Of a stretch of 64,000 nucleotides of DNA, positions 1-64,000 are shown one piece after another. The notes below the pieces were generated by a model. That model was not told the origin of the DNA. It searched no databases and saw only the letters and a program-made list of their open reading frames with translations. Numbering within the stretch: the stretch's first letter is position 1; every line of letters begins with the position of its first letter. Both the position numbers and the translations under genes were made by a program. The DNA is from Ruegeria sp. YS9 (lineage in GTDB: Bacteria > Pseudomonadota > Alphaproteobacteria > Rhodobacterales > Rhodobacteraceae): NCBI RefSeq assembly GCF_024628725.1, contig NZ_CP102409.1, forward strand, positions 1,769,001 to 1,833,000, given 5' to 3'.

Positions 1-1
1 C

Positions 2-358
2 CAATCCACCGGGCATCTGCGCATGCAGGGCAATCAGGTTTTCCGACATGCCGTTGAAAAGCTTACGAAAACAGCAGAAACAGCGTTGGAACGAGCGGGG
101 CTGAGCAGCTCGGACGTGGATTGGATCGTGCCGCACCAGGCCAACATCCGGATCATTCAGGGCACCGCCAAGAAAATGAACTTGCCGATGGAAAACGTGG
201 TTGTGACCGTTCAGGATCACGGAAACACGTCGGCCGCATCCATTCCACTGGCCCTGTCCGTGGGCAAGCAGCGCGGACAGATCAAACCGGGTGATCTGAT
301 CGTGACCGAAGCCATTGGCGGCGGTCTGGCCTGGGGCGCAGTGGTTCTGCGCTGGTGA
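2..358 (+). CDS. fabH: 3-oxoacyl-ACP synthase III (KASIII), C-terminal part
   Basis: The last 118 residues of beta-ketoacyl-ACP synthase III, which condenses acetyl-CoA with malonyl-ACP to start fatty-acid synthesis in the cytoplasm. The reading frame is open to the window edge, so the start and the catalytic Cys lie outside. Two of the three catalytic elements are visible: the His of HQANIRII near residue 45 of the fragment and the Asn of GNTSAAS near residue 75. The C-terminal GGGLAWGAVVLRW is the usual end of the family. It is followed by ihfA and a MerR gene, the arrangement expected after plsX-fabH in Rhodobacteraceae. Identification is secure; only truncation by the window limits it. 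Confidence 0.95.
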   Translation, partial: QSTGHLRMQGNQVFRHAVEKLTKTAETALERAGLSSSDVDWIVPHQANIRIIQGTAKKMNLPMENVVVTVQDHGNTSAASIPLALSVGKQRGQIKPGDLIVTEAIGGGLAWGAVVLRW

Positions 359-454
359 CCGGCGCAAACCGGCTTACACAGCCGCCCGCAATTCATTGAT
401 ATTGACAGCGAATTTGCCATACCCATATGCTTCAACAGCAACAGGGGAATTAGC

Positions 455-757
455 ATGGGCGACAAAACACTGACTCGAATGGACCTGAGCGAAGCTGTCT
501 TTCGTGAGGTAGGTCTGTCACGAAACGAAAGCGCGCAGCTGGTTGAAAGCGTTCTGAACCACATGTCCGACGCCTTGGTGCGTGGTGAACAGGTGAAGAT
601 CTCGTCTTTCGGTACATTCAGTGTTCGCGACAAGACCGCCCGTGTCGGTCGCAACCCCAAAACCGGCGAAGAAGTCCCGATTCAGCCGCGCCGTGTACTG
701 ACTTTCCGCCCGTCGCATCTGATGAAAGATCGCGTCGCCGCAGGGAACCGCAAGTAA
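455..757 (+). CDS. ihfA: Integration host factor subunit alpha
   Basis: A 100-residue HU/IHF-family DNA-bending protein, full length for IHF-alpha. The N-terminal helices ([20 protein letters not shown]) are followed by the beta-arm signature [12 protein letters not shown], whose Pro intercalates into bent DNA, and the C-terminal RVLTFRPS strand. It works as a heterodimer with IhfB, which is not in this window, in nucleoid architecture and promoter control. It lies 96 bp after fabH and 18 bp before the MerR gene, so it probably shares a transcript with the latter. Alpha rather than beta is chosen from the TLTRMDL start and from the fabH-ihfA-merR context. Confidence 0.95.
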
Positions 758-775
758 GTTCAGGACGTCCAGGTT

Positions 776-1381
776 ATGAGTAAGTCCCCCGATGCCTTTC
801 GCACCATAAGCGAAGTTGCGGACTGGCTCGGTGTTCAGGCTCATGTTCTGCGATTCTGGGAAAGTCGATTCACTCAGGTAAAACCCGTCAAACGCGCAGG
901 TGGACGCAGGTATTATCGGCCCAACGACATGCGTCTGTTGGGAGGAATCAAGAAACTGCTCCACGAAGACGGTATCACGATAAAAGGTGTCCAGCGTATC
1001 CTGCGCGAACAGGGCGTCGCACATGTCGCGGCGCTGTCCCCTTCCCTGGATGACCCTGGCCCCGCCCCGATTGAGGCCGTTCAGGACACCGTGGTACCGT
1101 TTGAACCTAAGCCTGCAACCGCCACGGAACAGATTCGAATGGATCTGGGCGAACCGTCAAAGCAATCCGTCAAGGAAGGCGCGCAGGCCAACGCGCGTAC
1201 ATCTTCTGCATCACAGCCGGAGCCAGAGCCCGAACTGGATGCCGCGCCCTTGATGGGGGGAATCGCGTCGCTTGCGTGGAATCAGACAGATTTTGATGAC
1301 GACCTGCTGCGGCGCATCGCTCCGATTGCAAAAGATCTGCGCCGCTGGCTGGACCGTGTCGAAACACAGGCGACGGGTTAG
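776..1381 (+). CDS. MerR-family transcriptional regulator
   Basis: A 201-residue protein with an N-terminal MerR winged-helix domain (about residues 8-78: [13 protein letters not shown] as recognition helix region, RFWESRF, then [11 protein letters not shown] as wing) followed by a low-complexity Pro/Glu/Ala-rich linker and a short helical C-terminus. There is no obvious effector-binding Cys cluster, so it is not a metal-sensing MerR of the classic type. It sits immediately after ihfA with 18 bp between. The same gene follows ihfA in many Rhodobacteraceae; its target is not evident from the sequence. Confidence 0.88.
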
Positions 1382-1442
1382 GACAAAAGGCATTGATTTC
1401 CTCTTGCCCCTGCCGGGAAAATCTTTATGAACACCCCAACGT

Positions 1443-1519
1443 CGGGCTATGGCGCAGCCTGGTAGCGCGTCCGTCTGGGGGACGGAAGGTCGCAGGTTCG
1501 AGTCCTGCTAGCCCGACCA
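1443..1519 (+). tRNA. tRNA-Pro (anticodon GGG)
   Basis: A 77-nt cloverleaf including the encoded CCA. The acceptor stem is CGGGCTA paired with TAGCCCG; the D-arm contains GCGCAGCCTGGTAGCGC; the anticodon stem TCCGT/ACGGA encloses a loop with GGG at 1477-1479; the T-arm has the GTTCGAGTC loop. The CGG start and A73 discriminator agree with proline identity. It ends 61 bp before the dcd start. Confidence 0.97.
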
Positions 1520-1580
1520 AATTACACCGACGTTTATGGCACAAAGGCCAGATCCCGCTCTGGCACCAGGGGGGATCGAG

Positions 1581-2660
1581 ATGACAGGTGTTTGCCCGAA
1601 CCAACAGCTTGAGGCGATGATCGCGCGCGGTGAAATCACCGCCAACCCCGAGGTTCTGCCGGCGCAGATTCAACCTGCCAGCCTTGATTTACGTCTGGGA
1701 ACAGTGGCTTACCGTGTACGTGCCTCGTTCCTTGCGGGGCAAGGCCGGACTGTCACGGACCGGTTGGCAGAGTTTGAGATGCACCGCATCGATATCTCGG
1801 ATGGCGCGGTTCTGGAAAAGGGCTGCGTCTATCTGGTGCCCCTGATGGAATCGCTTGCCCTGCCCGACAGCATGAGCGCCGTGGCCAACGCCAAAAGCTC
1901 GACCGGGCGGCTGGATCTTCTGACGCGGACCATTACCGATGGCGGTACCGAGTTCGACCGGGTGCCCGCAGGTTACACAGGCCCGCTTTATGCCGAAATC
2001 TGCCCGCGCTCGTTCTCGGTGCTGGTTCGTCCCGGGATGCGCCTGAACCAGATTCGTTTTCGCCAGGGTCAGGCCGTGTTGTCAGATGCTGAACTGAGGT
2101 CCTTGCATGCCGAATCTCCGCTGGTGGACGGACCTGCGGTCATTCAGGACGGTCTGGGCTTTTCGGTCGACCTGCAACTGCCTGATACCGATCTTGTCGG
2201 CTATCGCGCCAAACCGCACACCGGGGTGATCGATCTGGATCGAATCGGTGAATACGACCCGCAGGACTATTGGGAAGAGGTGCGGACCAAAGATGGTTGC
2301 ATCATCCTGGACCCCGGCGCGTTCTATATCCTGGTCAGCCGCGAGGCGGTGCATATTCCGCCGATGTACGCCGCTGAAATGGCGCCCTATCTGGCGATGG
2401 TCGGTGAATTTCGGGTCCACTACGCCGGGTTCTTCGACCCCGGTTTTGGCCACGCCGCCGCAGGGGGTGCCGGTTCGCGTGGCGTGCTTGAGGTGCGCTG
2501 CCACGAAGCGCCCTTCGTGCTGGAGCACGGACAGGTCGTCGGACGTCTGGTTTATGAGAAAATGGCTGAAATGCCGACGCAACTATATGGTGCAGGCATT
2601 GCCTCGAACTATCAGGGACAGGGCCTGAAACTGTCAAAGCACTTCAAAGCCGTAAGCTGA
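1581..2660 (+). CDS. dcd: 2'-deoxycytidine 5'-triphosphate deaminase, tandem-domain form
   Basis: A 359-residue protein, nearly twice the length of E. coli Dcd. It should convert dCTP to dUTP for thymidylate synthesis. The N-terminal half has the Dcd signatures QIQPASLDLRLG, the SSTGRLDLL phosphate-binding stretch and a YAEI motif followed by VRPGMRLNQIRF. The C-terminal half repeats the dUTPase-like fold with FFDPGFG, VLEVR and VLEHGQVVGRLVYE, so the protein looks like an internal duplication. The ATG at 1581 is preferred to the upstream in-frame ATG at 1536 because it follows GGGGGATCGAG and matches where the family starts. It lies just after tRNA-Pro. Confidence 0.88.
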   Translation: MTGVCPNQQLEAMIARGEITANPEVLPAQIQPASLDLRLGTVAYRVRASFLAGQGRTVTDRLAEFEMHRIDISDGAVLEKGCVYLVPLMESLALPDSMSAVANAKSSTGRLDLLTRTITDGGTEFDRVPAGYTGPLYAEICPRSFSVLVRPGMRLNQIRFRQGQAVLSDAELRSLHAESPLVDGPAVIQDGLGFSVDLQLPDTDLVGYRAKPHTGVIDLDRIGEYDPQDYWEEVRTKDGCIILDPGAFYILVSREAVHIPPMYAAEMAPYLAMVGEFRVHYAGFFDPGFGHAAAGGAGSRGVLEVRCHEAPFVLEHGQVVGRLVYEKMAEMPTQLYGAGIASNYQGQGLKLSKHFKAVS

Positions 2661-2663
2661 CCC

Positions 2664-2879
2664 CTAGAATTTCATGAACCGGCGCATCTGGCGGGTCAGG
2701 CGTTGTGCCTGCCGCAGGTTCTGCGCATGTCGCGGTGCGCTGGCTTTTCCGGGCCCATTCGACGTGCCGGGTCCGCTGCCTTTTCGGCTGGCCAGATCGA
2801 TGCCTTTGTTCACACCTTTGTTGACCAGACGGCGCATGACCTGACGCACAATCATATCGATGATCCGGTTTGCATTCAT
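2664..2879 (-). CDS. Small basic hypothetical protein
   Basis: A 71-residue, strongly basic protein. An amphipathic N-terminus (MNANRIIDMIVRQVMRRLVN) is followed by a Gly/Ser/Pro linker and an Arg/Gln-rich end. The ATG at 2879 is preceded by GGAG at good spacing. It is convergent with dcd (3 bp between the stop codons) and lies 65 bp downstream of scpB, so it may be the last gene of the argS-SPOR-nagZ-scpAB run. No enzymatic motif or signal peptide is visible. It resembles small conserved proteins annotated as hypothetical in Rhodobacteraceae; no function is proposed. Confidence 0.6.
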   Translation of the reverse strand: MNANRIIDMIVRQVMRRLVNKGVNKGIDLASRKGSGPGTSNGPGKASAPRHAQNLRQAQRLTRQMRRFMKF

Positions 2880-2944
2880 CGCTGAACTCCGTGTCCTCAC
2901 GCACAAAGATAGACGCTTTATGCGGCAACAAAAGGGCTGTTCGA

Positions 2945-3595
2945 TCACTCTTCCTCGAACAACTCGGTCTGGTCTTCGTCAACTTCGTCCTCGCGCCCCT
3001 CTCCCAGTGTGATGGCCCCCGGAGGAGGACGATTCTCCAACAATCCTGCGGCGCGCAGTTCTTTCAGGCCCGGCAGGTCGCGCGCGTTTTCCAGCCCAAA
3101 ATGATCCAGAAACTCAGGCGTCACCACAAACGTCACCGGACGGCCCGGCGTCATGCGGCGGCGGCCCAGCTTGATCCACTCCATCTCAAGCAACTGATCG
3201 ATGGTCCCGCGTGAAACCGACACACCCCGGATTTCCTCGATCTCGGCCCGCGTGCAGGGCTGATGATAGGCCACGATGGCCAGAGTTTCGATCGCGGCGC
3301 GGCTGAGCTTGCGGGTCTCGACCGTTTCCTTCTGCATCAGAAAACCCAGATCAGGGGCCGTGCGGATGGCCCAGGCATCCCCCACGCGCACCACGCGCAC
3401 GCCACGCCCCTCGTAGCGTTTCTGAAGCAATTCAACCGCTTGCGCCGCGTCGCTACCATGGGGCATCCGCGCCTCAAGATCCGCAATCGTCACCGGCTCG
3501 GCGCTGGCGAACAGAACGGCTTCGACCATGCGTTCCTGTTCAGCCAGCGGAGGGGCCTCGAACAGCGTACCGGTCTCTTCAGGGGCATCAGTCAC
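2945..3595 (-). CDS. scpB: Segregation and condensation protein B
   Basis: A 216-residue kleisin partner, made of two winged-helix domains (VEAVLFASAEPVTIADLEARM at the N-terminus; LAIVAYHQPCTRAEIEEIRG in the second domain, which is the family signature). It binds ScpA and Smc to form the bacterial condensin that organises newly replicated chromosomes. The start is GTG at 3595, inside the 3' end of scpA (8-bp overlap), so the two are translationally coupled. The acidic C-terminal tail (EDEVDEDQTELFEEE) is common in alphaproteobacterial ScpB. Confidence 0.95.
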   Translation of the reverse strand: MTDAPEETGTLFEAPPLAEQERMVEAVLFASAEPVTIADLEARMPHGSDAAQAVELLQKRYEGRGVRVVRVGDAWAIRTAPDLGFLMQKETVETRKLSRAAIETLAIVAYHQPCTRAEIEEIRGVSVSRGTIDQLLEMEWIKLGRRRMTPGRPVTFVVTPEFLDHFGLENARDLPGLKELRAAGLLENRPPPGAITLGEGREDEVDEDQTELFEEE

Positions 3596-4382
3596 GTGTT
3601 TCGGTCCTCTTGCGCAAATGGATCGGAGCGAATGTCTCGCTCTGCTTGATTTCCATATGTCCCTCTTTCACCAGCTCCAGCGAGGCCGCAAAGGTCGCCG
3701 CCGTCGCTGACCTGCGCCGTACCGGGTCGGAATCCCAGCCATCGGGCAGGTAAGTTTCCATGTCGGTCCATGTCCCGGCAAACCCGATCAGCGGACGCAT
3801 CCGTTCCAGTGCCTGTTCCATGGTGAACACCGAATCGCGGTCCATCACAAACGGGCGGAATTCATCACGGGTGCGGATGCGCGCATAGCCCTGCATCAGA
3901 TCCAGCAGCGTGGCGGAATAGGTCACGGTGCGGATGCGGGTGATATCTTCGCCCTGCCCGCGTTTGAAGAAATCGCGCCCCAGCTGATCGCGCGCCATCA
4001 ACCGTGCGGCTGCGTCGCGCATCGCCTGCAAGCGTTCCAACTGAAACGCCAGATGTGCGGCCAGTTCCTCGCCCGAGGGGCCTTCGTCATCCGGGTCTGG
4101 CGGCAGCAGCAAGCGGGACTTGAGAAACGCCAGCCAGGCCGCCATCACCAGATAGTCGGCGGCCAGTTCAATGCGCAACGCACGCGCCTTTTCCACAAAG
4201 GCCAGGTATTGCTGCGCCAGCGCGAGTACGGAAATTTTCCTCAGATCAACCTTTTGCGTGCGCGACAGGGTCAGCAGAACGTCCAGCGGGCCTTCGAACC
4301 CATCGACATCAACAATCAGCGCTTCGGCCGCAAGACGATCCGCGACCGAGACAGGGTCTTCGCTGAAAAGATTATCGTTCAT
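3588..4382 (-). CDS. scpA: Segregation and condensation protein A
   Basis: A 264-residue kleisin subunit of the Smc-ScpAB condensin. The N-terminal Smc-head binding region carries FEGPLDVLLTLSRTQKVDL and the following ALAQQYLAFVEKA segment; the middle has the AWLAFLKSRLLLP signature, and the C-terminus forms the second Smc contact. The ATG at 4382 overlaps the end of nagZ by 11 bp, and scpB begins within its 3' end. The order nagZ-scpA-scpB is typical of alphaproteobacteria, where a cell-wall recycling gene and condensin genes share a transcript. Confidence 0.95.
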   Translation of the reverse strand: MNDNLFSEDPVSVADRLAAEALIVDVDGFEGPLDVLLTLSRTQKVDLRKISVLALAQQYLAFVEKARALRIELAADYLVMAAWLAFLKSRLLLPPDPDDEGPSGEELAAHLAFQLERLQAMRDAAARLMARDQLGRDFFKRGQGEDITRIRTVTYSATLLDLMQGYARIRTRDEFRPFVMDRDSVFTMEQALERMRPLIGFAGTWTDMETYLPDGWDSDPVRRRSATAATFAASLELVKEGHMEIKQSETFAPIHLRKRTETRD

Positions 4383-5379
4383 ATACCTGCCCGCCCATTA
4401 GGGCAGATAGTTCCGCTTCGACGGCAAGGATGTCAAGTTCCTGCGGAGCTTTGCGCATCGCCAGCGCCCGTTCTGCGCGGGCCTGTGCCACATCCGACAT
4501 TTCTCCGGCCGCTTCCATCACCTGGGCGCGCTCGGCAAAGGTTCCGTTGCAGTGCAGAACGACGTCACAGCCCGCACTTATGGCTTGCCGCGACACGTCA
4601 GCGGGCATTCCGCTGAGCGCTTTCATTCCGATGTCATCGGTCATGATCAGCCCCTCAAAGCCAATCCTGTCGCGGATCACATCCATCATGGTTGCCGAGA
4701 TGGTGGCAGGCCGCGGGTCAATCCGGTCATAGACCAAATGCGCGGTCATCCCCATCGGCAGATCGTTCAAGGCCCGGAACGGCCCGAAATCGCTGCGCTC
4801 AAGCTCCTCCAAGGGCAGATCCACATGCGGCAAGTCATGGTGGCTGTCCAACGTGGCACGTCCATGGCCCGGAATATGTTTGAGCACCGGCAGCACACCG
4901 CCATCCAAATGGCCCTGCGCCACGGCCTTGCCAATTCTGGAAACGCGTTCAGGATCAGCATCATAACAGCGGTTCTTCAAAAACTTGTGCGTCTCGGGGC
5001 GCGCGACATCGACCATGGGCGCACAGTTGCTGTCGATGCCCAGACCAAACAATTCATCGGCAATCAGGCGGTACCTCAGATACATGGCGCGCTCGGCCTG
5101 TTCTCCGGCATTGGCCACATGATCCAACGGAGGCAGCCATTCGCGGGCCAACGGCGCCCGCAAGCGCTGCACGCGCCCGCCTTCCTGATCGATTGTGATC
5201 GGGCAATTGCGCCCGACGGCCTCGCGGAAATCATCACACAAGGCGCGCACCTGATCCGCGTTTTCGATGTTGCGGTCGAACAGAATGAACCCGAACGGGT
5301 TCATCTGCCGAAACAAGTCTTTTTCCTGTTGCGTCAGGCGCAGGCCCTGAGCATCGGTGATCGTGGCACCGTACTTCAC
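4372..5379 (-). CDS. nagZ: Beta-N-acetylhexosaminidase (glycoside hydrolase family 3)
   Basis: About 335 residues; hydrolyses GlcNAc from anhydro-muropeptides during cell-wall recycling in the cytoplasm. Family signatures are visible: FGFILFDRNIEN near the N-terminus, the substrate loop LKHIPGHGRATLDSH that carries the catalytic His, and the nucleophile Asp in EGLIMTDDIGMKAL. I place the start at GTG 5379, which overlaps the TGA of the upstream SPOR gene as GTGA; an in-frame TTG at 5400 with AAGGGG before it is an alternative that would add seven residues. No signal peptide is present, as expected for a cytoplasmic enzyme. Confidence 0.93.
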   Translation of the reverse strand: MKYGATITDAQGLRLTQQEKDLFRQMNPFGFILFDRNIENADQVRALCDDFREAVGRNCPITIDQEGGRVQRLRAPLAREWLPPLDHVANAGEQAERAMYLRYRLIADELFGLGIDSNCAPMVDVARPETHKFLKNRCYDADPERVSRIGKAVAQGHLDGGVLPVLKHIPGHGRATLDSHHDLPHVDLPLEELERSDFGPFRALNDLPMGMTAHLVYDRIDPRPATISATMMDVIRDRIGFEGLIMTDDIGMKALSGMPADVSRQAISAGCDVVLHCNGTFAERAQVMEAAGEMSDVAQARAERALAMRKAPQELDILAVEAELSALMGGQVYER

Positions 5380-6440
5380 CGAACGGCCACCGGGATACAA
5401 TCAGCCCCTTGCGCAACAAGCGCGGCACAAAACTGGCGCGAGTCGCTCAGGTCTTCAAAGCCCAGTACGCGCAGGCGGTAAAAGGTGCGTCCGCCGCTTG
5501 AAGTTTTCTGAATAACACGCTGTTTTCCTGCCATATATTCGCCGAACTTTCCGTTCAGGCGATCCCATTCCGTTTGCGCCACCTGAACACTGTCATAAGC
5601 CCCAAGCTGCGCCAGACGCGTGCCTTTCGCCAGCGTATCAGGATCAACATCCAACCCAACCGCAGCCTTCACCGCGGCATTGATCGCGTCTTCGGAATTC
5701 TCGCTCGGCGACATCTGGCTGCGAGAGGCACGCGCCGGGCGGGTCAACGGGCGCAAGGACCGGCGCACGCCCGGCAATTCGGCAATGGCCGGGTCCGGCA
5801 AGGCGGCTGCGAAATCGGCCGGGTCAATTGCGGGTTCTTCCTCGGGGGTGGTCAGCGATGCCACCTGTACGCCATCCTCAGAGTTTTGCTGCGTTTTGGT
5901 CGCCTCACCCGCCAGTTCCGCAACCAGCGCGTCCACTGCGTTCTGGCGCAATCGGGCGGCTTCCCGGGTTGAGATCGGCTTTTCCACCACATGCAGCGCC
6001 GGTGTCGGCTTCAGATCGGCGGCGGGGACGTCTTCATCCGTCAACGAGACCGGCCGCGGCGCAAGGATCAGGCGATCCGCCGGAGCGGCAGCACTGCCTT
6101 TGGCGGCCACTGCATTGACGGCCAAGCCCTGATGATCGGCGGGTGTTCCGCCCGGGTTTTCGGGCTGCACCCGCATCGGCCCTTCGGCAGCACGCACGAC
6201 CGGCACGCCGCTGACATCGCGCATGACAAGCTTGTATCCCCAGACAGCGACGCCGGCGACCAGTGCCAGCGATGCGGCAGCCCCCAGGAAATTGACGGCC
6301 CGCCCCAGTCCGAATGCGCCGCGCGGCGCGTCGTAATCCTGCATATCGTCGGGATAGTCATACGCATCCTCGGAATGCGTTTGATTCGGGTAATGAATCT
6401 GCTCGGGGCTTTGGTGCCCCGAGTAATCGTAACTCGCCAT
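5376..6440 (-). CDS. SPOR-domain membrane protein
   Basis: A 354-residue bitopic protein. A Tyr/Asp/Gln-rich cytoplasmic N-terminus of about 50 residues precedes one transmembrane helix (NFLGAAASLALVAGVAVWGY), then a long low-complexity periplasmic linker rich in Pro, Ala and Glu, and a C-terminal SPOR domain (about residues 270-350; AQLGAYDSVQVAQTEW with FYRLRVLGF). SPOR domains bind denuded septal peptidoglycan, so a role at the division site or in envelope maintenance is likely. It lies between argS and nagZ and overlaps the latter by 4 bp. It is not recognisable as FtsN, DamX or DedD specifically. Confidence 0.85.
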   Translation of the reverse strand: MASYDYSGHQSPEQIHYPNQTHSEDAYDYPDDMQDYDAPRGAFGLGRAVNFLGAAASLALVAGVAVWGYKLVMRDVSGVPVVRAAEGPMRVQPENPGGTPADHQGLAVNAVAAKGSAAAPADRLILAPRPVSLTDEDVPAADLKPTPALHVVEKPISTREAARLRQNAVDALVAELAGEATKTQQNSEDGVQVASLTTPEEEPAIDPADFAAALPDPAIAELPGVRRSLRPLTRPARASRSQMSPSENSEDAINAAVKAAVGLDVDPDTLAKGTRLAQLGAYDSVQVAQTEWDRLNGKFGEYMAGKQRVIQKTSSGGRTFYRLRVLGFEDLSDSRQFCAALVAQGADCIPVAVR

Positions 6441-6528
6441 GTCCGCCTCACTGCCCGTTTCGCGCCCGAAAACAAGGCGCGCGGGTCATTTCTTGCCTAC
6501 CTCGTACCGGCGGTTCGGGCGATATTTG

Positions 6529-8274
6529 TTACCGCATCTCCTGCGCCGGGGTAACGCCAAGAATACCCAAGCCCGCTGAAATCACAACAGAAACGGCACG
6601 GGCCAATGCGATTTTCGACTGGCTTGTGGCAACATCGCCATCCTGAATGAAACGCAACTGGGTTTCGTCATTGCCCCTGTTCCAGAGCGCATGAAAATCC
6701 CCTGCAAGTTCATATAGATAGAAGGCGACGCGGTGCGGTTCGTTGGTCCGCGCAGCGATCTCGACCAGGCGTGGCCATTCGGCCAGCTTCTTGGCAACCG
6801 TCAGTTCGGCGGGGTGGTCCAGCGACGCCAGATCGGCCCCGCGCAGGGTTTCGTCGGAGACGTCGATCCCCGCCTCGGCGGCACGGCGCAGCACGCTCAT
6901 CACCCGGGCATGGGCGTATTGAACGTAGAACACGGGGTTCTCGCGGCTCTGTTCCAGTACCTTGTCGAAATCGAAATCCAGTGGCGCGTCGTTCTTGCGG
7001 GTCAGCATCACGAAACGGGTCACGTCAGGGCCAACCTGATCGACCACATCGCGCAGGGTGACAAAGTTCCCGGCCCGTTTCGACATCTTGAACGGCTCGC
7101 CGTTTTTCCACAGTTTCACCAGCTGCGTCAGCTTGATATCCAGCGGCACCTTGCCGTCGGACAGGGCCGACACGGCCGCCTTCATCCGCTTGACATAGCC
7201 GCCATGATCGGCACCAAACACGTCGATCAACGCGTCAAAGCCACGGCTCACCTTGTCATAGTGATAGGCGATATCGGGGGCGAAATAGGTCCAGCTGCCG
7301 TCCGACTTCTTGACCGGGCGGTCGACGTCATCGCCATGTTCGGTGGATTTGAACAAGGTCTGTTCGCGCGGCTCCCAATCTTCTGGCTTTTTGCCCTTGG
7401 GCGGTTCCAGCACGCCTTCATAGATCAGGCCCTTTTCGGTCAGCGATTGCAGCGCGGCCTCGATCCGGCCCGTGCCATAGAGCGATTTCTCCGAGAAGAA
7501 CACATCCATCTCGACGCCCAGCGCCTTCAGGTCGGCGCGGATCAGGTCCATCATCGCATCTGTCGAAAACTCGCGCAGCTCTTCCAGCCATTCGCTTTCC
7601 GGTTTGTCGATGAGGCTGTCGCCATATTTCTCTTTCAGCGCCTCGCCAATCGGGATCAGATAGTCACCGGGATACAGCCCCTCGGCAATCTCGGGGCTGA
7701 GGCCGTTGGCCTCGCGATAGCGCTCATAGGCCGAACGCGCCAGCACATCCACCTGCGCGCCACCGTCGTTGATATAATACTCGCGGGTCACATCATGGCC
7801 GGAATAGGCCAGCAGGCTTGCCAACGCGTCCCCGAACACCGCACCCCGCGTATGGCCCACATGCAGCGGACCGGTCGGGTTGGCCGAGACATACTCGACA
7901 TTGACCTTCTGCCCCTGCCCCATGGTCGAGCGCCCGAAATCGGTGCCTTTTTCCAGCACCGCCGCCAACACGCCTTGCCAGACGGACGGCGCAAGACGCA
8001 GGTTCAGGAAACCGGGCCCCGCCACTTCGGCGCTTGTGATCCGGTCATCCGCCGCCAGTTTCCCGGCCAGCACATCCGCAATGTCGCGCGGCTTCATCCC
8101 GGCCGGTTTCGCAAGCACCATCGCGGCGTTGGTCGCCATGTCCCCATGCGCCGCATCACGCGGAGGTTCGACCGCCACGTTGTCAAAGCTCAGCCCTTCG
8201 GGCAATGCGCCTTCGGACTGCATCTGCGCCAGCGCGTCCAGTACAAGGCCGCGGATCTCGGAAAACAGGTTCAT
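6529..8274 (-). CDS. argS: Arginine--tRNA ligase
   Basis: A 581-residue class I aminoacyl-tRNA synthetase. The N-terminal Add-1 domain for D-loop recognition is followed by the HIGH-equivalent motif in [20 protein letters not shown], the Rossmann fold, a KMSKR motif ([15 protein letters not shown]) and a DALR anticodon-binding C-terminus ([12 protein letters not shown] onward). The ATG at 8274 starts [11 protein letters not shown], the usual start, so I reject an upstream in-frame start at 8328. It is the first gene of a minus-strand run with the SPOR gene, nagZ and scpAB. It is divergent from the exported protein at 8408. Confidence 0.96.
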
Positions 8275-8407
8275 TTCGGATGTCCTTTTGCTTGTCGCGG
8301 GGTTTACCACGCAATGCGGCAAGGTCAATGGACGCCTAATGTTTAAGCTTGGTTTGGCGAAACATCTCGCTAATCTCAGGCCTGTACACAGCTACCGGAG
8401 ACTGTTG

Positions 8408-8959
8408 ATGCACCGCACCTTGTCTTTTGCCTTGCTTTTGTCCGCCGCCCTGCCTGCGCTGGCCGACCTGCCACAGCCGCAAGGCCACGTGCTGCTGACG
8501 CTGGGCGGCGCGGTCAGCGAAACAAACCTGCCCGCGCGCGGGGAGAATGACGGCGGTCTGCTGGGCTATCTTGAGGTCACGCATGGCGGCGCGGCTGGGT
8601 TTGATGCTGCCATGCTGGACGGGCTGGAGCAGTTCGAGATCACTATCCCCTATGGTCCTCCGGGCAATGAGCGGGATTACAGGTTTTCAGGCCCGCTTTT
8701 GGCAGAGGTCATGACATTGGCAGGGGCCGAGGGGAAAACCGCTCTTCCCATGGCGCTGGATGGGTATCAGGCCGAAATCGAGTGGGACAGCATCGCCACG
8801 CACAGACCGATCGTTGCAACGCATGCTGATGGCGCGCCGATGGGGATCGGAGGTTATGGCCCGACGATGATCGTGTTCCCACCGACAGAGAACGCCGATC
8901 AGTCGGCAAAACAAGCGGCTCAGCAAGTCTGGGCCATCGCCTATATCGCCGTGGAGTGA
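8408..8959 (+). CDS. Exported protein with oxidoreductase molybdopterin-binding fold
   Basis: A 183-residue protein with a clear Sec signal peptide (MHRTLSFALLLSAALPALA, cleavage near residue 20). The mature part resembles a single sulfite-oxidase-type molybdopterin-binding domain: a GGAVSETN strand, FEITIPYGPPGNE, the SGPLLAEVMTLAGAEG helix, a YQAEIEWDSI segment and the GIGGYGPTMIVFPP end. Small stand-alone versions of this domain are known in marine proteobacteria, and it is not clear that they bind cofactor; I see no conserved Cys ligand. It is divergent from argS with a 133-bp spacer, and its stop codon abuts that of the convergent dGTPase gene. Confidence 0.7.
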   Translation: MHRTLSFALLLSAALPALADLPQPQGHVLLTLGGAVSETNLPARGENDGGLLGYLEVTHGGAAGFDAAMLDGLEQFEITIPYGPPGNERDYRFSGPLLAEVMTLAGAEGKTALPMALDGYQAEIEWDSIATHRPIVATHADGAPMGIGGYGPTMIVFPPTENADQSAKQAAQQVWAIAYIAVE

Positions 8960-10099
8960 TCAGCCGGTCAGCCGCGCGTGGTCCTGCAAGGCAAATCGGT
9001 CGGTCATGCCCGCGATGTAATCGGAAACGATGCGGGCCAACGCGGTGTCGTCCCTGGCAGCTTCAATGTCATCGTGCCAGCGCACAGGCATTTGCCTGGG
9101 ATCGTTCATGTAGATCGGAAACAGATCTTCCACGATCTTTGCCACCTCTGCCCGCACTGACATCACCCTGGGTGCGCGATACATCCGGGTGAACAGAAAC
9201 GCCCGGATTTCGCGCAGTTGCGCCCAAACCTCATCCGAGAACTGGATGACAGGATACCCAAGATGTCGGATTTCTTCGACGGACTGCGCGCCAGACACGG
9301 CAATGAGATCGCGCGAGGTGTTGATGACATCCGCCACCATGACCCCGAAAACCCGCCTGAGCGCTTCGTGACGCCGGCGATAGGAATCCAGCCCGGGGTA
9401 TCTGGCATCCACCTCGGCGTAACAGACCCCGACAATCGGCAGGTCCTGCAAATCGTCATCCGTGAACAACCCCGCGCGTAACCCGTCCAGAAGATCGTGA
9501 TTGTTATATGCTATGTCATCGGAAAGGGCCGCAACCTGGGCTTCCGCGCTGGCATGGGTGTGCAGTTCTAGATCGAAATCCTGATTGCACTCGGCCAATG
9601 CCCAGGGCAGATCCCCCTCAACCGGCCCGTTGTGCTTGGCAATCCCTTCCAGGCATTCCCAAGTCAGGTTGCACCCGTCGAATTCCGCATAGTGGCGCTC
9701 CAGCTTTGTGACGATCCGAATGGCCTGTGCGTTGTGATCAAAACCACCAAAGGGCTTCATCAACGCGTGCAACGCGTCCTCGCCGGTATGTCCAAAGGGC
9801 GTGTGCCCCAGATCATGCGCCAGGGCCACGGCTTCGGTCAGCTCTGGGTTCAGGCCCAAGGCACCGGCAATGGTCCGGGCCACCTGCGCCACCTCGATGG
9901 AGTGGGTCAGGCGGGTGCGGTAGCTATCGCCCTCATGTTCAACGAACACTTGCGTCTTGTGCTTGAGGCGCCGAAAGGCACTGGCATGAATGATCCTGTC
10001 CCGGTCGCGTTGAAAGCATGATCGGAAACTGCTTTCCTCCTCGGGCACATGCCGCCCCCTGGTGCGGTCCGGGTCCGAGGCAAATCTAGCTCTGTCCAA
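8960..10099 (-). CDS. dgt: Deoxyguanosinetriphosphate triphosphohydrolase-like protein
   Basis: A 379-residue HD-domain dNTP triphosphohydrolase, cytoplasmic, releasing tripolyphosphate and deoxynucleosides. The motifs are RDRDRIIHASAFRRLKHKTQV, the HSIEVAQVARTIA helix with the first metal His, and ALAHDLGHTPFGHTG carrying the HD pair. The start is a TTG at 10099 (DRARFASDPDRTRGR matches the usual N-terminus of alphaproteobacterial members); no ATG fits. It is divergent from erpA (76 bp between). With dcd at 1.6 kb it is the second dNTP-pool enzyme in the window. Confidence 0.92.
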   Translation of the reverse strand: MDRARFASDPDRTRGRHVPEEESSFRSCFQRDRDRIIHASAFRRLKHKTQVFVEHEGDSYRTRLTHSIEVAQVARTIAGALGLNPELTEAVALAHDLGHTPFGHTGEDALHALMKPFGGFDHNAQAIRIVTKLERHYAEFDGCNLTWECLEGIAKHNGPVEGDLPWALAECNQDFDLELHTHASAEAQVAALSDDIAYNNHDLLDGLRAGLFTDDDLQDLPIVGVCYAEVDARYPGLDSYRRRHEALRRVFGVMVADVINTSRDLIAVSGAQSVEEIRHLGYPVIQFSDEVWAQLREIRAFLFTRMYRAPRVMSVRAEVAKIVEDLFPIYMNDPRQMPVRWHDDIEAARDDTALARIVSDYIAGMTDRFALQDHARLTG

Positions 10100-10175
10100 A
10101 TGGCCTGTCCTTGTCGCCTGTCCTTGCGCTTTCTATATTGTATGGCGTAATGGAAGGAAACCATTGGAGACCGGC

Positions 10176-10499
10176 ATGAATCTGCCCCCAACAGTCACGG
10201 AACGCGCTTTCGAACGCCTTGCTGAAATCGGCGCGGCGGATCAGGGTCAGGCATTGCGCGTCGCAGTGGAAGGCGGCGGTTGCTCGGGGTTTCAATACGA
10301 AATCGCTTTGGACACGCCAAAAGAAGATGATCTGGTCCTTGAAGGTAAAGGGCAAAAAGTCATTGTTGACGCGATTTCGCTGCCCTTCCTGGAAAACGCG
10401 GTCATCGACTTCACCCAGGAACTGATCGGTGCGCGATTTGTGATCGACAACCCCAACGCCACCTCTTCCTGCGGTTGTGGCACATCTTTTTCGATGTAA
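10176..10499 (+). CDS. erpA: Iron-sulfur cluster insertion protein (A-type carrier)
   Basis: A 107-residue HesB/IscA-family carrier that delivers [4Fe-4S] clusters to apo-enzymes. The three ligand cysteines are present: one in VEGGGCSGFQYE and two in the C-terminal CGCGTSF. The ATG at 10176 follows TTGGAGACCGGC and gives the family length; longer in-frame starts upstream would add an unrelated segment that reaches into the dgt promoter region. ErpA rather than IscA or SufA is chosen because the gene stands alone, outside an isc or suf operon, next to dgt; this assignment is an inference. Confidence 0.88.
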   Translation: MNLPPTVTERAFERLAEIGAADQGQALRVAVEGGGCSGFQYEIALDTPKEDDLVLEGKGQKVIVDAISLPFLENAVIDFTQELIGARFVIDNPNATSSCGCGTSFSM

Positions 10500-10501
10500 C
10501 C

Positions 10502-10550
10502 GTGGGGGCTTTGCCCCCACACCCCCAGGATATTTTCAGCCAGATGAAGC
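10502..10550 (+). repeat. Composite hairpin-core repeat, copy 1 (G-rich hairpin subtype)
   Basis: Directly after the erpA stop lies a hairpin (GTGGGGGC, TTT, GCCCCCAC; 10502-10520), then the conserved core AGGATATTTTCAGCCAGATG continuing into AAG (10528-10550). The same core occurs at 10660, 20124, 27797, 59032 and 59072. This copy faces copy 2 head-to-head within the same intergenic region. Confidence 0.75.
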
Positions 10551-10558
10551 AGAGGTCC

Positions 10559-10584
10559 GCCCTCTGACCGTAAGACCAGAGGGC
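10559..10584. repeat. Hairpin between the two repeat copies
   Basis: GCCCTCTG (10559-10566) pairs with CAGAGGGC (10577-10584) across a 10-nt loop. It lies between repeat copies 1 and 2. There is no T-tract directly after it, so it is not a convincing terminator by itself. Confidence 0.5.
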
Positions 10585-10659
10585 TTCACCTGGCGCGGTC
10601 ATCGGCGTCCCCGCCTGTACCGCCACTTCAGCTTGAAGAAATTCGGTTAATAATCCGTT

Positions 10660-10705
10660 TCTTCATCTGGCCAAAAATACCCCGGAGCGCGAGGCAGAGC
10701 CTCGC
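10660..10705 (-). repeat. Composite hairpin-core repeat, copy 2 (GCGAGGC subtype)
   Basis: Read on the minus strand: hairpin GCGAGGC/TCT/GCCTCGC (10689-10705), then GCTCCGGGG, TATTTTTG and GCCAGATGAA. It matches copy 5 (59014-59058) almost base for base over about 44 positions, including the hairpin loop. It ends about 73 bp before the exonuclease III start. Confidence 0.8.
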
Positions 10706-10777
10706 AAATCCGATCTCCGCCTTGCCGTTGGGCCCGTTCTGCGCGATAGGTTGCGCCAAGCCTTCGGAGGATCGCGC

Positions 10778-11557
10778 ATGAAAATCGCCACGTTCAACAT
10801 CAACGGCATCAAGGCGCGGGCCGAAGCCCTGCCCCGATGGCTGGACGAAGCGCAGCCGGACGTTGTGCTGTTGCAAGAGATCAAGTCGGTCGATGAAAGC
10901 TTCCCGCGCGAGATATTCGAAGAGCGTGGATTCAACGTGGAAACTCACGGGCAAAAAAGCTTCAACGGCGTTGCAATCTTGTCCAAGCTTCCCCTCGAGG
11001 ATGTATCCCGCGGCCTTCCCGGCGATGACGCGGATGAACAGGCCCGCTGGATAGAAGCCACCGTCGTTGGCAAAAAGGCTCTTCGGATCTGTGGATTGTA
11101 CCTGCCCAATGGCAATCCCGCACCCGGTCCGAAATACGATTACAAACTGGCATGGATGGAACGGCTATATGACCGTGCCCGTGATTTGCTGGCAACCGAA
11201 GAACCCGCGTTGATGGCGGGGGACTACAACATCATCCCGCAGGCGGAGGATGCCAAACGCCCCGAAGCATGGCGCGACGATGCATTGTTCCGCCCCGAAA
11301 GCCGCGCCGCATTTCGCAAAATCCTGAATCTGGGCTTCACCGAAGCGTTCCGGGCCACCACCCAAAGCGCGGGGCACTATTCATTCTGGGACTACCAGGC
11401 CGGGGCCTGGAACCGGAACGACGGAATTCGGATCGATCACTTTCTGCTGACCCCACAAGCGGCGGATCTAATGCGGGATTGCCAGATTGATGCAGCCGTG
11501 CGCGGGCATGAAAAACCTTCGGATCACGTGCCTGTCTGGGTCGATCTGGATATCTAG
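10778..11557 (+). CDS. xth: Exodeoxyribonuclease III family protein
   Basis: A 259-residue Mg-dependent endonuclease/exonuclease/phosphatase-fold enzyme for abasic-site repair. The motifs are MKIATFNINGIKAR (Asn metal site), DVVLLQEIK (catalytic Glu), GLYLPNG, LMAGDYNIIPQ (catalytic Asp and Asn), NRNDGIRIDHFLL (Asp) and SDHVPVWVDLD (His). The ATG at 10778 has GGAGGATCGCGC before it; an in-frame start at 10751 is rejected. The gene ends 4 bp from the convergent FAD monooxygenase. Confidence 0.93.
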   Translation: MKIATFNINGIKARAEALPRWLDEAQPDVVLLQEIKSVDESFPREIFEERGFNVETHGQKSFNGVAILSKLPLEDVSRGLPGDDADEQARWIEATVVGKKALRICGLYLPNGNPAPGPKYDYKLAWMERLYDRARDLLATEEPALMAGDYNIIPQAEDAKRPEAWRDDALFRPESRAAFRKILNLGFTEAFRATTQSAGHYSFWDYQAGAWNRNDGIRIDHFLLTPQAADLMRDCQIDAAVRGHEKPSDHVPVWVDLDI

Positions 11558-11561
11558 CGTT

Positions 11562-12707
11562 TCAGGCCGTGACGTCGTAGCTGTAGATCCATTCGTAGCG
11601 GCGCGACAGTTTCCGTCCGATGGCCATAAGCGCACATTGGGCCGCCAGACGGGCGGGGCCTGACAGGTGGAAATTTCGTGCGTTCGACCCGGCAGCGGCA
11701 ACCACGCTTTCTGCCCTTGGCCGGCGCGTTTTCTCGTAGGCGGCAAGCGCGCTGGTGACACCCGAGTGTTCGTCGAAAGATCGTGCAAGCGTCCAGGCAT
11801 CTTCCAGCGCCAGGCAAGCGCCTTGCGCCATGAACGGCAAGGTCGGATGCGCCGCGTCCCCCAGCAATGCCAGACGACCGTTTTGCCATTTTTCTGCAAC
11901 TGGGCGCAGGAACAGGGCCCACAGATTCACATCCGAGACCTTTGACAGAATCTGATCTACCGGACCGCCGAACCCTGAAAAACGTGCGCGCAGCTCGTCC
12001 GGATCGCCGTTCAGCTTCCATCCCTCTTCCCGCCAGTCCGAGCGTTCCTCGACCGCAACGATGTTCATCATGCTTTGATCGCGCAATGGATAGGTTACGA
12101 CATGCCGACCCGGCCCCATGGTCAGGGATGCCGTCACCACGTCTGAATCCGGTCGCCAGGGAATGGTGGCGCGCCAGGCGACCTGGTGCGTGAAATCGGG
12201 TGTCTCGGGCCCGTTCAGAGCCGGGCGAATCGTGCTGCGGCCACCGTCGGCGGCGATGACGCATTCGGCGCGCAGCCGCTCGCCGTCCGCCAACAGAATT
12301 TCGGCTTCGTTGGGGTGTTTTTGCACGTTGGAAACCTTGGCCCCCAGACGAACATCCACACCGGCCTTGCGGGCCGCAGAATGCAACAGATTCAACAAAT
12401 CGGCACGGTGAAAATAATAGGTCGGGCCAGCCGAAGGCCCGGGCAGCCGGCTGACAACGCGCCCTTTGCGGTAATCGCGCAGGATCGTACCATGCGATTT
12501 CTGGCCCGCAGACAGATCCGCCACCCCAAGCGCACGCAACACGCACATCCCGTTTTCACTGATCTGAAGACCTGCGCCAACCTCGGTCAATGCCTGGGCT
12601 TGCTCCAGCAGGGTGACCTGCGCCCCGTGTTGCCGCAGCGCCAACGCAGACGCCAAACCGCCGATGCCGCCGCCAATTACACAGAAATTCAACCGATTGA
12701 TCTTCAT
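11562..12707 (-). CDS. FAD-dependent monooxygenase (aromatic-ring hydroxylase type)
   Basis: A 381-residue group A flavoprotein monooxygenase. The three family motifs are present: the dinucleotide fold NFCVIGGGIGGLASALAL at the N-terminus, the DG motif in CVIAADGGRSTIR, and the GD motif LALLGDAAHPTLPFMAQG near residue 290. The closest types I recognise are salicylate or 3-hydroxybenzoate hydroxylases; a UbiH-type role is less likely from the motif spacing. The substrate cannot be read from the sequence and no aromatic-degradation genes are nearby. The ATG at 12707 begins MKINRLNF; an upstream in-frame start is rejected because it overlaps the dksA terminator. Confidence 0.82.
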   Translation of the reverse strand: MKINRLNFCVIGGGIGGLASALALRQHGAQVTLLEQAQALTEVGAGLQISENGMCVLRALGVADLSAGQKSHGTILRDYRKGRVVSRLPGPSAGPTYYFHRADLLNLLHSAARKAGVDVRLGAKVSNVQKHPNEAEILLADGERLRAECVIAADGGRSTIRPALNGPETPDFTHQVAWRATIPWRPDSDVVTASLTMGPGRHVVTYPLRDQSMMNIVAVEERSDWREEGWKLNGDPDELRARFSGFGGPVDQILSKVSDVNLWALFLRPVAEKWQNGRLALLGDAAHPTLPFMAQGACLALEDAWTLARSFDEHSGVTSALAAYEKTRRPRAESVVAAAGSNARNFHLSGPARLAAQCALMAIGRKLSRRYEWIYSYDVTA

Positions 12708-12722
12708 GCCCCCCGCATAACG

Positions 12723-12753
12723 CAAAAACGCCGGAGCCACAGGCCCCGGCGTT
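12723..12753 (-). terminator. Rho-independent terminator of dksA
   Basis: On the minus strand AACGCCGG pairs with CCGGCGTT around an 11-nt loop and runs straight into a T-run (GTTTTTGCG). It lies 27 bp after the dksA stop and just before the FAD monooxygenase start, so the two genes are probably separate transcripts. Confidence 0.75.
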
Positions 12754-12779
12754 CGAAATTTTCCAGTTTCACCCGGCGA

Positions 12780-13202
12780 TCAATCGTCGCGGTGGACCTT
12801 TTCGCGGCGCTCGTGGCGCTCTTGCGCCTCCAGCGTCATGGTCGCAATCGGACGTGCATCCAGACGTTTCAGCGAAATCGGATCGCCGGTCTTTTCGCAA
12901 TACCCGTATTCACCTTCTTCGATCCTGCGCAGGGCTGCGTCGATTTTGGCAACCAGCTTGCGCTGACGATCACGTGTTCGCAGTTCCAGAGCGCGATCGG
13001 TCTCCTCGCTCGCACGGTCTGCGACATCCGGAATGTTTCGGGTGTTGTCCTGCAGCCCTTCGATCGTATCGCGGCTGCCCGCCAAAAGCTCGTTCTTCCA
13101 ATCCAACAGCTTGCGGCGGAAATATTCAAGCTGACGGTCATTCATGAAAGGTTCATCTTCGGCCGGGCGGTAATCCTCCGGCAGAAAAACTTCCTGTTTC
13201 AT
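12780..13202 (-). CDS. dksA: RNA polymerase-binding transcription factor DksA, zinc-ligand-poor form
   Basis: A 140-residue DksA that acts with ppGpp through the RNA polymerase secondary channel. The long coiled coil (about residues 20-100) keeps the tip motif DVADRA (DxxDxA). The globular domain has YGYCEKTGDPISLKRLDARP and then ATMTLEAQE: where E. coli has four zinc-binding Cys, this protein keeps only the first, the others being Thr, Thr and Ala by alignment. DksA proteins without the full zinc site are known in other bacteria. The start at 13202 (MKQEVFLP) has GGGAGCAAAT before it; the longer in-frame start at 13256 is rejected. It has its own terminator and a long upstream region. Confidence 0.9.
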   Translation of the reverse strand: MKQEVFLPEDYRPAEDEPFMNDRQLEYFRRKLLDWKNELLAGSRDTIEGLQDNTRNIPDVADRASEETDRALELRTRDRQRKLVAKIDAALRRIEEGEYGYCEKTGDPISLKRLDARPIATMTLEAQERHERREKVHRDD

Positions 13203-13584
13203 ATTTGCTCCCTCGGTATGGCCAGAAACGTCGGTCGCTGATGTTTCACCTGACATTTGGCACCCCCTTCTGCGCAGCGTTTAGCCGACGGGCGTGGGAT
13301 TGTCACTACACAAACGTTGCTTCAGCACGCCCTCGTGCTGTTTTGTCTAAACATGAGACAAACAACAACAAAACCCTGTTTTTCTATGAAATTTAGCGGG
13401 CCTTTTTGAGGCAGGTGTCAATTGGCAGGGCACAATCGCGCGCACGAATCAACCAAAAGGGCTTGGAGTTCCTGCAAAAATCGCCTCAACCGACGCAGGG
13501 ACGCGGGTTGTCAAAATCATTGACCGTCTGTAACCCGGACAACACAACCTGCCCACGGATCACGAAAAACCACACGAGAGGCCC
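13203..13584. promoter_or_regulatory. Gene-free divergent region between dksA and moxR
   Basis: No convincing gene in 382 bp. It holds a hairpin CAGCACG/CCCT/CGTGCTG (13323-13340) followed on the plus strand by TTTTG, and overlapping its end a 7-bp inverted repeat TTTGTCT-N7-AGACAAA (13342-13348 and 13356-13362). The A/T-rich stretch 13360-13400 should include the dksA promoter, but I could not define -35/-10 boxes with confidence. Confidence 0.4.
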
Positions 13585-14430
13585 ATGACCGCACGCTTTC
13601 AAGGTACAGCCGAATATGTCGCCACTGACGATCTGACGATTGCCGTGAACGCCGCCGTCACACTTGAACGCCCATTGCTGGTCAAGGGCGAACCCGGCAC
13701 CGGCAAGACAGAGCTGGCCAAACAAGTGGCCGGCGCGCTGGGGCTGAGGATGATTGAGTGGAACGTGAAATCCACCACACGCGCGCAACAGGGCCTGTAT
13801 GAATATGATGCGGTCAGCCGCCTGCGGGACAGCCAGTTGGGTGAGGAACGTGTGCATGACGTGTCGAACTATATCCGCAAGGGCAAGCTGTGGCAGGCCT
13901 TCGAGGCCGACGAAAAGGTCGTTCTGCTGATCGATGAGATCGACAAGGCGGATATCGAGTTTCCCAACGACCTTTTGCAGGAACTCGACAAGATGGAGTT
14001 CCATGTCTACGAGACAGGCGAGACGATCCGGGCCAAGAACCGCCCGATCGTCATCATCACTTCGAACAATGAAAAGGAATTGCCGGACGCGTTCCTGCGC
14101 CGCTGTTTCTTTCACTACATCCGCTTCCCGGATGAGGCCACGATGCGCCGCATCGTCGAAGTACATCACCCCGGCATCAAGGATGCGCTGCTGACCACCG
14201 CCCTGACCCAGTTCTATGAAATCCGCGAGACGCAGGGGCTGAAGAAAAAGCCGTCAACGTCGGAAGTGCTGGATTGGCTGAAACTGCTGCTGGCCGAGGA
14301 CCTGAGTGCCGAAGACCTCAAACGCGGCGGCGCAGATGCCCTTCCGAAACTGCATGGCGCGTTGCTGAAGAATGAACAGGATGTGCATTTGTTCGAACGT
14401 CTGGCCTTCATGGCACGCGGCAAACGATAG
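13585..14430 (+). CDS. MoxR-family AAA+ ATPase
   Basis: A 281-residue MoxR ATPase. Walker A is GEPGTGKTELA (about residue 37), Walker B is KVVLLIDEIDKAD, sensor 1 is IVIITSNNEKELPDAFLRRC with the arginine-finger region following. MoxR proteins act as chaperones that load metal cofactors or assemble complexes together with a von Willebrand factor A protein; the vWA partner is at 16537, separated by three small genes. The ATG at 13585 follows GAGAGGCCC. Its substrate is unknown. Confidence 0.9.
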   Translation: MTARFQGTAEYVATDDLTIAVNAAVTLERPLLVKGEPGTGKTELAKQVAGALGLRMIEWNVKSTTRAQQGLYEYDAVSRLRDSQLGEERVHDVSNYIRKGKLWQAFEADEKVVLLIDEIDKADIEFPNDLLQELDKMEFHVYETGETIRAKNRPIVIITSNNEKELPDAFLRRCFFHYIRFPDEATMRRIVEVHHPGIKDALLTTALTQFYEIRETQGLKKKPSTSEVLDWLKLLLAEDLSAEDLKRGGADALPKLHGALLKNEQDVHLFERLAFMARGKR

Positions 14431-14531
14431 CCAGAGGGTGGCCGGACGGTGATCATGGCTTGCCTTGGGACGGCCCGAATGCCAGCATCGGCCCATCTGG
14501 CGAAACAGAGCTTCGCCGCCCACAGAATTGG

Positions 14532-14990
14532 ATGAATCGCGTGGCGAACGCACTTACAATCCGCACCCTGCGTGCCGAGGACAAAAGCCAATGGGCCGAC
14601 ATGTGGCGTGACTATCTGGCATTTTATGAAACCGCCCTGCCCGATGATGTATACGAAACAACCTTTTCCAGATTGTTGGGCGACGATCCACAGGATTTTT
14701 CCTGTTTCGTTGCCGAGCAGAATGGCACCCTGGTCGGACTGACACATTATCTGTTTCATCGCCACGCCTGGAAGGTGGAAAAGGTCTGCTACCTGCAAGA
14801 CCTGTTCGCGCAACCCGAGGCACGGGGGGCAGGCGTTGGCCGGGCCTTGATCCAGGCGGTCTATGATGAGGCCGATCGTCAGGGCGCGCCGTCGGTCTAT
14901 TGGCTGACCCAGGAGTTCAACCACACCGCTCGTAAACTGTATGATCGCATCGGCACACTGACACCGTTCATCAAGTACGCCCGCTCATGA
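14532..14990 (+). CDS. GNAT-family N-acetyltransferase
   Basis: About 152 residues with a complete GNAT fold: ALTIRTLRAEDKSQW at the N-terminus, the YLQDLFAQPEARGAGVGRAL stretch with the acetyl-CoA pyrophosphate loop (RGAGVG), and a C-terminal YWLTQEFNHTARKLYDRIG motif. The start is uncertain: ATG at 14532 or GTG at 14541, neither with a strong ribosome-binding site. It begins about 100 bp after moxR and its stop overlaps the next start as ATGA. The acceptor substrate cannot be predicted. Confidence 0.83.
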   Translation: MNRVANALTIRTLRAEDKSQWADMWRDYLAFYETALPDDVYETTFSRLLGDDPQDFSCFVAEQNGTLVGLTHYLFHRHAWKVEKVCYLQDLFAQPEARGAGVGRALIQAVYDEADRQGAPSVYWLTQEFNHTARKLYDRIGTLTPFIKYARS

Positions 14991-16354
14991 AGCGATTGAG
15001 TGCCCTTTTTCTGGCACTGATTGTTGCTGGCTGCGCGACGGTTGAAACGATCGAGCTGCCCGATCAGGTCACGGTCGTCGAAGTAAGCCTGCCGCCTGCC
15101 AAGTCTTTTTCAACGGCACGTCCTTCGCCGCCTGCTCGGTCCAACAAAAACATCGCCTCGGACTTCCTGTCCCTGCATTTCGAACTGGAAAGCGGGGCCG
15201 CCCTGCCCGTTTTCACGCGATTTGAGACCCCGGTCACTGTCCGTCTGACCGGATCACCGACCGCAAGCATGCAGCAGGATCTGACCCGGTTGCTCAATCG
15301 TCTACGGCGCGAGGCCGGGATCAACATCCGGCAGGTCGACGAAGGACAGGCCAATATCACCATCGAAGCCGTCAGCCAGAAAGACATTCTGCGCATCCTG
15401 CCCAACGCGGCCTGTTTCGTCGTCCCCAACTCGTCCAGCCTTGAAGAATATCGCCGTGACCGCCGAAAGATCAAAAGCAGCTGGACTGAACTGCGCAAAC
15501 GCGAACGGCTTGGGATTTTCATCCCATACGACGTCAGTCCGCAGGAAATACGTGATTGCCTGCATGAAGAACTGGCACAAGCGCTTGGTCCGCTGAACGA
15601 CCTCTACCATCTGCCGGATTCGGTGTTCAACGACGACAATATCCATACTGTTCTGACCGGGTTCGACATGCTGATCCTGCGGGCTGCTTATGCGCCGGAA
15701 CTGCGCACCGGCATGACCCGAGATCAGGTCGCCGCGGTCATCCCGGGGGTTCTCAGCCGGATGAACCCGCGTGGGGACAGAGTGCCCGTTCAACCCTTCA
15801 CGGATACGCCGCGCGAGTGGATTGACGCGATTCAGAAATCACTGGGGCCGGGGTCGGGTTCGCCCAGACAGGTGCGCGCGGTGCGAAAGGCGGCACGGAT
15901 CGGTCAGCAACAGGGATGGACAGATCACCGCCGCGCCTATCCCCATTATCTGATGGGCCGGATGGAACAATTCCGGGACCCCAACGAAGCTCAGCGCCAG
16001 TTTCAGATTGCGCAGCAATTTCTGAAGGCCACGCCCGGCACAGAGGTGCATCAGGCCTATGTCACCACGCAAACCGCGGCTTTTGCGCTGGCACAGGACA
16101 AGGGGCCCAGTGTTCTGCCTGAACTGGACAGGGCCATCGATGTCATGACACGGGCTGAAAATGCGTCTCTGCTGGCCACGTTGCTGTTGCTGAAATCAGA
16201 AGCGCTGAAACAGGCGGGGCAGATACAGCAGGCACGTGCCGTTAGGCTGGACAGCCTGGGATGGGCGCGGTACGGGTTTGGCTCGGATCTGGTGGCCCAG
16301 TCATTGTCGCGGGGCAATGGCCGAAGAAACACGGATGGCACGAAAGACGGATGA
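14987..16354 (+). CDS. DUF2927-like lipoprotein with helical C-terminus
   Basis: A 455-residue predicted lipoprotein. The signal peptide MKRLSALFLALIVAGCATVE has a lipobox (VAGC, Cys16). After a Pro/Ser linker, residues about 45-260 (FSTARPSPPARSNKNIASDF onward) resemble the DUF2927 domain that I know from Rhodobacteraceae. The C-terminal third is helical with TPR-like repeats (AQRQFQIAQQFLKATPG; LLLLKSEALKQAGQIQQARA). It overlaps the GNAT gene by 4 bp and lies inside the moxR-vWA interval, so the gene product may be part of that system. No catalytic motif is visible. Confidence 0.72.
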   Translation: MKRLSALFLALIVAGCATVETIELPDQVTVVEVSLPPAKSFSTARPSPPARSNKNIASDFLSLHFELESGAALPVFTRFETPVTVRLTGSPTASMQQDLTRLLNRLRREAGINIRQVDEGQANITIEAVSQKDILRILPNAACFVVPNSSSLEEYRRDRRKIKSSWTELRKRERLGIFIPYDVSPQEIRDCLHEELAQALGPLNDLYHLPDSVFNDDNIHTVLTGFDMLILRAAYAPELRTGMTRDQVAAVIPGVLSRMNPRGDRVPVQPFTDTPREWIDAIQKSLGPGSGSPRQVRAVRKAARIGQQQGWTDHRRAYPHYLMGRMEQFRDPNEAQRQFQIAQQFLKATPGTEVHQAYVTTQTAAFALAQDKGPSVLPELDRAIDVMTRAENASLLATLLLLKSEALKQAGQIQQARAVRLDSLGWARYGFGSDLVAQSLSRGNGRRNTDGTKDG

Positions 16355-16532
16355 CACACATATGTTGGTAGTTCTGGGAATGGCGGCACTGGGTGCAACC
16401 TTGGGCGCCCTGACCGCGAAAAAGCGCAGCGGCAATCGGGCCGACATGGCGCAATATGCCGCCGGGTATGGCATTGCCTTTGCGCTGGTGGGTCTGGTGA
16501 TCTCGCTGGTTCTGGTGCGTTTGGTGGCCTGA
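16335..16532 (+). CDS. Small two-helix membrane protein
   Basis: About 65 residues with two transmembrane helices: MLVVLGMAALGATLGALTA and YGIAFALVGLVISLVLVRLV, separated by a short positively charged loop (KKRSGNRADMAQ). It overlaps the 3' end of the lipoprotein gene and ends 4 bp before the vWA gene, which supports a real, coupled gene despite its size. ATG 16335 is used; ATG 16317 in the same frame would add six residues. No family is recognised. Confidence 0.6.
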   Translation: MARKTDDTHMLVVLGMAALGATLGALTAKKRSGNRADMAQYAAGYGIAFALVGLVISLVLVRLVA

Positions 16533-16536
16533 GACG

Positions 16537-17721
16537 ATGTTCCTGCCCTTTTTCGAAAACCTTCGCAAAGCTGGCATCCCGGTATCGCTGCGGGAGTATC
16601 TGACTTTTCTGGAAGGCATGAAAAAGGGTCTGGCCACCTATGATGTCGAGGCGTTCTACTATCTCGCCCGCGTGTCGATGGTGAAGGACGAACGCAACAT
16701 CGACAAGTTTGACCGCGCCTTTGCCGCCAGTTTCGAAGGGCTGAACGAAATCAGTTTCGATCAGGTTCTGGAAGCCGTCGACATTCCCGGCGACTGGCTG
16801 GCCAAACTGGCCGAAAAACACCTGTCGGACGAGGAAAAAGCCGAGATCGAAGCGCTTGGCGGGTTCGACAAGCTGATGGATACGCTGCGCGAACGCCTAA
16901 AGGAACAACAAGGCCGCCATCAGGGCGGAAACAAGTGGATCGGCACGGCCGGAACTTCTCCGTTCGGGGCCTATGGATACAACCCCGAAGGGGTCCGCAT
17001 TGGTCAGAAGGAAAGCCGCCATCAGCGCGCGGTCAAGGTTTGGGACAAGCGCGAATTCAGGAACCTGGACGATACGGTTGAACTGGGCACGCGCAACATC
17101 AAGGTCGCCCTGAAACGCCTGCGCCGCTGGGCGCGCGAAGGTGCTGCCGAGGAACTGGATCTGGACGGCACCATTCGCGCCACCGCCGAGCACGGTTATC
17201 TGGACGTCAAGACCCGCCCGGAACGTCACAACGCGGTCAAGGTCCTGCTGTTCCTGGACGTTGGCGGATCAATGGACCCCCATATCAAGGTGGTGGAAGA
17301 GCTGTTTTCGGCCGCACGGTCCGAGTTCAAGCATCTGGAATACTATTATTTCCACAATTGCCTGTATGAAGGCGTCTGGCGCGACAACCGCCGCCGCTGG
17401 GACCAGCAGACGCCCACACATGAAGTGTTGCGCACCTATGGGCCCGACTACAAATGCATCTTCGTCGGCGACGCCTCGATGAGCCCATATGAGATCGCCT
17501 ATCCCGGCGGTGCCAACGAGCATTGGAACGCAGAGGCCGGGCAGGTCTGGCTGCAACGCGCGCGGGATCAATGGACATCGAACCTGTGGATCAATCCCGT
17601 GCCCGAGAAGTACTGGGAATACACCCATTCCATCAGCATGATCCAGGAGATCTTCGAAGGCCATATGGTGCCGATGACCCTGGCCGGGCTGGAACAGGGA
17701 ATGAAAGCGCTGACCCGTTGA
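16537..17721 (+). CDS. vWA domain-containing protein (CoxE-like partner of MoxR)
   Basis: A 394-residue cytoplasmic protein. The N-terminal half (FLPFFENLRKAGIPVSLREY onward) is the region common to CoxE-like vWA proteins. The vWA domain starts near residue 235 with LLFLDVGGSMDPH, a MIDAS motif in which the usual DxSxS reads DVGGS, so the first Ser is replaced by Gly. The C-terminus has KCIFVGDASMSPYEI and an NPVPEKYWEYTHSISM motif. It is the natural partner of the MoxR ATPase at 13585. Its 3' end forms a hairpin shared with the convergent phosphate-transporter gene. Confidence 0.85.
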   Translation: MFLPFFENLRKAGIPVSLREYLTFLEGMKKGLATYDVEAFYYLARVSMVKDERNIDKFDRAFAASFEGLNEISFDQVLEAVDIPGDWLAKLAEKHLSDEEKAEIEALGGFDKLMDTLRERLKEQQGRHQGGNKWIGTAGTSPFGAYGYNPEGVRIGQKESRHQRAVKVWDKREFRNLDDTVELGTRNIKVALKRLRRWAREGAAEELDLDGTIRATAEHGYLDVKTRPERHNAVKVLLFLDVGGSMDPHIKVVEELFSAARSEFKHLEYYYFHNCLYEGVWRDNRRRWDQQTPTHEVLRTYGPDYKCIFVGDASMSPYEIAYPGGANEHWNAEAGQVWLQRARDQWTSNLWINPVPEKYWEYTHSISMIQEIFEGHMVPMTLAGLEQGMKALTR

Positions 17722-17730
17722 GGTCAGCGC
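17707..17730. terminator. Bidirectional hairpin between vWA and pit genes
   Basis: GCGCTGACC (17707-17715) pairs with GGTCAGCGC (17722-17730); the vWA stop codon lies partly in the loop. It separates two convergent genes whose stop codons are 15 bp apart. Confidence 0.55.
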
Positions 17731-17736
17731 CAGAGT

Positions 17737-19221
17737 TTACCCGGCAATCACCTGAATCCCAAGAAACAGGATCGCTGCCAGCATGGCCGCTGCGGGAACA
17801 GTGATAACCCACGCGGCAACGATGGTCAGGAAATGCGACCGGCGAACCAGCTTGCGGCGGCGGCGTTCTTCCGCCGCGACGCGGGGGCGTTCGGGAAAAG
17901 CCAGCCTTGAGCGTTTCAGCCTTCGCTCGGCATCCCATTCCCGGAAGAACCCGACGCCGAATACAGCGCCAACCGCGATGTGGGTGGAACTGACAGGCAA
18001 GCCCAGCCAACTGGCGACAATCACCGTGATCGCGGCTGACAGTGCGACGCAATAGGCCCGCATCGGGTTGAGCTTGGTGATCTGGCTGCCGACCATGCGG
18101 ATCAGTTTCGGACCAAACAGGAACAGGCCGAACGATATCCCAAACGCACCGATGACCATGACCCAATAGGGAATGCTGACGGCATGCGTGAAATCGCCCG
18201 AGGCAGAGGCCTGCACAATCGCGGCCAACGGGCCCACTGCGTTGGCAACGTCATTTGCGCCATGCGCAAAGCTCAGCAACGCCGCAGAGACGATCAGTGG
18301 AATTCCAAACAGAATTTTCAGCGATTTGTTGCGGTTCTCAAGCCCCTCGGACTGACGGCGGATAATCGGGATCATCACGGCCCAGATCAGCCCGCCACAG
18401 ACCGCACCGATCAGCAGCGCCGTCCCGAGATCAATCTTGATGATCTTCTTGAGGCCCTTGAGCGCCAGGTAAGATGCAAAGGCGCCCGCCATGATCCCGA
18501 CCAGCATCGGCACCCATTTGCGGGCCGCGGCGATCTTGTCTTCCTGATAGATGATCCTGGCCTTGATGAACCACAGGAAACCGGCTGCGACCAAGCCCCC
18601 CAGAACCGGCGAGATCACCCAGCTGGCGGCGATTTTGCTCATGGTGCCCCAGCTTACGGCACCGAACCCGGCAGCGGCGATCCCGGCCCCCATGACGCCG
18701 CCGACGACCGAATGCGTGGTGGAAACCGGCGCCCCGATCCATGTCGCCAGATTGACCCACAGCGCCGAGGAAAGCAGCGCCGCCATCATCGCCCATATGA
18801 AGACGTTGGCCGTTCCCATGCTTTCCGGCGCGATGATTCCTTTGGCGATGGTCGATACGACATCGCCCCCGGCGATGAGCGCTCCGGCACTTTCAAAAAT
18901 GGCGGCAATGGCGATGGCACCGCCCATCGTCAGCGCATTCGCCCCCACTGCGGGCCCCATGTTGTTGGCGACGTCATTGGCCCCGATGTTCAGCGCCATA
19001 TAGGCCCCGAACATCGCCGCGATCACGACGATGAGCGCGTTGCTGCCCTGCCCGAACAGGAAAGCGGCCACAAGGCCTGCGACAACAATGAATGCCAGGG
19101 CGATCCCTGAGCCCACAAAGGGCCGTCCAGCCTGTGCGGTCGCCATTTCGAGGCGTGAAAAGCGACGCAAATCCCGGTCGAGCGTTTCCAGGTGACGCGC
19201 TTCATAGTTCTTGTCGGTCAT
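17737..19221 (-). CDS. pit: Inorganic phosphate transporter, PiT family
   Basis: A 494-residue inner-membrane phosphate/cation symporter. Both duplicated PiT signatures are present: GANDVANNMGPAVGANALTM in the N-terminal half and GANDVANAVGPLAAIVQA in the C-terminal half, with about 10-12 hydrophobic segments. A charged cytoplasmic N-terminus of about 45 residues (YEARHLETLDRDLRRFSRLE) precedes the first helix, and a basic loop (RRLKRSRLAFPERPR) lies before the last helices. The ATG at 19221 is chosen over 19290. No PhoU-like gene is adjacent. Phosphate is the likely substrate; sulfate (CysP) cannot be excluded by sequence alone. Confidence 0.88.
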   Translation of the reverse strand: MTDKNYEARHLETLDRDLRRFSRLEMATAQAGRPFVGSGIALAFIVVAGLVAAFLFGQGSNALIVVIAAMFGAYMALNIGANDVANNMGPAVGANALTMGGAIAIAAIFESAGALIAGGDVVSTIAKGIIAPESMGTANVFIWAMMAALLSSALWVNLATWIGAPVSTTHSVVGGVMGAGIAAAGFGAVSWGTMSKIAASWVISPVLGGLVAAGFLWFIKARIIYQEDKIAAARKWVPMLVGIMAGAFASYLALKGLKKIIKIDLGTALLIGAVCGGLIWAVMIPIIRRQSEGLENRNKSLKILFGIPLIVSAALLSFAHGANDVANAVGPLAAIVQASASGDFTHAVSIPYWVMVIGAFGISFGLFLFGPKLIRMVGSQITKLNPMRAYCVALSAAITVIVASWLGLPVSSTHIAVGAVFGVGFFREWDAERRLKRSRLAFPERPRVAAEERRRRKLVRRSHFLTIVAAWVITVPAAAMLAAILFLGIQVIAG

Positions 19222-19402
19222 GGGTCCCTCATCGATAGCGCCCTGTCGGTTAAGTGGGATCGTTGAAATAATCAACAGCTCATGTCGCAAGATCGCAACT
19301 TATCGAAGTTTGTGCCGATTTCGGCGCACGAACATGCGGGTCCCGACGAACATCCCGCAGGTGTGACTTGCGCAATGCCCATGTTCGGACCATATCTTTG
19401 AC

Positions 19403-20089
19403 ATGCTTCGATTGACTCCGATCCTGCTGGCCATTGGCTATGCCATCGTGATGTACCGGATTTCCGTCTGGCGAACCCATCGTGAGCTGGATGCAAAATC
19501 GACCGAACTGGCCGATCCGGTGTTGAAACGGATGACGGATCGGCTGGCCGCGGCTTTGGGCATCGATCGGGTGCCCGTCTATATCTATGAGATCGACCCG
19601 GTAAACGGGCTGGCTGCTCCGGACGGTCGGATTTTCATCACGCGCGGGTTTTACCGAAAATTCCGCAACGGAGAGGTTTCGGCCGAGGAAATGGCCAGCG
19701 TCATCGCTCATGAGCTGGGACATGTTGCCTTGGGTCACGCAAGGCGACGGATGATTGATTTTTCGGGTCAAAACGCGATGCGGACAGCGCTGATCATGGT
19801 GCTGAACCGCTTTATTCCGTTTATCGGAGCGATGATTGCGAATGCCTTGACGTCATTGCTGGCCTCGCGCCTGTCGCGTCAGGATGAGTATGAGGCGGAC
19901 GAATATGCCGCCGCCTTGCTGACCAAGGCCGGAATCGGGATCGGGCCGCAGAAATCCTTGTTTCACAAGCTGGAAGACCTGACGCAGCAACGGGCGGGCG
20001 TTGCCCCGGCTTGGTTGATGAGCCACCCGAAGACGGGTGAGCGCATTGCGGCACTGGAGGCCCTTGAGCAGCGTTGGGCGCGTGGCTGA
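19403..20089 (+). CDS. M48-family zinc metalloprotease
   Basis: A 228-residue membrane-anchored peptidase. An N-terminal hydrophobic segment (MLRLTPILLAIGYAIVMYRI) precedes the catalytic region with HELGHVALGHARR (HExxH zinc motif near residue 105) and the third ligand Glu in DEYEADEYAAALL near residue 165. HtpX-like overall but shorter and with fewer membrane segments than E. coli HtpX, so I do not assign that symbol. It is divergent from pit (181 bp between). A second M48 enzyme is encoded at 50314. Confidence 0.83.
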   Translation: MLRLTPILLAIGYAIVMYRISVWRTHRELDAKSTELADPVLKRMTDRLAAALGIDRVPVYIYEIDPVNGLAAPDGRIFITRGFYRKFRNGEVSAEEMASVIAHELGHVALGHARRRMIDFSGQNAMRTALIMVLNRFIPFIGAMIANALTSLLASRLSRQDEYEADEYAAALLTKAGIGIGPQKSLFHKLEDLTQQRAGVAPAWLMSHPKTGERIAALEALEQRWARG

Positions 20090-20098
20090 GGGTGCGCA

Positions 20099-20148
20099 GC
20101 GAGAGGCCAGCCTCTCGCGCTCTCCGGAATATTTTTAGCCAGATGAAA
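20099..20148 (+). repeat. Composite hairpin-core repeat, copy 3 (GCGAGGC subtype, extended stem)
   Basis: Hairpin GCGAGAGGC/CA/GCCTCTCGC (20099-20118), then GCTCTCCGGAATATTTTTAG and CCAGATGAA. Compared with copies 2 and 5 the stem has two extra pairs, with the matching change in both arms, so the palindrome is kept while the sequence differs. It lies between the convergent M48 and PIN genes. Confidence 0.78.
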
Positions 20149-20158
20149 GGGGTCCCGC

Positions 20159-20701
20159 TCAGGCGCTCAGGGCTTTGCCAAGGCGTGGTAGCCGGGCCTT
20201 TTTCATCAGTGCGCGCAGGGTCCATTGGTCGCCCGAGAGGCGGCTGGCCTCGGCAAGGACCTGAGCCGCGAGCATGTTCATACCCTTTGGATCAGCTTGC
20301 CAGAAACCATGCAGCAGGCTGTCGGGGTCTCGGCGGTCCAGGCCTTCTTCCGCCAATATGTTTTTGGGAAAATCCTTGGCGTTCACCGTGACGATCATAT
20401 CGGCGGACGCGGCGATCGCCGTCGCCAGCACGTGGATATCGGCGGCATCCGGAAGCCAAAGACGGTCGTTCAGGCCTGCGTTCGCAGTCCGTTCGGCGTC
20501 CGGCCAGTTGGCTTGTGTCAGCACGATTTCGGCGCGGGCTTGCGCCTCGCCCGTCGGGCCCAGCTTGCGCGCGGCGCGGGCCCATTCTTCGAGGATGCGC
20601 GCGGACCAGATCGGAGTGAAATGGCCCAGGCGGGCAGCGCCCAAGAGCATCTCGCGCATTACCGTGGGATAGATGACGCAGGTGTCGAGCACGGCTTTCA
20701 T
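20159..20701 (-). CDS. PIN-domain protein
   Basis: A 180-residue PIN-fold protein. The first acidic residue is in MKAVLDTCVIYPTVMREMLL; further acidic positions are in LEEW, in DAADIHVLATAIAA, and in the ADMIVTVNAKDFP strand. It resembles a PIN family that is conserved in Rhodobacteraceae without an antitoxin partner, and no antitoxin-sized gene is adjacent here. Instead its start overlaps the end of the methyltransferase gene by 4 bp (ATGA). A role in RNA metabolism is therefore at least as likely as a toxin role; this is inference. Confidence 0.75.
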   Translation of the reverse strand: MKAVLDTCVIYPTVMREMLLGAARLGHFTPIWSARILEEWARAARKLGPTGEAQARAEIVLTQANWPDAERTANAGLNDRLWLPDAADIHVLATAIAASADMIVTVNAKDFPKNILAEEGLDRRDPDSLLHGFWQADPKGMNMLAAQVLAEASRLSGDQWTLRALMKKARLPRLGKALSA

Positions 20702-21900
20702 AGGCGATAGAACACCGCTTTGAGATAGCCGCTTTCCGCCAGTTGCGGCAGTTGCGGGTGATCGGGGCCTGCAAAGCCGGTGTGGATCAGTTGGGCTTGG
20801 CGCCCGGCGCGGCCAATCCCACGGGAAGACGCATCACGAAAACGGCCCAGATCAGCGGCGTGCGAACACGAACACAGGCCAAGATAACCACCGGGTTTGA
20901 CCAGCGGCGCCGCCAGTCTTGCGACACGTTCATACGCGCGCAGACCCGCATCCAGCGCTTGTCTGGACGGCGCAAACGCGGGCGGATCGCAGATCACCAC
21001 GTCAAATCGCGCGCCTTCTTCGCCCAGTTGAGTCAGAACCTCGAACGCGTCGCCCTGCCGGGTCTGGAACTTTTCAGCAAGGCCCGACGCCTCGGCTCCT
21101 TTTTTTGCCAGGTCGAGCGCGGCGGCTGAGCCATCGACGGACAATGCCTGCACCGCACCGCCTGCAAGCATCGCCAGACCGAAACCGCCCACATGGCTGA
21201 ACACGTCCAATACCTGCGCATCGGGATGAACCAGGCGCGCGGCAAAGGCGTGGTTGGGGCGCTGGTCATAAAACAGCCCGGTCTTCTGACCACCGGTCAG
21301 ATCCGCCATGTAGGTGGCACCATTCATCGGCACCGGCAGGGGTGCATCGGGCGCAGTTCCGCACAATACTTGATTGACGTCGTCCAGCCCCTCCAGCCCG
21401 CGCGTGCGGCCCGAGGCGTTCTTCAGCACCGTGGTCACGCCTGTGACTTTGACCAGAGCCTCTGTCAGCAGGTCCAGGTGCGCCTCGGCCCAGGCCGCGT
21501 TTGGTTGAATGACGCAGGCCTCGCCAAAGCGATCGATGATGACGCCGGGGAAGCCGTCCGCTTCGGCATGGATCAAGCGGTAATACGGGGCGTCGAACAG
21601 GTTTTCTCGCAGATCAAGGGCGCGCTGCAAACGGCTCTCGAACCACGCCGCGTCAAGCTGCGCGTCGATGTCACGATCCAGCACCCGGCACATGATCTTG
21701 GACGCGGGATTGACCGCGACCAGCGCGATGGGCGCGCGTTTGTCGTCTTCGAGCACGGCCAAAGCGCCCGCTGGAATCTTGCGGGTGCGGCGGTCGGTGA
21801 CGATGTCATTGGCGTAGACCCACGGGAAGCCATGGCGCAGGCCGCGCGCATTGGCTTTTGGTTTAAGGCGGATACGGGGGCGGTCGGCAGATTGAGTCAT
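20698..21900 (-). CDS. Class I SAM-dependent rRNA methyltransferase, RlmI-like
   Basis: A 400-residue protein with an N-terminal PUA domain (RIRLKPKANARGLRHGFPWV, about residues 9-80), a linking domain (YRLIHAEADGFPGVIIDRFG) and a Rossmann methyltransferase domain with VLDVFSHVGGFGLAML (SAM motif I) and DVVICDPPAF (motif IV). This is the architecture of 23S rRNA m5C methyltransferase RlmI. The start at ATG 21900 gives the family length; the longer open frame upstream runs antisense-free over the next gene and is rejected. It ends overlapping the PIN gene. Confidence 0.85.
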   Translation of the reverse strand: MTQSADRPRIRLKPKANARGLRHGFPWVYANDIVTDRRTRKIPAGALAVLEDDKRAPIALVAVNPASKIMCRVLDRDIDAQLDAAWFESRLQRALDLRENLFDAPYYRLIHAEADGFPGVIIDRFGEACVIQPNAAWAEAHLDLLTEALVKVTGVTTVLKNASGRTRGLEGLDDVNQVLCGTAPDAPLPVPMNGATYMADLTGGQKTGLFYDQRPNHAFAARLVHPDAQVLDVFSHVGGFGLAMLAGGAVQALSVDGSAAALDLAKKGAEASGLAEKFQTRQGDAFEVLTQLGEEGARFDVVICDPPAFAPSRQALDAGLRAYERVARLAAPLVKPGGYLGLCSCSHAADLGRFRDASSRGIGRAGRQAQLIHTGFAGPDHPQLPQLAESGYLKAVFYRL

Positions 21901-21938
21901 GGCGCCCTCATAGTCCTGAACGCGCCGGTGGGAAAGCC

Positions 21939-22211
21939 CTAGCGGTTGCGGGAACGCCAGCCGCCACGTCGTTTCGGTGCCCGAGCCGTCTGAAGGCCTT
22001 CGGTCAGAACCTGCGTCATCGGGTGATCGGGGTTCTGCTTGGCATAGCCCGCGTGCAGTTCTGCCAGCGCCGTGTTCTGGTCGCGATCTGCGGGAAGGCT
22101 GAGTGCCCAGTCCAGAAAGATGCTGCGGCATTCCGGCAGGGTTATGCCCTCGATTCGATAGGCTTCGCGGATCAGACCCTTATGGTCGTTGGGATCACTG
22201 CTGCGCGCCAT
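21939..22211 (-). CDS. Conserved hypothetical protein
   Basis: A 90-residue cytoplasmic protein without signal peptide or membrane segment. A predicted helical core (LIREAYRIEGITLPECRSIF and LDWALSLPADRDQNTALAEL) is followed by a basic tail (RAPKRRGGWRSRNR). It overlaps the 3' end of glnE by 17 bp and precedes the methyltransferase gene by 38 bp, so it is translated within the glnE transcript. I do not recognise a named family. Confidence 0.7.
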   Translation of the reverse strand: MARSSDPNDHKGLIREAYRIEGITLPECRSIFLDWALSLPADRDQNTALAELHAGYAKQNPDHPMTQVLTEGLQTARAPKRRGGWRSRNR

Positions 22212-24990
22212 CTTCTTCCCCCTTGATCACGCCCCCGATCAGATCGGCTGCGGTCGTATAACTCTCCAGCAATGCCGCCTGCAACGCCTCGACCTGTTCG
22301 AACCCGGTGGCACGGCACAAAAAAGCAGTTCCGCCTTCGCCGATCTTGTCGGCTTCGATCGCCTTGCCCGACAGCAGCCGCGCCGCGCATTGCACGGACC
22401 AGCATAAGTCATAGCAGTCTTTCAGAGATTGCGCCTGCGCGACATCCAGCAAACCGTCTGCGACGGCACCATCCAGACCAGAGGACACATCACGCTGTGC
22501 GGACCCGGCCAGCAAGGCGCCGGTTTCGGCCATCAACTCGATATCCATCAATCGGCCGGGGCCGTTCTTGGCGTCCCATATGCCGGCGGGCGCCTTGGCC
22601 GCGGCCAGACGCGACCGCATTTCGGCCACGTCGCGCAGCACTTTGTCCCCCTCTCGCGGGTGCGACAGAAACTCGGTACGGAAGGCTTCGATTTCCTCGG
22701 CCAGCCCGACGTCTCCGGCGACAACATGCGCGCGGGTCAGGGCCAGATGCTCCCACACCCAGGCTTCGTTCCGCTGATAATTGACAAAGCTGGCCCAACT
22801 GGTCGCGACCGGCCCCTGATTTCCCGAAGGGCGCAGCCGCATATCGACCTCATACAAGCGTCCCTGCGACATCGGCGCGGACAGTGCCGTGATCAGAGCC
22901 TGCGTGAACCGCGCGTAGTAGGTGCGCGTGGCCAAAGGGCGCGGACCCTCGGACATGTCCTGATCCAGCGGATCGTAGATCACGATCATGTCCAGATCGG
23001 ATTGCGAGTTGATCCGGCCTGCCCCCAGCGACCCCATCCCAAGCACAGCAGCACCGCGCCCCGGTGCGGGGCCGTGTTTGCGGGCGAAATTGTCGGTGAC
23101 ATGCGGCAGGATGGCCGCAATGACCGATTGTGCCAGTTCGGCATATTGCTGGCCTGCCTGCGCCCCGTCGATCAGGCCGCGCAGGTGATGCACACCAACC
23201 CGGAAATGCCATTCCTTGCACCAGCGCCGTGCAAGATCAAGCTGGGTTTCATAATCCGTTTCTTCCGACAAAGCCTGCGTCAATTCCGCTTGCAACGCCT
23301 CTTGCCCGGGCCAATCCGCAAAGAAACTGCCCCCGATCACCGCGTCAAACACCGACGCGTTGCGCGACAGGTGCGAGGCCAGAGCATGCGACGTGCCAAC
23401 GATATCGATCAACAAGTCGATCAGTTGCGGATTCGCCTCGAACAGCGAAAACAGCTGCACCCCGGCTGGCAGGCCCGCCAGGAACCCGTCCAAAGCCATC
23501 AGCGCTTCATCGGGCTTTGCGGTTTTGGCAAGACGCGACAACAGCTCGGGCCGCAGACGTTCGAAAATCCGCGCGCCGCGCTGGGACCTCAGGGCCGGGT
23601 ATGTCGTCCAGCGGGCCAAAACGCTTTTGTCGAATTCCACATCCTGCACTTGGACCGGTGCCGCACCAGGTCCGGGGGCAAAGAATCCTTCGGTCAACTC
23701 ATGCACCTCGGTCAGGCGATTTGTCAGGTCTTGCGTCAACTCGGCACTGCTGATCCCCATCAGACAGGCAACGCGTTCGATCCCGTCAGGCGAACTCGGC
23801 ACCTTGTGGGTCTGTGCGTCATGAATCATCTGGATGCGGTGTTCGACTTCGCGGTGCGCGCGGTAATGATCGGTCAGCTTGTCCGCCACATCCTGCGGCA
23901 CCCATCCTTTGGAGGCCAGCGCCGCAAGCCCCGAAACCGTACCGCGCACCCGCAGGTCAGCGTCTCGCCCGCCGGCGATCAACTGGCGGGTTTGCGTGAA
24001 AAACTCGATCTCACGGATACCGCCCTGCCCCAGTTTCATGTCGTGACCGGGGATCGACAAAGACCCTCCGGTGCCTTTGTTTTCGCGGATGCGCAGGCGC
24101 ATGTCATGGGCGTCCTGAATGGCGGCAAAATCCAGATGGCGGCGCCAGACAAAGGGGCGCAGGCCGTCAAGGAAACGCTGCCCCGCAGCCAGATCTCCGG
24201 CACAGGGCCGTGCCTTGATATAAGCGGCCCGCTCCCACGTACGACCGAGGCTTTCGTAATACCGCTCAGCGGCCTCCATCGCCATGCAAACCGGTGTCAC
24301 GGCGGGATCGGGGCGCAACCTCAGATCCGTGCGGAAGACATAGCCGTCCGCCGTCTTTTCGCTCAACGTCGCACAAAAGTTGCGCGTGGCCCGAACCATA
24401 CCGTGCCGGGCCTCGTAAAAGTCATCGGGGTCAAAGCGCGTTTCATCGAACAGGACGATCAGATCGATGTCCGAGCTGTAGTTCAGCTCATGCGCGCCCA
24501 TCTTTCCCATCGCCAGGATGACCAACCCGGCTGCGGTTTCGACATCTTCCTCGGTCATACCCGGCAGCTTCTTGCGCCGGATCAGTGTTGCGATCTCGGC
24601 CTTGGCCGCAACATCGGCGGCCAGCGCACCGAAATCGGTCAGGGCCGCCGTGACCTTCTTCAATGGCCACGCACCTGCAATATCGGCCAACGCCGTGAGC
24701 AGAGCCATACGCCGCTTGGCCTGCCGCAATCCGGGTTTCAACTGATCCGGCGGCAGATCACGCGCGGCAGCCATGACGTCAGCCAATGCCTGATCCGGGC
24801 GCATCAGGGCCTCGGGCAGCCAGTCTTTCTCTTGTTCGATCAGACCTTTCAGATAGGGGCTCGAACCGGCGGTGCCCGCCACCAATTCCGCCATCTCGGC
24901 CGGCATATCAGGCAGCAGGGCCCGCGCTTCGTCGCCCAGGAATGGATCGAAAGCACGCGGAAGTCGTGTAATGGCAAGAGCGTCTGTCAT
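22195..24990 (-). CDS. glnE: Bifunctional glutamine synthetase adenylyltransferase/adenylyl-removing enzyme
   Basis: A 931-residue enzyme that adenylylates and de-adenylylates glutamine synthetase in response to PII and glutamine. Two nucleotidyltransferase domains are visible, each with a helical regulatory region: the adenylyl-removing domain with LAMGKMGAHELNYSSDIDLI (about residue 170) and the adenylyl transferase domain with LGMGSLGAGRINSQSDLDMI (about residue 660); both keep the catalytic Asp pairs (SDIDL, SDLDM). The ATG at 24990 (MTDALAITRL) is preferred; the open frame continues upstream to a TTG at 25026. No glnA or glnB lies in the window. Confidence 0.95.
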   Translation of the reverse strand: MTDALAITRLPRAFDPFLGDEARALLPDMPAEMAELVAGTAGSSPYLKGLIEQEKDWLPEALMRPDQALADVMAAARDLPPDQLKPGLRQAKRRMALLTALADIAGAWPLKKVTAALTDFGALAADVAAKAEIATLIRRKKLPGMTEEDVETAAGLVILAMGKMGAHELNYSSDIDLIVLFDETRFDPDDFYEARHGMVRATRNFCATLSEKTADGYVFRTDLRLRPDPAVTPVCMAMEAAERYYESLGRTWERAAYIKARPCAGDLAAGQRFLDGLRPFVWRRHLDFAAIQDAHDMRLRIRENKGTGGSLSIPGHDMKLGQGGIREIEFFTQTRQLIAGGRDADLRVRGTVSGLAALASKGWVPQDVADKLTDHYRAHREVEHRIQMIHDAQTHKVPSSPDGIERVACLMGISSAELTQDLTNRLTEVHELTEGFFAPGPGAAPVQVQDVEFDKSVLARWTTYPALRSQRGARIFERLRPELLSRLAKTAKPDEALMALDGFLAGLPAGVQLFSLFEANPQLIDLLIDIVGTSHALASHLSRNASVFDAVIGGSFFADWPGQEALQAELTQALSEETDYETQLDLARRWCKEWHFRVGVHHLRGLIDGAQAGQQYAELAQSVIAAILPHVTDNFARKHGPAPGRGAAVLGMGSLGAGRINSQSDLDMIVIYDPLDQDMSEGPRPLATRTYYARFTQALITALSAPMSQGRLYEVDMRLRPSGNQGPVATSWASFVNYQRNEAWVWEHLALTRAHVVAGDVGLAEEIEAFRTEFLSHPREGDKVLRDVAEMRSRLAAAKAPAGIWDAKNGPGRLMDIELMAETGALLAGSAQRDVSSGLDGAVADGLLDVAQAQSLKDCYDLCWSVQCAARLLSGKAIEADKIGEGGTAFLCRATGFEQVEALQAALLESYTTAADLIGGVIKGEEDGAQQ

Positions 24991-25039
24991 GGGCGCAAAC
25001 TGCGCATCGCGGCGCGTGATCGTCAATGGGGCATTCTGA

Positions 25040-25429
25040 TCAGGTGTTCTGAACCGGCGTGTCCTGACTGAAACTGTTGACCCAAACGTCGTTTCTGCGT
25101 TCCCACAAAGAAGAAATCAGCATCGCCTCGCGCGTTGTCGCACCCGGGCGCAGGTAATCGGCCATGTAGGACAACAGGACGATATCCGGCGTCAGAACTC
25201 GCAATCTCTCGTCGCTCAATTCGAACTCGGCCATCGTCGGCGCATCTGCAAATTGGCCGACATGATCGTCACGATTGGCAAATCCAGTCGGATAGACCCC
25301 AAGAAAATCCGCGCTCAGCAAGGCCCGGTCCGCGCTAGCGTTGCCGTCGACCAGCGCCATCCAGACCTGCTTTTCCAAATTCAGAATCTCACTCAGCGCA
25401 GGTGCCGTTTTGTGTTCCGTCATATCCAT
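25040..25429 (-). CDS. NTF2-like (DUF4440/SnoaL-type) protein
   Basis: A 129-residue cytoplasmic protein. The N-terminal helix EILNLEKQVWMALVDGN, the FLGVYPTGFANRDDHV loop and the C-terminal strands (REAMLISSLWERRNDVWVNS) match the cone-shaped NTF2-like fold; no catalytic residue can be assigned. It ends 49 bp upstream of the glnE start on the same strand. It is divergent from the DUF2852 gene, and the spacer between them holds two matching palindromes (25477-25495 and 25535-25553), so the two genes may be co-regulated. Confidence 0.7.
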   Translation of the reverse strand: MDMTEHKTAPALSEILNLEKQVWMALVDGNASADRALLSADFLGVYPTGFANRDDHVGQFADAPTMAEFELSDERLRVLTPDIVLLSYMADYLRPGATTREAMLISSLWERRNDVWVNSFSQDTPVQNT

Positions 25430-25476
25430 TTCCGCAACCTGCGGCTGATGACGTTCATCGTCAACCGAATTGCTGA

Positions 25477-25495
25477 ATGTAAATCTTTTTTACAT
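25477..25495. promoter_or_regulatory. 19-bp palindrome, site 1 of 2
   Basis: ATGTAAATCTTTTTTACAT: perfect 7-bp arms around a 5-bp spacer. It is in the 142-bp spacer between the divergent NTF2-like and DUF2852 genes, 48 bp upstream of the former. The same architecture recurs 58 bp away at site 2. It looks like an operator for a dimeric regulator. Confidence 0.6.
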
Positions 25496-25534
25496 CGACC
25501 CCTTGCAACCCCCGCCCACGACCCCATCTAATCA

Positions 25535-25553
25535 ATGTGAAAAGAGTTTACAT
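25535..25553. promoter_or_regulatory. 19-bp palindrome, site 2 of 2
   Basis: ATGTGAAAAGAGTTTACAT: same arms as site 1 with one mismatch (G for A in the left arm) and the same 5-bp spacer length. It ends 18 bp before the DUF2852 ATG, so a bound protein would cover the transcription start or ribosome-binding region of that gene. Confidence 0.55.
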
Positions 25554-25571
25554 CAACCCTGGAGAGCTCAA

Positions 25572-25994
25572 ATGACCGCATTGTCCGACCCCGCCGTCCC
25601 CGCGAATCCGGGATGGCTTTATCGAATCGAGGCCTGGCTGGATGACAAAGGCAAAGGGGCCTGGATCGCCGCCATGGTCCTTGGTTTCATCTTTTTCTGG
25701 CCGGTTGGCCTGGCCCTTCTGGCTTACATGATCTGGAGCAAACGCATGTTCAGCAAATCCTGCAACCGCCGCAAATCCTGGCACAGCCACATGAGCGCGA
25801 TGAAGCCGTCCGGCAACAGCGCATTTGACGCCTACAAGGCAGATACACTGGCCCGCCTTGAACGCGAACAGCAGGACTTCGAGGCGTTCCTGCGCCGCCT
25901 GCGTGATGCCAAGGACAAGGCCGAATTCGACGAGTTCATGGACGAACGCGCCCGCGAGAACCATGAAGACGACGGCAAAGCCACGCCTGCCTGA
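25572..25994 (+). CDS. DUF2852 membrane protein
   Basis: A 140-residue protein. Residues about 29-58 form a transmembrane segment (GAWIAAMVLGFIFFWPVGLA and on to LLAYMIW), preceded by a short cytoplasmic helix (LYRIEAWLDDKGKG) and followed by a basic stretch (SKRMFSKSCNRRKSWH) and a charged, probably coiled-coil C-terminus (LEREQQDFEAFLRRLRDAKD). This is the pattern of DUF2852, a family found in alphaproteobacteria, function unknown. The ATG at 25572 follows TGGAGAGCTCAA. It is monocistronic: a strong terminator follows and two palindromes precede it. Confidence 0.82.
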   Translation: MTALSDPAVPANPGWLYRIEAWLDDKGKGAWIAAMVLGFIFFWPVGLALLAYMIWSKRMFSKSCNRRKSWHSHMSAMKPSGNSAFDAYKADTLARLEREQQDFEAFLRRLRDAKDKAEFDEFMDERARENHEDDGKATPA

Positions 25995-26003
25995 TTGACC
26001 TTG

Positions 26004-26047
26004 CCCTGTCCCGGCATTCCGGGACAGGGTACCCTGACCCTTTTTTT
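26004..26047 (+). terminator. Terminator after the DUF2852 gene
   Basis: CCCTGTCCCGG (26004-26014) pairs perfectly with CCGGGACAGGG (26019-26029) around CATT; a run of T follows at 26041-26047 after a short spacer. Confidence 0.7.
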
Positions 26048-26059
26048 CGGACCTGACGA

Positions 26060-26491
26060 ATGAACCACCTGCCCGACCCGGATACCCAACCAGAATTCTA
26101 CAACTCAGTGACAAGCAAACGCTTTGTCGCGTGGTTGTTTGATGTCGCCTTCATCTCGCTGCTCTGCACGGTGGCGATCCTGTTGAGCGCAGGCCTCGGT
26201 CTGTTTTTTCTGGCCGTGATCTATGCCGTCATCAGCTTTGTCTATCGCGTAGTAACCATCACCAACGGCTCGGCCACACTGGGCATGCGGTTCATGGGAA
26301 TCGAATTGCGCGACGCATTCGGAGAGCGGATGGATATGGGCAAGGCCATCGCCCACACTGCAGGCTATTTCGTCAGCATGGCGTTCGCTGTGATTCAGAT
26401 CATCTCGGTGATCATGATGCTGACCAGCGCCCGCGGCCAGGGCCTGACCGACAGTTTTCTGGGCACGGTCATGATCAATCGACGGGCCTGA
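26060..26491 (+). CDS. RDD-family membrane protein
   Basis: A 143-residue protein with an RDD domain: FVAWLFDVAFISLLCTVAIL as first helix with the Asp, a second long helix (GLGLFFLAVIYAVISFVYRV) and GSATLGMRFMGIELRDAFGE, the loop with the conserved Arg and Asp. RDD proteins are small inner-membrane proteins of mostly unknown, sometimes transport-related, function. It begins 13 bp after the T-run of the preceding terminator and precedes the leucyltransferase gene by 75 bp on the same strand. Confidence 0.85.
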   Translation: MNHLPDPDTQPEFYNSVTSKRFVAWLFDVAFISLLCTVAILLSAGLGLFFLAVIYAVISFVYRVVTITNGSATLGMRFMGIELRDAFGERMDMGKAIAHTAGYFVSMAFAVIQIISVIMMLTSARGQGLTDSFLGTVMINRRA

Positions 26492-26566
26492 CACGCGGTT
26501 GCGTGAAACACTTGGCGGCCTCGGGAACGGTTGCTATCATCCCACCCGAGGCTACCTGGGAACTTC

Positions 26567-27391
26567 ATGCGACACACGCTGCCAATTGCGCCACAATTCT
26601 ATGTCACGGCCCCGCAACCCTGCCCTTATCTCGACGGCAGGATGGAGCGTAAGCTGTTCACCGCGCTCCAGGGCGAAGGCGCGGAACAGCTGAACAATTC
26701 CCTGTCACAGCAGGGGTTTCGCCGGTCGCAGAATGTACTCTACCGCCCCTCCTGCACAGATTGCGCAGCCTGCCTGTCCGCCCGGATCGACGTCTCGGCG
26801 TTCCGCCCGACAAAAAGCCAGAAACGCGCGGTGAAACGCAACGGATATCTGCAACGCCGTGCCACGTCGCCCTGGGCCACGGACGAGCAGTATGAGCTGT
26901 TCCGCCGCTATCTTGATACCCGGCACGCCGACGGCGGCATGGCCGACATGGACGTGTTCGAGTTTGCGGCAATGATCGAAGAAACGCCGATTCGAAGCCG
27001 CGTGGTGGAATATGCAGATCCGGAAACCGGCGACCTGATTGCTGTCAGCCTGACCGATGTGCTCGATGATGGGCTGAGCATGGTTTATTCCTTCTACGAT
27101 CCGAACCAGCCTCAGAATTCTCTGGGCACCTATATGATCCTGGACCATATCGAGATCGCGCGTGAAGCGGGCCTGCCCTATATCTACTTGGGCTATTGGG
27201 TCCCCGGCAGCCCCAAGATGGGCTACAAGGCAAAATTCTCCGGGCTTGAGGCCTATGTTCAGGGCGAATGGCAAAAGATCACGGATCCTGATACCTTCTG
27301 CGCTTCCTCACGGCACCCCCTGTCCACCGCTCCGATTGCCGAGCAGGTGGCCAATATCCAGCTTCCCGACCGCCACCCGACCAAGGGCTGA
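26567..27391 (+). CDS. bpt: Aspartate/glutamate leucyltransferase (arginyltransferase family)
   Basis: A 274-residue aminoacyl-tRNA-protein transferase that adds Leu to N-terminal Asp or Glu, feeding the ClpAP N-degron pathway. Signatures are [20 protein letters not shown] at the N-terminus, the Cys cluster [25 protein letters not shown] in the middle and [18 protein letters not shown] near the C-terminus. The bacterial family is commonly annotated as arginyltransferase (ate); leucyl transfer is the activity characterised for Bpt. The start at 26567 ([11 protein letters not shown]) is preferred over 26531. Confidence 0.9.
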
Positions 27392-27398
27392 CCACCCC

Positions 27399-27788
27399 AT
27401 GAAACAGAACCTGCACGCCGTCACCCTCGTGGTGCCGGACTGCGATGAAGCCATCTCGTTTTACACAGGAAAACTCCGTTTCAAGCTCTTGAAGGATATA
27501 GATCTCGGAGGCGGAAAACGCTGGGTCCTGATCGCCCCGCCGGGTTCAGACGGCAGCGCCCTTCTTCTGGCCAAGGCCGACGGGCCTGAACAGCGCGCCG
27601 CCATAGGCAGCCAGACCGGTGGCCGCGTCGGATTCTTCCTGCAAACCGATGATTTCCACCGCGACTACTCACAGATGCGTGCCAACGGGGTCCATTTCGA
27701 AGAAGATCCCCGCAGTGAATCCTATGGCACTGTCGCCGTCTGGCGCGATCCTTATGGCAACCGCTGGGACCTGATCCAATTCACCTGA
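27399..27788 (+). CDS. VOC-family (glyoxalase/dioxygenase superfamily) protein
   Basis: A 129-residue protein with two beta-alpha-beta-beta-beta units typical of the vicinal oxygen chelate fold: LHAVTLVVPDCDEAISFYTG at the N-terminus, WVLIAPPGSDGSALLLAKAD, and SYGTVAVWRDPYGNRWDLIQ at the C-terminus. Candidate metal ligands are His6 and the C-terminal acidic positions. It starts 7 bp after the leucyltransferase gene and is probably co-transcribed. Substrate unknown; a second VOC protein is at 35492. Confidence 0.85.
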   Translation: MKQNLHAVTLVVPDCDEAISFYTGKLRFKLLKDIDLGGGKRWVLIAPPGSDGSALLLAKADGPEQRAAIGSQTGGRVGFFLQTDDFHRDYSQMRANGVHFEEDPRSESYGTVAVWRDPYGNRWDLIQFT

Positions 27789-27796
27789 TCCGCTTC

Positions 27797-27860
27797 TTCA
27801 TCTGGCCCAAAATATCCCGGGGATGAATTGGCCGCAGGGCAAGAAGGGGCTGGCCCCTTC
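27797..27860 (-). repeat. Composite hairpin-core repeat, copy 4 (G-rich hairpin subtype)
   Basis: The core TTCATCTGGCCCAAAATATC and CCGGGG (27797-27822, core read on the minus strand) is identical over 26 bp to copy 6. A hairpin GAAGGGGC/TG/GCCCCTTC follows at 27843-27860. It lies 8 bp after the VOC gene stop. Confidence 0.78.
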
Positions 27861-27929
27861 CCCCCAACAATCAAGAAAAAGGGAGCCCCAAGGCCCAACC
27901 CCTGACGTTAAATGTTGATAAGATATTCG

Positions 27930-27958
27930 GCTGGCCGCTCTGCGGCCAGCTTCTTTCA
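27930..27958 (+). terminator. Hairpin with T-rich tail before the SWIM-motif gene
   Basis: GCTGGCCGC (27930-27938) pairs perfectly with GCGGCCAGC (27942-27950) around TCT and is followed by TTCTTTCATT. It probably ends transcription from the VOC gene. The rest of 27861-28117 holds no other recognisable feature and is A/T-richer than its surroundings. Confidence 0.6.
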
Positions 27959-28117
27959 TTGAACCAAGCACTTGGTCGGCTTCCAAAGGCAAGCTATTCA
28001 AAAAGGTGCCTCGAAGATACTTTCGATGACCGGTCGGCTGAACTACAGAAGAAGCTTTCTCCTCTGGGGCGAAATGAGCTGTCTTCATACAACAAATTAT
28101 TAGGCAAGGAAAAATTG

Positions 28118-28456
28118 ATGGCAGAACAGTTTTCTTTTGAAGTAGCTTCATCATCCACCGGGGAAATCTACCATGTGAGCGTTGTTCGAGAAGGAACAAA
28201 TCTTACGTGCACTTGCACTTGTCCCGCAGGGCGGAAGCGGACAGCTTGTAAGCACCGCCTTGGTATCCTCCAAGGGCACGATGGAGGTGTCACAGGAGGC
28301 GATATCGAGAGCATTGCTCGCATGCCGACTCTCTTAAACGGAACCGATGTCGAGAAGGCAATGAATGATCTAACGGCCATCGAACTGGAAATTGCTACTC
28401 TGAAGAAGAGAGCAACGGCTGCGAAGAAGGCTCTTGGCCGCGTCCTCGATGATTGA
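28118..28456 (+). CDS. Small SWIM-type zinc-finger protein
   Basis: A 112-residue protein. Residues about 29-44 read CTCTCPAGRKRTACKH, matching the SWIM pattern CxCx(n)CxH expected to bind zinc and DNA or protein. A Gly-rich segment follows, then a C-terminal helical region with coiled-coil character (EKAMNDLTAIELEIATLKKR). The ATG at 28118 has AAGGA before it; an open frame extends upstream without a good start. G+C by hand count is about 49% over 28081-28440, below the neighbouring genes, and the gene is enclosed by hairpins, suggesting an acquired islet. No partner gene is adjacent. Confidence 0.7.
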   Translation: MAEQFSFEVASSSTGEIYHVSVVREGTNLTCTCTCPAGRKRTACKHRLGILQGHDGGVTGGDIESIARMPTLLNGTDVEKAMNDLTAIELEIATLKKRATAAKKALGRVLDD

Positions 28457-28484
28457 TTAGACATTCATTTAGCCTGCTAAGTAA

Positions 28485-28512
28485 AAAATGCGGCCACTGT
28501 TGGCCGCATTTT
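28485..28512. terminator. Strong bidirectional terminator
   Basis: AAAATGCGGCCA (28485-28496) pairs perfectly with TGGCCGCATTTT (28501-28512) around CTGT, a 12-bp stem with A-tract and T-tract built in. It sits between the SWIM gene (plus) and the end of the TRAP operon (minus), and can serve both. Confidence 0.85.
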
Positions 28513-28572
28513 CAACATTTACCGACAGGGGCTGGGGCCCCAAGGTCCCCTTTTGCATATTGATGGTCCGGA

Positions 28573-30927
28573 TCAGTTCGGGATCAGGTCCGGCACGATC
28601 GTGACAATCGCCGGGAAGAACCACAGGATTGCGATCCCCACCACCTGGATCAGAACAAACGGTATGATCCCGCGATAGATATGGCCCGTCGTCACTTCCT
28701 TCGGCGCAACCCCCCGCAGATAGAACAACGCGAACCCGAACGGTGGTGTCAGGAAGGATGTTTGCAGGTTCACCGCCACCATGATCGTCACCCATTTCGG
28801 GTCGAACGACCCGCCATAGATCACCGGCCCCACGATGGGGATCACGATGTAGATGATCTCGAGGAAATCCAGCACGAATCCCAGAATGAACAACACCAGC
28901 ATCACGATCAGGAAGACCGTGAATTCGTTGTCAAAACTCTTCAGGAATTGCTGGATATAGTGCTCCCCTCCGAACGAGATCACCACCAGGTTCAGCAATT
29001 GCGATCCGATCAGGATGGTAAACACCATCGAGGTCACCTTGGCCGTCTCGCGCACCACCGGGGTCAGAACTCCGCTTGAATACAGCACCCAGCACCCGAA
29101 CAGCAGCCCGAACAAGGCATACAGATAGGCTGCATACGCGATGATGAAGGCGATCCAGGTCTCCAAGGTCACATTGCCCTGATTGACCCGCAGGTCAAAG
29201 TTCACCCCCATCAGCAAGGCGATGATCACGGCAAAGGTCGACCAGATGATCACCTTGCCCGATCGCCCCTGGTCCTGAAGCTTGCGATAGGCCGCCAGCA
29301 TGATGGCGCCACCCGCCCCCAGCGCCGCCGCCGGCGTCGGGTTGGTCACACCGCCCAGGATCGAGCCCAGAACCGCGATGATCAGAACCAGTGGCGGGAA
29401 GACCACGCGGATCAGGTCATTGGTCGCACATCGCGCCGCGGCTTCCCTGCAACCATACATGGTCAGTGCGAAGGGCAACGCGAGCAACAGGAACGTTGCC
29501 CCCGAAGATGTTGTGGGCGAGATCAGCAGGATATCGACCAATACCATAAGCAGCAGACCAATCGCACCAACGATAAGCGGCTGTGGCGCACGCGAAGGGG
29601 CGATGCCACGGCCCAGCACCAGGGTAAGACCCAACAGCACGACGGTGATCGCGACACCTGTGCCAATTGGCGCGGCAGATGCGATCATCTCCTGTTTTGC
29701 GACGGTCAGTTCTTCTTCGGTCAGGCGGTGAGATTCAGCCGCACCGCCGGCGGCATCAATGGCTTCCTGCTCGGCGACGGCCTGATCCCAGGCGGCCTGA
29801 CCATGCAGATCGATCATCGAAGCCTTGCATTCTTCCGACACGTTGGTACGCAGCGATGCGCCCTGCCCGATATCCGAGAAAGCCGAGACCGAGACGCTCT
29901 GGCTGCCGATCACGCCGACATTGCCCAGCAAAACCGCGCCGACGATCAACGCAACCGGTGCGCCCAGCAGCCAGGTCAGACCTTCAGAACGGGTGATCGG
30001 CTCACCGGAGCCACCCGACATTGCAACGGCAGGTGCCTTGTGTGGATTCAGCAGCGCATAGCCAAAGGCATACAACGCATAGAGCAGCGCCAGAAGGATC
30101 CCCGGCAAAAGCGCCGCCTGGAACAAGGTTCCGACCGAGACAACCGCGGGCTCCCCCAGATAGGTCAGTGCATCGGTGCAGCCGGCCTCGACAGCCCGTG
30201 TCTCTTGCGCCGTGGAATACAGATCACCCGCCAATGTGCCAAGCAGAACGATCACGATAGACGGCGGAATGATCTGCCCCAGCGTCCCCGACGCCGCGAT
30301 CACACCCGTGGCAAGCTCGGGCGAGTAGTTGTTTCGCAGCATGGTCGGCAAGGCCAGCAGGCCCATGGTCACCACGGTCGCGCCGACGATGCCGGTAGAG
30401 GCCGCCAAGAACGCCCCCACAACCACGATGGACACGGCCAGACCACCCGGAAGCGGTCCAAAGACGCGCGCCATCGTCGTCAGCAGATCGTTCGCGATCT
30501 TGGAGCGTTCCAGCGTGATCCCCATCAGAACGAACATCAGCACGGCCAACAGGGTCTCAATGGACTGCCCTGCCAGTACGCGCTCGTTCATGCGGTTCAC
30601 GATGAACGACACGTTGCGGTCCAGCGCGGTTTCCCAGCCAGAGACAAAGACCGGCTCGGCTATCCTTGGCAAATCCGGGTATCGGAATACCGATATGACA
30701 TCAGGTTTTACCCCGGAATTTACAATATCCCGATAGGCTTGCGAGCCTGTGTCGATTGCCTGGTGGATCAACAGCCCGGCACTGTCCAGTGCAGCGATGA
30801 TCCCAAAGGAAATCACTCCGGCGCCGCCGATGGCAAAGGCCACCGGGAAGCCGGAAAGGATGCCTCCGAAGAGGCAGAAGAATACGATAATGAGGCCTAT
30901 CTCGACGCCATCAAGTCCGAACAACAT
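28573..30927 (-). CDS. dctM: TRAP transporter large permease, enlarged DctM
   Basis: A 784-residue membrane protein. The N-terminal region (GGILSGFPVAFAIGGAGVIS) and later LAASTGIVGATVVTMGLLAL, ASGTLGQIIPPSIVIVLLGT and the C-terminal LGFVLDFLEIIYIVIPIVGP are DctM signatures; the conserved GGVTNPTPAAALGAGGAI lies near residue 570. A standard DctM has about 430 residues: here one extra segment of about 50 residues follows helix 2 (IDTGSQAYRDIVNSGVKPDV onward) and roughly 200 more (with an acidic loop and further helices) lie in mid-protein. It is the last gene of dctP-dctQ-dctM. Enlarged DctM proteins are known among TRAP transporters. Confidence 0.9.
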   Translation of the reverse strand: MLFGLDGVEIGLIIVFFCLFGGILSGFPVAFAIGGAGVISFGIIAALDSAGLLIHQAIDTGSQAYRDIVNSGVKPDVISVFRYPDLPRIAEPVFVSGWETALDRNVSFIVNRMNERVLAGQSIETLLAVLMFVLMGITLERSKIANDLLTTMARVFGPLPGGLAVSIVVVGAFLAASTGIVGATVVTMGLLALPTMLRNNYSPELATGVIAASGTLGQIIPPSIVIVLLGTLAGDLYSTAQETRAVEAGCTDALTYLGEPAVVSVGTLFQAALLPGILLALLYALYAFGYALLNPHKAPAVAMSGGSGEPITRSEGLTWLLGAPVALIVGAVLLGNVGVIGSQSVSVSAFSDIGQGASLRTNVSEECKASMIDLHGQAAWDQAVAEQEAIDAAGGAAESHRLTEEELTVAKQEMIASAAPIGTGVAITVVLLGLTLVLGRGIAPSRAPQPLIVGAIGLLLMVLVDILLISPTTSSGATFLLLALPFALTMYGCREAAARCATNDLIRVVFPPLVLIIAVLGSILGGVTNPTPAAALGAGGAIMLAAYRKLQDQGRSGKVIIWSTFAVIIALLMGVNFDLRVNQGNVTLETWIAFIIAYAAYLYALFGLLFGCWVLYSSGVLTPVVRETAKVTSMVFTILIGSQLLNLVVISFGGEHYIQQFLKSFDNEFTVFLIVMLVLFILGFVLDFLEIIYIVIPIVGPVIYGGSFDPKWVTIMVAVNLQTSFLTPPFGFALFYLRGVAPKEVTTGHIYRGIIPFVLIQVVGIAILWFFPAIVTIVPDLIPN

Positions 30928-30944
30928 AGTCTGGGTCTCCGTCC

Positions 30945-31871
30945 CTAATGTGCGCCTTCATAGGCTTCTTCACCCTCACCAAGGCTGTCCTTGTCGAGGT
31001 ATTTTCCGGTGCTTTCCGGCCCTTCCACGTATTCCAGATACGACCGGTACAGGAATGCGATTGCGTGCAGGAACACCATGGCCGCAAAGGCCACCAGCAA
31101 GATCTTGAACAGGAAGTAGGCGTTGAATCCGTTGGGGCTGAACCCAATGGTTTCCACGTTCCAGCGCAGCGCACGGGACTTGGCCACCAGTCGGTCCAGC
31201 GTGTCACTGGCCGAAGGTTTCGGCACGATCAGGTGCCGCCACATGAAGTACCAGCCATACATCCAGGTCAGGACGGCCATGGGCATCATGAACAAAACCG
31301 CACCACACATATCCACCACCCGTTTGGCCCGGTGGCTGATGCCGGCATAGATGAGGTCAACGCGGACATGCCCACCCTGCACGAATGTGTAGGTACAGCA
31401 CAGGCAGACAACCATCGCGTTGTAAAGCTTCAGTTCTTCCGCGAACCAGCTGATGTCCATCTGGAACGGAATACCCAAACCAAACGACATATCGGGTCTG
31501 GTAAAGACCCGCTGCATGAAAACGATCACGATCTGCTGGATCACCATCAGAAGCCCCGCCCAGGCAAAGAAGCGCCCGGTGGTGTTGGCAAACCCCTCAA
31601 GGCCCCGCACGATGGCCCACATGAAATTCCGGTAGTACAGCCCGATGGCCGTCAGAACCAGAAAGAACGTGAACACCACAAAGAAGAACTCGACCGAACC
31701 GCCATAATAGACAAAGCGCATGATCGACGCCTTGTCGGACCAGTCCAGCCAGAGCTGCGGATGCGTGATGGCGTATCCGAAATTATAGAAGGCTTCGGCA
31801 ATGCTCTGAATGAACCAGACCAGTCCATTCCACAGGGCGCCGAAGAACGAGATACCGTTTTCGTCCTGCAT
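30945..31871 (-). CDS. dctQ: TRAP transporter small permease, enlarged DctQ
   Basis: A 308-residue membrane protein with the DctQ elements: a helix ending RVFTRPDMSFGLGIPFQMDI, ELKLYNAMVVCLCCTYTFVQ, GGHVRVDLIYAGISHRAKRV and MPMAVLTWMYGWYFMW. Usual DctQ proteins have 160-200 residues; here about 90 N-terminal residues with two extra helices (FVYYGGSVEFFFVVFTFFLV) and a long inter-helix loop (PKPSASDTLDRLVAKSRALR) are added, in step with the enlarged DctM. Seventeen bp separate it from dctM. It is 119 bp downstream of dctP, across a strong hairpin. Confidence 0.88.
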   Translation of the reverse strand: MQDENGISFFGALWNGLVWFIQSIAEAFYNFGYAITHPQLWLDWSDKASIMRFVYYGGSVEFFFVVFTFFLVLTAIGLYYRNFMWAIVRGLEGFANTTGRFFAWAGLLMVIQQIVIVFMQRVFTRPDMSFGLGIPFQMDISWFAEELKLYNAMVVCLCCTYTFVQGGHVRVDLIYAGISHRAKRVVDMCGAVLFMMPMAVLTWMYGWYFMWRHLIVPKPSASDTLDRLVAKSRALRWNVETIGFSPNGFNAYFLFKILLVAFAAMVFLHAIAFLYRSYLEYVEGPESTGKYLDKDSLGEGEEAYEGAH

Positions 31872-31942
31872 GTTGTCCCCAGGTCGTCTCAGTTGCGCAT
31901 GGATTATTGTTGCTTGCCCAAGTCTTCAAGCGCAACGGGAAA

Positions 31943-31967
31943 GGTTCCCCCGCCGCGCGGGGGAACC
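31943..31967 (-). repeat. Intra-operon hairpin between dctP and dctQM
   Basis: An 11-bp perfect stem (GGTTCCCCCGC with GCGGGGGAACC, 3-nt loop). On the minus strand only CCTTTCCC follows, so it is at best a leaky terminator or an mRNA 3'-end stabiliser. Such hairpins commonly raise the level of the binding protein over the membrane subunits. Confidence 0.65.
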
Positions 31968-31990
31968 GGTTGTCCTTGGATCAGAAAGGC

Positions 31991-33073
31991 TTAGCCGCGA
32001 ACACGGTCACGCTGAGCAGTGTAGACACCCGACGACAGGTTGTTCCAGGCAGACGAAGCAGCCATCGACGTCATTGCGCTGTCATGGATCTTCTTGAACA
32101 GCTCATCGCCCATGTTCTCGTCCAGAACTTCCTGGCTTGCCTGACCAAACGCGTCCCAGACACTGTCCGGGAATTCCAGAACCTTGACACCACCGGCCTG
32201 CAGACGCTGCAGTGCTGCGCCATTGTTGGCCAGGAACTGCGCCAGGTTCCACTGGTGCGCCTCGGCGGCAGCGATCTCAATAATCTTCTGCTGTGCCGGG
32301 GTCAATTCGTTGAACACGTCACGGTTGGTCGCCAGCGACAGACCTGCACCCGGCTCGTGGAAGCCCGCAGTGTAGTAGGTCTTGGTGATTTCCTGGAAAC
32401 CGGCTTTTTCGTCCGCCCACGGACCGATCCACTCGGTACCGTCGATCGCGCCGGACGACAGCGCCTGATACACTTCCGACCCCGGAATGTTCTGGACCGA
32501 TGCGCCCAGTTTACCCAGTGCTTTACCACCCAGGCCCGGCATACGGAACTTCAGACCGTTGAAGTCTTCGGGGCTGTTGATCTCTTTCGAGTACCAGCCA
32601 CCCGCCTGCGCACCGGTGTTGCCGGCCAGGAAGGACTTCAGGCCAAAGATTTCGCCCAGCTCGTCATGCAGCTCCATCCCGCCGTCATGATAGTACCAGT
32701 TCACCAGTTCCTGTGCCGTCATACCGAAAGGCACGGCCGTGAAGAACGCATAGCCCGGGTGCTGACCCACAAAGTAATAGTCGGCCGCGTGATACATGTC
32801 GGCCTGACCTGACGACACGGCGTCAAATACTTCGAACGCGCCAACCAGCTCGCCCGCTGCCTTGATTTCAACATTCAGGCTGCCATCCGACATGGCGTTG
32901 ATGCTGTCGGCACACCGCTGCGCGCTGTCAAACACACCCGCCAGACCACGACCCCACGAGGTCACCATGGTCAGAGTACGCTGTCCCTGCGCATAAGCCG
33001 GTGCTGCCAAAGCAGTTGCCGCAGCCGCCGAGCCGCCCAGCGCGGATTTTTTCAGAAATGAACGACGATCCAT
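31991..33073 (-). CDS. dctP: TRAP transporter substrate-binding protein, TakP-like
   Basis: A 360-residue periplasmic binding protein with a twin-arginine-like signal (MDRRSFLKKSALGGSAAAAT, cleavage near APAYA). The mature part resembles the TakP family for 2-oxo and related monocarboxylic acids: GNTGAQAGGWYSKEIN, GLKFRMPGLGGKALGKLG, and DGTEWIGPWADEKAGF, which carries the metal and substrate contacts of that family. The ATG at 33073 follows GGGGAGGAACACTCAT; a longer frame upstream is rejected. It is the first gene of the TRAP operon and is divergent from the sensor kinase. The precise substrate is not decidable by eye. Confidence 0.88.
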   Translation of the reverse strand: MDRRSFLKKSALGGSAAAATALAAPAYAQGQRTLTMVTSWGRGLAGVFDSAQRCADSINAMSDGSLNVEIKAAGELVGAFEVFDAVSSGQADMYHAADYYFVGQHPGYAFFTAVPFGMTAQELVNWYYHDGGMELHDELGEIFGLKSFLAGNTGAQAGGWYSKEINSPEDFNGLKFRMPGLGGKALGKLGASVQNIPGSEVYQALSSGAIDGTEWIGPWADEKAGFQEITKTYYTAGFHEPGAGLSLATNRDVFNELTPAQQKIIEIAAAEAHQWNLAQFLANNGAALQRLQAGGVKVLEFPDSVWDAFGQASQEVLDENMGDELFKKIHDSAMTSMAASSAWNNLSSGVYTAQRDRVRG

Positions 33074-33170
33074 ATGAGTGTTCCTCCCCTTCATAGTCAC
33101 GGTCCGGCAGAACCGGACCTGTCGCATTCAGTGCGCGTCAGCCTAATGTGGCCGAAGTGAAAGGGAATAC

Positions 33171-33220
33171 CTACTACTGCGTAGAGAATCGATTTCTTTG
33201 CTTTTTTCGACCAGAAATCG
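33171..33220. promoter_or_regulatory. Palindromes in the TRAP/two-component divergent spacer
   Basis: Two inverted repeats lie about 100-150 bp upstream of both divergent genes: CTAC-TACTGC-GTAG (33171-33184) and CGATTTCT-N15-AGAAATCG (33190-33197 with 33213-33220). The first has the size expected for a NarL/FixJ-type regulator such as the response regulator encoded at 34749. No clear -35/-10 pair could be assigned. Confidence 0.35.
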
Positions 33221-33318
33221 GGCGGTGAAGCCCAGCAGTTAAGATGATCATCATCGTATTTGCCGGACAAAGCCCAATCTTTTTGCATTTTCGCCGCTGC
33301 TTGCGTATCGATTCGTCC

Positions 33319-34752
33319 ATGCAAAGACTCCGACATCTGGTCTCGCTGACCTATGCGCAGAAATTGTCGCTGGTGGCGGCAATCCCGCTGGTCGTGGCCG
33401 TGGCGGCAATTGCCATGCTTGTCACCTACGAGGCCCGCGCGACCGCCGAGCGTGAGATCGAAGCGCTGGAACGCAGCCTGATCGAAGCCAAGAAGGAAGA
33501 GCTGCGCAACTACGTGACACAGGCCCGCAACGGGTTCGCGTACATCTATGGCCGGGCCGAGCCTGATGACGAGGTCGCAAAAAACCTCGTGTCCCAGATC
33601 CTGTCGGCAATGATCTATGGTCAGGATGGGTTCTTCTTTGTCTACGATTATGACGGCAACAATCTGGTCAGCCCGCGCCAGACGCAGTTCATCAATCGAA
33701 ACTGGGAGGGGCTGACGGACAGCGATGGTACCCCGATCGTTGACGAGTTCATCCGCCTCGCCCGCCAGGGGGCTGGTTGGCACAGCTTCATGTGGCAGAA
33801 GCCTTCGACCGGGGAAGAGGCGCAGATGATCGCCTATGTCGTCGGGCTTCAAGACTGGCGCTGGGTCGTGGGGACCGGTGTCTTCATCGACGACATCGTC
33901 GCAACGGTGGCCAATGCAAGGGCCGAAGTCGAGGCCCGCGTTCAGCGCACTTTCATGTATATCGGCGCGATCGTCGTGGCGGCGGTGCTCATCGTCTTTG
34001 CATCGGGCATGCTGCTGAACATCCGCGAGCGCAGACTTGCGGACGCCAAGCTGAAGGAACTGACCCAGCGCGTCTTTGATGCGCAGGAAGAAGAACGAGG
34101 CCGGGTTGCCCGTGAACTGCATGACGGCATCAGCCAGATTCTGGTCGGTGTACGTTACGCGCTGGACAACGCGCGGCGCCGCCTGTCCCGTGGCGATGAT
34201 GCGGGCGCGCGCGATCCGCTGGACAAAGGGATTGACCATCTTGGCACTGCCATCACCGAGGTCCGCCGCATCAGTCGCGACCTGCGCCCCGGCGCACTGG
34301 ACGATCTGGGCCTTGGGCCCGCGCTGAAAGCCCTGACCGACGATTTCCGGGACCGCACCGGGATCGAGACGGAATTCTCGACCGTGGTATTCCGCAACCG
34401 GCTGGATCAGGACAGCAAGATTGCCCTGTATCGCATTGCCCAGGAAGCGCTGACCAATATCGAGCGCCACTCGGGCGCCACGCATGTTACGATAGACCTG
34501 CGCGGGCACAAGAAAGGGGCAACCATGCGGATCACCGACAATGGCCGGGGCATGCGGACCGATCCGGGTACCCCCAGCACCGGGATCGGGTTGCGCAACA
34601 TGCAAGAGCGCATCGAACAGCTTGACGGGTCCCTGCGCATTCTGTCATCACGCGGACCGCGTGGCGGCACCGTCATCGAAGTCAGCCTGCCGCTGAGCCA
34701 CCTTCTGCCACCGCAGGAAGACGCAACCCCGAACCGAAAGGCCGGCACATGA
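33319..34752 (+). CDS. Cache-domain sensor histidine kinase (HisKA_3 type)
   Basis: About 477 residues. A transmembrane helix (VAAIPLVVAVAAIAMLVTY), a periplasmic single Cache domain (DGFFFVYDYDGNNLVSPRQT; WRWVVGTGVFIDDIV), a second helix (YIGAIVVAAVLIVFASGMLL), then the HisKA_3 phospho-acceptor RVARELHDGISQILVGV and a HATPase domain (N-box QEALTNIERHSG, G1 DNGRGM, G2 GIGLRNMQERI). Cache domains of this kind bind small organic acids, fitting the divergent TRAP transporter. ATG 33319 is used; ATG 33244 in frame would add 25 residues. It overlaps the response-regulator gene by 4 bp. Confidence 0.88.
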   Translation: MQRLRHLVSLTYAQKLSLVAAIPLVVAVAAIAMLVTYEARATAEREIEALERSLIEAKKEELRNYVTQARNGFAYIYGRAEPDDEVAKNLVSQILSAMIYGQDGFFFVYDYDGNNLVSPRQTQFINRNWEGLTDSDGTPIVDEFIRLARQGAGWHSFMWQKPSTGEEAQMIAYVVGLQDWRWVVGTGVFIDDIVATVANARAEVEARVQRTFMYIGAIVVAAVLIVFASGMLLNIRERRLADAKLKELTQRVFDAQEEERGRVARELHDGISQILVGVRYALDNARRRLSRGDDAGARDPLDKGIDHLGTAITEVRRISRDLRPGALDDLGLGPALKALTDDFRDRTGIETEFSTVVFRNRLDQDSKIALYRIAQEALTNIERHSGATHVTIDLRGHKKGATMRITDNGRGMRTDPGTPSTGIGLRNMQERIEQLDGSLRILSSRGPRGGTVIEVSLPLSHLLPPQEDATPNRKAGT

Positions 34753-35396
34753 GCGCCGAAAGCATCCGAGTTCTTATCGTCGACGACCATCCAATGGTGG
34801 CCGAGGGCATCCAGTCCATCCTTGAAAGCTATGATGAGATCCAAGTTGTCGGTACGCTTGGCAGCGGACAGGCGGCAGTGGATCAGGCTGTTGACCTTGC
34901 CCCGGATGTGATCCTGATGGATCTGAACATGCCCGGCCTCGGCGGTCTCAGCGCCACGGAAATCATCCTGGAACGATTGCCGGAAACGCGCATCCTGATC
35001 CTGTCGATGCATGACAGCCCGGAATACATATCGACCGCGCTCAGCCACGGTGCCAAAGGATATGTGCTCAAGGATGTGCCCACTGATGAGATCAAGCAGG
35101 CCATCGACGCGGTGATGCGGGGTGAACAGTATCTGTGCACAGGCGCCAGCGGATCATTGAAACCCAAGGGCGACACCACGCGCGAAGCGCTGACCGGACG
35201 TGAACAGACCATTCTGCTGGAACTGGCGCAGGGCAAATCCAACAAGGAAGTTGCGCAAACGCTGGATATTTCCGTGCGGACGGTCGAAACGCACCGCAAG
35301 AATATCAAGCGCAAGCTTGGCATCTCTTCAACCGCCGGGCTGACACGCTACGCGTTGGAACACGGCGTACTGCAAGGCACTGGCGTCGGTTTCTGA
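34749..35396 (+). CDS. NarL/FixJ-family response regulator
   Basis: A 215-residue regulator. The receiver domain has the acidic pair in VLIVDDHPMVAEG, the phospho-acceptor Asp in DVILMDLNMPGLGG and the Lys in KGYVLKDVP. The C-terminal LuxR-type HTH reads LTGREQTILLELAQGKSNKE and VRTVETHRKNIKRKLG. It is coupled to the sensor kinase (ATGA overlap). By position it most likely controls the divergent TRAP operon, possibly through the palindromes near 33171-33220; this is inference. Confidence 0.9.
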   Translation: MSAESIRVLIVDDHPMVAEGIQSILESYDEIQVVGTLGSGQAAVDQAVDLAPDVILMDLNMPGLGGLSATEIILERLPETRILILSMHDSPEYISTALSHGAKGYVLKDVPTDEIKQAIDAVMRGEQYLCTGASGSLKPKGDTTREALTGREQTILLELAQGKSNKEVAQTLDISVRTVETHRKNIKRKLGISSTAGLTRYALEHGVLQGTGVGF

Positions 35397-35444
35397 TCTG
35401 CACGCGCCCGCAGCGCGCAGCGCTGCCCGGCCCAACCAGAGGAT

Positions 35445-35461
35445 ACACGCCGCAGGCGTGT
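35445..35461. terminator. Hairpin between convergent response-regulator and VOC genes
   Basis: ACACGCC/GCA/GGCGTGT, a 7-bp stem in the 95-bp spacer. No T-tract follows. The upstream GCGC-rich part (35401-35425) can also fold. Confidence 0.4.
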
Positions 35462-35491
35462 GGACGACGGGCGGGAGCGGTACCCGCCGGG

Positions 35492-35863
35492 TCAAAGACC
35501 TTCTCCGAAAAAAACCAATGTCCCGTCTTCGTCCAGAACGTGGAATTCACGCTGATTATAGGGCTGATTGAACGGCGGCCTGACACGGCCTTCGGGCAGA
35601 TCGGCCAATCGGTCGCGCAGGCTGTCATAAAGCCCATCAATATCTTCAACATCGATATAGAAGGAGTGTTCATCACCCAATGGCTTGCCGTCATCCCGGG
35701 GTGGGCACTCCAAAAGGCGGATCGCAACAGGACCACGTTTCAAAAAGGCATAATTGTCTTGCGTGAACCCACAGGTGAACCCAAGGCGATCACAATAGAA
35801 GTCGATCTGGTCCTTCAGGGACGAGCACAACACAAATGGTGTAAGCTGCAAAATCTTGGGCAT
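35492..35863 (-). CDS. VOC-family protein (bleomycin-resistance-like)
   Basis: A 123-residue protein with the VOC fold: MPKILQLTPFVLCSSLKDQI at the N-terminus, FYCDRLGFTCGFTQDNYAFL, DEHSFYIDVEDIDGLYDSLR, and the C-terminal QREFHVLDEDGTLVFFGE. Glu and His candidates for metal binding are present in the last motif. The ATG at 35863 has CGGAGAGTCAG before it, and the longer open frame upstream is rejected. It is 47 bp downstream of the 2OG oxygenase gene on the same strand, so the two may be one transcript. Resistance function is not implied by the fold. Confidence 0.82.
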   Translation of the reverse strand: MPKILQLTPFVLCSSLKDQIDFYCDRLGFTCGFTQDNYAFLKRGPVAIRLLECPPRDDGKPLGDEHSFYIDVEDIDGLYDSLRDRLADLPEGRVRPPFNQPYNQREFHVLDEDGTLVFFGEGL

Positions 35864-35910
35864 CTGACTCTCCGGACAGGAAACAGATGCATTGTACCGA
35901 GGTTGACCAC

Positions 35911-36756
35911 TCAATCCAGCAATTGATCCTTTCGAAGCCCCGCGCGCTTGTAGTGATGCGGCAAAACGCGGCCATACAATTGCTGCGTCCGTTCCACACC
36001 GCCACACATGCCTTCAGCCTCGACAAAGGAAAAGATGCCGACATAACGGCGGCGCTTGCCTCTGACCGGAGCAACCCTGTGCAGTGAATACCGGCCCTTG
36101 AATATCTGCAAATCCCCCGGCCGCAGATCCAACCGGCGAACGCGCCCCATGTTCCCATCGAGAACCGCAGCCACGAGATCAAAGTTTTCATCCTCTGCCG
36201 TGCGCAGGTTGGGCGCGTACTCGAACGCGCCGCCCGTCTCTGCGTTCTGGATGGCCAGCGTCACGGTGTAGTTGTTGGTGTCGAAATGCCAGGGAAAGCC
36301 CTGCCCTTCCTCCACGACATTGATGATCACATCCGCCAATGGATCATCGTAACGAAAAAAACGGTCTTCGGGTTCATTCAGGGCATCGCGGACAAAGGGA
36401 AGAAAACCGTCGAACTCGTAAATGCGCCGCAGCGGGCCGGATTTCGAAAGATTGTCGGCCGGAACAAAGGCGTTCGAACGATCATAGAACCGGCGGATCG
36501 GATGGGCGATGCCAAGCCTTGGATCGTCCTTCGTGAAATAGGCGTTGGTTCTGTTGAAGGACCGATGCGCCTTGGGTGCCACCCCCTCGGCTTCTTGCAC
36601 CAGTAGCTTGACCCCTGCGTCGTGCACGAAACCAGGCAGAACAGCACATCCATCCTGCTCCAATTCGCGTCTCAAATCCTCGATCAGCCGATCATAAGCC
36701 GGTGAATCGGGGCGATCGATTGGATAGCGGCCAAGATCAACCAGGTCCTGCAACAT
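35911..36756 (-). CDS. Fe(II)/2-oxoglutarate-dependent oxygenase
   Basis: A 281-residue cupin-fold oxygenase. The Fe ligands are readable: the HxD pair in FPWHFDTNNYTVTLAI near residue 155, and the distal His in FKGRYSLHRVAPVRGKRRRY, where an Arg downstream should bind 2-oxoglutarate. The N-terminal part (LGRYPIDRPDSPAYDRLIED, DGCAVLPGFV) resembles the enzymes grouped with the BesD/HalD amino-acid halogenases, but Asp in HxD is retained, which predicts hydroxylation rather than chlorination. A 13-bp palindrome (CACGCT-C-AGCGTG, 36783-36795) lies 27 bp before the ATG. Substrate unknown; free amino acid is a reasonable guess. Confidence 0.8.
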   Translation of the reverse strand: MLQDLVDLGRYPIDRPDSPAYDRLIEDLRRELEQDGCAVLPGFVHDAGVKLLVQEAEGVAPKAHRSFNRTNAYFTKDDPRLGIAHPIRRFYDRSNAFVPADNLSKSGPLRRIYEFDGFLPFVRDALNEPEDRFFRYDDPLADVIINVVEEGQGFPWHFDTNNYTVTLAIQNAETGGAFEYAPNLRTAEDENFDLVAAVLDGNMGRVRRLDLRPGDLQIFKGRYSLHRVAPVRGKRRRYVGIFSFVEAEGMCGGVERTQQLYGRVLPHHYKRAGLRKDQLLD

Positions 36757-36782
36757 TCTAAGCCTCCGGGTTTTGCCCCCTG

Positions 36783-36795
36783 CACGCTCAGCGTG
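36783..36795. promoter_or_regulatory. Possible operator of the 2OG oxygenase gene
   Basis: Perfect 6-bp arms CACGCT and AGCGTG around a single C, 27 bp upstream of the oxygenase start. It could also fold as a 5-bp hairpin in the mRNA leader. No second copy was noticed in the window. Confidence 0.25.
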
Positions 36796-36980
36796 GCGCA
36801 GAAAAAAGTAATGATCATGCCCGTTTCGGACATCGGCCTGACGCTTTCAGACCGCCTGATCCGTGCACAAAACGGCCAATTCACACACCGAATTCCCGGA
36901 AATTCCCGACATGCGGCAATCTGCGCAATAAAATGTCGCAAAATACCGCTGCTGAGATAGAAAACTGGTGCAATTGCCTG

Positions 36981-37007
36981 TTGACGCCCCTTCCCCCCGA
37001 CCATAAT
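36981..37007 (+). promoter_or_regulatory. Probable promoter of the ilv leader and operon
   Basis: TTGACG (36981-36986) and CATAAT (37002-37007), each matching five of six positions of the sigma-70 consensus, with a 15-bp spacer, slightly short. Transcription would begin near 37014, just before the leader-peptide ribosome-binding site. The remainder of 36796-36980 shows nothing else recognisable. Confidence 0.5.
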
Positions 37008-37038
37008 GTCGCCTCCAAGCAAAAAGGAGCCTCTGGCG

Positions 37039-37086
37039 ATGAGAACGCTAGTCGTAATCGTAGGAACCACGCGCATGGGCCGGTAA
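37039..37086 (+). CDS. ilv leader peptide (15 aa)
   Basis: ATG at 37039 with AAGGAG at 37024-37029 (9-nt spacing) opens a 15-codon frame, MRTLVVIVGTTRMGR, ending TAA at 37084-37086. Five of its codons in a row encode Leu, Val, Val, Ile, Val, all end products of the downstream pathway. Its stop codon lies just past the 5' arm of an RNA hairpin that competes with a terminator. This is the layout of transcription attenuation: scarcity of branched-chain aminoacyl-tRNA stalls the ribosome on codons 4-8 and lets transcription continue into ilvI. Confidence 0.85.
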   Translation: MRTLVVIVGTTRMGR

Positions 37087-37113
37087 CGGTAAACCATAAT
37101 CGAACCCATGCGC
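37071..37113 (+). promoter_or_regulatory. Antiterminator stem of the ilv attenuator
   Basis: GCGCATGGG (37071-37079) is perfectly complementary to CCCATGCGC (37105-37113). The 5' arm is covered by a ribosome that reaches the leader stop codon but free when it stalls at the first Val codons; the 3' arm shares 37112-37113 with the terminator stem, so only one structure can form fully. The overlap is only two bases, the weakest point of the model. Confidence 0.7.
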
Positions 37114-37140
37114 CTCCGAAAATCTCGGGGGCTTTTTTTT
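37112..37140 (+). terminator. Attenuator terminator before ilvI
   Basis: GCCTCCGA (37112-37119) pairs with TCGGGGGC (37125-37132), eight pairs with one G-U, loop AAATC, followed directly by eight T (37133-37140). It lies 40 bp before the ilvI start. Confidence 0.88.
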
Positions 37141-37179
37141 GTCGAACGCAAGACACATGTCGCGAACGGAGCAAAGCAG

Positions 37180-38931
37180 ATGACACGTGAGATGACCGGC
37201 GCAAAGATGGTGGTTCAGGCCCTCAAGGATCAGGGCGTGGACACGGTATTCGGATACCCCGGTGGCGCCGTGCTACCGATCTATGATGAGATCTTTCTGC
37301 AAAACGACATTCGCCACATTCTGGTGCGTCACGAACAGGGCGCGATCCACGCCGCCGAAGGCTATGCCCGATCGACGGGAAAACCGGGCGTCGCGCTTGT
37401 CACCTCCGGCCCCGGTGCCACCAATGCTGTCACCGGTTTGACCGATGCGTTGCTGGATTCGATCCCGATCGTCGTTCTGACCGGGCAAGTCCCGACCTTC
37501 ATGATCGGATCGGATGCGTTTCAAGAGGCCGACACCGTTGGCATCACCCGCCCCTGCACCAAGCACAACTGGCTGGTGAAAGACACGGACTCGCTGGCTG
37601 AAACCCTGCACGAGGCATTCCATGTCGCCACCTCGGGCCGCCCCGGCCCGGTGCTGATCGACATCCCGAAGGATGTGCAGTTCGCGTCGGGCGAATATGC
37701 CAGCCCGAAACCTTCGACCTCGCATTACCAACCAGCGATGAAAGGAGATCTGGAAGAGATCACCGAATTGGTTGCCGCGATCGAAACCGCAAAGAAACCG
37801 ATCTTCTATACCGGCGGTGGCGTTATCAATTCCGGCCCCGCGGCAAGCCAGTTGCTGCGTGAACTGGTGGATGCAACGGGCTTTCCGATCACCTCAACCC
37901 TGATGGGCCTTGGCGCCTATCCTGCCTCGGGCGAAAACTGGTTGGGAATGCTCGGGATGCATGGTCTCTACGAGGCCAACATGGCGATGCATGATTGCGA
38001 TCTGATGATCAATATCGGTGCGCGGTTCGATGACCGGATCACCGGGCGTATCGATGCGTTCTCGCCGAACTCGAAGAAAGCACATATCGACATTGATCCG
38101 TCCTCGATCAACAAGGTCATCCGGGTGGACATCCCGATCGTCGGCGATGTGGCGCATGTGCTCGAGGACATTCTGAAGATCTGGAAGTCGCGCGGGCGCA
38201 AGACGGACGCCGCGAATGTCAAACAATGGCAGAACCAGATCGCCGAATGGCGCAAGATCAACTGTCTGGCGTTCACCAACAGCGAGAAGTCGATCAAACC
38301 GCAATACGCGCTGCAACGTCTTGAAGAGCTGACGAAAAAGCATGATCGCTACATCACCACCGAGGTGGGTCAGCATCAGATGTGGGCGGCGCAGTATCTT
38401 GGGTTCGAAGACCCCAACCGCTGGATGACCTCGGGCGGGCTGGGCACGATGGGCTATGGCTTCCCCGCCTCGATCGGGGTGCAGATGGCACATCCGGACG
38501 CGCTGGTGATCAACGTCGCCGGCGAGGCCAGCTGGCTGATGAACATGCAGGAAATGGGCACCGCCGTTCAGTATCGCCTGCCGGTGAAACAGTTCATCCT
38601 GAACAACGAGCGCCTTGGCATGGTGCGCCAGTGGCAGGAGCTGCTGCATGGCGAGCGGTATTCGCATTCCTGGTCCGAGGCCCTGCCCGATTTCGTCAAA
38701 CTCGCCGAGGCCTTTGGTGCGAAAGGCATCCTGTGTTCCGACCCCGCCGATCTGGACGATGCGATCATGGAGATGATCAATTATGACGGTCCAGTGATCT
38801 TCGACTGTCTGGTCGAAAAGCACGAGAACTGCTTCCCAATGATCCCGTCGGGCAAGGCGCATAACGAGATGCTGCTGGGCGAAGCCGAGACTCAGGGCGT
38901 AATCGACTCCAAGGGCTCGGTTCTGGTTTAA
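37180..38931 (+). CDS. ilvI: Acetolactate synthase large subunit
   Basis: A 583-residue thiamine-diphosphate enzyme, first common step of Val, Leu and Ile synthesis. The N-terminal domain has VFGYPGGAVLPIYDE and the catalytic Glu in RHEQGAIHAAEGYAR; the middle domain binds FAD; the C-terminal domain has TSGGLGTMGYGFPASIGVQM and the ThDP motif starting at NVAGEASW. In that motif the usual GDGSF reads GEASW, placing Glu where Asp normally binds Mg; this is common in a subset of alphaproteobacterial enzymes as far as I recall, and is worth noting. ATG 37180 has CGGAGCAAAGCAG before it. It is controlled by the upstream attenuator and followed by ilvN. Confidence 0.95.
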   Translation: MTREMTGAKMVVQALKDQGVDTVFGYPGGAVLPIYDEIFLQNDIRHILVRHEQGAIHAAEGYARSTGKPGVALVTSGPGATNAVTGLTDALLDSIPIVVLTGQVPTFMIGSDAFQEADTVGITRPCTKHNWLVKDTDSLAETLHEAFHVATSGRPGPVLIDIPKDVQFASGEYASPKPSTSHYQPAMKGDLEEITELVAAIETAKKPIFYTGGGVINSGPAASQLLRELVDATGFPITSTLMGLGAYPASGENWLGMLGMHGLYEANMAMHDCDLMINIGARFDDRITGRIDAFSPNSKKAHIDIDPSSINKVIRVDIPIVGDVAHVLEDILKIWKSRGRKTDAANVKQWQNQIAEWRKINCLAFTNSEKSIKPQYALQRLEELTKKHDRYITTEVGQHQMWAAQYLGFEDPNRWMTSGGLGTMGYGFPASIGVQMAHPDALVINVAGEASWLMNMQEMGTAVQYRLPVKQFILNNERLGMVRQWQELLHGERYSHSWSEALPDFVKLAEAFGAKGILCSDPADLDDAIMEMINYDGPVIFDCLVEKHENCFPMIPSGKAHNEMLLGEAETQGVIDSKGSVLV

Positions 38932-39000
38932 CAAAATTCGACGGTTTTGATTGAGCGCCGCGCTGCGCCCAACCTGTCAAGGATGATGAAAGGGACGTAA

Positions 39001-39561
39001 ATGTCTGCCCTACATATCAAAAAAGGCTCCACCCGCCATTCGGCCTATAACCTACGGCCCACCTTCTCGGACGTTCAGGAACGCCATACCATTGCGGTTC
39101 TGGTCGAAAACGAACCGGGCGTACTGGCGCGTGTGATCGGCTTGTTTTCGGGCCGCGGCTATAACATCGAAAGCCTCACCGTCGCCGAGGTGGACCATAC
39201 CGGCCACCTCAGCCGCATCACCATCGTCACCACCGGCACGCCGCAGGTGATCGAACAGATCAAGGCGCAGCTTGGGCGCATTGTCTCGGTGCGTGACGTG
39301 CATGATCTGACGGTCGAGGGCGCATCGGTCGAGCGTGAACTGGCGATCATCAAGGTCGTCGGCGAAGGCGACAAGCGGGTCGAAGCGCTGCGACTGGCCG
39401 ATATCTTCCGCGCCAATGTAGTCGACAGTACCCTGAATTCTTTCATTTTTGAGATCACCGGCGCGCCCGACAAGATCGACGCCTTTGCCGATCTGATGCG
39501 CCCCCTGGGCTTGATGGAAATCGCCCGTACCGGCGTGGCGGCCCTGCTGCGCGGCGATTGA
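39001..39561 (+). CDS. ilvN: Acetolactate synthase small (regulatory) subunit
   Basis: A 186-residue regulatory subunit that confers valine feedback inhibition on the large subunit. The N-terminal ACT domain reads HTIAVLVENEPGVLARVIGL and FSGRGYNIESLTVAEVDHTG; the C-terminal domain includes ADIFRANVVDSTLNSFIFEI and LMRPLGLMEIARTGVAALLR. Full length; the same subunit is called ilvH in many annotations. A 69-bp spacer separates it from ilvI, and a strong hairpin follows it, so the operon is ilvI-ilvN; ilvC is not in the immediate vicinity. Confidence 0.95.
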   Translation: MSALHIKKGSTRHSAYNLRPTFSDVQERHTIAVLVENEPGVLARVIGLFSGRGYNIESLTVAEVDHTGHLSRITIVTTGTPQVIEQIKAQLGRIVSVRDVHDLTVEGASVERELAIIKVVGEGDKRVEALRLADIFRANVVDSTLNSFIFEITGAPDKIDAFADLMRPLGLMEIARTGVAALLRGD

Positions 39562-39570
39562 TCGACCTGT

Positions 39571-39618
39571 CCCGCCTTGGCACTTGTCTTGCGGCCAAGG
39601 CGGGAACACTTTTAAGAG
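39571..39618 (+). terminator. Terminator after ilvN
   Basis: CCCGCCTTGGC (39571-39581) pairs perfectly with GCCAAGGCGGG (39594-39604), 12-nt loop, then AACACTTTTAAG. The remaining part of the 39562-39875 gap is A/T-richer and shows no other clear element; it should contain the promoter of the XRE-type gene. Confidence 0.7.
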
Positions 39619-39875
39619 TGGCCGGCGATATGCAATGCAACTTTGGCGATCTGAATGCGCTAAAATTGCCATAAGGTCAGCTTTTCCTGTTAAAGATCAG
39701 TCATTTTCAGATAAAGCCTATTGCCTTTGCGCATAGGGCCGTTAGCCTTGAAGCCGCAACGCGACGTGGGGATACGTTGCTTGGGGTCATTCTGTACGAT
39801 TTTTCGATGCGCACCGGGCTTTGGCTTCTGTGCGAAGATGGTTTCTTCCGGAAACTGAGCAAGACGTGGGCACCC

Positions 39876-40595
39876 ATGACCGACGACATTCGCAGTCCTG
39901 CTGAGCTTCGCGCAATGTTTGGTGCGAACCTTCGGCAATTGGCAAAGCGATATCGCTCGGTCTCGGCGCTGTGCCGCCAACTTGGCGTGAACCGCACCCA
40001 GTTCAACAGATATCTTTCCGGTGAAAGCGTTCCCAGACCGGATGTGCTGGACCGTATTTGCCGGTTCTTCGATGTCGATGCCCGCATTCTTCTGAAACCG
40101 CTGGACGAGATCGAAAAGATCGAAGAACACCCCGCAACTCCGGCGCTGACAGAGTTTCTGGGCTCGGGTGCGGATGCGATCGAGAAATCCCTGTTTTCAC
40201 CCGGGTTCTACGCGGTGATCGAAAGCCTTTCGGCTGAACACCGGATGACCCTGCTGCACGCCCGACCCCTGGCCCAATGCACGTTGATCCGTGGCTACGT
40301 GTCGCGTGCGGAAATGCCCGAGGCAACACCGAAAGCGCGGGAAATACGGGGGATAGCGGCCTCAAGCGGTGACACCGTCTATATGCTGACCTCGCAGCGG
40401 GAAGGTCACAACAGCCGGGTCTATCTGATCTCGCCGGACCCTACGGGAACGGCAGTTCATTGGCGTGGGTCAGTCATCAGTCCGGCAAATGCGACAAGGC
40501 CCGAACCCGTTGTGCTGAAATACCTTGGGCACGACTCGACGGCCATTTTTGCTGCTGCACGATTGTCGACGAACAACGTGGCTCAGCACCTGTAA
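39876..40595 (+). CDS. XRE-type regulator with C-terminal sensor-like domain
   Basis: A 239-residue protein. Residues about 12-70 form a helix-turn-helix (LRQLAKRYRSVSALCRQLGV, NRTQFNRYLSGESVPRPDVL), joined to a C-terminal region of about 150 residues (SLFSPGFYAVIESLSAEHRM; AASSGDTVYMLTSQREGHNS) that is mostly beta and could bind a ligand. This two-part design occurs in a group of Rhodobacteraceae transcription factors annotated only as helix-turn-helix proteins. The ATG at 39876 is chosen because the family starts shortly before the HTH; ATG 39807 is in frame. Convergent with the DUF2189-like gene. Confidence 0.75.
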   Translation: MTDDIRSPAELRAMFGANLRQLAKRYRSVSALCRQLGVNRTQFNRYLSGESVPRPDVLDRICRFFDVDARILLKPLDEIEKIEEHPATPALTEFLGSGADAIEKSLFSPGFYAVIESLSAEHRMTLLHARPLAQCTLIRGYVSRAEMPEATPKAREIRGIAASSGDTVYMLTSQREGHNSRVYLISPDPTGTAVHWRGSVISPANATRPEPVVLKYLGHDSTAIFAAARLSTNNVAQHL

Positions 40596-40604
40596 CCTAC
40601 CGTC

Positions 40605-41390
40605 TCAGGTCGGTGTTTCCCCTTCATCGTTCCGCGTGATCTGCCGGTACAGATGCCAGCTGGCATGCCCCAGCAGCGGCAGGACCACCAGCAACCCCAG
40701 AAACCAGGGCACCATCGCCAGAAATGTCAGCACCGCGATGAACGCGCCCCAGGCCAGCATCACTGGGTAGTTCTTTGACACGTAGGAAAAACTGGTGATC
40801 ATGGCAGTCACGAAATCCAGTTCACGATCCAGCAGCAACGGAATCGACAGAACGGTGATCATGTACAGAACGGTCGCAAAAACCGCCCCGACTGCCGTGC
40901 CGACTGCCAGCATTGTCAGGCCATTCAGCGTCAGAAACACCTCAAGCGAGGTTGACACGTTGGTCATCGTCGCCAACCCCATGAACAGGGCAAAGATCAT
41001 GTGCCCCAGAAAAAACCAGAACAGAAACACGACGACTATGATCGCGCAGATCGAGGGCAGTTGTCTGCGGCTTTGCTGCATCACGACCCCGAAGATCGCG
41101 CCAAAATCGAGCGGCTCGCCTTGTTCCAACCTGTGCGAAACCTCGTACAGACCAACAGCGGCAAACGGGCCGATCAACGGAAACCCGATGGCCGCCAGCA
41201 CCAGCCAGAAGGTTGTTCCGGTCTGAACTGTCACCCATGCCATCGCCCACCCGGACAGTACGTAAAACCCCGCAAAAACAAGGCCGAACAGCGGTGCGCG
41301 GCGAAAGTCGGCCCAGGCGCGCTTCAAAGCAGTGCGCAGCATGGCGGTATCGACCGGTCGCATATCCGGAACACCAAAGGGTTTGTCCAT
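40605..41390 (-). CDS. DUF2189-like multi-pass membrane protein
   Basis: A 261-residue inner-membrane protein with about six hydrophobic segments ([80 protein letters not shown] among them). The N-terminal [20 protein letters not shown] and the [15 protein letters not shown] loop match DUF2189, function unknown. The ATG at 41390 follows GGAGGAGGAAGACAAC, an excellent ribosome-binding site, so the longer frame to 41612 is rejected. It is 26 bp downstream of the amidase gene. Confidence 0.78.
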
Positions 41391-41416
41391 GTTGTCTTCC
41401 TCCTCCCTGACCGGCG

Positions 41417-42832
41417 TTATGGCATCGCCGGCCTCTTGTTCGGCCAATCTGTTTCGGCGTGGTAAGCCGCTCCGACTGACAATAGTTTTCGATCCGATCC
41501 TCTGGGTCCGAACAGTTGAAACCCCATGGGCAGCCCCTGCGTGCCAAACCCCGCGGGCGCAGCAAGACAAGGCAGGCCGATCAGGCTGACCGGTACCGTG
41601 ACATGCATCCATCGGTGATAGGTATCCATGGCCCGGCCCGCGATCTCTGTCGGGTAAGGCAGATCAACCGAGAACGGCCAGACCTGAGCAGACGGCAGAA
41701 CCAACGCGTCAAACCGTTCGAACAGGTTCGCCGCGCAACGGAACCATTCCGAGCGGATGACACTGGCGTGGTGCACCTCCATCGCACTCATCGCCAGCCC
41801 CCGATCCAGCTCCCATTGCGCCGTGTCTTTCAAATGCTCTTTTTGCGAAGCCAAAGGTTCCAGCCCTGCGGCCACGCTGAACGACCGCAAGGTGATCCAG
41901 CTGGTCCAGAGTTTTTCAGCATCGAAAGGCGGGGGGATGTCCTCAACCTGCGCTCCACGCGTTTCGAATACGCCCATCGCGTCTTTGCAGATGTCGAGAA
42001 TACCGTGCTCGGTCGGAAAAGCGCCGCCCCAGTCGCCAAGCCACCCGATCCGCAGCCCGTGCAAATCGGCGGCGGTCACCGGCGACACCGGGGCACTTTC
42101 TGCGGCCAACGGCAAGCGCGGGTCCGGACCCGAGATGACATCAAGCAGAACACCCAGGTCTTCGGGGCAGCGCGCCATGGGGCCCAGTGTCGACAACTGG
42201 TGCAAAAAACTGTCGCCCACGGGATCGGAAGGCACCCTGCCCCAGCTTGGCCGAAAGCCGTAAACGTTGTTCCATGCAGCCGGGTTGCGCAAGCTGCCCA
42301 TCATGTCCGAACCATCGGCCAGCGCAACCATGCCCGTCGCCAAGGCAACCGCCGCCCCGCCGGACGAACCACCGCAGGTACGATTGGCGTCATAAGGGTT
42401 GCGCGTTGCACCATAGACCGGATTGAACGTGTGCGATCCCAGCCCAAATTCCGGCGTATTGGTCTTGCCGATCAGGATGGCACCTGCGGCCCGCATCCGG
42501 GTGGCAATCAGATCGTCAGCGTCCGGCACGAAGCCCTTGAACATCGGTGAGCCCTGAGACGAGACGACGCCCGCCACGTTCACAAGATCCTTGACTGCGA
42601 TTGGAAGACCGTGCAGCGGGCCGGTGATCGGACCATCGTCACAGGCCTTCGCCTCGGCCATCAAATCATCTGAATCCCTTAGCGCGACGATGGCATTCAC
42701 CTCACCATTGACCGTGGCGATGCGATCCAGCGAGGCCCGCATCACGTCCGAGGCTGAAACCTGCCGGCTGGCCAACTGTTTCAAAAGGTCTGTAGCCGAT
42801 ATCCGGGTCAGGTCCATGACGCGCCAATCCAT
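41417..42832 (-). CDS. Amidase (amidase-signature family)
   Basis: A 471-residue hydrolase with the Ser-cisSer-Lys triad: the Lys in [15 protein letters not shown] (about residue 81), and the Gly/Ser-rich signature [20 protein letters not shown] with both Ser near residues 156-180. The sequence ends in a typical [16 protein letters not shown] segment. It resembles enzymes annotated as indoleacetamide hydrolase or amidase, not GatA, because no gatB or gatC is adjacent and the GatA-specific C-terminus is missing. Start at ATG 42832, with ATG 42817 possible. A perfect 9-bp palindrome lies 35 bp upstream, suggesting specific regulation. Confidence 0.87.
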
Positions 42833-42866
42833 TGTCGTTTCCGGCAGCCTAGCGGGCAGTTCAGAT

Positions 42867-42889
42867 CATTTAAACCCACTGTTTAAATG
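42867..42889. promoter_or_regulatory. Palindrome upstream of the amidase gene
   Basis: CATTTAAAC and GTTTAAATG, perfect 9-bp arms around CCACT, 35 bp upstream of the amidase start. The A/T-rich arms and the position argue for an operator rather than a terminator of the preceding gene, since no G/C-rich stem or T-tract is present. Confidence 0.6.
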
Positions 42890-42920
42890 TATCTTTTCAG
42901 TGAAGTCCCGGACGGCAATG

Positions 42921-43625
42921 TCAGCGCGCTGATCCGCGAAAATGCAGGTTGCTGTCAGCCCCAAGCCAATAGCGCAGGCAAAGAGCAATCGCCATGCAGC
43001 TGAGCACCAGCCAGATCCCGCCCCACAACATGGCAGAGCCACCGAATTCCTCGGCCAGCATGAATGCATCCGAACGCGCGCCGGACCGTCGGATCGTGTC
43101 GTCGAAGATGTCGAAAGGGACATAGATCATGCTGGTCAATCCGATCACGCGCAGCACCAGATCGCTTACATCGGGGCGCAGATACCACGCCGCAGCAATC
43201 ATCGCAGCCCCGGTTCCGATGCTGAAAACAAGGGCGAACGGGTCGCGGATATACAGCACCGCCACCAGACACATGACACCGCCAAAACCCGCCAGAACGG
43301 CGCGGTCGGCCTTTGTTCGCAGGGCAAGGATCAAAAGGGCCATGCCAAGCGCCAGTGAACCAAGATATCCGGCAGACAGGCTGAGAAAGCGATTGCCGCC
43401 CCGGCCGAGGACAACGCCGCCCTGCTGCGATGAGATCGAAAAGCTCTCGACCGAGCCGCCCGTCATCAGGATCGTCACCGCATGAGACAGCTCATGCAGA
43501 AAGACGACCAGTATCTTCAGTGGAACCGCAACCGGTGTATTCCAGAGCAAAAACACCAGGGCCGTGATCAGGATAAGCTGCCAATGCCCTTTCAGAACGT
43601 ACAGGAAAGGGCTGTTACGCTTCAC
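42921..43625 (-). CDS. M50-like membrane metallopeptidase
   Basis: A 234-residue integral membrane protein with about six helices. The zinc motif HELSHA (HExxH) lies in the helix VVFLHELSHAVTILMTGGSV near residue 45, preceded by TM1 (LILITALVFLLWNTPVAVPL). A conserved-looking GGVVLGRGGNRFLSLSAGYL follows. This pattern matches the M50 site-2-protease-like family; the second-site Asp ligand is likely in DIFDDTIRR near residue 180. The start is GTG at 43625, 1 bp from the prfB stop, so it is coupled to prfB. Proteolysis is predicted, not proven. Confidence 0.75.
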   Translation of the reverse strand: MKRNSPFLYVLKGHWQLILITALVFLLWNTPVAVPLKILVVFLHELSHAVTILMTGGSVESFSISSQQGGVVLGRGGNRFLSLSAGYLGSLALGMALLILALRTKADRAVLAGFGGVMCLVAVLYIRDPFALVFSIGTGAAMIAAAWYLRPDVSDLVLRVIGLTSMIYVPFDIFDDTIRRSGARSDAFMLAEEFGGSAMLWGGIWLVLSCMAIALCLRYWLGADSNLHFRGSAR

Positions 43626-43626
43626 C

Positions 43627-44754
43627 TCAGCTGTCGCCCTGTGCCTCGGAGCGGCTCTTGCCCGCCACGTTCAGGGCCAGTGTGGCCGCCATGAAGCCGT
43701 CCAGATCGCCGTCCAGAACACCCTTGGTATCCGAGGTCTCGTAATTGGTCCGCAGGTCTTTGACCATCTGGTAGGGCTGCAAAACATATGACCGGATCTG
43801 GTTGCCCCAGCCCGCATCCCCCTTGGCCTCGTGTGCCGCGTTGATGTCGGCGTTCCGGCGGTCCAGTTCCAGTTGATACAAGCGCGATTTCAGAGCCTTC
43901 ATGGCGATATCGCGGTTCTGGTGCTGCGACTTCTCGGAGGAGGTCACGACAATCCCGGTCGGAATGTGCGTGATGCGCACGGCCGAGTCCGTGGTGTTCA
44001 CGTGCTGACCGCCCGCCCCCGATGACCGGTAGGTGTCGATGCGGATGTCCGCAGGGTTCACCTCGATCTCGATATTGTCGTCCACCACCGGATAAACCCA
44101 GACCGAACAGAACGAGGTGTGCCGCTTGGCCGCCGAGTCAAAAGGCGAAATCCGCACCAGCCGGTGTACGCCGCTTTCGGATTTCAGCCAGCCGTAGGCG
44201 TTGTGGCCGGAAATCTTGTACGCAGCCGATTTGATCCCTGCCTCTTCGCCCGGGGTTTCGGACTGAAGCTCGACCGTATAGCCTTTTTTCTCGGCCCAGC
44301 GCACATACATCCGCGCCAGCATCGAGGCCCAGTCGCAGCTTTCGGTTCCGCCCGCGCCCGAGTTGATCTCGAGGAAGGTGTCGTTGCTGTCAGCCTCACC
44401 GTCCAGCAGCGCCTCAAGCTCTTTCTTTGCGGCCTTGGCCTGAAGCGCCTTGATCGCGGCTTCGGCGTCCTGGACGACCTCTTCGTCTTCTTCCATTTCA
44501 CCCAGCTCAATCAGTTCGATATTGTCGCTGAGGTCGGTTTTGATGGACTCGTAAGTCTCGATCGCGTCGACCAGCATCTGCCGCTCGCGCATCAGTTTCT
44601 GTGCCTTTTCGGGATTGTCCCACAGGTTGGGATCTTCGACACGCGCATTGAATTCCTCAAGGCGATGCGGCGCGGTCTCATAGTCCATGCGCTGCGCCAG
44701 CAGCTCCAGCGACTTTTCGATTTCCGCTATGATGTTCTGGGTTTCGGCGCGCAT
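43627..44754 (-). CDS. prfB: Peptide chain release factor 2
   Basis: A 375-residue class I release factor for UGA and UAA codons. The codon-recognition tripeptide SPF is in [13 protein letters not shown], the peptidyl-tRNA hydrolysis motif GGQ in [19 protein letters not shown]. The frame is uninterrupted from the ATG at 44754, so the autoregulatory +1 frameshift known from E. coli prfB is not used here. It is followed by the M50-like gene. Confidence 0.96.
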
Positions 44755-44848
44755 GGTCTTGTCCCAACTTGCTCAATCAGGCCTGCGTGATAGCAAGAGG
44801 TGCGAGACACCACAAGACAGGCTGGATGGATGGAGCGACTCTCGTGAC

Positions 44849-45241
44849 TCACTCGGAAAGATGTGCGATCGCCCGAATTTCAACCAAGGCACCCTCCCGT
44901 CGAAGTCCCGCAACCTCAACTGCGGTCCAAGCCGGGTAAGGCGCAGGCAGAACCTCAAGGCGCACACGGTCAAACAGATCGAAATGCTTTCGCATGTCAA
45001 CATGGTAGGTCGTCATCTCGACCACAGTCTCCAAACCTTGGTTCGCTTCCTTTAATACCTCGGCAATCTTGGAAAAGGCGTTCCGGAACTGTAGTTCCGG
45101 ATCATACGGCATTGAACCGTCTGCCGCGCTCCCGGTCATACCGGTGAGAAACACGTGCCCTCCCGAGATGACACCCGGAGAGATGCTTAGCTGCCCGGGC
45201 GCACCCAGCAAAGCATGTGGAATCAGAGGTGTCTTACCCAA
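44849..45241 (-). CDS. RidA-family protein
   Basis: A 130-residue YjgF/YER057c/UK114 family protein, likely a trimeric imine/enamine deaminase or a related Rid subgroup. Visible motifs are GQLSISPGVISGGHVFLTGM, FRNAFSKIAEVLKEANQGLE, VVEMTTYHVDM and the C-terminal LVEIRAIAHL with the Arg that binds carboxylate in RidA. No ATG fits; a TTG at 45241 with CAGGGACTGACCAAG before it gives the usual length. It starts 15 bp after the PBP1A stop and could be co-transcribed with that gene. Confidence 0.85.
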   Translation of the reverse strand: MGKTPLIPHALLGAPGQLSISPGVISGGHVFLTGMTGSAADGSMPYDPELQFRNAFSKIAEVLKEANQGLETVVEMTTYHVDMRKHFDLFDRVRLEVLPAPYPAWTAVEVAGLRREGALVEIRAIAHLSE

Positions 45242-45256
45242 CTTGGTCAGTCCCTG

Positions 45257-47746
45257 TCAGTAAAGCCCCCCGGTACTCAGATCGCCTTGCGAGGCCTTGG
45301 GCCCGACCGTGATGGTTTCACCCGTCGACGTCTGAACCTGCACACCTGCGCGCTGTGCTTCCTCGAACAAGGGCAGGTCGGAACCAATCGCAAAACCACC
45401 GTCATAAACACGGTCGATGAACCCATCGACACCGTCGCGGAAGAATTCGGCCACGACATAGTCGCCGGTGGCGTCATCCGGCAGGCGGGCGCCGCTGAAA
45501 CGGTCGATTTTGATGAAGTGACCACCTTCTGGAACCTTGAATGGCCCACCGCCATACTTTTCGACGGCTTTTTCCATGAAGCTCTGGAACACCGGGCCGC
45601 ACAAGGTCCCACCATAAGCCCCCCGCCCCATCGGGCGCGGGCGGTCATAACCGATGTAGCAGCCCGCCACGATATTCGAGGTAAAGCCGATGAACCACGC
45701 ATCCTTGGATTCGTTGGTGGTTCCGGTTTTGCCGGCCGTCGGCACCGGCAGGTTCACATAGCGCGAGGCCGTGCCACGATCCACCACGCCTTTCATCATG
45801 GATGTCAGCTGATAGGCCGTGATGGCATCCATGACCTGCGCGCGGTCCGTGACGAGGGTCGGGGCCTCGTCGGGCTCGAGCCAGGTCGAGTTGCAATTCA
45901 GGCATTGACGATCATCATGACGATAGATGGTCTTGCCGAACCGGTCCTGAATACGGTCGACCAGAGTGGGCTCGACCCGCTGACCCCCGTTCGCGAACAT
46001 CGCATAAGCGGCGACCATCTTGTACAGCGTCGTTTCTTCGGACCCCAGCGAGTTGGCAAGGAACGCGCCCATCCGGTCATAGACGCCAAAGCGTTCGGCG
46101 TAACCTGCAACCACCGGCATCGTGACCTCTTGCGCCAGACGGATGGTCATCAGGTTCCGCGACTGCTCGATCCCGGTGCGCAAGGGGGTCGGCCCGTAGA
46201 ACTTGTTCGACGAGTTCTTGGGCCGCCACAAGCCCTGTGGCGTGTTCACCTCGATCGGTGCGTCCACGACGATGGTTGCGGGGCTGTAGCCGCTGTCCAG
46301 CGCGGCGGCATAGACAAAGGGTTTGAAGCTGGACCCCGGCTGGCGCTGTGCCTGCGTGGCGCGGTTGAACACGGTGTCCTGATAAGAAAACCCGCCCTGC
46401 ATCGCCAGAACGCGGCCCGAGTTCACATCCATCGCCACAAAGGCGCCCTGAACTTCGGGCACCTGACGGGCAGACCACTGCCCCTCTTCGCCCTCGACCA
46501 CAAGGATCACATCCCCGCGCTTGAAGTTCGCCGCAAAATCACCCTGCATCCACTTGATATCGGACCGCGGAATGGTGCCATCCGCAGGGCCGTCCTCGAT
46601 CCCGACGGTAAGTTGCTGATCCGAGACATTCAGAACCACGGCGGGATACCAGCGGGTCGGCAGCACCACATCGCGCGGGATTTCCAGAAGCGAAAGCGCC
46701 TCGCGCCACTGTGCCTCATCCGCCAGTTTTTCTTCCGGGATCACTTCGCCGGTGCCGCGCCATTTCCCGCGCGACCGGTCATATTTCTGCAACGCCGTGC
46801 GCAGGGCCTTCGCGGCTTCGACCTGCATTTCCTCGTCCACCGACGCACGAACCGTGAAGCCGCCGGTAAAGAACTCACCTTCACCAAAGTCCTCGCTCAG
46901 TTGACGACGGATTTCATCGGTGAAGTAATCGCGCGGCGGCAATGCGGTGCGGAAGCTTTCGAAATCGCCGTTCTGAACCGAGCGCAGCGGCATCTCGACC
47001 TCGGACTCATAGGTCGCCTGATCGATGTAACCGTTCTGGTACATCTCGCGCAGCACATAGTTTCGGCGGGCCAGCAGGCGTTCCTTTTCCCGAACCGGGT
47101 GATAATCCGACGGCGCCTTGGGCATTGCGGCCAACATCGCGGCCTCGTGCGGGGCCAGTTCCTGCAAGGTCTTGTTGAAATAGGTCTGCGCGGCGGCCGT
47201 CACACCGTACGAGTTCTGACCCAGAAAGATCTCGTTAAGGTAAAGTTCAAGGATCTGCTCCTTGTCCAGTGTGTCCTCGAGCCGGGTGGCGAGGATGATT
47301 TCCTTGATCTTGCGTTCTGCCCGGCGGTCGCCCGACAACAGGAAGTTCTTCATCACCTGCTGCGTGATGGTCGACGCACCGCGCACGGTTCCGCCTTTGG
47401 TTCGCACCGCTTCGACTCCTGCCGCGATGATCCCCCGCGGGTCATAGCCCTGATGGGTATAGAAATTCTTGTCTTCCGCCGAAATAAACGCCTGCTTCAC
47501 CAGATCGGGAATTTCCGAGGACGGCGTGAACAGGCGGCGTTCCTGCGCGAATTCGTCGATCAACTGGCCTTCGCCCGAATAGATCCGGCTGATCGTCGGG
47601 GGCTTGTACTGGGCCAGGGATTCGTGGCTGGGAAGATCGCGGCCATACATCCAGAACACCGCACCGATCACCAGTGCGACCATGAAAATACCCAAGGTGA
47701 CGATACTGAAGATCGCCCCGAAAATCGAAAGAATGAACCGGATCAC
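45257..47746 (-). CDS. mrcA: Penicillin-binding protein 1A
   Basis: An 829-residue bifunctional peptidoglycan synthase. TM helix at residues about 4-32; GT51 glycosyltransferase domain with FISAEDKNFYTHQGYDPRGI and GASTITQQVMKNFLLSGDR; an OB-like insert at about 320-420; and the transpeptidase domain with GSSFKPFVYAAAL (SxxK), IEQSRNLMTIRLA (SxN) and KTGTTNE (KTG). The start is GTG at 47746 with AAAAAGGCAGTAAC before it. It lies downstream of the amiC gene, and both act on the cell wall. Confidence 0.95.
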   Translation of the reverse strand: MIRFILSIFGAIFSIVTLGIFMVALVIGAVFWMYGRDLPSHESLAQYKPPTISRIYSGEGQLIDEFAQERRLFTPSSEIPDLVKQAFISAEDKNFYTHQGYDPRGIIAAGVEAVRTKGGTVRGASTITQQVMKNFLLSGDRRAERKIKEIILATRLEDTLDKEQILELYLNEIFLGQNSYGVTAAAQTYFNKTLQELAPHEAAMLAAMPKAPSDYHPVREKERLLARRNYVLREMYQNGYIDQATYESEVEMPLRSVQNGDFESFRTALPPRDYFTDEIRRQLSEDFGEGEFFTGGFTVRASVDEEMQVEAAKALRTALQKYDRSRGKWRGTGEVIPEEKLADEAQWREALSLLEIPRDVVLPTRWYPAVVLNVSDQQLTVGIEDGPADGTIPRSDIKWMQGDFAANFKRGDVILVVEGEEGQWSARQVPEVQGAFVAMDVNSGRVLAMQGGFSYQDTVFNRATQAQRQPGSSFKPFVYAAALDSGYSPATIVVDAPIEVNTPQGLWRPKNSSNKFYGPTPLRTGIEQSRNLMTIRLAQEVTMPVVAGYAERFGVYDRMGAFLANSLGSEETTLYKMVAAYAMFANGGQRVEPTLVDRIQDRFGKTIYRHDDRQCLNCNSTWLEPDEAPTLVTDRAQVMDAITAYQLTSMMKGVVDRGTASRYVNLPVPTAGKTGTTNESKDAWFIGFTSNIVAGCYIGYDRPRPMGRGAYGGTLCGPVFQSFMEKAVEKYGGGPFKVPEGGHFIKIDRFSGARLPDDATGDYVVAEFFRDGVDGFIDRVYDGGFAIGSDLPLFEEAQRAGVQVQTSTGETITVGPKASQGDLSTGGLY

Positions 47747-47840
47747 GTTACTGCCTTTTTCTCGCGGTGGTGCCTATATAGTGTTGCACCGCCCAAGGGT
47801 CAAAACACCAAGCGCATTCTAGCCGTTTTGCGCCGTAAGG

Positions 47841-49061
47841 TCACTGGCCAATCAGGGATTTGCGGATCACATCCTGCTGACGCCAGTCTTCGATCCCCTG
47901 AAAGATCCCCAACGCCATATTCGCCCGCCATTCCGAATTTCTCAGGTTTTCCCGGTCTCTGGGGCTGGAAAGGAACCCAAGCTCGATCAAAACAGACAGA
48001 ATATCGGCCGCCTTGAGCACCGAGAACGACGCGGTCCGCAACGGTTTGCGGTTCATCGGCCCGCCCTGCTGGGCCATTCCGTTGGCGATCGCGCTGGCCA
48101 GCGACCTGGTCCGCGGCATCGTTTCCTGGCGCGCCAGATCAAGCAAAACATCAGCCACCTGATCATCGGCACCATTCAGATCGATGCCCGAGATCAAATC
48201 CCCCCGGTCATGTCGTTCAGCCAGTTTTGAACTGGCCACATCCGAAGCATCGGCAGACAGGGTATAGACGGCCGCCCCATGGGCCTGCCCTTCCGACAGG
48301 GAATCCGCGTGCAGCGAAATGAACAGATCCGCGCCAGCCCGATGCGCCAGGGCAATCCGACGTTCCAACGAGACGAACTGATCATCAACGCGGGTCAGGA
48401 CAACCTCGTAACCTCCTGATCGCAATAACACTTCGCGCAGTTCGCGGGCAAAGGTCAACATCAGGGTTTTTTCATCAACGTCATCGGTTTCGGCGCCCGG
48501 ATCGATCCCGCCATGCCCCGGATCGAGCATTACGCGCAACGGTCGGTCCGCGGAACGCGAAGGTGCCTGCGGCACATCAGCCGGTTCCGGCAAGTCCCAA
48601 CCCGGATTGCGCGGCGCACCTGCGGTTGCGTTGAACGTGTCAAAATCCGTGCCCTTGAGGTTCAGAGACAGCAGCGCCGCCCCCGAATCCTCGGCCACCG
48701 ACAGCTCGGCTGTGTCTACGGCCATCGGTGCGCCCAGTTCCAACACCAGCCGCGACCAACCCGGAACATAGGCCCCGAAGTGCACGCCGCTGACGCGTTC
48801 GGATTGCAGAAAATTCGTTCGGTTCAGCCCGGTCCAGTCCACTTCGTTGAAGTCCAGAACCATCCGGTACGGATCCTGCAAGGTGAAAATCCGGTACGGC
48901 ACCCCCTGGCTCAGGCCGATATCCACGCGAACGCCGGTTCGCCCCACATCCGTGATGCGGCTTTGGTCAGGTTGAATGCGTGCCAGCGCGCTGAAATCCT
49001 GCGCGACGGCACTGCCTGCCAGCGCCCAGATCAGGGCGATGCAAAAGATGATCCTGCTCAT
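47841..49061 (-). CDS. amiC: N-acetylmuramoyl-L-alanine amidase with AMIN domain
   Basis: A 406-residue exported zinc amidase. The signal peptide is MSRIIFCIALIWALAGSAVA. Residues about 25-150 form an AMIN domain (RVDIGLSQGVPYRIFTLQDP), which targets septal peptidoglycan. The Amidase_3 domain starts with VMLDPGHGGIDPGAETD (zinc His), followed by ARELREVLLRSGGYEVVLTR, FISLHADSL (second His) and the catalytic Glu in LIELGFLSSPRDRENL. It splits daughter cells after division together with EnvC/NlpD-type activators, which are not in the window. The 94-bp gap to the PBP1A start allows an operon. Confidence 0.93.
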   Translation of the reverse strand: MSRIIFCIALIWALAGSAVAQDFSALARIQPDQSRITDVGRTGVRVDIGLSQGVPYRIFTLQDPYRMVLDFNEVDWTGLNRTNFLQSERVSGVHFGAYVPGWSRLVLELGAPMAVDTAELSVAEDSGAALLSLNLKGTDFDTFNATAGAPRNPGWDLPEPADVPQAPSRSADRPLRVMLDPGHGGIDPGAETDDVDEKTLMLTFARELREVLLRSGGYEVVLTRVDDQFVSLERRIALAHRAGADLFISLHADSLSEGQAHGAAVYTLSADASDVASSKLAERHDRGDLISGIDLNGADDQVADVLLDLARQETMPRTRSLASAIANGMAQQGGPMNRKPLRTASFSVLKAADILSVLIELGFLSSPRDRENLRNSEWRANMALGIFQGIEDWRQQDVIRKSLIGQ

Positions 49062-49127
49062 GGCCTCAAGTTTTCCCGAGATCGCTTGCCGGGCAGCCTA
49101 TACCACAAGGGCTGATTTGTGAACGGC

Positions 49128-50291
49128 TCAGGCAGGTTCCCCGATCGCCTTCCGCTCGGTCATGAACAGGCGCAACCGTTCCAGCCCGTCCTGAATGTCG
49201 ACCGTCGAACGCGCATAGGATAACCGCAACGTCGTATGGCCGCGTTTCGGATCGAAATCCAGACCCGGCGTGACCGCGACACCGGCCTTGTCCAGAATCT
49301 CGGCCGCAAATGCGCGGCTGTCATCGGTCAGATCGGACACGTCGGCATAGACGTAAAACGCCCCGTCCGGCGGCGCGATGTTCGTGAAGCCCGCCTTGGG
49401 CAGGCCTTCCAGCATCAGCGCGCGGTTTCGGCGGTACACGTCCAGATTGGCCTGCAACTCGTCCTCGCAGTCCATCGCAGCCAGTGCCGCAACCTGACTG
49501 GCATGCGGCGCGCAGATGAACATGTTCTGGGATATCCGCTCGACCACGCGCACCTGATCCTCGGGCACGACCATCCACCCCACGCGCCAACCGGTCATCG
49601 AGAAATACTTGGAAAACGAGTTGATCACATAGCACTCATCCGTCAGTTCAAGCGCCGTCACGGCTTTGGCTTCATATTCCAGACCGTGATAGATTTCGTC
49701 GCTGATGAAAGACGCCCCCTGCCCGTGTGCGGCTTCGATCAGCGACCCCATGGCGGCGTGATCCAGCATCGTGCCGGTAGGATTCGCCGGAGAAGCCACC
49801 ATCAGCCCCTTCAGGCCCATTCCCTGAATATCCGCTGCAACGGGTTGCAGACGGTTTTCAGGCGCGGTCGGCAGATCGACCGGTTCCAACCCAAGTGCCC
49901 TGAGAATCTGGCGATAGGACGGATATCCCGGCGCACCGATTCCAACCCGATCCCCGCTGTCGAACAATGCCGTGAAAGCCAGCAGAAACCCGCCGGACGA
50001 TCCGGGCGTGATGATCACGCGCCCCGGGTTCAAGTCCACATCGTACCAATCCCCATAAAGCCGCGCGATACGCTTTCGCAGCGCAGGCAAGCCCAGTGAC
50101 ACCGTATAGCCCAACGGGCTTTGATCCATCGCCCTCGCCAGCGCCTCGGTCGCGCCCTTGGGTGCGCCGGTTCCGGGCTGGCCAACTTCCATGTGGATCA
50201 CATGGCGGCCCGCTTCTTCCGCACGGCGCGCGGCCTCCATCACGTCCATCACGATGAAGGGATCGACCCCGGACCGGGTTGAGTTTCTCAT
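49128..50291 (-). CDS. Class I/II pyridoxal-phosphate aminotransferase
   Basis: A 387-residue fold-type I aminotransferase. The PLP Lys is in YVINSFSKYFSMTGWRVGWM near residue 232; other signatures are ITPGSSGGFLLAFTALFDSG, ASPANPTGTMLD and the C-terminal RLSYARSTVDIQDGLERL. Substrate likely a neutral or aromatic amino acid; aspartate aminotransferase and AlaC-type roles are possible. ATG 50291 is chosen since GGGAG lies seven bases upstream; the long frame to 50492 is an artefact. It is divergent from the M48 protease gene with only about 22 bp between the two starts. Confidence 0.87.
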   Translation of the reverse strand: MRNSTRSGVDPFIVMDVMEAARRAEEAGRHVIHMEVGQPGTGAPKGATEALARAMDQSPLGYTVSLGLPALRKRIARLYGDWYDVDLNPGRVIITPGSSGGFLLAFTALFDSGDRVGIGAPGYPSYRQILRALGLEPVDLPTAPENRLQPVAADIQGMGLKGLMVASPANPTGTMLDHAAMGSLIEAAHGQGASFISDEIYHGLEYEAKAVTALELTDECYVINSFSKYFSMTGWRVGWMVVPEDQVRVVERISQNMFICAPHASQVAALAAMDCEDELQANLDVYRRNRALMLEGLPKAGFTNIAPPDGAFYVYADVSDLTDDSRAFAAEILDKAGVAVTPGLDFDPKRGHTTLRLSYARSTVDIQDGLERLRLFMTERKAIGEPA

Positions 50292-50313
50292 GCCCATCTC
50301 CCATGTTGCAGCC

Positions 50314-51672
50314 ATGGCTTTTGAACGCGTATCCCGGCTGACGTCAATCCCGGCTCTGATACTGTCGGTTGCCGTCTGGCTGACGGCGGCAACGCAATCC
50401 CATGGGCAAAGCCTGATCCGCGACCCCGATATCGAGCATGGCCTGCGCGAGCTGGCGTTTCCGGTTCTGCGCGCCGCCGGCCTGAACACCAACCGGGTTC
50501 AAATCCTTGTGGTCAATGACAACACGTTCAATGCCTTCGTCATCGACTACAACGCGATCTATTTGAATTACGGGCTGATCCTTACGGTCGAAAGCCCCGA
50601 AATGCTGCAAGCGGTGATCGCGCATGAGGCGGCGCATATCGCGAATGGTCATCTGGCCCGCCGCGCCGAAAACCTGAAGGCGGCGCGGCGCAATGCAGGC
50701 CTCGGCACCGCTTTGGCCCTGCTTGCGGCTGCGGCCGGAGGGGGTGAAGCCGCCATTGGTATTGCCGCAGGCACCCAGGGCGCCGCAATCCGCAGCTTTC
50801 TGGGCCATACCCGCGCCGAAGAAGCCTCGGCCGACCGAAGCGCTGCAAGCTACCTGCGATGGGCTCAGATTTCCCCCAGCGGCATGGTGAAGCTGCACAG
50901 GAAATTTGCGGGTCAGGAATTGCTGAGCGTCGCCAATCAGGACCCGTATATGCGGTCGCATCCCACCAGTCGTGAACGATTGCGCGCCGCCGAAGCGTTT
51001 CTGGATGAGTTCGGCGACAAGGCGGTTCCGAATGCCAATGCCGATTATTGGTTTGCCCGCGTCAAAGGCAAGCTGTCGGCCTTTTTACGCTCACCCAGTT
51101 GGACGCTACGACGCGCCAAAGAGGAAACCGCCCAGGACATCCGCCTGATGCGCGAGGCTTCGGCTTATCATCAGAACCGTGATTTGGATCGCGCGCGTCG
51201 TGCCATCGACGAGGCCCTGGCGCTGCGCCCGAATGACCCGTATTACTATGACCTGAAAGGGCAAATTCTGTTGGAGAACAGGCAAATAGGCGCGGCTGTT
51301 GAAGCGTACGGAAACGCTGTTGAAATGGCTCCGAACGATGCGCTGATCCTGGCTGGATACGGGCGGGCGTTGCTGGCGCAGGGGCAAACCAAACAGGCCT
51401 TGAGCGTTCTGGAAAAAGCCCGCGCCCGGGATTACCGGAACGCCAGGCTGTTGCAGGATCTTGGTGTGGCCTATGCTCAGGTTGGCAATGATGGTATGGC
51501 ATCGACCGTGACGGCAGAGCGGTATGCGCTGCAAGGGCGGTTGAAAGATGCCGGAATTCACGCGAAACGCGCCGTGGCGCGACTGCCCGAGGGCTCACCG
51601 GGTTGGCAAAGGGCGCAAGACGTGTTGATTGCGTCGGAACGACTCAACAAAGACAAAAGGAAACGGAAATGA
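50314..51672 (+). CDS. Periplasmic M48 protease with TPR repeats, BepA-like
   Basis: About 452 residues. A Sec signal (LTSIPALILSVAVWLTAATQ) leads to an M48 catalytic domain with VIAHEAAHIANGHLARRAEN (HExxH) and the third ligand in EEASADRSAASYLRW. From about residue 280 TPR helices follow (ALALRPNDPYYYDLKGQILL; AVEMAPNDALILAGYGRALL). This architecture matches BepA/YfgC, which supervises outer-membrane protein assembly. ATG 50314 is the most probable start; ATG 50290 in frame would overlap the divergent start. Its stop overlaps the next gene as ATGA. Confidence 0.85.
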   Translation: MAFERVSRLTSIPALILSVAVWLTAATQSHGQSLIRDPDIEHGLRELAFPVLRAAGLNTNRVQILVVNDNTFNAFVIDYNAIYLNYGLILTVESPEMLQAVIAHEAAHIANGHLARRAENLKAARRNAGLGTALALLAAAAGGGEAAIGIAAGTQGAAIRSFLGHTRAEEASADRSAASYLRWAQISPSGMVKLHRKFAGQELLSVANQDPYMRSHPTSRERLRAAEAFLDEFGDKAVPNANADYWFARVKGKLSAFLRSPSWTLRRAKEETAQDIRLMREASAYHQNRDLDRARRAIDEALALRPNDPYYYDLKGQILLENRQIGAAVEAYGNAVEMAPNDALILAGYGRALLAQGQTKQALSVLEKARARDYRNARLLQDLGVAYAQVGNDGMASTVTAERYALQGRLKDAGIHAKRAVARLPEGSPGWQRAQDVLIASERLNKDKRKRK

Positions 51673-52427
51673 TCCTCAGACATGCTGCACCCGCCCTTCT
51701 GGGGCTTTCCATGGCGGCAACCTCGGCGCAGGCGCTGGACCTGAACGCGATGAACGATGCCGAAAAAGCGGAATTTGGTGCCCAGGTGCGCGAATACCTG
51801 CTGGAAAATCCCGAAGTGATCCTCGAAGCCATCAACATTCTGGAACAGCGCAATGCCGTTGCAGAGGCCGCTGCGGACAAAGAACTGGTCGCCGCCAACT
51901 CGGATGAACTGTTCGATGACGGGTACAGCTGGGTCGGTGGCAACCCGGATGGTGACATCACGCTGGTCGAGTTCATGGACTACCGGTGTGGTTATTGCCG
52001 CCGGGCCGTGCCCGAAGTGGCCAGTCTGCTGTCAGAAGACGGCAACATCCGCCTTGTGATCAAGGAACTCCCCATCCTGGGTGATGCGTCCGTGCTGTCC
52101 TCACGCTTTGCCGTGGCCACCAAACACGTGGCGGGCGATGATGCGTACAAGCAGGTCCATGATGCCCTGCTGGAATTCACCGGCGAGCCAAGCGAAGTTT
52201 CCCTGCGCCGCATCTCGGACGGGTTGGGGCTGAACAGCGACGAGATCATCGCGGCGATGGACAGCGATCGCGTCACGGATGAGATCGCGCGCACCCGCGC
52301 TCTGGCACAGCGGATGCAGATCTCGGGCACGCCTTCGTTTGTGTTGGGCACAGAGATGTTGCGTGGCTATTTGCCAGCTGATCAGATGCAGCAGATCGTT
52401 GACGGCATACGTGCCGAACGCGGCTAA
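51669..52427 (+). CDS. DsbA-like thiol:disulfide oxidoreductase
   Basis: A 252-residue exported thioredoxin-fold protein. Signal peptide MILRHAAPALLGLSMAATSA; an N-terminal helical segment (VREYLLENPEVILEAINILE) common in Scs/Dsb-like alphaproteobacterial proteins; then the redox motif in LVEFMDYRCGYCRRAVPEV (CGYC, about residue 113) and the cis-Pro in MQISGTPSFVLG. The helical insertion lies between. The ATG at 51669 overlaps the stop of the BepA-like gene, giving a two-gene envelope-folding unit. Confidence 0.87.
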   Translation: MILRHAAPALLGLSMAATSAQALDLNAMNDAEKAEFGAQVREYLLENPEVILEAINILEQRNAVAEAAADKELVAANSDELFDDGYSWVGGNPDGDITLVEFMDYRCGYCRRAVPEVASLLSEDGNIRLVIKELPILGDASVLSSRFAVATKHVAGDDAYKQVHDALLEFTGEPSEVSLRRISDGLGLNSDEIIAAMDSDRVTDEIARTRALAQRMQISGTPSFVLGTEMLRGYLPADQMQQIVDGIRAERG

Positions 52428-52451
52428 GGCCGGATTTGTCGGCAACGTGCC

Positions 52452-53522
52452 ATGAAGCGGCGAGAATTTCTGGTGGCCGGAGGAGCGTTGGGTATGACGG
52501 GTATCTCTGGCCAGTCTATTGCGCAGTCCGCAACCGGCCTCCACGTCCCGGCCGAAGACGCCCGGCATGATCGCACTTTCATGCAATGGCCGGTCAGCCG
52601 CAGCGTCTACCCCGACCCCGTTTTTCTGGAAATGGTACAGGGGACCATAGCGGTAATCGCAAACACGATCTCTGCTTTTGAGCCCGTCACACTGCTGGCC
52701 GGATCAGAGTATCACGCAGATATCCGCAAACGGCTTTCTGCGGCGGTCGAGATTTGGGATGTCCCGACCGAAGATCTGTGGTGCCGGGACGCAGGCCCGG
52801 TGTTCGCGATCAACAACCGCGGTGCGCTTGCAATCAAACAGATCCAGTTCAATGGATGGGGGCGAAAGCAGGTTCACGCACATGATGCGAACATTGCTGG
52901 CAGAGTGGCCGAAAGGCTGGGGCTGACCCTGTTGCCGACCGGGCTGATCGGCGAAGCCGGTGGCGTCGAGCAGGATGGGCATGGGACACTCATGGCGCAT
53001 GAAAGCACGTGGGTGAATGACAACCGCAATCCCGGCCTCACTCGGGACGAGATCGAAGCCCGGTTGTTGGCGGCCTACGGGGCCAACCGCATGATCTGGT
53101 CCGAAGGTGTCTGGGGCGAAGATATCACCGATTATCACATTGACAGTCTGGCCCGCTTTACCGGCCCAGGTCACGGCATCATCAACTTGCCGGATAAGCC
53201 GGACAATCATGATCCTTTCCACATGGCCGCGTTGGACACCCATGATCGACTGGTTGCCGCGGGCCTGGACATGGACGTGATACCCGAACCGCATTACCGC
53301 CGTGTCAAGAACCCGGATTTCGTCGCCTCTTACGCCAATTACTACGTCTGCAATGGCGGTGTGATTGCGGCCCGGTTCGGAGACTCGGAAACAGACAGGA
53401 TCGCGTCGGAAACACTTGCAAGACACTATCCCGGACGTGACGTCGTAACACTTGACGTTGATCTGCTGGGAGAACTTGGCGGCGGTATCCATTGCGCCAC
53501 ACAACAGATGCCGGGTTTTTAG
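52452..53522 (+). CDS. Agmatine-deiminase-family protein with Tat signal
   Basis: A 356-residue pentein-fold enzyme. The N-terminus MKRREFLVAGGALGMTGISG has the twin-arginine pattern and a hydrophobic stretch, so the protein is probably exported folded. Catalytic features of agmatine/peptidylarginine deiminases are visible: DLWCRDAGPVFAIN (Asp), the GGVEQDGHGTLMAHES stretch, DYHIDSLARF (His) and the nucleophile Cys in GGGIHCATQQMPG near the C-terminus. AguA itself is normally cytoplasmic; an exported version might act on extracellular agmatine or on other guanidino compounds. It lies 24 bp after the DsbA-like gene. Confidence 0.82.
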   Translation: MKRREFLVAGGALGMTGISGQSIAQSATGLHVPAEDARHDRTFMQWPVSRSVYPDPVFLEMVQGTIAVIANTISAFEPVTLLAGSEYHADIRKRLSAAVEIWDVPTEDLWCRDAGPVFAINNRGALAIKQIQFNGWGRKQVHAHDANIAGRVAERLGLTLLPTGLIGEAGGVEQDGHGTLMAHESTWVNDNRNPGLTRDEIEARLLAAYGANRMIWSEGVWGEDITDYHIDSLARFTGPGHGIINLPDKPDNHDPFHMAALDTHDRLVAAGLDMDVIPEPHYRRVKNPDFVASYANYYVCNGGVIAARFGDSETDRIASETLARHYPGRDVVTLDVDLLGELGGGIHCATQQMPGF

Positions 53523-53540
53523 ATGTAGCGAAGAACCCGA

Positions 53541-54662
53541 CTATTCAGCCGCTTCAGCCGCCGCGTCCAGTTCAGCCGCCTTTTTCTCGACCTCTTCCAC
53601 GATGTGATCGATCATCTGATCGTTCGACATCTTGTGGCTGGCCTTACCGGCCAGATAGACCATGCCGGACCCTGCCCCGCCGCCGGTGAAACCAACATCG
53701 GTCATCAGCGCTTCGCCCGGCCCGTTGACCACGCAACCGATGATCGACAGGCTCATGGGCGTCTTGATGTGCTCAAGGCGGTGCTCCAGCGCCTCGACGG
53801 TTTTGATGACATCAAAACCCTGTCGCGCGCAGGACGGGCATGAGATGATATTGACGCCCCGATGGCGCAGGCCAAGGGATTTGAGGATCTCAAACCCGAC
53901 CTTCACCTCTTCCACCGGATCAGCAGACAGGCTGACGCGGATCGTGTCGCCGATCCCCATCCACAGCAGGTTGCCAAGGCCGATGGCCGATTTGATCGTA
54001 CCGCTGACCAGCCCCCCCGCTTCGGTAATGCCCAGGTGGATGGGGGCATCCGTCGCCTCGGCAATACCTTGATAGGCCGCGGCGGACAGAAACACGTCGC
54101 TGGCTTTTACGCTGATCTTGAACTCGTGAAAATCATTGTCCTGAAGGATGCGGATATGTTCCAGCCCGCTTTCGACCATCGCCTCGGGGCACGGCTCGCC
54201 ATATTTCTCAAGCAGGTGCTTTTCCAGGCTGCCCGCGTTCACGCCGATCCGGATTGAACAATTGTGGTCGCGCGCCGCCTGGATGACCTCTTTCACGCGG
54301 GTTTCGTCACCGATATTGCCGGGATTGATGCGCAGACAGGCAGCGCCCGCTTCGGCGGCTTCGATGCCGCGCCGATAGTGGAAATGAATATCCGCCACGA
54401 TGGGCACGGGGCTTTCCCGAACGATCTGTTTCAGCGCCTTGGACGACGCCTCATCAGGAACCGAGACGCGAACGATGTCAGCGCCAGCCTCAGCCGCCGC
54501 CTGTACCTGCGCCACGGTCGCCGCCACATCGGTGGTCAACGTGTTGGTCATGGTTTGAACGGCAATGGGTGCATCGCCACCTACGGCGACGTTGCCGACC
54601 ATGATTTGACGGGATTTACGACGATAGATGTCGCGCCATGGGCGCACGTGATTGAGGGACAT
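53541..54662 (-). CDS. ispG: Flavodoxin-dependent 4-hydroxy-3-methylbut-2-enyl diphosphate synthase
   Basis: A 373-residue [4Fe-4S] enzyme, the penultimate step of the MEP isoprenoid route. Signatures are [20 protein letters not shown] at the N-terminus (TIM-barrel start), [18 protein letters not shown], and the cluster ligands in [13 protein letters not shown] and [17 protein letters not shown] short Ala/Glu-rich tail follows. It lies 71 bp after rodZ on the same strand, a pairing found widely in proteobacteria. Confidence 0.95.
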
Positions 54663-54733
54663 AAGGACGGATCCGCGTCTGCCTGAGTTGCGATTGTAGA
54701 TAGTTCGGCAACGGGGTTATCGCAATGGCTAGA

Positions 54734-55939
54734 TCACTCGGCGGGCGTTTCTGTCGCCTCGGTTTGCAGTTCCGCCACCAGTTGCTTGAGCGCGCTGTTC
54801 TGTTCCGCCTCAAGATCGGCGATGGCATAGGACTCGGATACGGCGTCTTTCGACAGAACGACACCCTTGGCGACCGTGCCCGGAGCACCCGCCGGGCCGT
54901 AGTGCTTACCGTTTATCGCGAAGTAAACGGATCCCGATGCGCCCGCACGCAACAACGGCGGTTCTTCCGTCAGGGGCACTTCGAACACACTGCCCTGCTC
55001 GACGGTACCCAGTGTGCCTTCGAAAATGACGCTGCCATCCGCAGCCGTCACGCGCATCCATGCCGGATCAACAGCCACGATCTTGAGCGTGGTATCGATC
55101 TGTTCGACCACTTGCGGCAGGGCGGGTTTTTCGACCGTGTGCAGTTCAGCCACTTCGAACTGCGGCAATTCGGGCGGGCGGAAGGTTCCAACCTCGCGCG
55201 GATCAAGCGTCGAGATCGGAGCATCCCGCGCAACCAGCACCGGAACATCCAGTGCCTGCGGACGATAGAGACGGTCCAGTGCTTCGGCACTTGCCACCTG
55301 TGCAGCATCATCCGACACGTTGCTGCGCGCCGCATCCAGCGGATCCAGATCAGACAGAACCACCGGCGCTTGTTCAACCGGGCTGACCTGTACTTGCTGA
55401 ATTCTGTTCAGAACAGCCCAGCCGCCATAGCCGATGCCACCGATCACCGCCAGCAATACCAGTGACGAACCGATTGCGCGGGGTTCAATCTGGCTGACCA
55501 GGGACTCCTTGCCCGGAATATAGGGTGTATTGGGCGAAATGAACGGATCCCGACCCATCGGGCCGCGTGCAGGCAGAGCCCCGGAAGGCTTCCGCACCAC
55601 CGAGGCCTCTGCGGACATGCCATGCGCGACCTCAAATCCGCTTTCCTGGCAGAAAGTCGCGAAGGTCTCATCGGGGTTCATGCCCAGATAGCGTGCGTAG
55701 GAACGCACATACCCGGCGATAAAGCCGGGTGTATCAAACGCATCGGGGTCGGCGTTTTCAATTGCAGCGATATAGTTGGCTTTGATCCGCAGCTCGCGCT
55801 GAACATCCAGAAGAGATTTGCCCATCGTTGCGCGTTCACCGCGCATCTTGTCGCCTAGGCGAACTTCATAGTCGTCAAACCCTTTTGGTCTGACATCTAC
55901 GTCCTCTTCGGATTCGCGCTGAGATCTGCGCCCAATCAT
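54734..55939 (-). CDS. rodZ: RodZ-like cytoskeletal/HTH membrane protein
   Basis: About 401 residues. A cytoplasmic HTH domain (LGDKMRGERATMGKSLLDVQ, KANYIAAIENADPDAFDTPG, FIAGYVRSYARYLGMNPDET), then a basic linker, one transmembrane helix (ALGSSLVL-type stretch around residue 180: SLVLLAVIGGIGYGGWAVLN) and a periplasmic part with a C-terminal DUF4115 domain (AADGSVIFEGTLGTVEQGSV). This is the RodZ design, linking MreB to the envelope. Start at ATG 55939 (MIGRRSQRES) preceded by AGCAGGG; a longer frame to 55996 exists. ispG follows. Confidence 0.87.
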   Translation of the reverse strand: MIGRRSQRESEEDVDVRPKGFDDYEVRLGDKMRGERATMGKSLLDVQRELRIKANYIAAIENADPDAFDTPGFIAGYVRSYARYLGMNPDETFATFCQESGFEVAHGMSAEASVVRKPSGALPARGPMGRDPFISPNTPYIPGKESLVSQIEPRAIGSSLVLLAVIGGIGYGGWAVLNRIQQVQVSPVEQAPVVLSDLDPLDAARSNVSDDAAQVASAEALDRLYRPQALDVPVLVARDAPISTLDPREVGTFRPPELPQFEVAELHTVEKPALPQVVEQIDTTLKIVAVDPAWMRVTAADGSVIFEGTLGTVEQGSVFEVPLTEEPPLLRAGASGSVYFAINGKHYGPAGAPGTVAKGVVLSKDAVSESYAIADLEAEQNSALKQLVAELQTEATETPAE

Positions 55940-56068
55940 CCCTGCTGCCCCATTCTGCCTGTCGCGTATTTCGCGTAAGTGGCGAATCATCCCCACAATG
56001 ATTCGTCTACTCGTTTTGTTAGCGTAAGCTTAACACGCGGCAAACTCGTTGCACACTTTGGCGTTAGG

Positions 56069-57292
56069 TTATCCGGCAAGTTCGGCGCGATTTAGCGCAC
56101 AATGTGACCAAAGTTCGTCCATCGCCTGCACCAGACGGTTCATTTCGTCGGGTCCATGCACCGGAGACGGGGTAAAACGCAGACGCTCGGTTCCGCGCGG
56201 GACGGTCGGGAAGTTGATCGGTTGCACGTAAATGCCATAATCGTCCAGCAGCATGTCGCTGAGCTTTTTGGTGTGTACCGGATTGCCGACGATCACAGGC
56301 ACGATGTGGCTGCCGTGGTCGATCAGCGGCAGGCCCATTCCCTTCAGCCGCAGCTTGAGGATCTTCGCCTGGGTCTGGTGCTGCTCGCGCAGTTCAGGCG
56401 CGGATTTCAGGTATGCAACGGATGCCGCAGCCCCTGCGGCAACCGCCGGCGGCAACGATGTCGTAAAGATGAAGCCCGGCGCATAAGACCGCACGGCATC
56501 GCACATCTTGGCGCTGGCCGCGATATAGCCCCCCATGACGCCATAGGCCTTGGCCAGAGTGCCATTGATGATGTCGATCCGATGTGCCAGGCGATCCCGC
56601 TCGGTCACGCCGCCACCGCGCGGGCCATACATGCCCACCGCGTGCACTTCGTCGATATAGGTCAGGGCGCCGAATTCATCGGCCAGATCACAGATTTCTT
56701 CGATCGGACCAAAATCACCGTCCATCGAATAGACGGACTCGAAGGCGATCAGCTTGGGCGCGGCGGGATCGTCCGCCTCGAGCAATTCGCGCAGATGTGC
56801 CACGTCGTTATGACGGAAGATGCGCTTGGCGCCCCCGTTTCGGCGCACCCCTTCAATCATCGAAGCATGGTTCAGCGCGTCAGAATAGATGATCAGCCCC
56901 GGGAACAGCTTGGGCAGCGTACTGAGGGTGGCGTCATTGGCAATATACGCGCTGGTGAACAACAGCGCGGCTTCCTTGCCATGCAGATCGGCCAGTTCGG
57001 CCTCGAGCCGTTTGTGATAGACCGTTGTCCCCGAGATGTTGCGCGTACCGCCCGACCCGGCGCCGGTTGCGTCGATCGCTTCGTGCATCGCTTGCAACAC
57101 GACCGGGTGCTGGCCCATGCCCAGATAGTCATTGCCGCACCACACGGTGATGTCCTGCTGCGACCCGTCGGGGCGCGTACGCACTGCATGGGGAAACTGT
57201 CCGTTGCGACGTTCGATATCGATGAAGGTCCGGTAACGTCCTTCGTCATGCAGCCTGGCAATCGCTGAATCGAGCTGAGCAGTATAGTCCAA
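56069..57292 (-). CDS. hemA: 5-aminolevulinate synthase
   Basis: A 407-residue PLP enzyme that condenses succinyl-CoA and glycine to 5-aminolevulinate, the first step of haem by the C4 route. Signatures are [75 protein letters not shown] and the PLP-Lys in [19 protein letters not shown]. The start is TTG at 57292: AAGGAGG lies five bases before it and the family starts with DY(N/T). An open frame runs upstream to 57334. The upstream region carries a perfect FNR-type site, so oxygen-responsive control is likely. Confidence 0.95.
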
Positions 57293-57618
57293 CGGACCCT
57301 CCTTGAATGCCCGTTTCCGGTTTCCCTCGGGCAATTAGTCTGCCACATCCCACAGCTTAACCTGTATCAGCAGCTTTGTGTTACTTTATTCAGCTGGTTA
57401 CAGCCGAACAGGTGAACCCAACTTTGATTTGCATCAAATATAAGTTTGCAATGCTCACGGCAAGTATAGTTCCGGCCATCGGACGCGTGGAAACGACGCA
57501 GCCCGCACAGCGCGATTTCGCGGGCTTGTGATCGCGTGCAGAATTCAGATCAACCGCTCTGGACGGCGCTGTCAACGCTGCTAGGGTTCGCCCGAACACA
57601 GACAAGCAGGAGATCCCC
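57293..57618. promoter_or_regulatory. Divergent regulatory region hemA / M20 peptidase
   Basis: No gene in 326 bp. Besides the FNR site (57424-57437) it has an A/T-rich stretch at 57355-57400 towards hemA. An AGGAG at 57609-57613 serves the peptidase gene. No other clear promoter element could be fixed. Confidence 0.5.
57424..57437. promoter_or_regulatory. FNR/FnrL binding site upstream of hemA
   Basis: TTGATTTGCATCAA matches the FNR consensus TTGAT-N4-ATCAA at all ten defined positions; a chance match anywhere in 64 kb is expected about 0.06 times. It lies 132 bp upstream of the hemA start codon. In Rhodobacter sphaeroides FnrL is known to control hemA, so activation under low oxygen is the likely role. 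It could also act on the divergent peptidase gene. Confidence 0.85.
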
Positions 57619-59004
57619 ATGTCGCTAGACACCGTGCTGAACCGGATTGACGAAGATCTGCAAAAATCGATCGACCGCCTGATGGAGCTGCTGCGCATCC
57701 CCTCGATCTCGACCGATCCCGCCTACAAGGCCGATGTCAGCCGTGCAGCCGACTGGCTGGTTGCCGACCTCAACAGTATCGGAATTGCCGCCGAAAAACG
57801 GGAAACTCCGGGGCACCCGATGGTCGTAGGCCATGTGGGCGAGGACTCAGATGCACCCCATATCCTGTTCTACGGCCATTATGACGTGCAACCTGTCGAT
57901 CCGTTGAACCTTTGGACACGCGACCCGTTTGACCCCGCCATCGAAGACACCGAGCACGGCCCGGTCATCCGGGGGCGCGGGGCATCGGACGACAAAGGTC
58001 AGCTGATGACATTCGTCGAAGCCTGCCGCGCCTGGAAAGCCGTGCACGGATCCCTGCCCTGCCGCATCACCTTCTTCTTTGAGGGCGAAGAAGAATCCGG
58101 CTCACCCTCGCTGGTCCCCTTCCTCGAAGACAACGCGGCCGAACTCAAAGCGGATCTGGCGCTGGTTTGCGATACATCCATGGTATCGCGAGGTGTTCCG
58201 TCGATCGCCGCACAGCTGCGCGGCATGCTGAAGGACGAGTTCACCATCATCGGGCCCCGCATCGATCTGCACTCCGGCCATTACGGTGGCCCGGGCCTGA
58301 ACCCGCTGCGCGAACTGTCGAAAATCGTTGCCTCATTCTATGATGACGAAACCGGTCGTGTCGCGGTCGAAGGGTTTTATGAAGGCGTTCATGAAGTGCC
58401 GCAGGACCAGTTGCGTCAGTGGCAAAACTGCGGCTTCGACGAAGCGGATTACCTGAACTCGGTCGGATACACCCAGCCACACGGCGAAAAGGCGTATTCG
58501 ACGCTCGAGCAGCAATGGGCGCGTCCGACACTTGAGGTGAACGGGCTGTGGGGCGGGTACAACGGCGCGGGTTCGAAAACCGTAATTCCTTCGGAAGCGC
58601 ATTGTAAAATTACGTGCCGACTGGTCGGCGACATGGACCCCGACGCGCTGCGCAGCAAGATCCGCAAACATGTCGAGGATCGCCTGTCCCCGGATGCAAA
58701 AGTAGTCTGGGACAACGATCTGGAAGGTTCGCCCGCTTCGGTCATGAATATCGATCGCCCGGAATTCGAAGCCGCGCGCAAAGCATTGTCGGACGAATGG
58801 GACCGCGAAGCGGTGTTTACCGGCATGGGCGGCTCGATCCCCGTCGTCGGGTACTTCAATACCGTTCTGGGGCTGGATTCGATGCTGGTCGGCTATGCCA
58901 ACGAAGACGACGCCATCCATTCGCCGAATGAGAAATACGACGTCAAAAGCTTCCACAAGGGCATCCGTTCGTGGGCCCGCATTCTGGATGCTTTGAACAG
59001 GTAG
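57619..59004 (+). CDS. M20-family dipeptidase/metallopeptidase
   Basis: A 461-residue dizinc hydrolase. Metal-site motifs are ILFYGHYDVQPVDP (His and Asp), VIRGRGASDDKGQL (bridging Asp), TFFFEGEEESGSPS (catalytic Glu and ligand Glu), ALVCDTSM and the C-terminal His in DDAIHSPNEKYDV. The lid domain for dimerisation is at about 190-350. Similar enzymes are annotated as dipeptidase or M20/M25/M40 family metallo-hydrolase. Divergent from hemA, and its 3' end is followed by a head-to-head pair of composite repeats. Confidence 0.9.
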   Translation: MSLDTVLNRIDEDLQKSIDRLMELLRIPSISTDPAYKADVSRAADWLVADLNSIGIAAEKRETPGHPMVVGHVGEDSDAPHILFYGHYDVQPVDPLNLWTRDPFDPAIEDTEHGPVIRGRGASDDKGQLMTFVEACRAWKAVHGSLPCRITFFFEGEEESGSPSLVPFLEDNAAELKADLALVCDTSMVSRGVPSIAAQLRGMLKDEFTIIGPRIDLHSGHYGGPGLNPLRELSKIVASFYDDETGRVAVEGFYEGVHEVPQDQLRQWQNCGFDEADYLNSVGYTQPHGEKAYSTLEQQWARPTLEVNGLWGGYNGAGSKTVIPSEAHCKITCRLVGDMDPDALRSKIRKHVEDRLSPDAKVVWDNDLEGSPASVMNIDRPEFEAARKALSDEWDREAVFTGMGGSIPVVGYFNTVLGLDSMLVGYANEDDAIHSPNEKYDVKSFHKGIRSWARILDALNR

Positions 59005-59013
59005 CGGATTTCA

Positions 59014-59058
59014 GCGAGGCTCTGCCTCGCGCTCCGGGATATTTGCAGCCAGATGAAT
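59014..59058 (+). repeat. Composite hairpin-core repeat, copy 5 (GCGAGGC subtype)
   Basis: Hairpin GCGAGGC/TCT/GCCTCGC (59014-59030), then GCTCCGGGATATTTGCAG and CCAGATGAA. It begins 10 bp after the peptidase stop and faces copy 6, with 13 bp between the two cores. Confidence 0.82.
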
Positions 59059-59071
59059 AAAGGCCCCCTTG

Positions 59072-59131
59072 TTCATCTGGCCCAAAATATCCCGGGGGAG
59101 CCGCGCGCAGCAAGGCGGGGGCAGCGCCCCC
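59072..59131 (-). repeat. Composite hairpin-core repeat, copy 6 (G-rich hairpin subtype)
   Basis: Core TTCATCTGGCCCAAAATATC plus CCGGGG (59072-59097) is identical to copy 4; a hairpin GGGGGC/AGC/GCCCCC follows at 59117-59131. Together with copy 5 it fills the space between two convergent genes. Confidence 0.82.
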
Positions 59132-59157
59132 TGCCCGGCCGCAACACGCATACGACG

Positions 59158-60552
59158 TTACATGTGGATCACGCGGCCATACGCATCCAACACGCTTTCG
59201 TGCATCATTTCTGACAGAGTCGGGTGCGGGAAGACCGTGTTCATCAGATCTTCTTCGGTGGTCTCCAGCTGCCGCCCAACCACATAGCCCTGGATCAGTT
59301 CCGTGACTTCCGCGCCGATCATATGCGCCCCCAGCAGTTCGCCTGTCTTGGCGTCGAACACGGTTTTGATCAGACCTTCCGGTTCGCCCAGAGCTATGGC
59401 CTTGCCGTTGCCGATGAAAGGGAAGCGACCGACTTTGATGTCATAACCCAGCTCTTTGGCCTTGGCTTCGGTATATCCCACCGAGGCCACCTGCGGCTGA
59501 CAATAGGTACATCCGGCGATGCTTTCGGGCTTGACCGGATGCGCATGCTGGCCTGCGATCAGATCGGCGACCATGACCCCTTCGTGGCTGGCTTTATGTG
59601 CAAGCCAGGGCGCGCCCGCGATGTCACCAATCGCATAAAGGCCATCGACACCGGTGCGGCAATATTCATCCGTCACCACATGCGTGCGGTCGATCTTTAC
59701 GCCCAGCGCCTCCAGGCCCAGGTTTTCGACATTTCCTACGATCCCGACAGCGGAAATCACGGTGTCGAACTCGTGCTTCTCAACCTTGCCCTTGACCTCG
59801 ATATGCGCGGTCACCTTGCCCTTTCCACGATCCAGTTGCTTGACCATGGCTTTTTCCATGATGGTCATGCCTTGCTTGGTAAAGGCTTTCTTGGCCAGGG
59901 CACTGATTTCCGCATCTTCCACGGGCAACACGCGGTCCATCACCTCGACCACCGTCGTATCGGCCCCGAGCGTGTTGTAGAAACTCGCAAACTCGATGCC
60001 GATCGCGCCCGAGCCGATGACCAGCAACTTTTTGGGCATCCGGGGCGGTTGCAGCGCGTGCTTGTAGGTCCAGACCAGATCGCCGTCAGCCTCGAGACCG
60101 GGCAGTTCGCGGGCCCGCGCGCCGGTTGCTAGAATGATGTTCTTGGCCGTCAGTTCTTCGGTGCCCTTGTCGGTCTTGACGCTGACTTTGCCTTTTGCGG
60201 GGATCGTCGCCTCACCCATCACCACGGCGACCTTGTTCTTCTTCAGCAGATGGCCGATGCCGCCCGAAAGCTGCCCGGCAACGCCACGGGATCTCTTGAC
60301 GACCGCGTCCAGATCGTAACCGATCTTGTCGGCCTTCAATCCGAAATCCTTGGCGCGTTCCATCAGGTGAAACACTTCGGAGGACCGCAGCAATGCCTTG
60401 GTGGGAATGCACCCCCAGTTCAGGCAGATGCCACCAAGGTGCTCGCGCTCGACCACGACGGTTTTCAGACCAAGCTGGGCCGCACGGATGGCGGCGACAT
60501 AGCCACCGGGGCCAGCCCCGATTACGATCAGATCATAGGATTGTGCAGCCAT
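59158..60552 (-). CDS. lpdA: Dihydrolipoyl dehydrogenase
   Basis: A 464-residue FAD disulfide oxidoreductase, the E3 component of 2-oxoacid dehydrogenase complexes. FAD fold YDLIVIGAGPGGYVAAIRA, redox disulfide in GGICLNWGCIPTKALLRS, NAD fold LLVIGSGAIGIEFASFYNTL, and the C-terminal His-Glu pair in FPHPTLSEMMHESVL. No E1 or E2 gene lies beside it, so it may be a shared or stand-alone copy. Another lpd elsewhere in the genome is likely. A palindrome precedes it at 60583-60600. Confidence 0.94.
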   Translation of the reverse strand: MAAQSYDLIVIGAGPGGYVAAIRAAQLGLKTVVVEREHLGGICLNWGCIPTKALLRSSEVFHLMERAKDFGLKADKIGYDLDAVVKRSRGVAGQLSGGIGHLLKKNKVAVVMGEATIPAKGKVSVKTDKGTEELTAKNIILATGARARELPGLEADGDLVWTYKHALQPPRMPKKLLVIGSGAIGIEFASFYNTLGADTTVVEVMDRVLPVEDAEISALAKKAFTKQGMTIMEKAMVKQLDRGKGKVTAHIEVKGKVEKHEFDTVISAVGIVGNVENLGLEALGVKIDRTHVVTDEYCRTGVDGLYAIGDIAGAPWLAHKASHEGVMVADLIAGQHAHPVKPESIAGCTYCQPQVASVGYTEAKAKELGYDIKVGRFPFIGNGKAIALGEPEGLIKTVFDAKTGELLGAHMIGAEVTELIQGYVVGRQLETTEEDLMNTVFPHPTLSEMMHESVLDAYGRVIHM

Positions 60553-60582
60553 GTGTTCCTCTCGGCGCAGGTGGTGGAAAAT

Positions 60583-60600
60583 TAGTTTACCATTAAACTA
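60583..60600. promoter_or_regulatory. Palindrome upstream of lpdA
   Basis: TAGTTTACCATTAAACTA: perfect 7-bp arms around CCAT, 31 bp upstream of the lpdA start. It is A/T-rich in G/C-rich surroundings. The remainder of the 213-bp spacer (60601-60765) shows no clear element. Confidence 0.5.
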
Positions 60601-60765
60601 TTTCCAGAAACGCATCAACACGCCTTCCCGCGACAAATGCGACGCGGGGTAAACCATGCCTGAATATGCGGATTTCAGCCTATACCCCGGCCCGTGCTAT
60701 GGCTAGAACAGAACCGCCGACGCCGCTCGGACATTTGTGAACACATTGAATTCTAGGGGTTTAAC

Positions 60766-61200
60766 ATGGCCAAAACACTAAAAGATCTGGCGCTTGCTCT
60801 GCTCAACGCAACTTTGATACTTGTCGCCCTTTGCCTGTTTCTGGGCTGGAAGCTGGTATCGAAAGTCGAAAGCGTCTCGGCAGAATTCTCGGAGACCGTT
60901 CAGGTTCTTGCCCCTATTCGGGATGAGGCGAAGGGTATTCGGAGCGAGCTTTCTGCGTTGCGTGGTGATTTGGCGACCTTGAGGAGTGAGAACCAGATCA
61001 CCGACAGTCAAGCCGCACAAGACATCCAGGCAACGTTGCGCCGCCTGAACGCAGTTGACCAAAAGCTGCAAACTGCGCAGGAGCGGTTCACTGAACTTGC
61101 CGAGACACCAGAGGTTCTGATCGCCCAAGCCATACAGACCGGAGCAGACATCGCATCCGAACGCGTCTTGGCGTTCAAAGGATGTGAGCCGGGATCCTGA
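60766..61200 (+). CDS. Membrane-anchored coiled-coil protein
   Basis: A 144-residue protein. One N-terminal transmembrane helix (LALALLNATLILVALCLFLG), followed by a long helical, probably coiled-coil region (VESVSAEFSETVQVLAPIRD; IRSELSALRGDLATLRSENQ; ATLRRLNAVDQKLQTAQERF) and a short C-terminus. No catalytic motif. Such proteins occur as single genes in roseobacters; function unknown. It is divergent from lpdA and convergent with the DUF924 gene, without operon partners. Confidence 0.68.
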   Translation: MAKTLKDLALALLNATLILVALCLFLGWKLVSKVESVSAEFSETVQVLAPIRDEAKGIRSELSALRGDLATLRSENQITDSQAAQDIQATLRRLNAVDQKLQTAQERFTELAETPEVLIAQAIQTGADIASERVLAFKGCEPGS

Positions 61201-61244
61201 AGCCACCGCACGAACGACCGAGGCGCACAACCTGTACTGCGTTC

Positions 61245-61820
61245 TCAGGCCATCGCTTGCAGTTCTCGCACGGTGCTGCCATAGCCGCCCATGTCGACGT
61301 AAGCCTCTTCATGCGGGGTCGAGCTGCGCGACAGTGCTTTGTTCCGGTAGGGGAAACGACCGAACTTGCGGATCACTTCACGATGGGCTCGGGCGTGCAG
61401 CAGATTGCTTGTATCGCCGCTCAGGTTCTGACAGATCAGACGCACGCAGCGTTCCTGATCGCACAGATTCTCCGAATGCATCATCGGCAGGTAAAAGAAC
61501 TGCCGGGCCGGTTCATCAATCTTCTTGTCCCAACCTTTGTCGACCGCGCATTTCGCCGCCGCCAAAGCCGCTCGGTCCGTCGCGAAAGCACGCGCTTGCC
61601 CGCGGAACATATTGCGTGGAAACTGGTCCGTCAGAATTATGTAAGCCAGTGACCCGCTGGGATAGGTCAGCCAGAGCGAAAACTTGCCCTCGGCCGCAGC
61701 TTCCCACGTTGATTGAAAACGTGCGCGGATTTCTGAATCCAGCGCTTCATCCTCAATGTACCAGCCCTTTGGACCCACCTCATCTAACCAAAAACTCAAT
61801 ACTTCTTCAGGCGTTACCAT
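61245..61820 (-). CDS. DUF924-family protein
   Basis: A 191-residue, mainly helical cytoplasmic protein. The signatures of DUF924 are visible: EEVLSFWLDEVGPKGWYIED near the N-terminus, LAYIILTDQFPRNMFRGQAR in the middle, and FFYLPMMHSENLCDQERCVR, then FGRFPYRNKALSRSSTPHEE. It resembles a TPR-like fold; biochemical role unknown. The ATG at 61820 is chosen over 61865 because the family starts with the VTPEEVLSFW segment. Convergent with the coiled-coil protein gene. Confidence 0.87.
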   Translation of the reverse strand: MVTPEEVLSFWLDEVGPKGWYIEDEALDSEIRARFQSTWEAAAEGKFSLWLTYPSGSLAYIILTDQFPRNMFRGQARAFATDRAALAAAKCAVDKGWDKKIDEPARQFFYLPMMHSENLCDQERCVRLICQNLSGDTSNLLHARAHREVIRKFGRFPYRNKALSRSSTPHEEAYVDMGGYGSTVRELQAMA

Positions 61821-61929
61821 TGCCTTAAACTCCGTCTTGTGCCCGTACTTCGGACGTAACGTCATTTAAGGCCGTTTTACAGAACTGTTACAGTAACATA
61901 TTGCAACACTTGCGACATAATCCTGTGTC

Positions 61930-63201
61930 CTAGGCATCTTCCTGCTCAGCCTGCTCGGCCTCGGCCGCTTCGATGGCGACTTCCTGCGCCACTTCAAGTG
62001 CAACTGGCGAGGATGTTGGATACAGCGCCGACATTGTGCCGGTTTCGTCCACTGGAATCGAAGCCCGCTGTGTCGTTCGATACAAAGCGTAGAGTGCCAT
62101 TGCGAGTAACAGTGCCGCAATAAAGAGAAAAAAGCCCGGTGGCCCGAATATGGCATCCCCCATCAACCAGCCGGTGATCACCGGCCCGGCAATTGCGCCC
62201 AGACCGTTGATAAACACCAGTCCGCCAGATGCCGCCGCCATATCCTCGTATTCAAGAAAGTCATTCGCATGCGCGATCAGCAATGAGTAGAGCGGGTTGG
62301 AGGTGCCGCCGATCAGGAAAGCCGAGGCAAGCAGAATTGGAAACGATCCCCCCATCATCATCGCGATCGTTGCGCCACCGGCACCGGCGAGCGCCACAAG
62401 CAGGATCAGAAAGCGGCGATCCATACGGTCAGAGAACCAGCCCAACGGATATTGCAGAACCACTGCGCCGATATAAAACGCCGCAACGAAGGTTGAAATT
62501 TCAACAAGCGACAGCCCTGCCCGGGCGCCATACACCGCCGCCATGCCGAACTGCGCCGAAAACACGCCCCCCAGAAGAAACATGCCCACGCAGCCCAGCG
62601 GAGAGGTCTTCAGCAATTCCTTCAGGGTCATCGGTTTGGTGGTGTCAAAGGCCGGTGTCGGCGAGATCGACAGCAAAATGGGTGCGAAGGATACCGAAAC
62701 CAGGATCGAGGCGATCACAAAGGTCTCATAACCGGCCGGGTCGCCGACCAGAACAAGCGCCTGCGCACTGATGATCCCCGTCATCTGGACGATCATATAG
62801 AGCGACAGCGCCTGCCCGCGATTTTCATTGCTGGCCGCATTGTTGAGCCAGCTTTCGGCGGTGACATAGACGCCAGAAAAACAGAACCCGATCACCACCC
62901 GGCCCAATGCCCACGCGATCGGGTCTGCCAGCATCGGATACATGATCATCACGGCCGAGATGAACGACGCAAGGGCCGCAAAGACCCGCACATGGCCAAC
63001 GCGCCGGATCATCTCGGGCGCAAGGCGTGAACCGCCCAGAAAACCCAGGAAATAGGCCGACATGACAAATGACATCTCAAGGGTCGAAAACCCTTCGATC
63101 TCACCCCGCACACCCAGAATCGTGCCCTGAAGGCCGTTTCCGACCATCAGCAACCCCATGCCGAGCAGCAGCGCCCATGCGCTGGAAAGGACCTGAATCA
63201 T
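61930..63201 (-). CDS. MFS transporter
   Basis: A 423-residue major-facilitator protein with 12 predicted helices. The A-like motif between helices 2 and 3 reads GFLGGSRLAPEMIRRVGHVR; the second half repeats it as QYPLGWFSDRMDRRFLILLV. Helix 4-5 region has GRVVIGFCFSGVYVTAESWL, typical of a family sometimes labelled UMF2 or YcaD-like. A C-terminal cytoplasmic tail of about 40 residues is rich in Glu and Ala (ALEVAQEVAIEAAEAEQAEQ). Substrate unknown. It lies 109 bp upstream of the DUF924 gene on the same strand. Confidence 0.85.
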   Translation of the reverse strand: MIQVLSSAWALLLGMGLLMVGNGLQGTILGVRGEIEGFSTLEMSFVMSAYFLGFLGGSRLAPEMIRRVGHVRVFAALASFISAVMIMYPMLADPIAWALGRVVIGFCFSGVYVTAESWLNNAASNENRGQALSLYMIVQMTGIISAQALVLVGDPAGYETFVIASILVSVSFAPILLSISPTPAFDTTKPMTLKELLKTSPLGCVGMFLLGGVFSAQFGMAAVYGARAGLSLVEISTFVAAFYIGAVVLQYPLGWFSDRMDRRFLILLVALAGAGGATIAMMMGGSFPILLASAFLIGGTSNPLYSLLIAHANDFLEYEDMAAASGGLVFINGLGAIAGPVITGWLMGDAIFGPPGFFLFIAALLLAMALYALYRTTQRASIPVDETGTMSALYPTSSPVALEVAQEVAIEAAEAEQAEQEDA

Positions 63202-63312
63202 TGGGGCCTCCGACTAATGCCAACCTGATTTTAGTGTCGTTCTGCGATCAAAGACCGCCTACGTCGCGCTTGTCTACGACATTCCCGATCCGTGATGCCG
63301 TATACGCGCCCT

Positions 63313-63999
63313 TCAGGGGATCAAAAGCGACGCGTCGCCATAAGAAAAGAACCGATATTTTCGTGCTATGGCATGCGTGTAGATATCGCGCATCCGATCC
63401 TGCCCCATCAATGCCGATACCAGCATGAGCAAAGTGGACTTCGGCAAATGAAAATTGGTCATCAATGCGTCTGTTACATGGAATTCGAAACCGGGATAGA
63501 TGAAGATATCCGTGTCGCCTTCCCAGGGTTCGATCTTTCCTGACCTTGCCGCGCTTTCGATCAGGCGCAGAGCGGTTGTCCCCACCGGGATCACACGCCC
63601 GCCAGCCGCCTTGGTTGCCTGTATCTGGGCCGCGGCCTCGGGGCTTACCTGCCCCCATTCAGCATGCATCTTATGGGTTGTGACATCCTCAAACTTGACC
63701 GGAAGAAAAGTGCCTGCCCCCACATGAAGCGTCACATGCGTGAAGCTTACACCTCGCTCGGCCAACGCCTTCATCAGCGCCTCATCGAAATGCAACGATG
63801 CGGTCGGGGCGGCCACGGCGCCGGAACGGTTTGCCCAGATGGTCTGATAGTCCGTTTTGTCACGTTCATCGGCCGGGCGCTTGGCTGCGATGTAGGGCGG
63901 CAGAGGCATCGCTCCGGCCTGATCCAGCGCCGCGTCGAAATCCTCGCCGCTGAGATTGAAGCGCAGATAAGCCTGACCGTCGGCAACCCTGTCCAGGGT
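63313..63999 (-). CDS. queA: S-adenosylmethionine:tRNA ribosyltransferase-isomerase, C-terminal part
   Basis: About 228 residues visible; the frame continues past the window edge. The enzyme transfers ribose from AdoMet to preQ1 in tRNA to make epoxyqueuosine. Visible signatures are [75 protein letters not shown], and [20 protein letters not shown] near the C-terminus. The upstream part ([20 protein letters not shown]) is in frame, so the ATG at 63909 is internal. It lies upstream of the MFS gene on the same strand, 111 bp apart. Confidence 0.94.
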
Positions 64000-64000
64000 G

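Follow-up and report, generated by a model that had tools for sequence, protein, structure and literature searches.

Probable terminator-like 3'-end elements of the Rhodobacteraceae, with an anchor common to the family and a tail specific to the genome

The stretch of DNA analysed here (the window, 64 kb at its full length) carries six copies of a composite element in which a G/C hairpin forms the head; the anchor GGATATTT comes next, and some three loose bases separate it from a tail of about ten bases, GCCAGATGAA. The first-pass annotation had located six copies of a hairpin joined to a conserved core, and all of them are present where it had placed them: with up to 3 mismatches, the core GGATATTTNNNGCCAGATGAA has exactly six matches in the window, while 0.05 are expected and no more than one appeared in any of 100 shuffles. 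The parts of the copies are the following.

10502..10527, + strand: head of copy 1, hairpin GTGGGGGC-TTT-GCCCCCAC (10502-10520), then mirror C-block CCCCC (10522-10526)
10528..10548, + strand: core of copy 1, anchor GGATATTT (10528-10535), spacer TCA (10536-10538), tail GCCAGATGAA (10539-10548)
10662..10682, - strand: core of copy 2, anchor GGGTATTT (10682-10675), spacer (10674-10672), tail (10671-10662), one mismatch
10683..10705, - strand: head of copy 2, hairpin GCGAGGC-TCT-GCCTCGC, then mirror block GCTCCG
20099..20126, + strand: head of copy 3, hairpin GCGAGAGG-CCAG-CCTCTCGC (20099-20118); CCTCTC, centre GCG and mirror CTCTCC (20111-20125)
20127..20147, + strand: core of copy 3, anchor GAATATTT, spacer TTA, tail GCCAGATGAA, one mismatch
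27797..27817, - strand: core of copy 4, tail (27806-27797), anchor GGATATTT (27817-27810)
27818..27860, - strand: head of copy 4, GGGG/CCCC hairpin, second hairpin and terminal CCCCG block (double-hairpin type)
59014..59036, + strand: head of copy 5, hairpin GCGAGGC-TCT-GCCTCGC (59014-59030); CCTC, GCG and mirror CTCC (59025-59035)
59037..59057, + strand: core of copy 5, anchor GGATATTT, spacer GCA, tail GCCAGATGAA
59072..59092, - strand: core of copy 6, its tail facing that of copy 5, with 14 nt (59058-59071) between them
59093..59131, - strand: head of copy 6, GGGGGC/GCCCCC hairpin, second hairpin and terminal CCCCCG

By reading the copies we recovered the two hairpin subtypes that had been distinguished, GCGAGGC-type and GGGGC-type, as well as the longer stem of copy 3, with matched changes in both arms. 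Their placement at gene ends needs one amendment: copy 4 adjoins a stop codon by its tail (27797) and not by its hairpin; this tail begins 9 nt past the stop of the + strand gene 27399-27788. The stop of a convergent, lpd-like gene (59158-60552) lies 26 nt beyond the head of copy 6. That the element belongs to no named family agrees with Rfam, whose matches in the window amount to one tRNA and nothing else. Between copies 1 and 2 (10570-10640), one can notice another hairpin, CCCTCTG...CAGAGGG, which reads CTCTCTG...CAGAGAG in a relative of the same genus (G043), a compensatory change; about 40 bases which follow it are nearly unchanged in the genome of the window (G000) and in G043, and have no Rfam match. 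This hairpin is possibly a separate small RNA or structured element.

In the whole genome, the core (at most 2 mismatches) occurs 48 times, divided 25/23 between the strands, and the reversed pattern, taken as a control, does not occur at all, which bears out the description of a dispersed composite repeat. The first-pass annotation had named two outcomes that would refute it, a lack of further copies and a lack of stem covariation in relatives; both were looked into, and neither came about. All of these units but one are on C1 (47 of 48; 3.24 Mb, about 75% of the genome), the last being on C2 (0.75 Mb); contigs other than C1 are nearly free of elements. Eight tail-to-tail pairs account for 16 units, and seven of them have their core starts 35-37 bp apart, copies 1 and 2 forming a wider pair. 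We read the anatomy of the element from the 48 units of the genome and from 225 distinct units taken from all the loci gathered, the latter falling into five head types and 31 "other". The head is made of a G-rich 5' arm and a C-rich 3' arm, alone or with a second hairpin after it, and what separates the hairpin or hairpins from the anchor is a C-rich block or, in one type, GCCTCCGGCGG.

The third base of the spacer is A or G in 97 of 98 units; because of this bias, the spacer serves as a loosely constrained control and cannot be taken as neutral. Its length varies as well: L300 (C1:2353101-2353133 of this genome) is a further element with a 2-nt spacer, outside our fixed pattern, and at L206, in G043, one partner of a pair has a spacer of 4 nt. 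Past the tail, often at about 3-5 nt, stands GGATC, found within 24 nt in 22 of 48 units of this genome and in 41 of 50 units of G043, the background being 123 of 3136 windows. This motif may in part be the stop codon context of the facing gene, because TGATC stands at the stop of 13 of the 64 predicted genes of the window, an apparent preference which overlaps the GGATC block after the tail.

The first-pass annotation had missed that the core is made of two parts with different histories, the anchor being family-wide and the tail genome-specific. In this genome, 35 of the 39 anchors (CSRGGATATTT) carry the tail, and the remaining 4 equal the count given by the reversed-pattern control (4). 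The whole core (at most 2 mismatches) is present in 91 of 198 genomes of the family; head and anchor recur in many Rhodobacteraceae, not in all. We searched for the anchor only in eight genomes of the family without a core match, and also in eight more genomes, this one included. Among the former, G001, G003, G006 and G050 have 10-39 anchors, which precede other repeated tails, while few were found in G044 (3) and G010 (2) and none in G004 and G013. Tail classes were defined after inspection, at no more than 1 mismatch, in the seven genomes with listings: CCAAGAAGT follows 38 of 39 anchors in G001, GCTCGATGAGAG 8 of 10 in G050 and GCAAGAGGAA 14 of 16 in G073, and several classes were needed in G006 (two, 9 of 11 anchors), G121 (three, 57 of 61), G148 (two, 60 of 64) and G003 (four, 13 of 23). 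Hence a genome may have a single tail or several. Within a genome, anchor and tail are locked together; from genus to genus, the tail differs.

In a class-wide sample of 289 genomes, the 284 lying outside the family have at most 7 anchors each, and no common tail was found among them in the rows listed. Some members of the family also have few in this sample, with a single anchor in each of G055, G215 and G408, so that the element is not found throughout the family. The head, followed by other tails, is also carried by plasmids (PLSDB) of Leisingera, Paracoccus, Salipiger and others. Three of the 28 records concerned belong to one small E. coli plasmid type and match the head only in part; these are 2,719-bp plasmids of E. 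coli from cattle faeces (CP057607.1, CP057610.1 and CP057614.1), with 39 nt of head at 87.5% and neither anchor nor tail. No annotated gene lies under the plasmid matches listed, one record being unannotated and the PLSDB tables incomplete. An exact core is also found in L064 ([Haemophilus] ducreyi ATCC 33940, NZ_FOJC01000003.1) and in L111 (an Anaerolineae MAG, JACDGI010000114.1), two records which look mislabelled or contaminated by Rhodobacteraceae DNA.

From its sequence, we consider it probable that this is a family of Rhodobacteraceae intergenic 3'-end elements, terminator-like and provided with an additional sequence-specific tail. By terminator-like we mean that the element would stop RNA polymerase, or would define and protect the 3' end of the mRNA. 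The head would fold in the transcript, the RNA would be halted or trimmed around the anchor, and a lineage-specific protein or RNA would read the tail, either in the DNA or in the transcript, and would have changed along with it. The near-identity of the tail within a genome, together with its difference between genera, suggests such a lineage-specific reader of gene ends, changing with the lineage. The several unrelated tail classes of G003, G121 and G148 count against reading, as several readers would then be needed in one genome. As the tail lies beyond the T-rich stretch, it would act as DNA ahead of a paused polymerase, or as RNA if transcription continues. If the tail is read, the transcript ends of a large and ecologically important family would depend on a lineage-specific code, which would have consequences for horizontal gene transfer and for the way expression constructs are designed for these hosts. 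Even on a more modest reading, the elements would constitute an unannotated gene-end family, missed by the terminator finders that are based on the U tract.

The element resembles a Rho-independent terminator by its G/C hairpin, often after a stop codon, by the T-rich DNA downstream and by its covarying stem, but it is without a U tract directly after the stem, and it possesses a fixed tail downstream and a mirror C-block. The first 10 nt after the last stem contain at most 3 T in 45 of 47 units, and ATATTT begins 8-13 nt after this stem in 38 of the 47 and 21-28 nt after it in the other 9. According to a Term-seq survey, the same 10-nt window holds 7-9 U in most species and 3-4 in Streptomyces (PMC12207403). 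A simple terminator scan calls only one of the six copies of the window, copy 2, and this through another pairing. Judged by its sequence, the element is not a standard intrinsic terminator. The terminators of RNA polymerase I (Reb1, TTF-I) have a T-rich release region and then the site of a sequence-specific protein, a succession to which the T-rich stretch and the sequence-specific site of our element can be likened; by simple geometry, this site, about 3 bp past the T-rich stretch, would leave too little distance for a protein to act as a simple roadblock while the RNA end lies in that stretch. As far as we searched, a terminator-like element at gene ends is of a known kind, and the genome-specific tail and the mirror block are undescribed: no description was found in open-licence PubMed Central (preprints were outside the scope), and none of six taxon terms tried occurs in PMC1852404.

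The counts of gene contexts in the genome rest on our own hexamer gene caller, trained on 27 long open reading frames of the window. The neighbour on the head side reads into the head in 36 of the 48 units. The intergenic placement tied to gene ends, described for the six copies, is supported over the genome; the strand bias relative to gene ends is real but incomplete, the neighbour of the 12 other units not reading in, and L022 and L228 fall within open reading frames scored as coding by the same caller. A facing gene lies on the tail side of 18 single units, and in 15 of them its stop is 3-16 nt from the tail. Twelve singles stand between co-directional genes, and in 7 of them the next predicted start is no more than 35 nt past the tail; this leaves little room for a promoter, so that termination there could only be partial.

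These 7 singles agree with another explanation, in which the element would be a REP/BIME-like stabiliser or processing site of the mRNA 3' end, without termination: the hairpins would block exonucleases, an endonuclease would cut AUAUUU, and the tail would mark the cut or be bound beside it. The displacement of the U tract from the stem speaks for it as well, and so does a site at the end of the gene for an ABC-transporter permease (BPD_transp_1): it lies between co-directional genes in this genome, and a single-hairpin element is found there no more than 170 nt from the stop in 18 of 30 loci (the best 30 of 107 genomes with a match, 149 having been searched). On the other hand, elements also occupy convergent intergenic spaces, where they pair tail to tail, and they stand at a site where relatives have hairpins with a T run. 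This site is the 3' end of the lpd-like gene (identified by Pfam), which bears the element in 5 of 30 loci (G000, G043, G006, G026 and, reversed, G016), whereas other loci, for example those of G003, G031 and G038, have a hairpin and then directly a T run. Weighing both sides, we regard a stabiliser or processing site as rather unlikely, though as an explanation to be taken seriously.

The permease and lpd-like sites also count in favour of the preferred reading of terminator-like elements with a specific tail. At the permease site, the lengths of the G run, of the C run and of the second C run are 5/5/5 in 11 loci and 6/6/6 in 4; the combinations 6/5/5, 6/6/7 and 5/5/6 each occur once. In 16 of the 18 loci, both C runs have the same length. 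The tails of this site differ between genera: it is GCCAGATGAAG in G000 and G043 and AACCCGAAGAAG in G148, each of which fits its own genome, and AAAAGATGAAG in G073, other than the main class of that genome. Tail switching in place is only partly shown; a hunt for sites common to G000 and to loci of other dialects gave one clear case, L037 with L012. At the erpA-like/xthA site, the element is present in 2 of 30 loci, those of G000 and G043 only, which speaks against the preferred reading. From the occupancy of all these sites, it appears that they are kept within the genus, sometimes across genera, and that they turn over on longer time scales.

The conservation of sites between species, which like the mirror repeat described below went beyond the first-pass annotation, was measured against G043. 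Orthology was established reciprocally from the flanks, the element being masked, and 44 of the 48 units have an ortholog in this relative. In these 44 pairs, differences affect 4 of 440 positions of the tail (0.9%), 11 of 352 of the anchor (3.1%) and 58 of 132 of the spacer (44%). Both partners had been required to match the core at no more than 2 mismatches, a requirement which by itself caps the differences of anchor and tail; that 44 of 48 units could be paired in spite of it is the stronger fact. The next 19 nt past the tail differ at 260 of 836 positions, and the flanks, in which coding sequence dominates, are 83.6% identical over the same pairs. Copying or gene conversion poorly explains steady blocks on either side of a changing spacer, which points to selection acting on the sequence of the tail, so that the tail is probably read by something.

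These figures bear directly on the idea of a mobile or freshly copied repeat, either a REP moved by a RAYT or a MITE-like sequence, the tail of which would be a passenger. In favour of this idea, the element is dispersed, in both orientations, with several subfamilies per genome, and its occupancy turns over between genera, as is seen at the erpA-like site. We nevertheless hold it to be improbable: the genome has one Y1_Tnp (RAYT/IS200 family), located on contig C3, and none on the chromosome, 44 of the 48 units are found at orthologous sites in G043, and a recent copying or gene conversion would not leave a spacer so different between blocks which differ by 1-3%. REP/BIME sequences with a RAYT (GTAG and CGTC families) are likewise intergenic hairpins, short and dispersed, which end in a conserved tag and stand alone or as inverted pairs, whereas the tag of our element is a 10-mer dialect beyond an A/T anchor, at sites conserved between species. 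No RAYT was found on the chromosome of G000, and the GTAG/CGTC tag is absent, by reading, from the units listed, which have GGATATTT and the tail instead. In the main text of PMC3733652, the words "Rhodobacter", "Roseobacter" and "Alphaproteobacteria" do not occur.

Genus dialects and inverted pairs near gene ends also recall the uptake sequences of the Neisseriaceae, which are words of about 10-12 bases with genus-level dialects, often in inverted pairs at gene ends (PMC3630211). We find it very hard to believe that the element is a DNA uptake sequence, or another DNA watermark with dialects, sitting in terminators by chance, as it is present in tens of copies and not in thousands, and is locked to a hairpin and an anchor. 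The decamer of the tail occurs 73 times in 4.3 Mb, 45 times in cores and 28 times elsewhere; out of 20 of these 28 sites which we examined, 17 are in frames scored as coding and 1 is the further element with the 2-nt spacer. A guide RNA or sRNA with a complementary decamer was also considered and rejected, no RNA gene having stood out among these 20 sites. Finally, ordinary Rho-independent terminators, alike through G/C richness and convergence only, would account for a hairpin and a T-rich stretch after stop codons, but this explanation is very improbable, for chance is excluded for the core by the counts in the window and in the genome, the tail lies past the T-rich stretch, where a standard terminator needs no fixed decamer, and anchor and tail are locked within genomes.

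We return to the terminator-like reading and to the fold of the head, for which the matched changes of copy 3 had been taken as a sign of selection; the stems do covary in related genomes. The second hairpin has 84 distinct forms, and in 66 of them it makes a perfect 5-bp stem (G-U allowed); swapping the 3' halves 2000 times gave a mean of 24.8 (sd 3.8) and a maximum of 37. For the GCCTCCGGCGG type, the pairs that form number 200 of 245, where swapping gave 167.9 (sd 5.1), and 0 of 2000 swaps reached this count. In the genome, a stem of at least 5 bp was found in 47 of the 48 units. In the folds of the orthologs with their flanks, which are noisy, 661 pairs were left unchanged, 113 were broken and 32 contained gaps, 12 more had changed on both sides and 25 on one; these folds are uninformative or adverse.

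Single-hairpin heads have an unexpected feature: the C-rich arm has its mirror image after it, as a rule with 3 nt in between, as in CCTC-GCG-CTCC, CCTCTC-GCG-CTCTCC, CCCCTC-GCG-CTCCCC and CCCCTCC-AGA-CCTCCCC. Our search pattern required complementary arms and a second pyrimidine block; it did not require mirror symmetry. Perfect mirrors were found in 43 of 47 distinct single-hairpin forms (81 units), against 22.9 by block swapping (sd 2.4, maximum 32 of 5000), forms from related genomes not being independent. In the 19 forms which bear a T, the mirror holds at 96 of 99 positions and a direct repeat at 66 of 99. A mixed test which includes the double-hairpin heads is weaker than that on single hairpins, with 394 of 604 for the mirror against 362.4 (sd 5.3), and 336 against 326.2 for direct repeats, 87 of 2000 shuffles being as high. 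When the run length alone is considered in double-hairpin heads, the mirror is kept in 77 of 92, against 48.2 (sd 3.3, maximum 59).

A mirror repeat beside a purine arm is the geometry required by a pyrimidine triplex. The purine arm, the pyrimidine arm, the 3-nt linker and the mirror pyrimidine block of the element are those of the pyrimidine motif (H-DNA, RNA triple helix), with the difference that the blocks of the element are short and mostly C. At neutral pH, where C+ G-C triplets are unfavourable, the long C runs make a triplex doubtful. In double-hairpin heads, the last C run goes with the first C run in 85 of 92 and with the G run in 70 of 92, and this closer tie to the former counts against a triplex. 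We infer that the mirror block may supply a third strand by folding onto the hairpin. In a tentative and rather doubtful extension, the nascent hairpin would take the mirror C-rich block as third strand and pull the anchor to the fold, which would aid the release or the definition of the RNA end, while a fast-evolving factor would read the tail in the spelling of the lineage. If this were true, each species would have its own code for the reading of gene ends, and a gene transferred to another genus would arrive with an end in the wrong dialect. Through its mirror symmetry, the element lends itself to a clean test of whether a natural bacterial RNA signal contains a third strand. Judged by eye, the heads of G148, G002, G121, G001 and G050, which are followed by other tails, have the same layouts.
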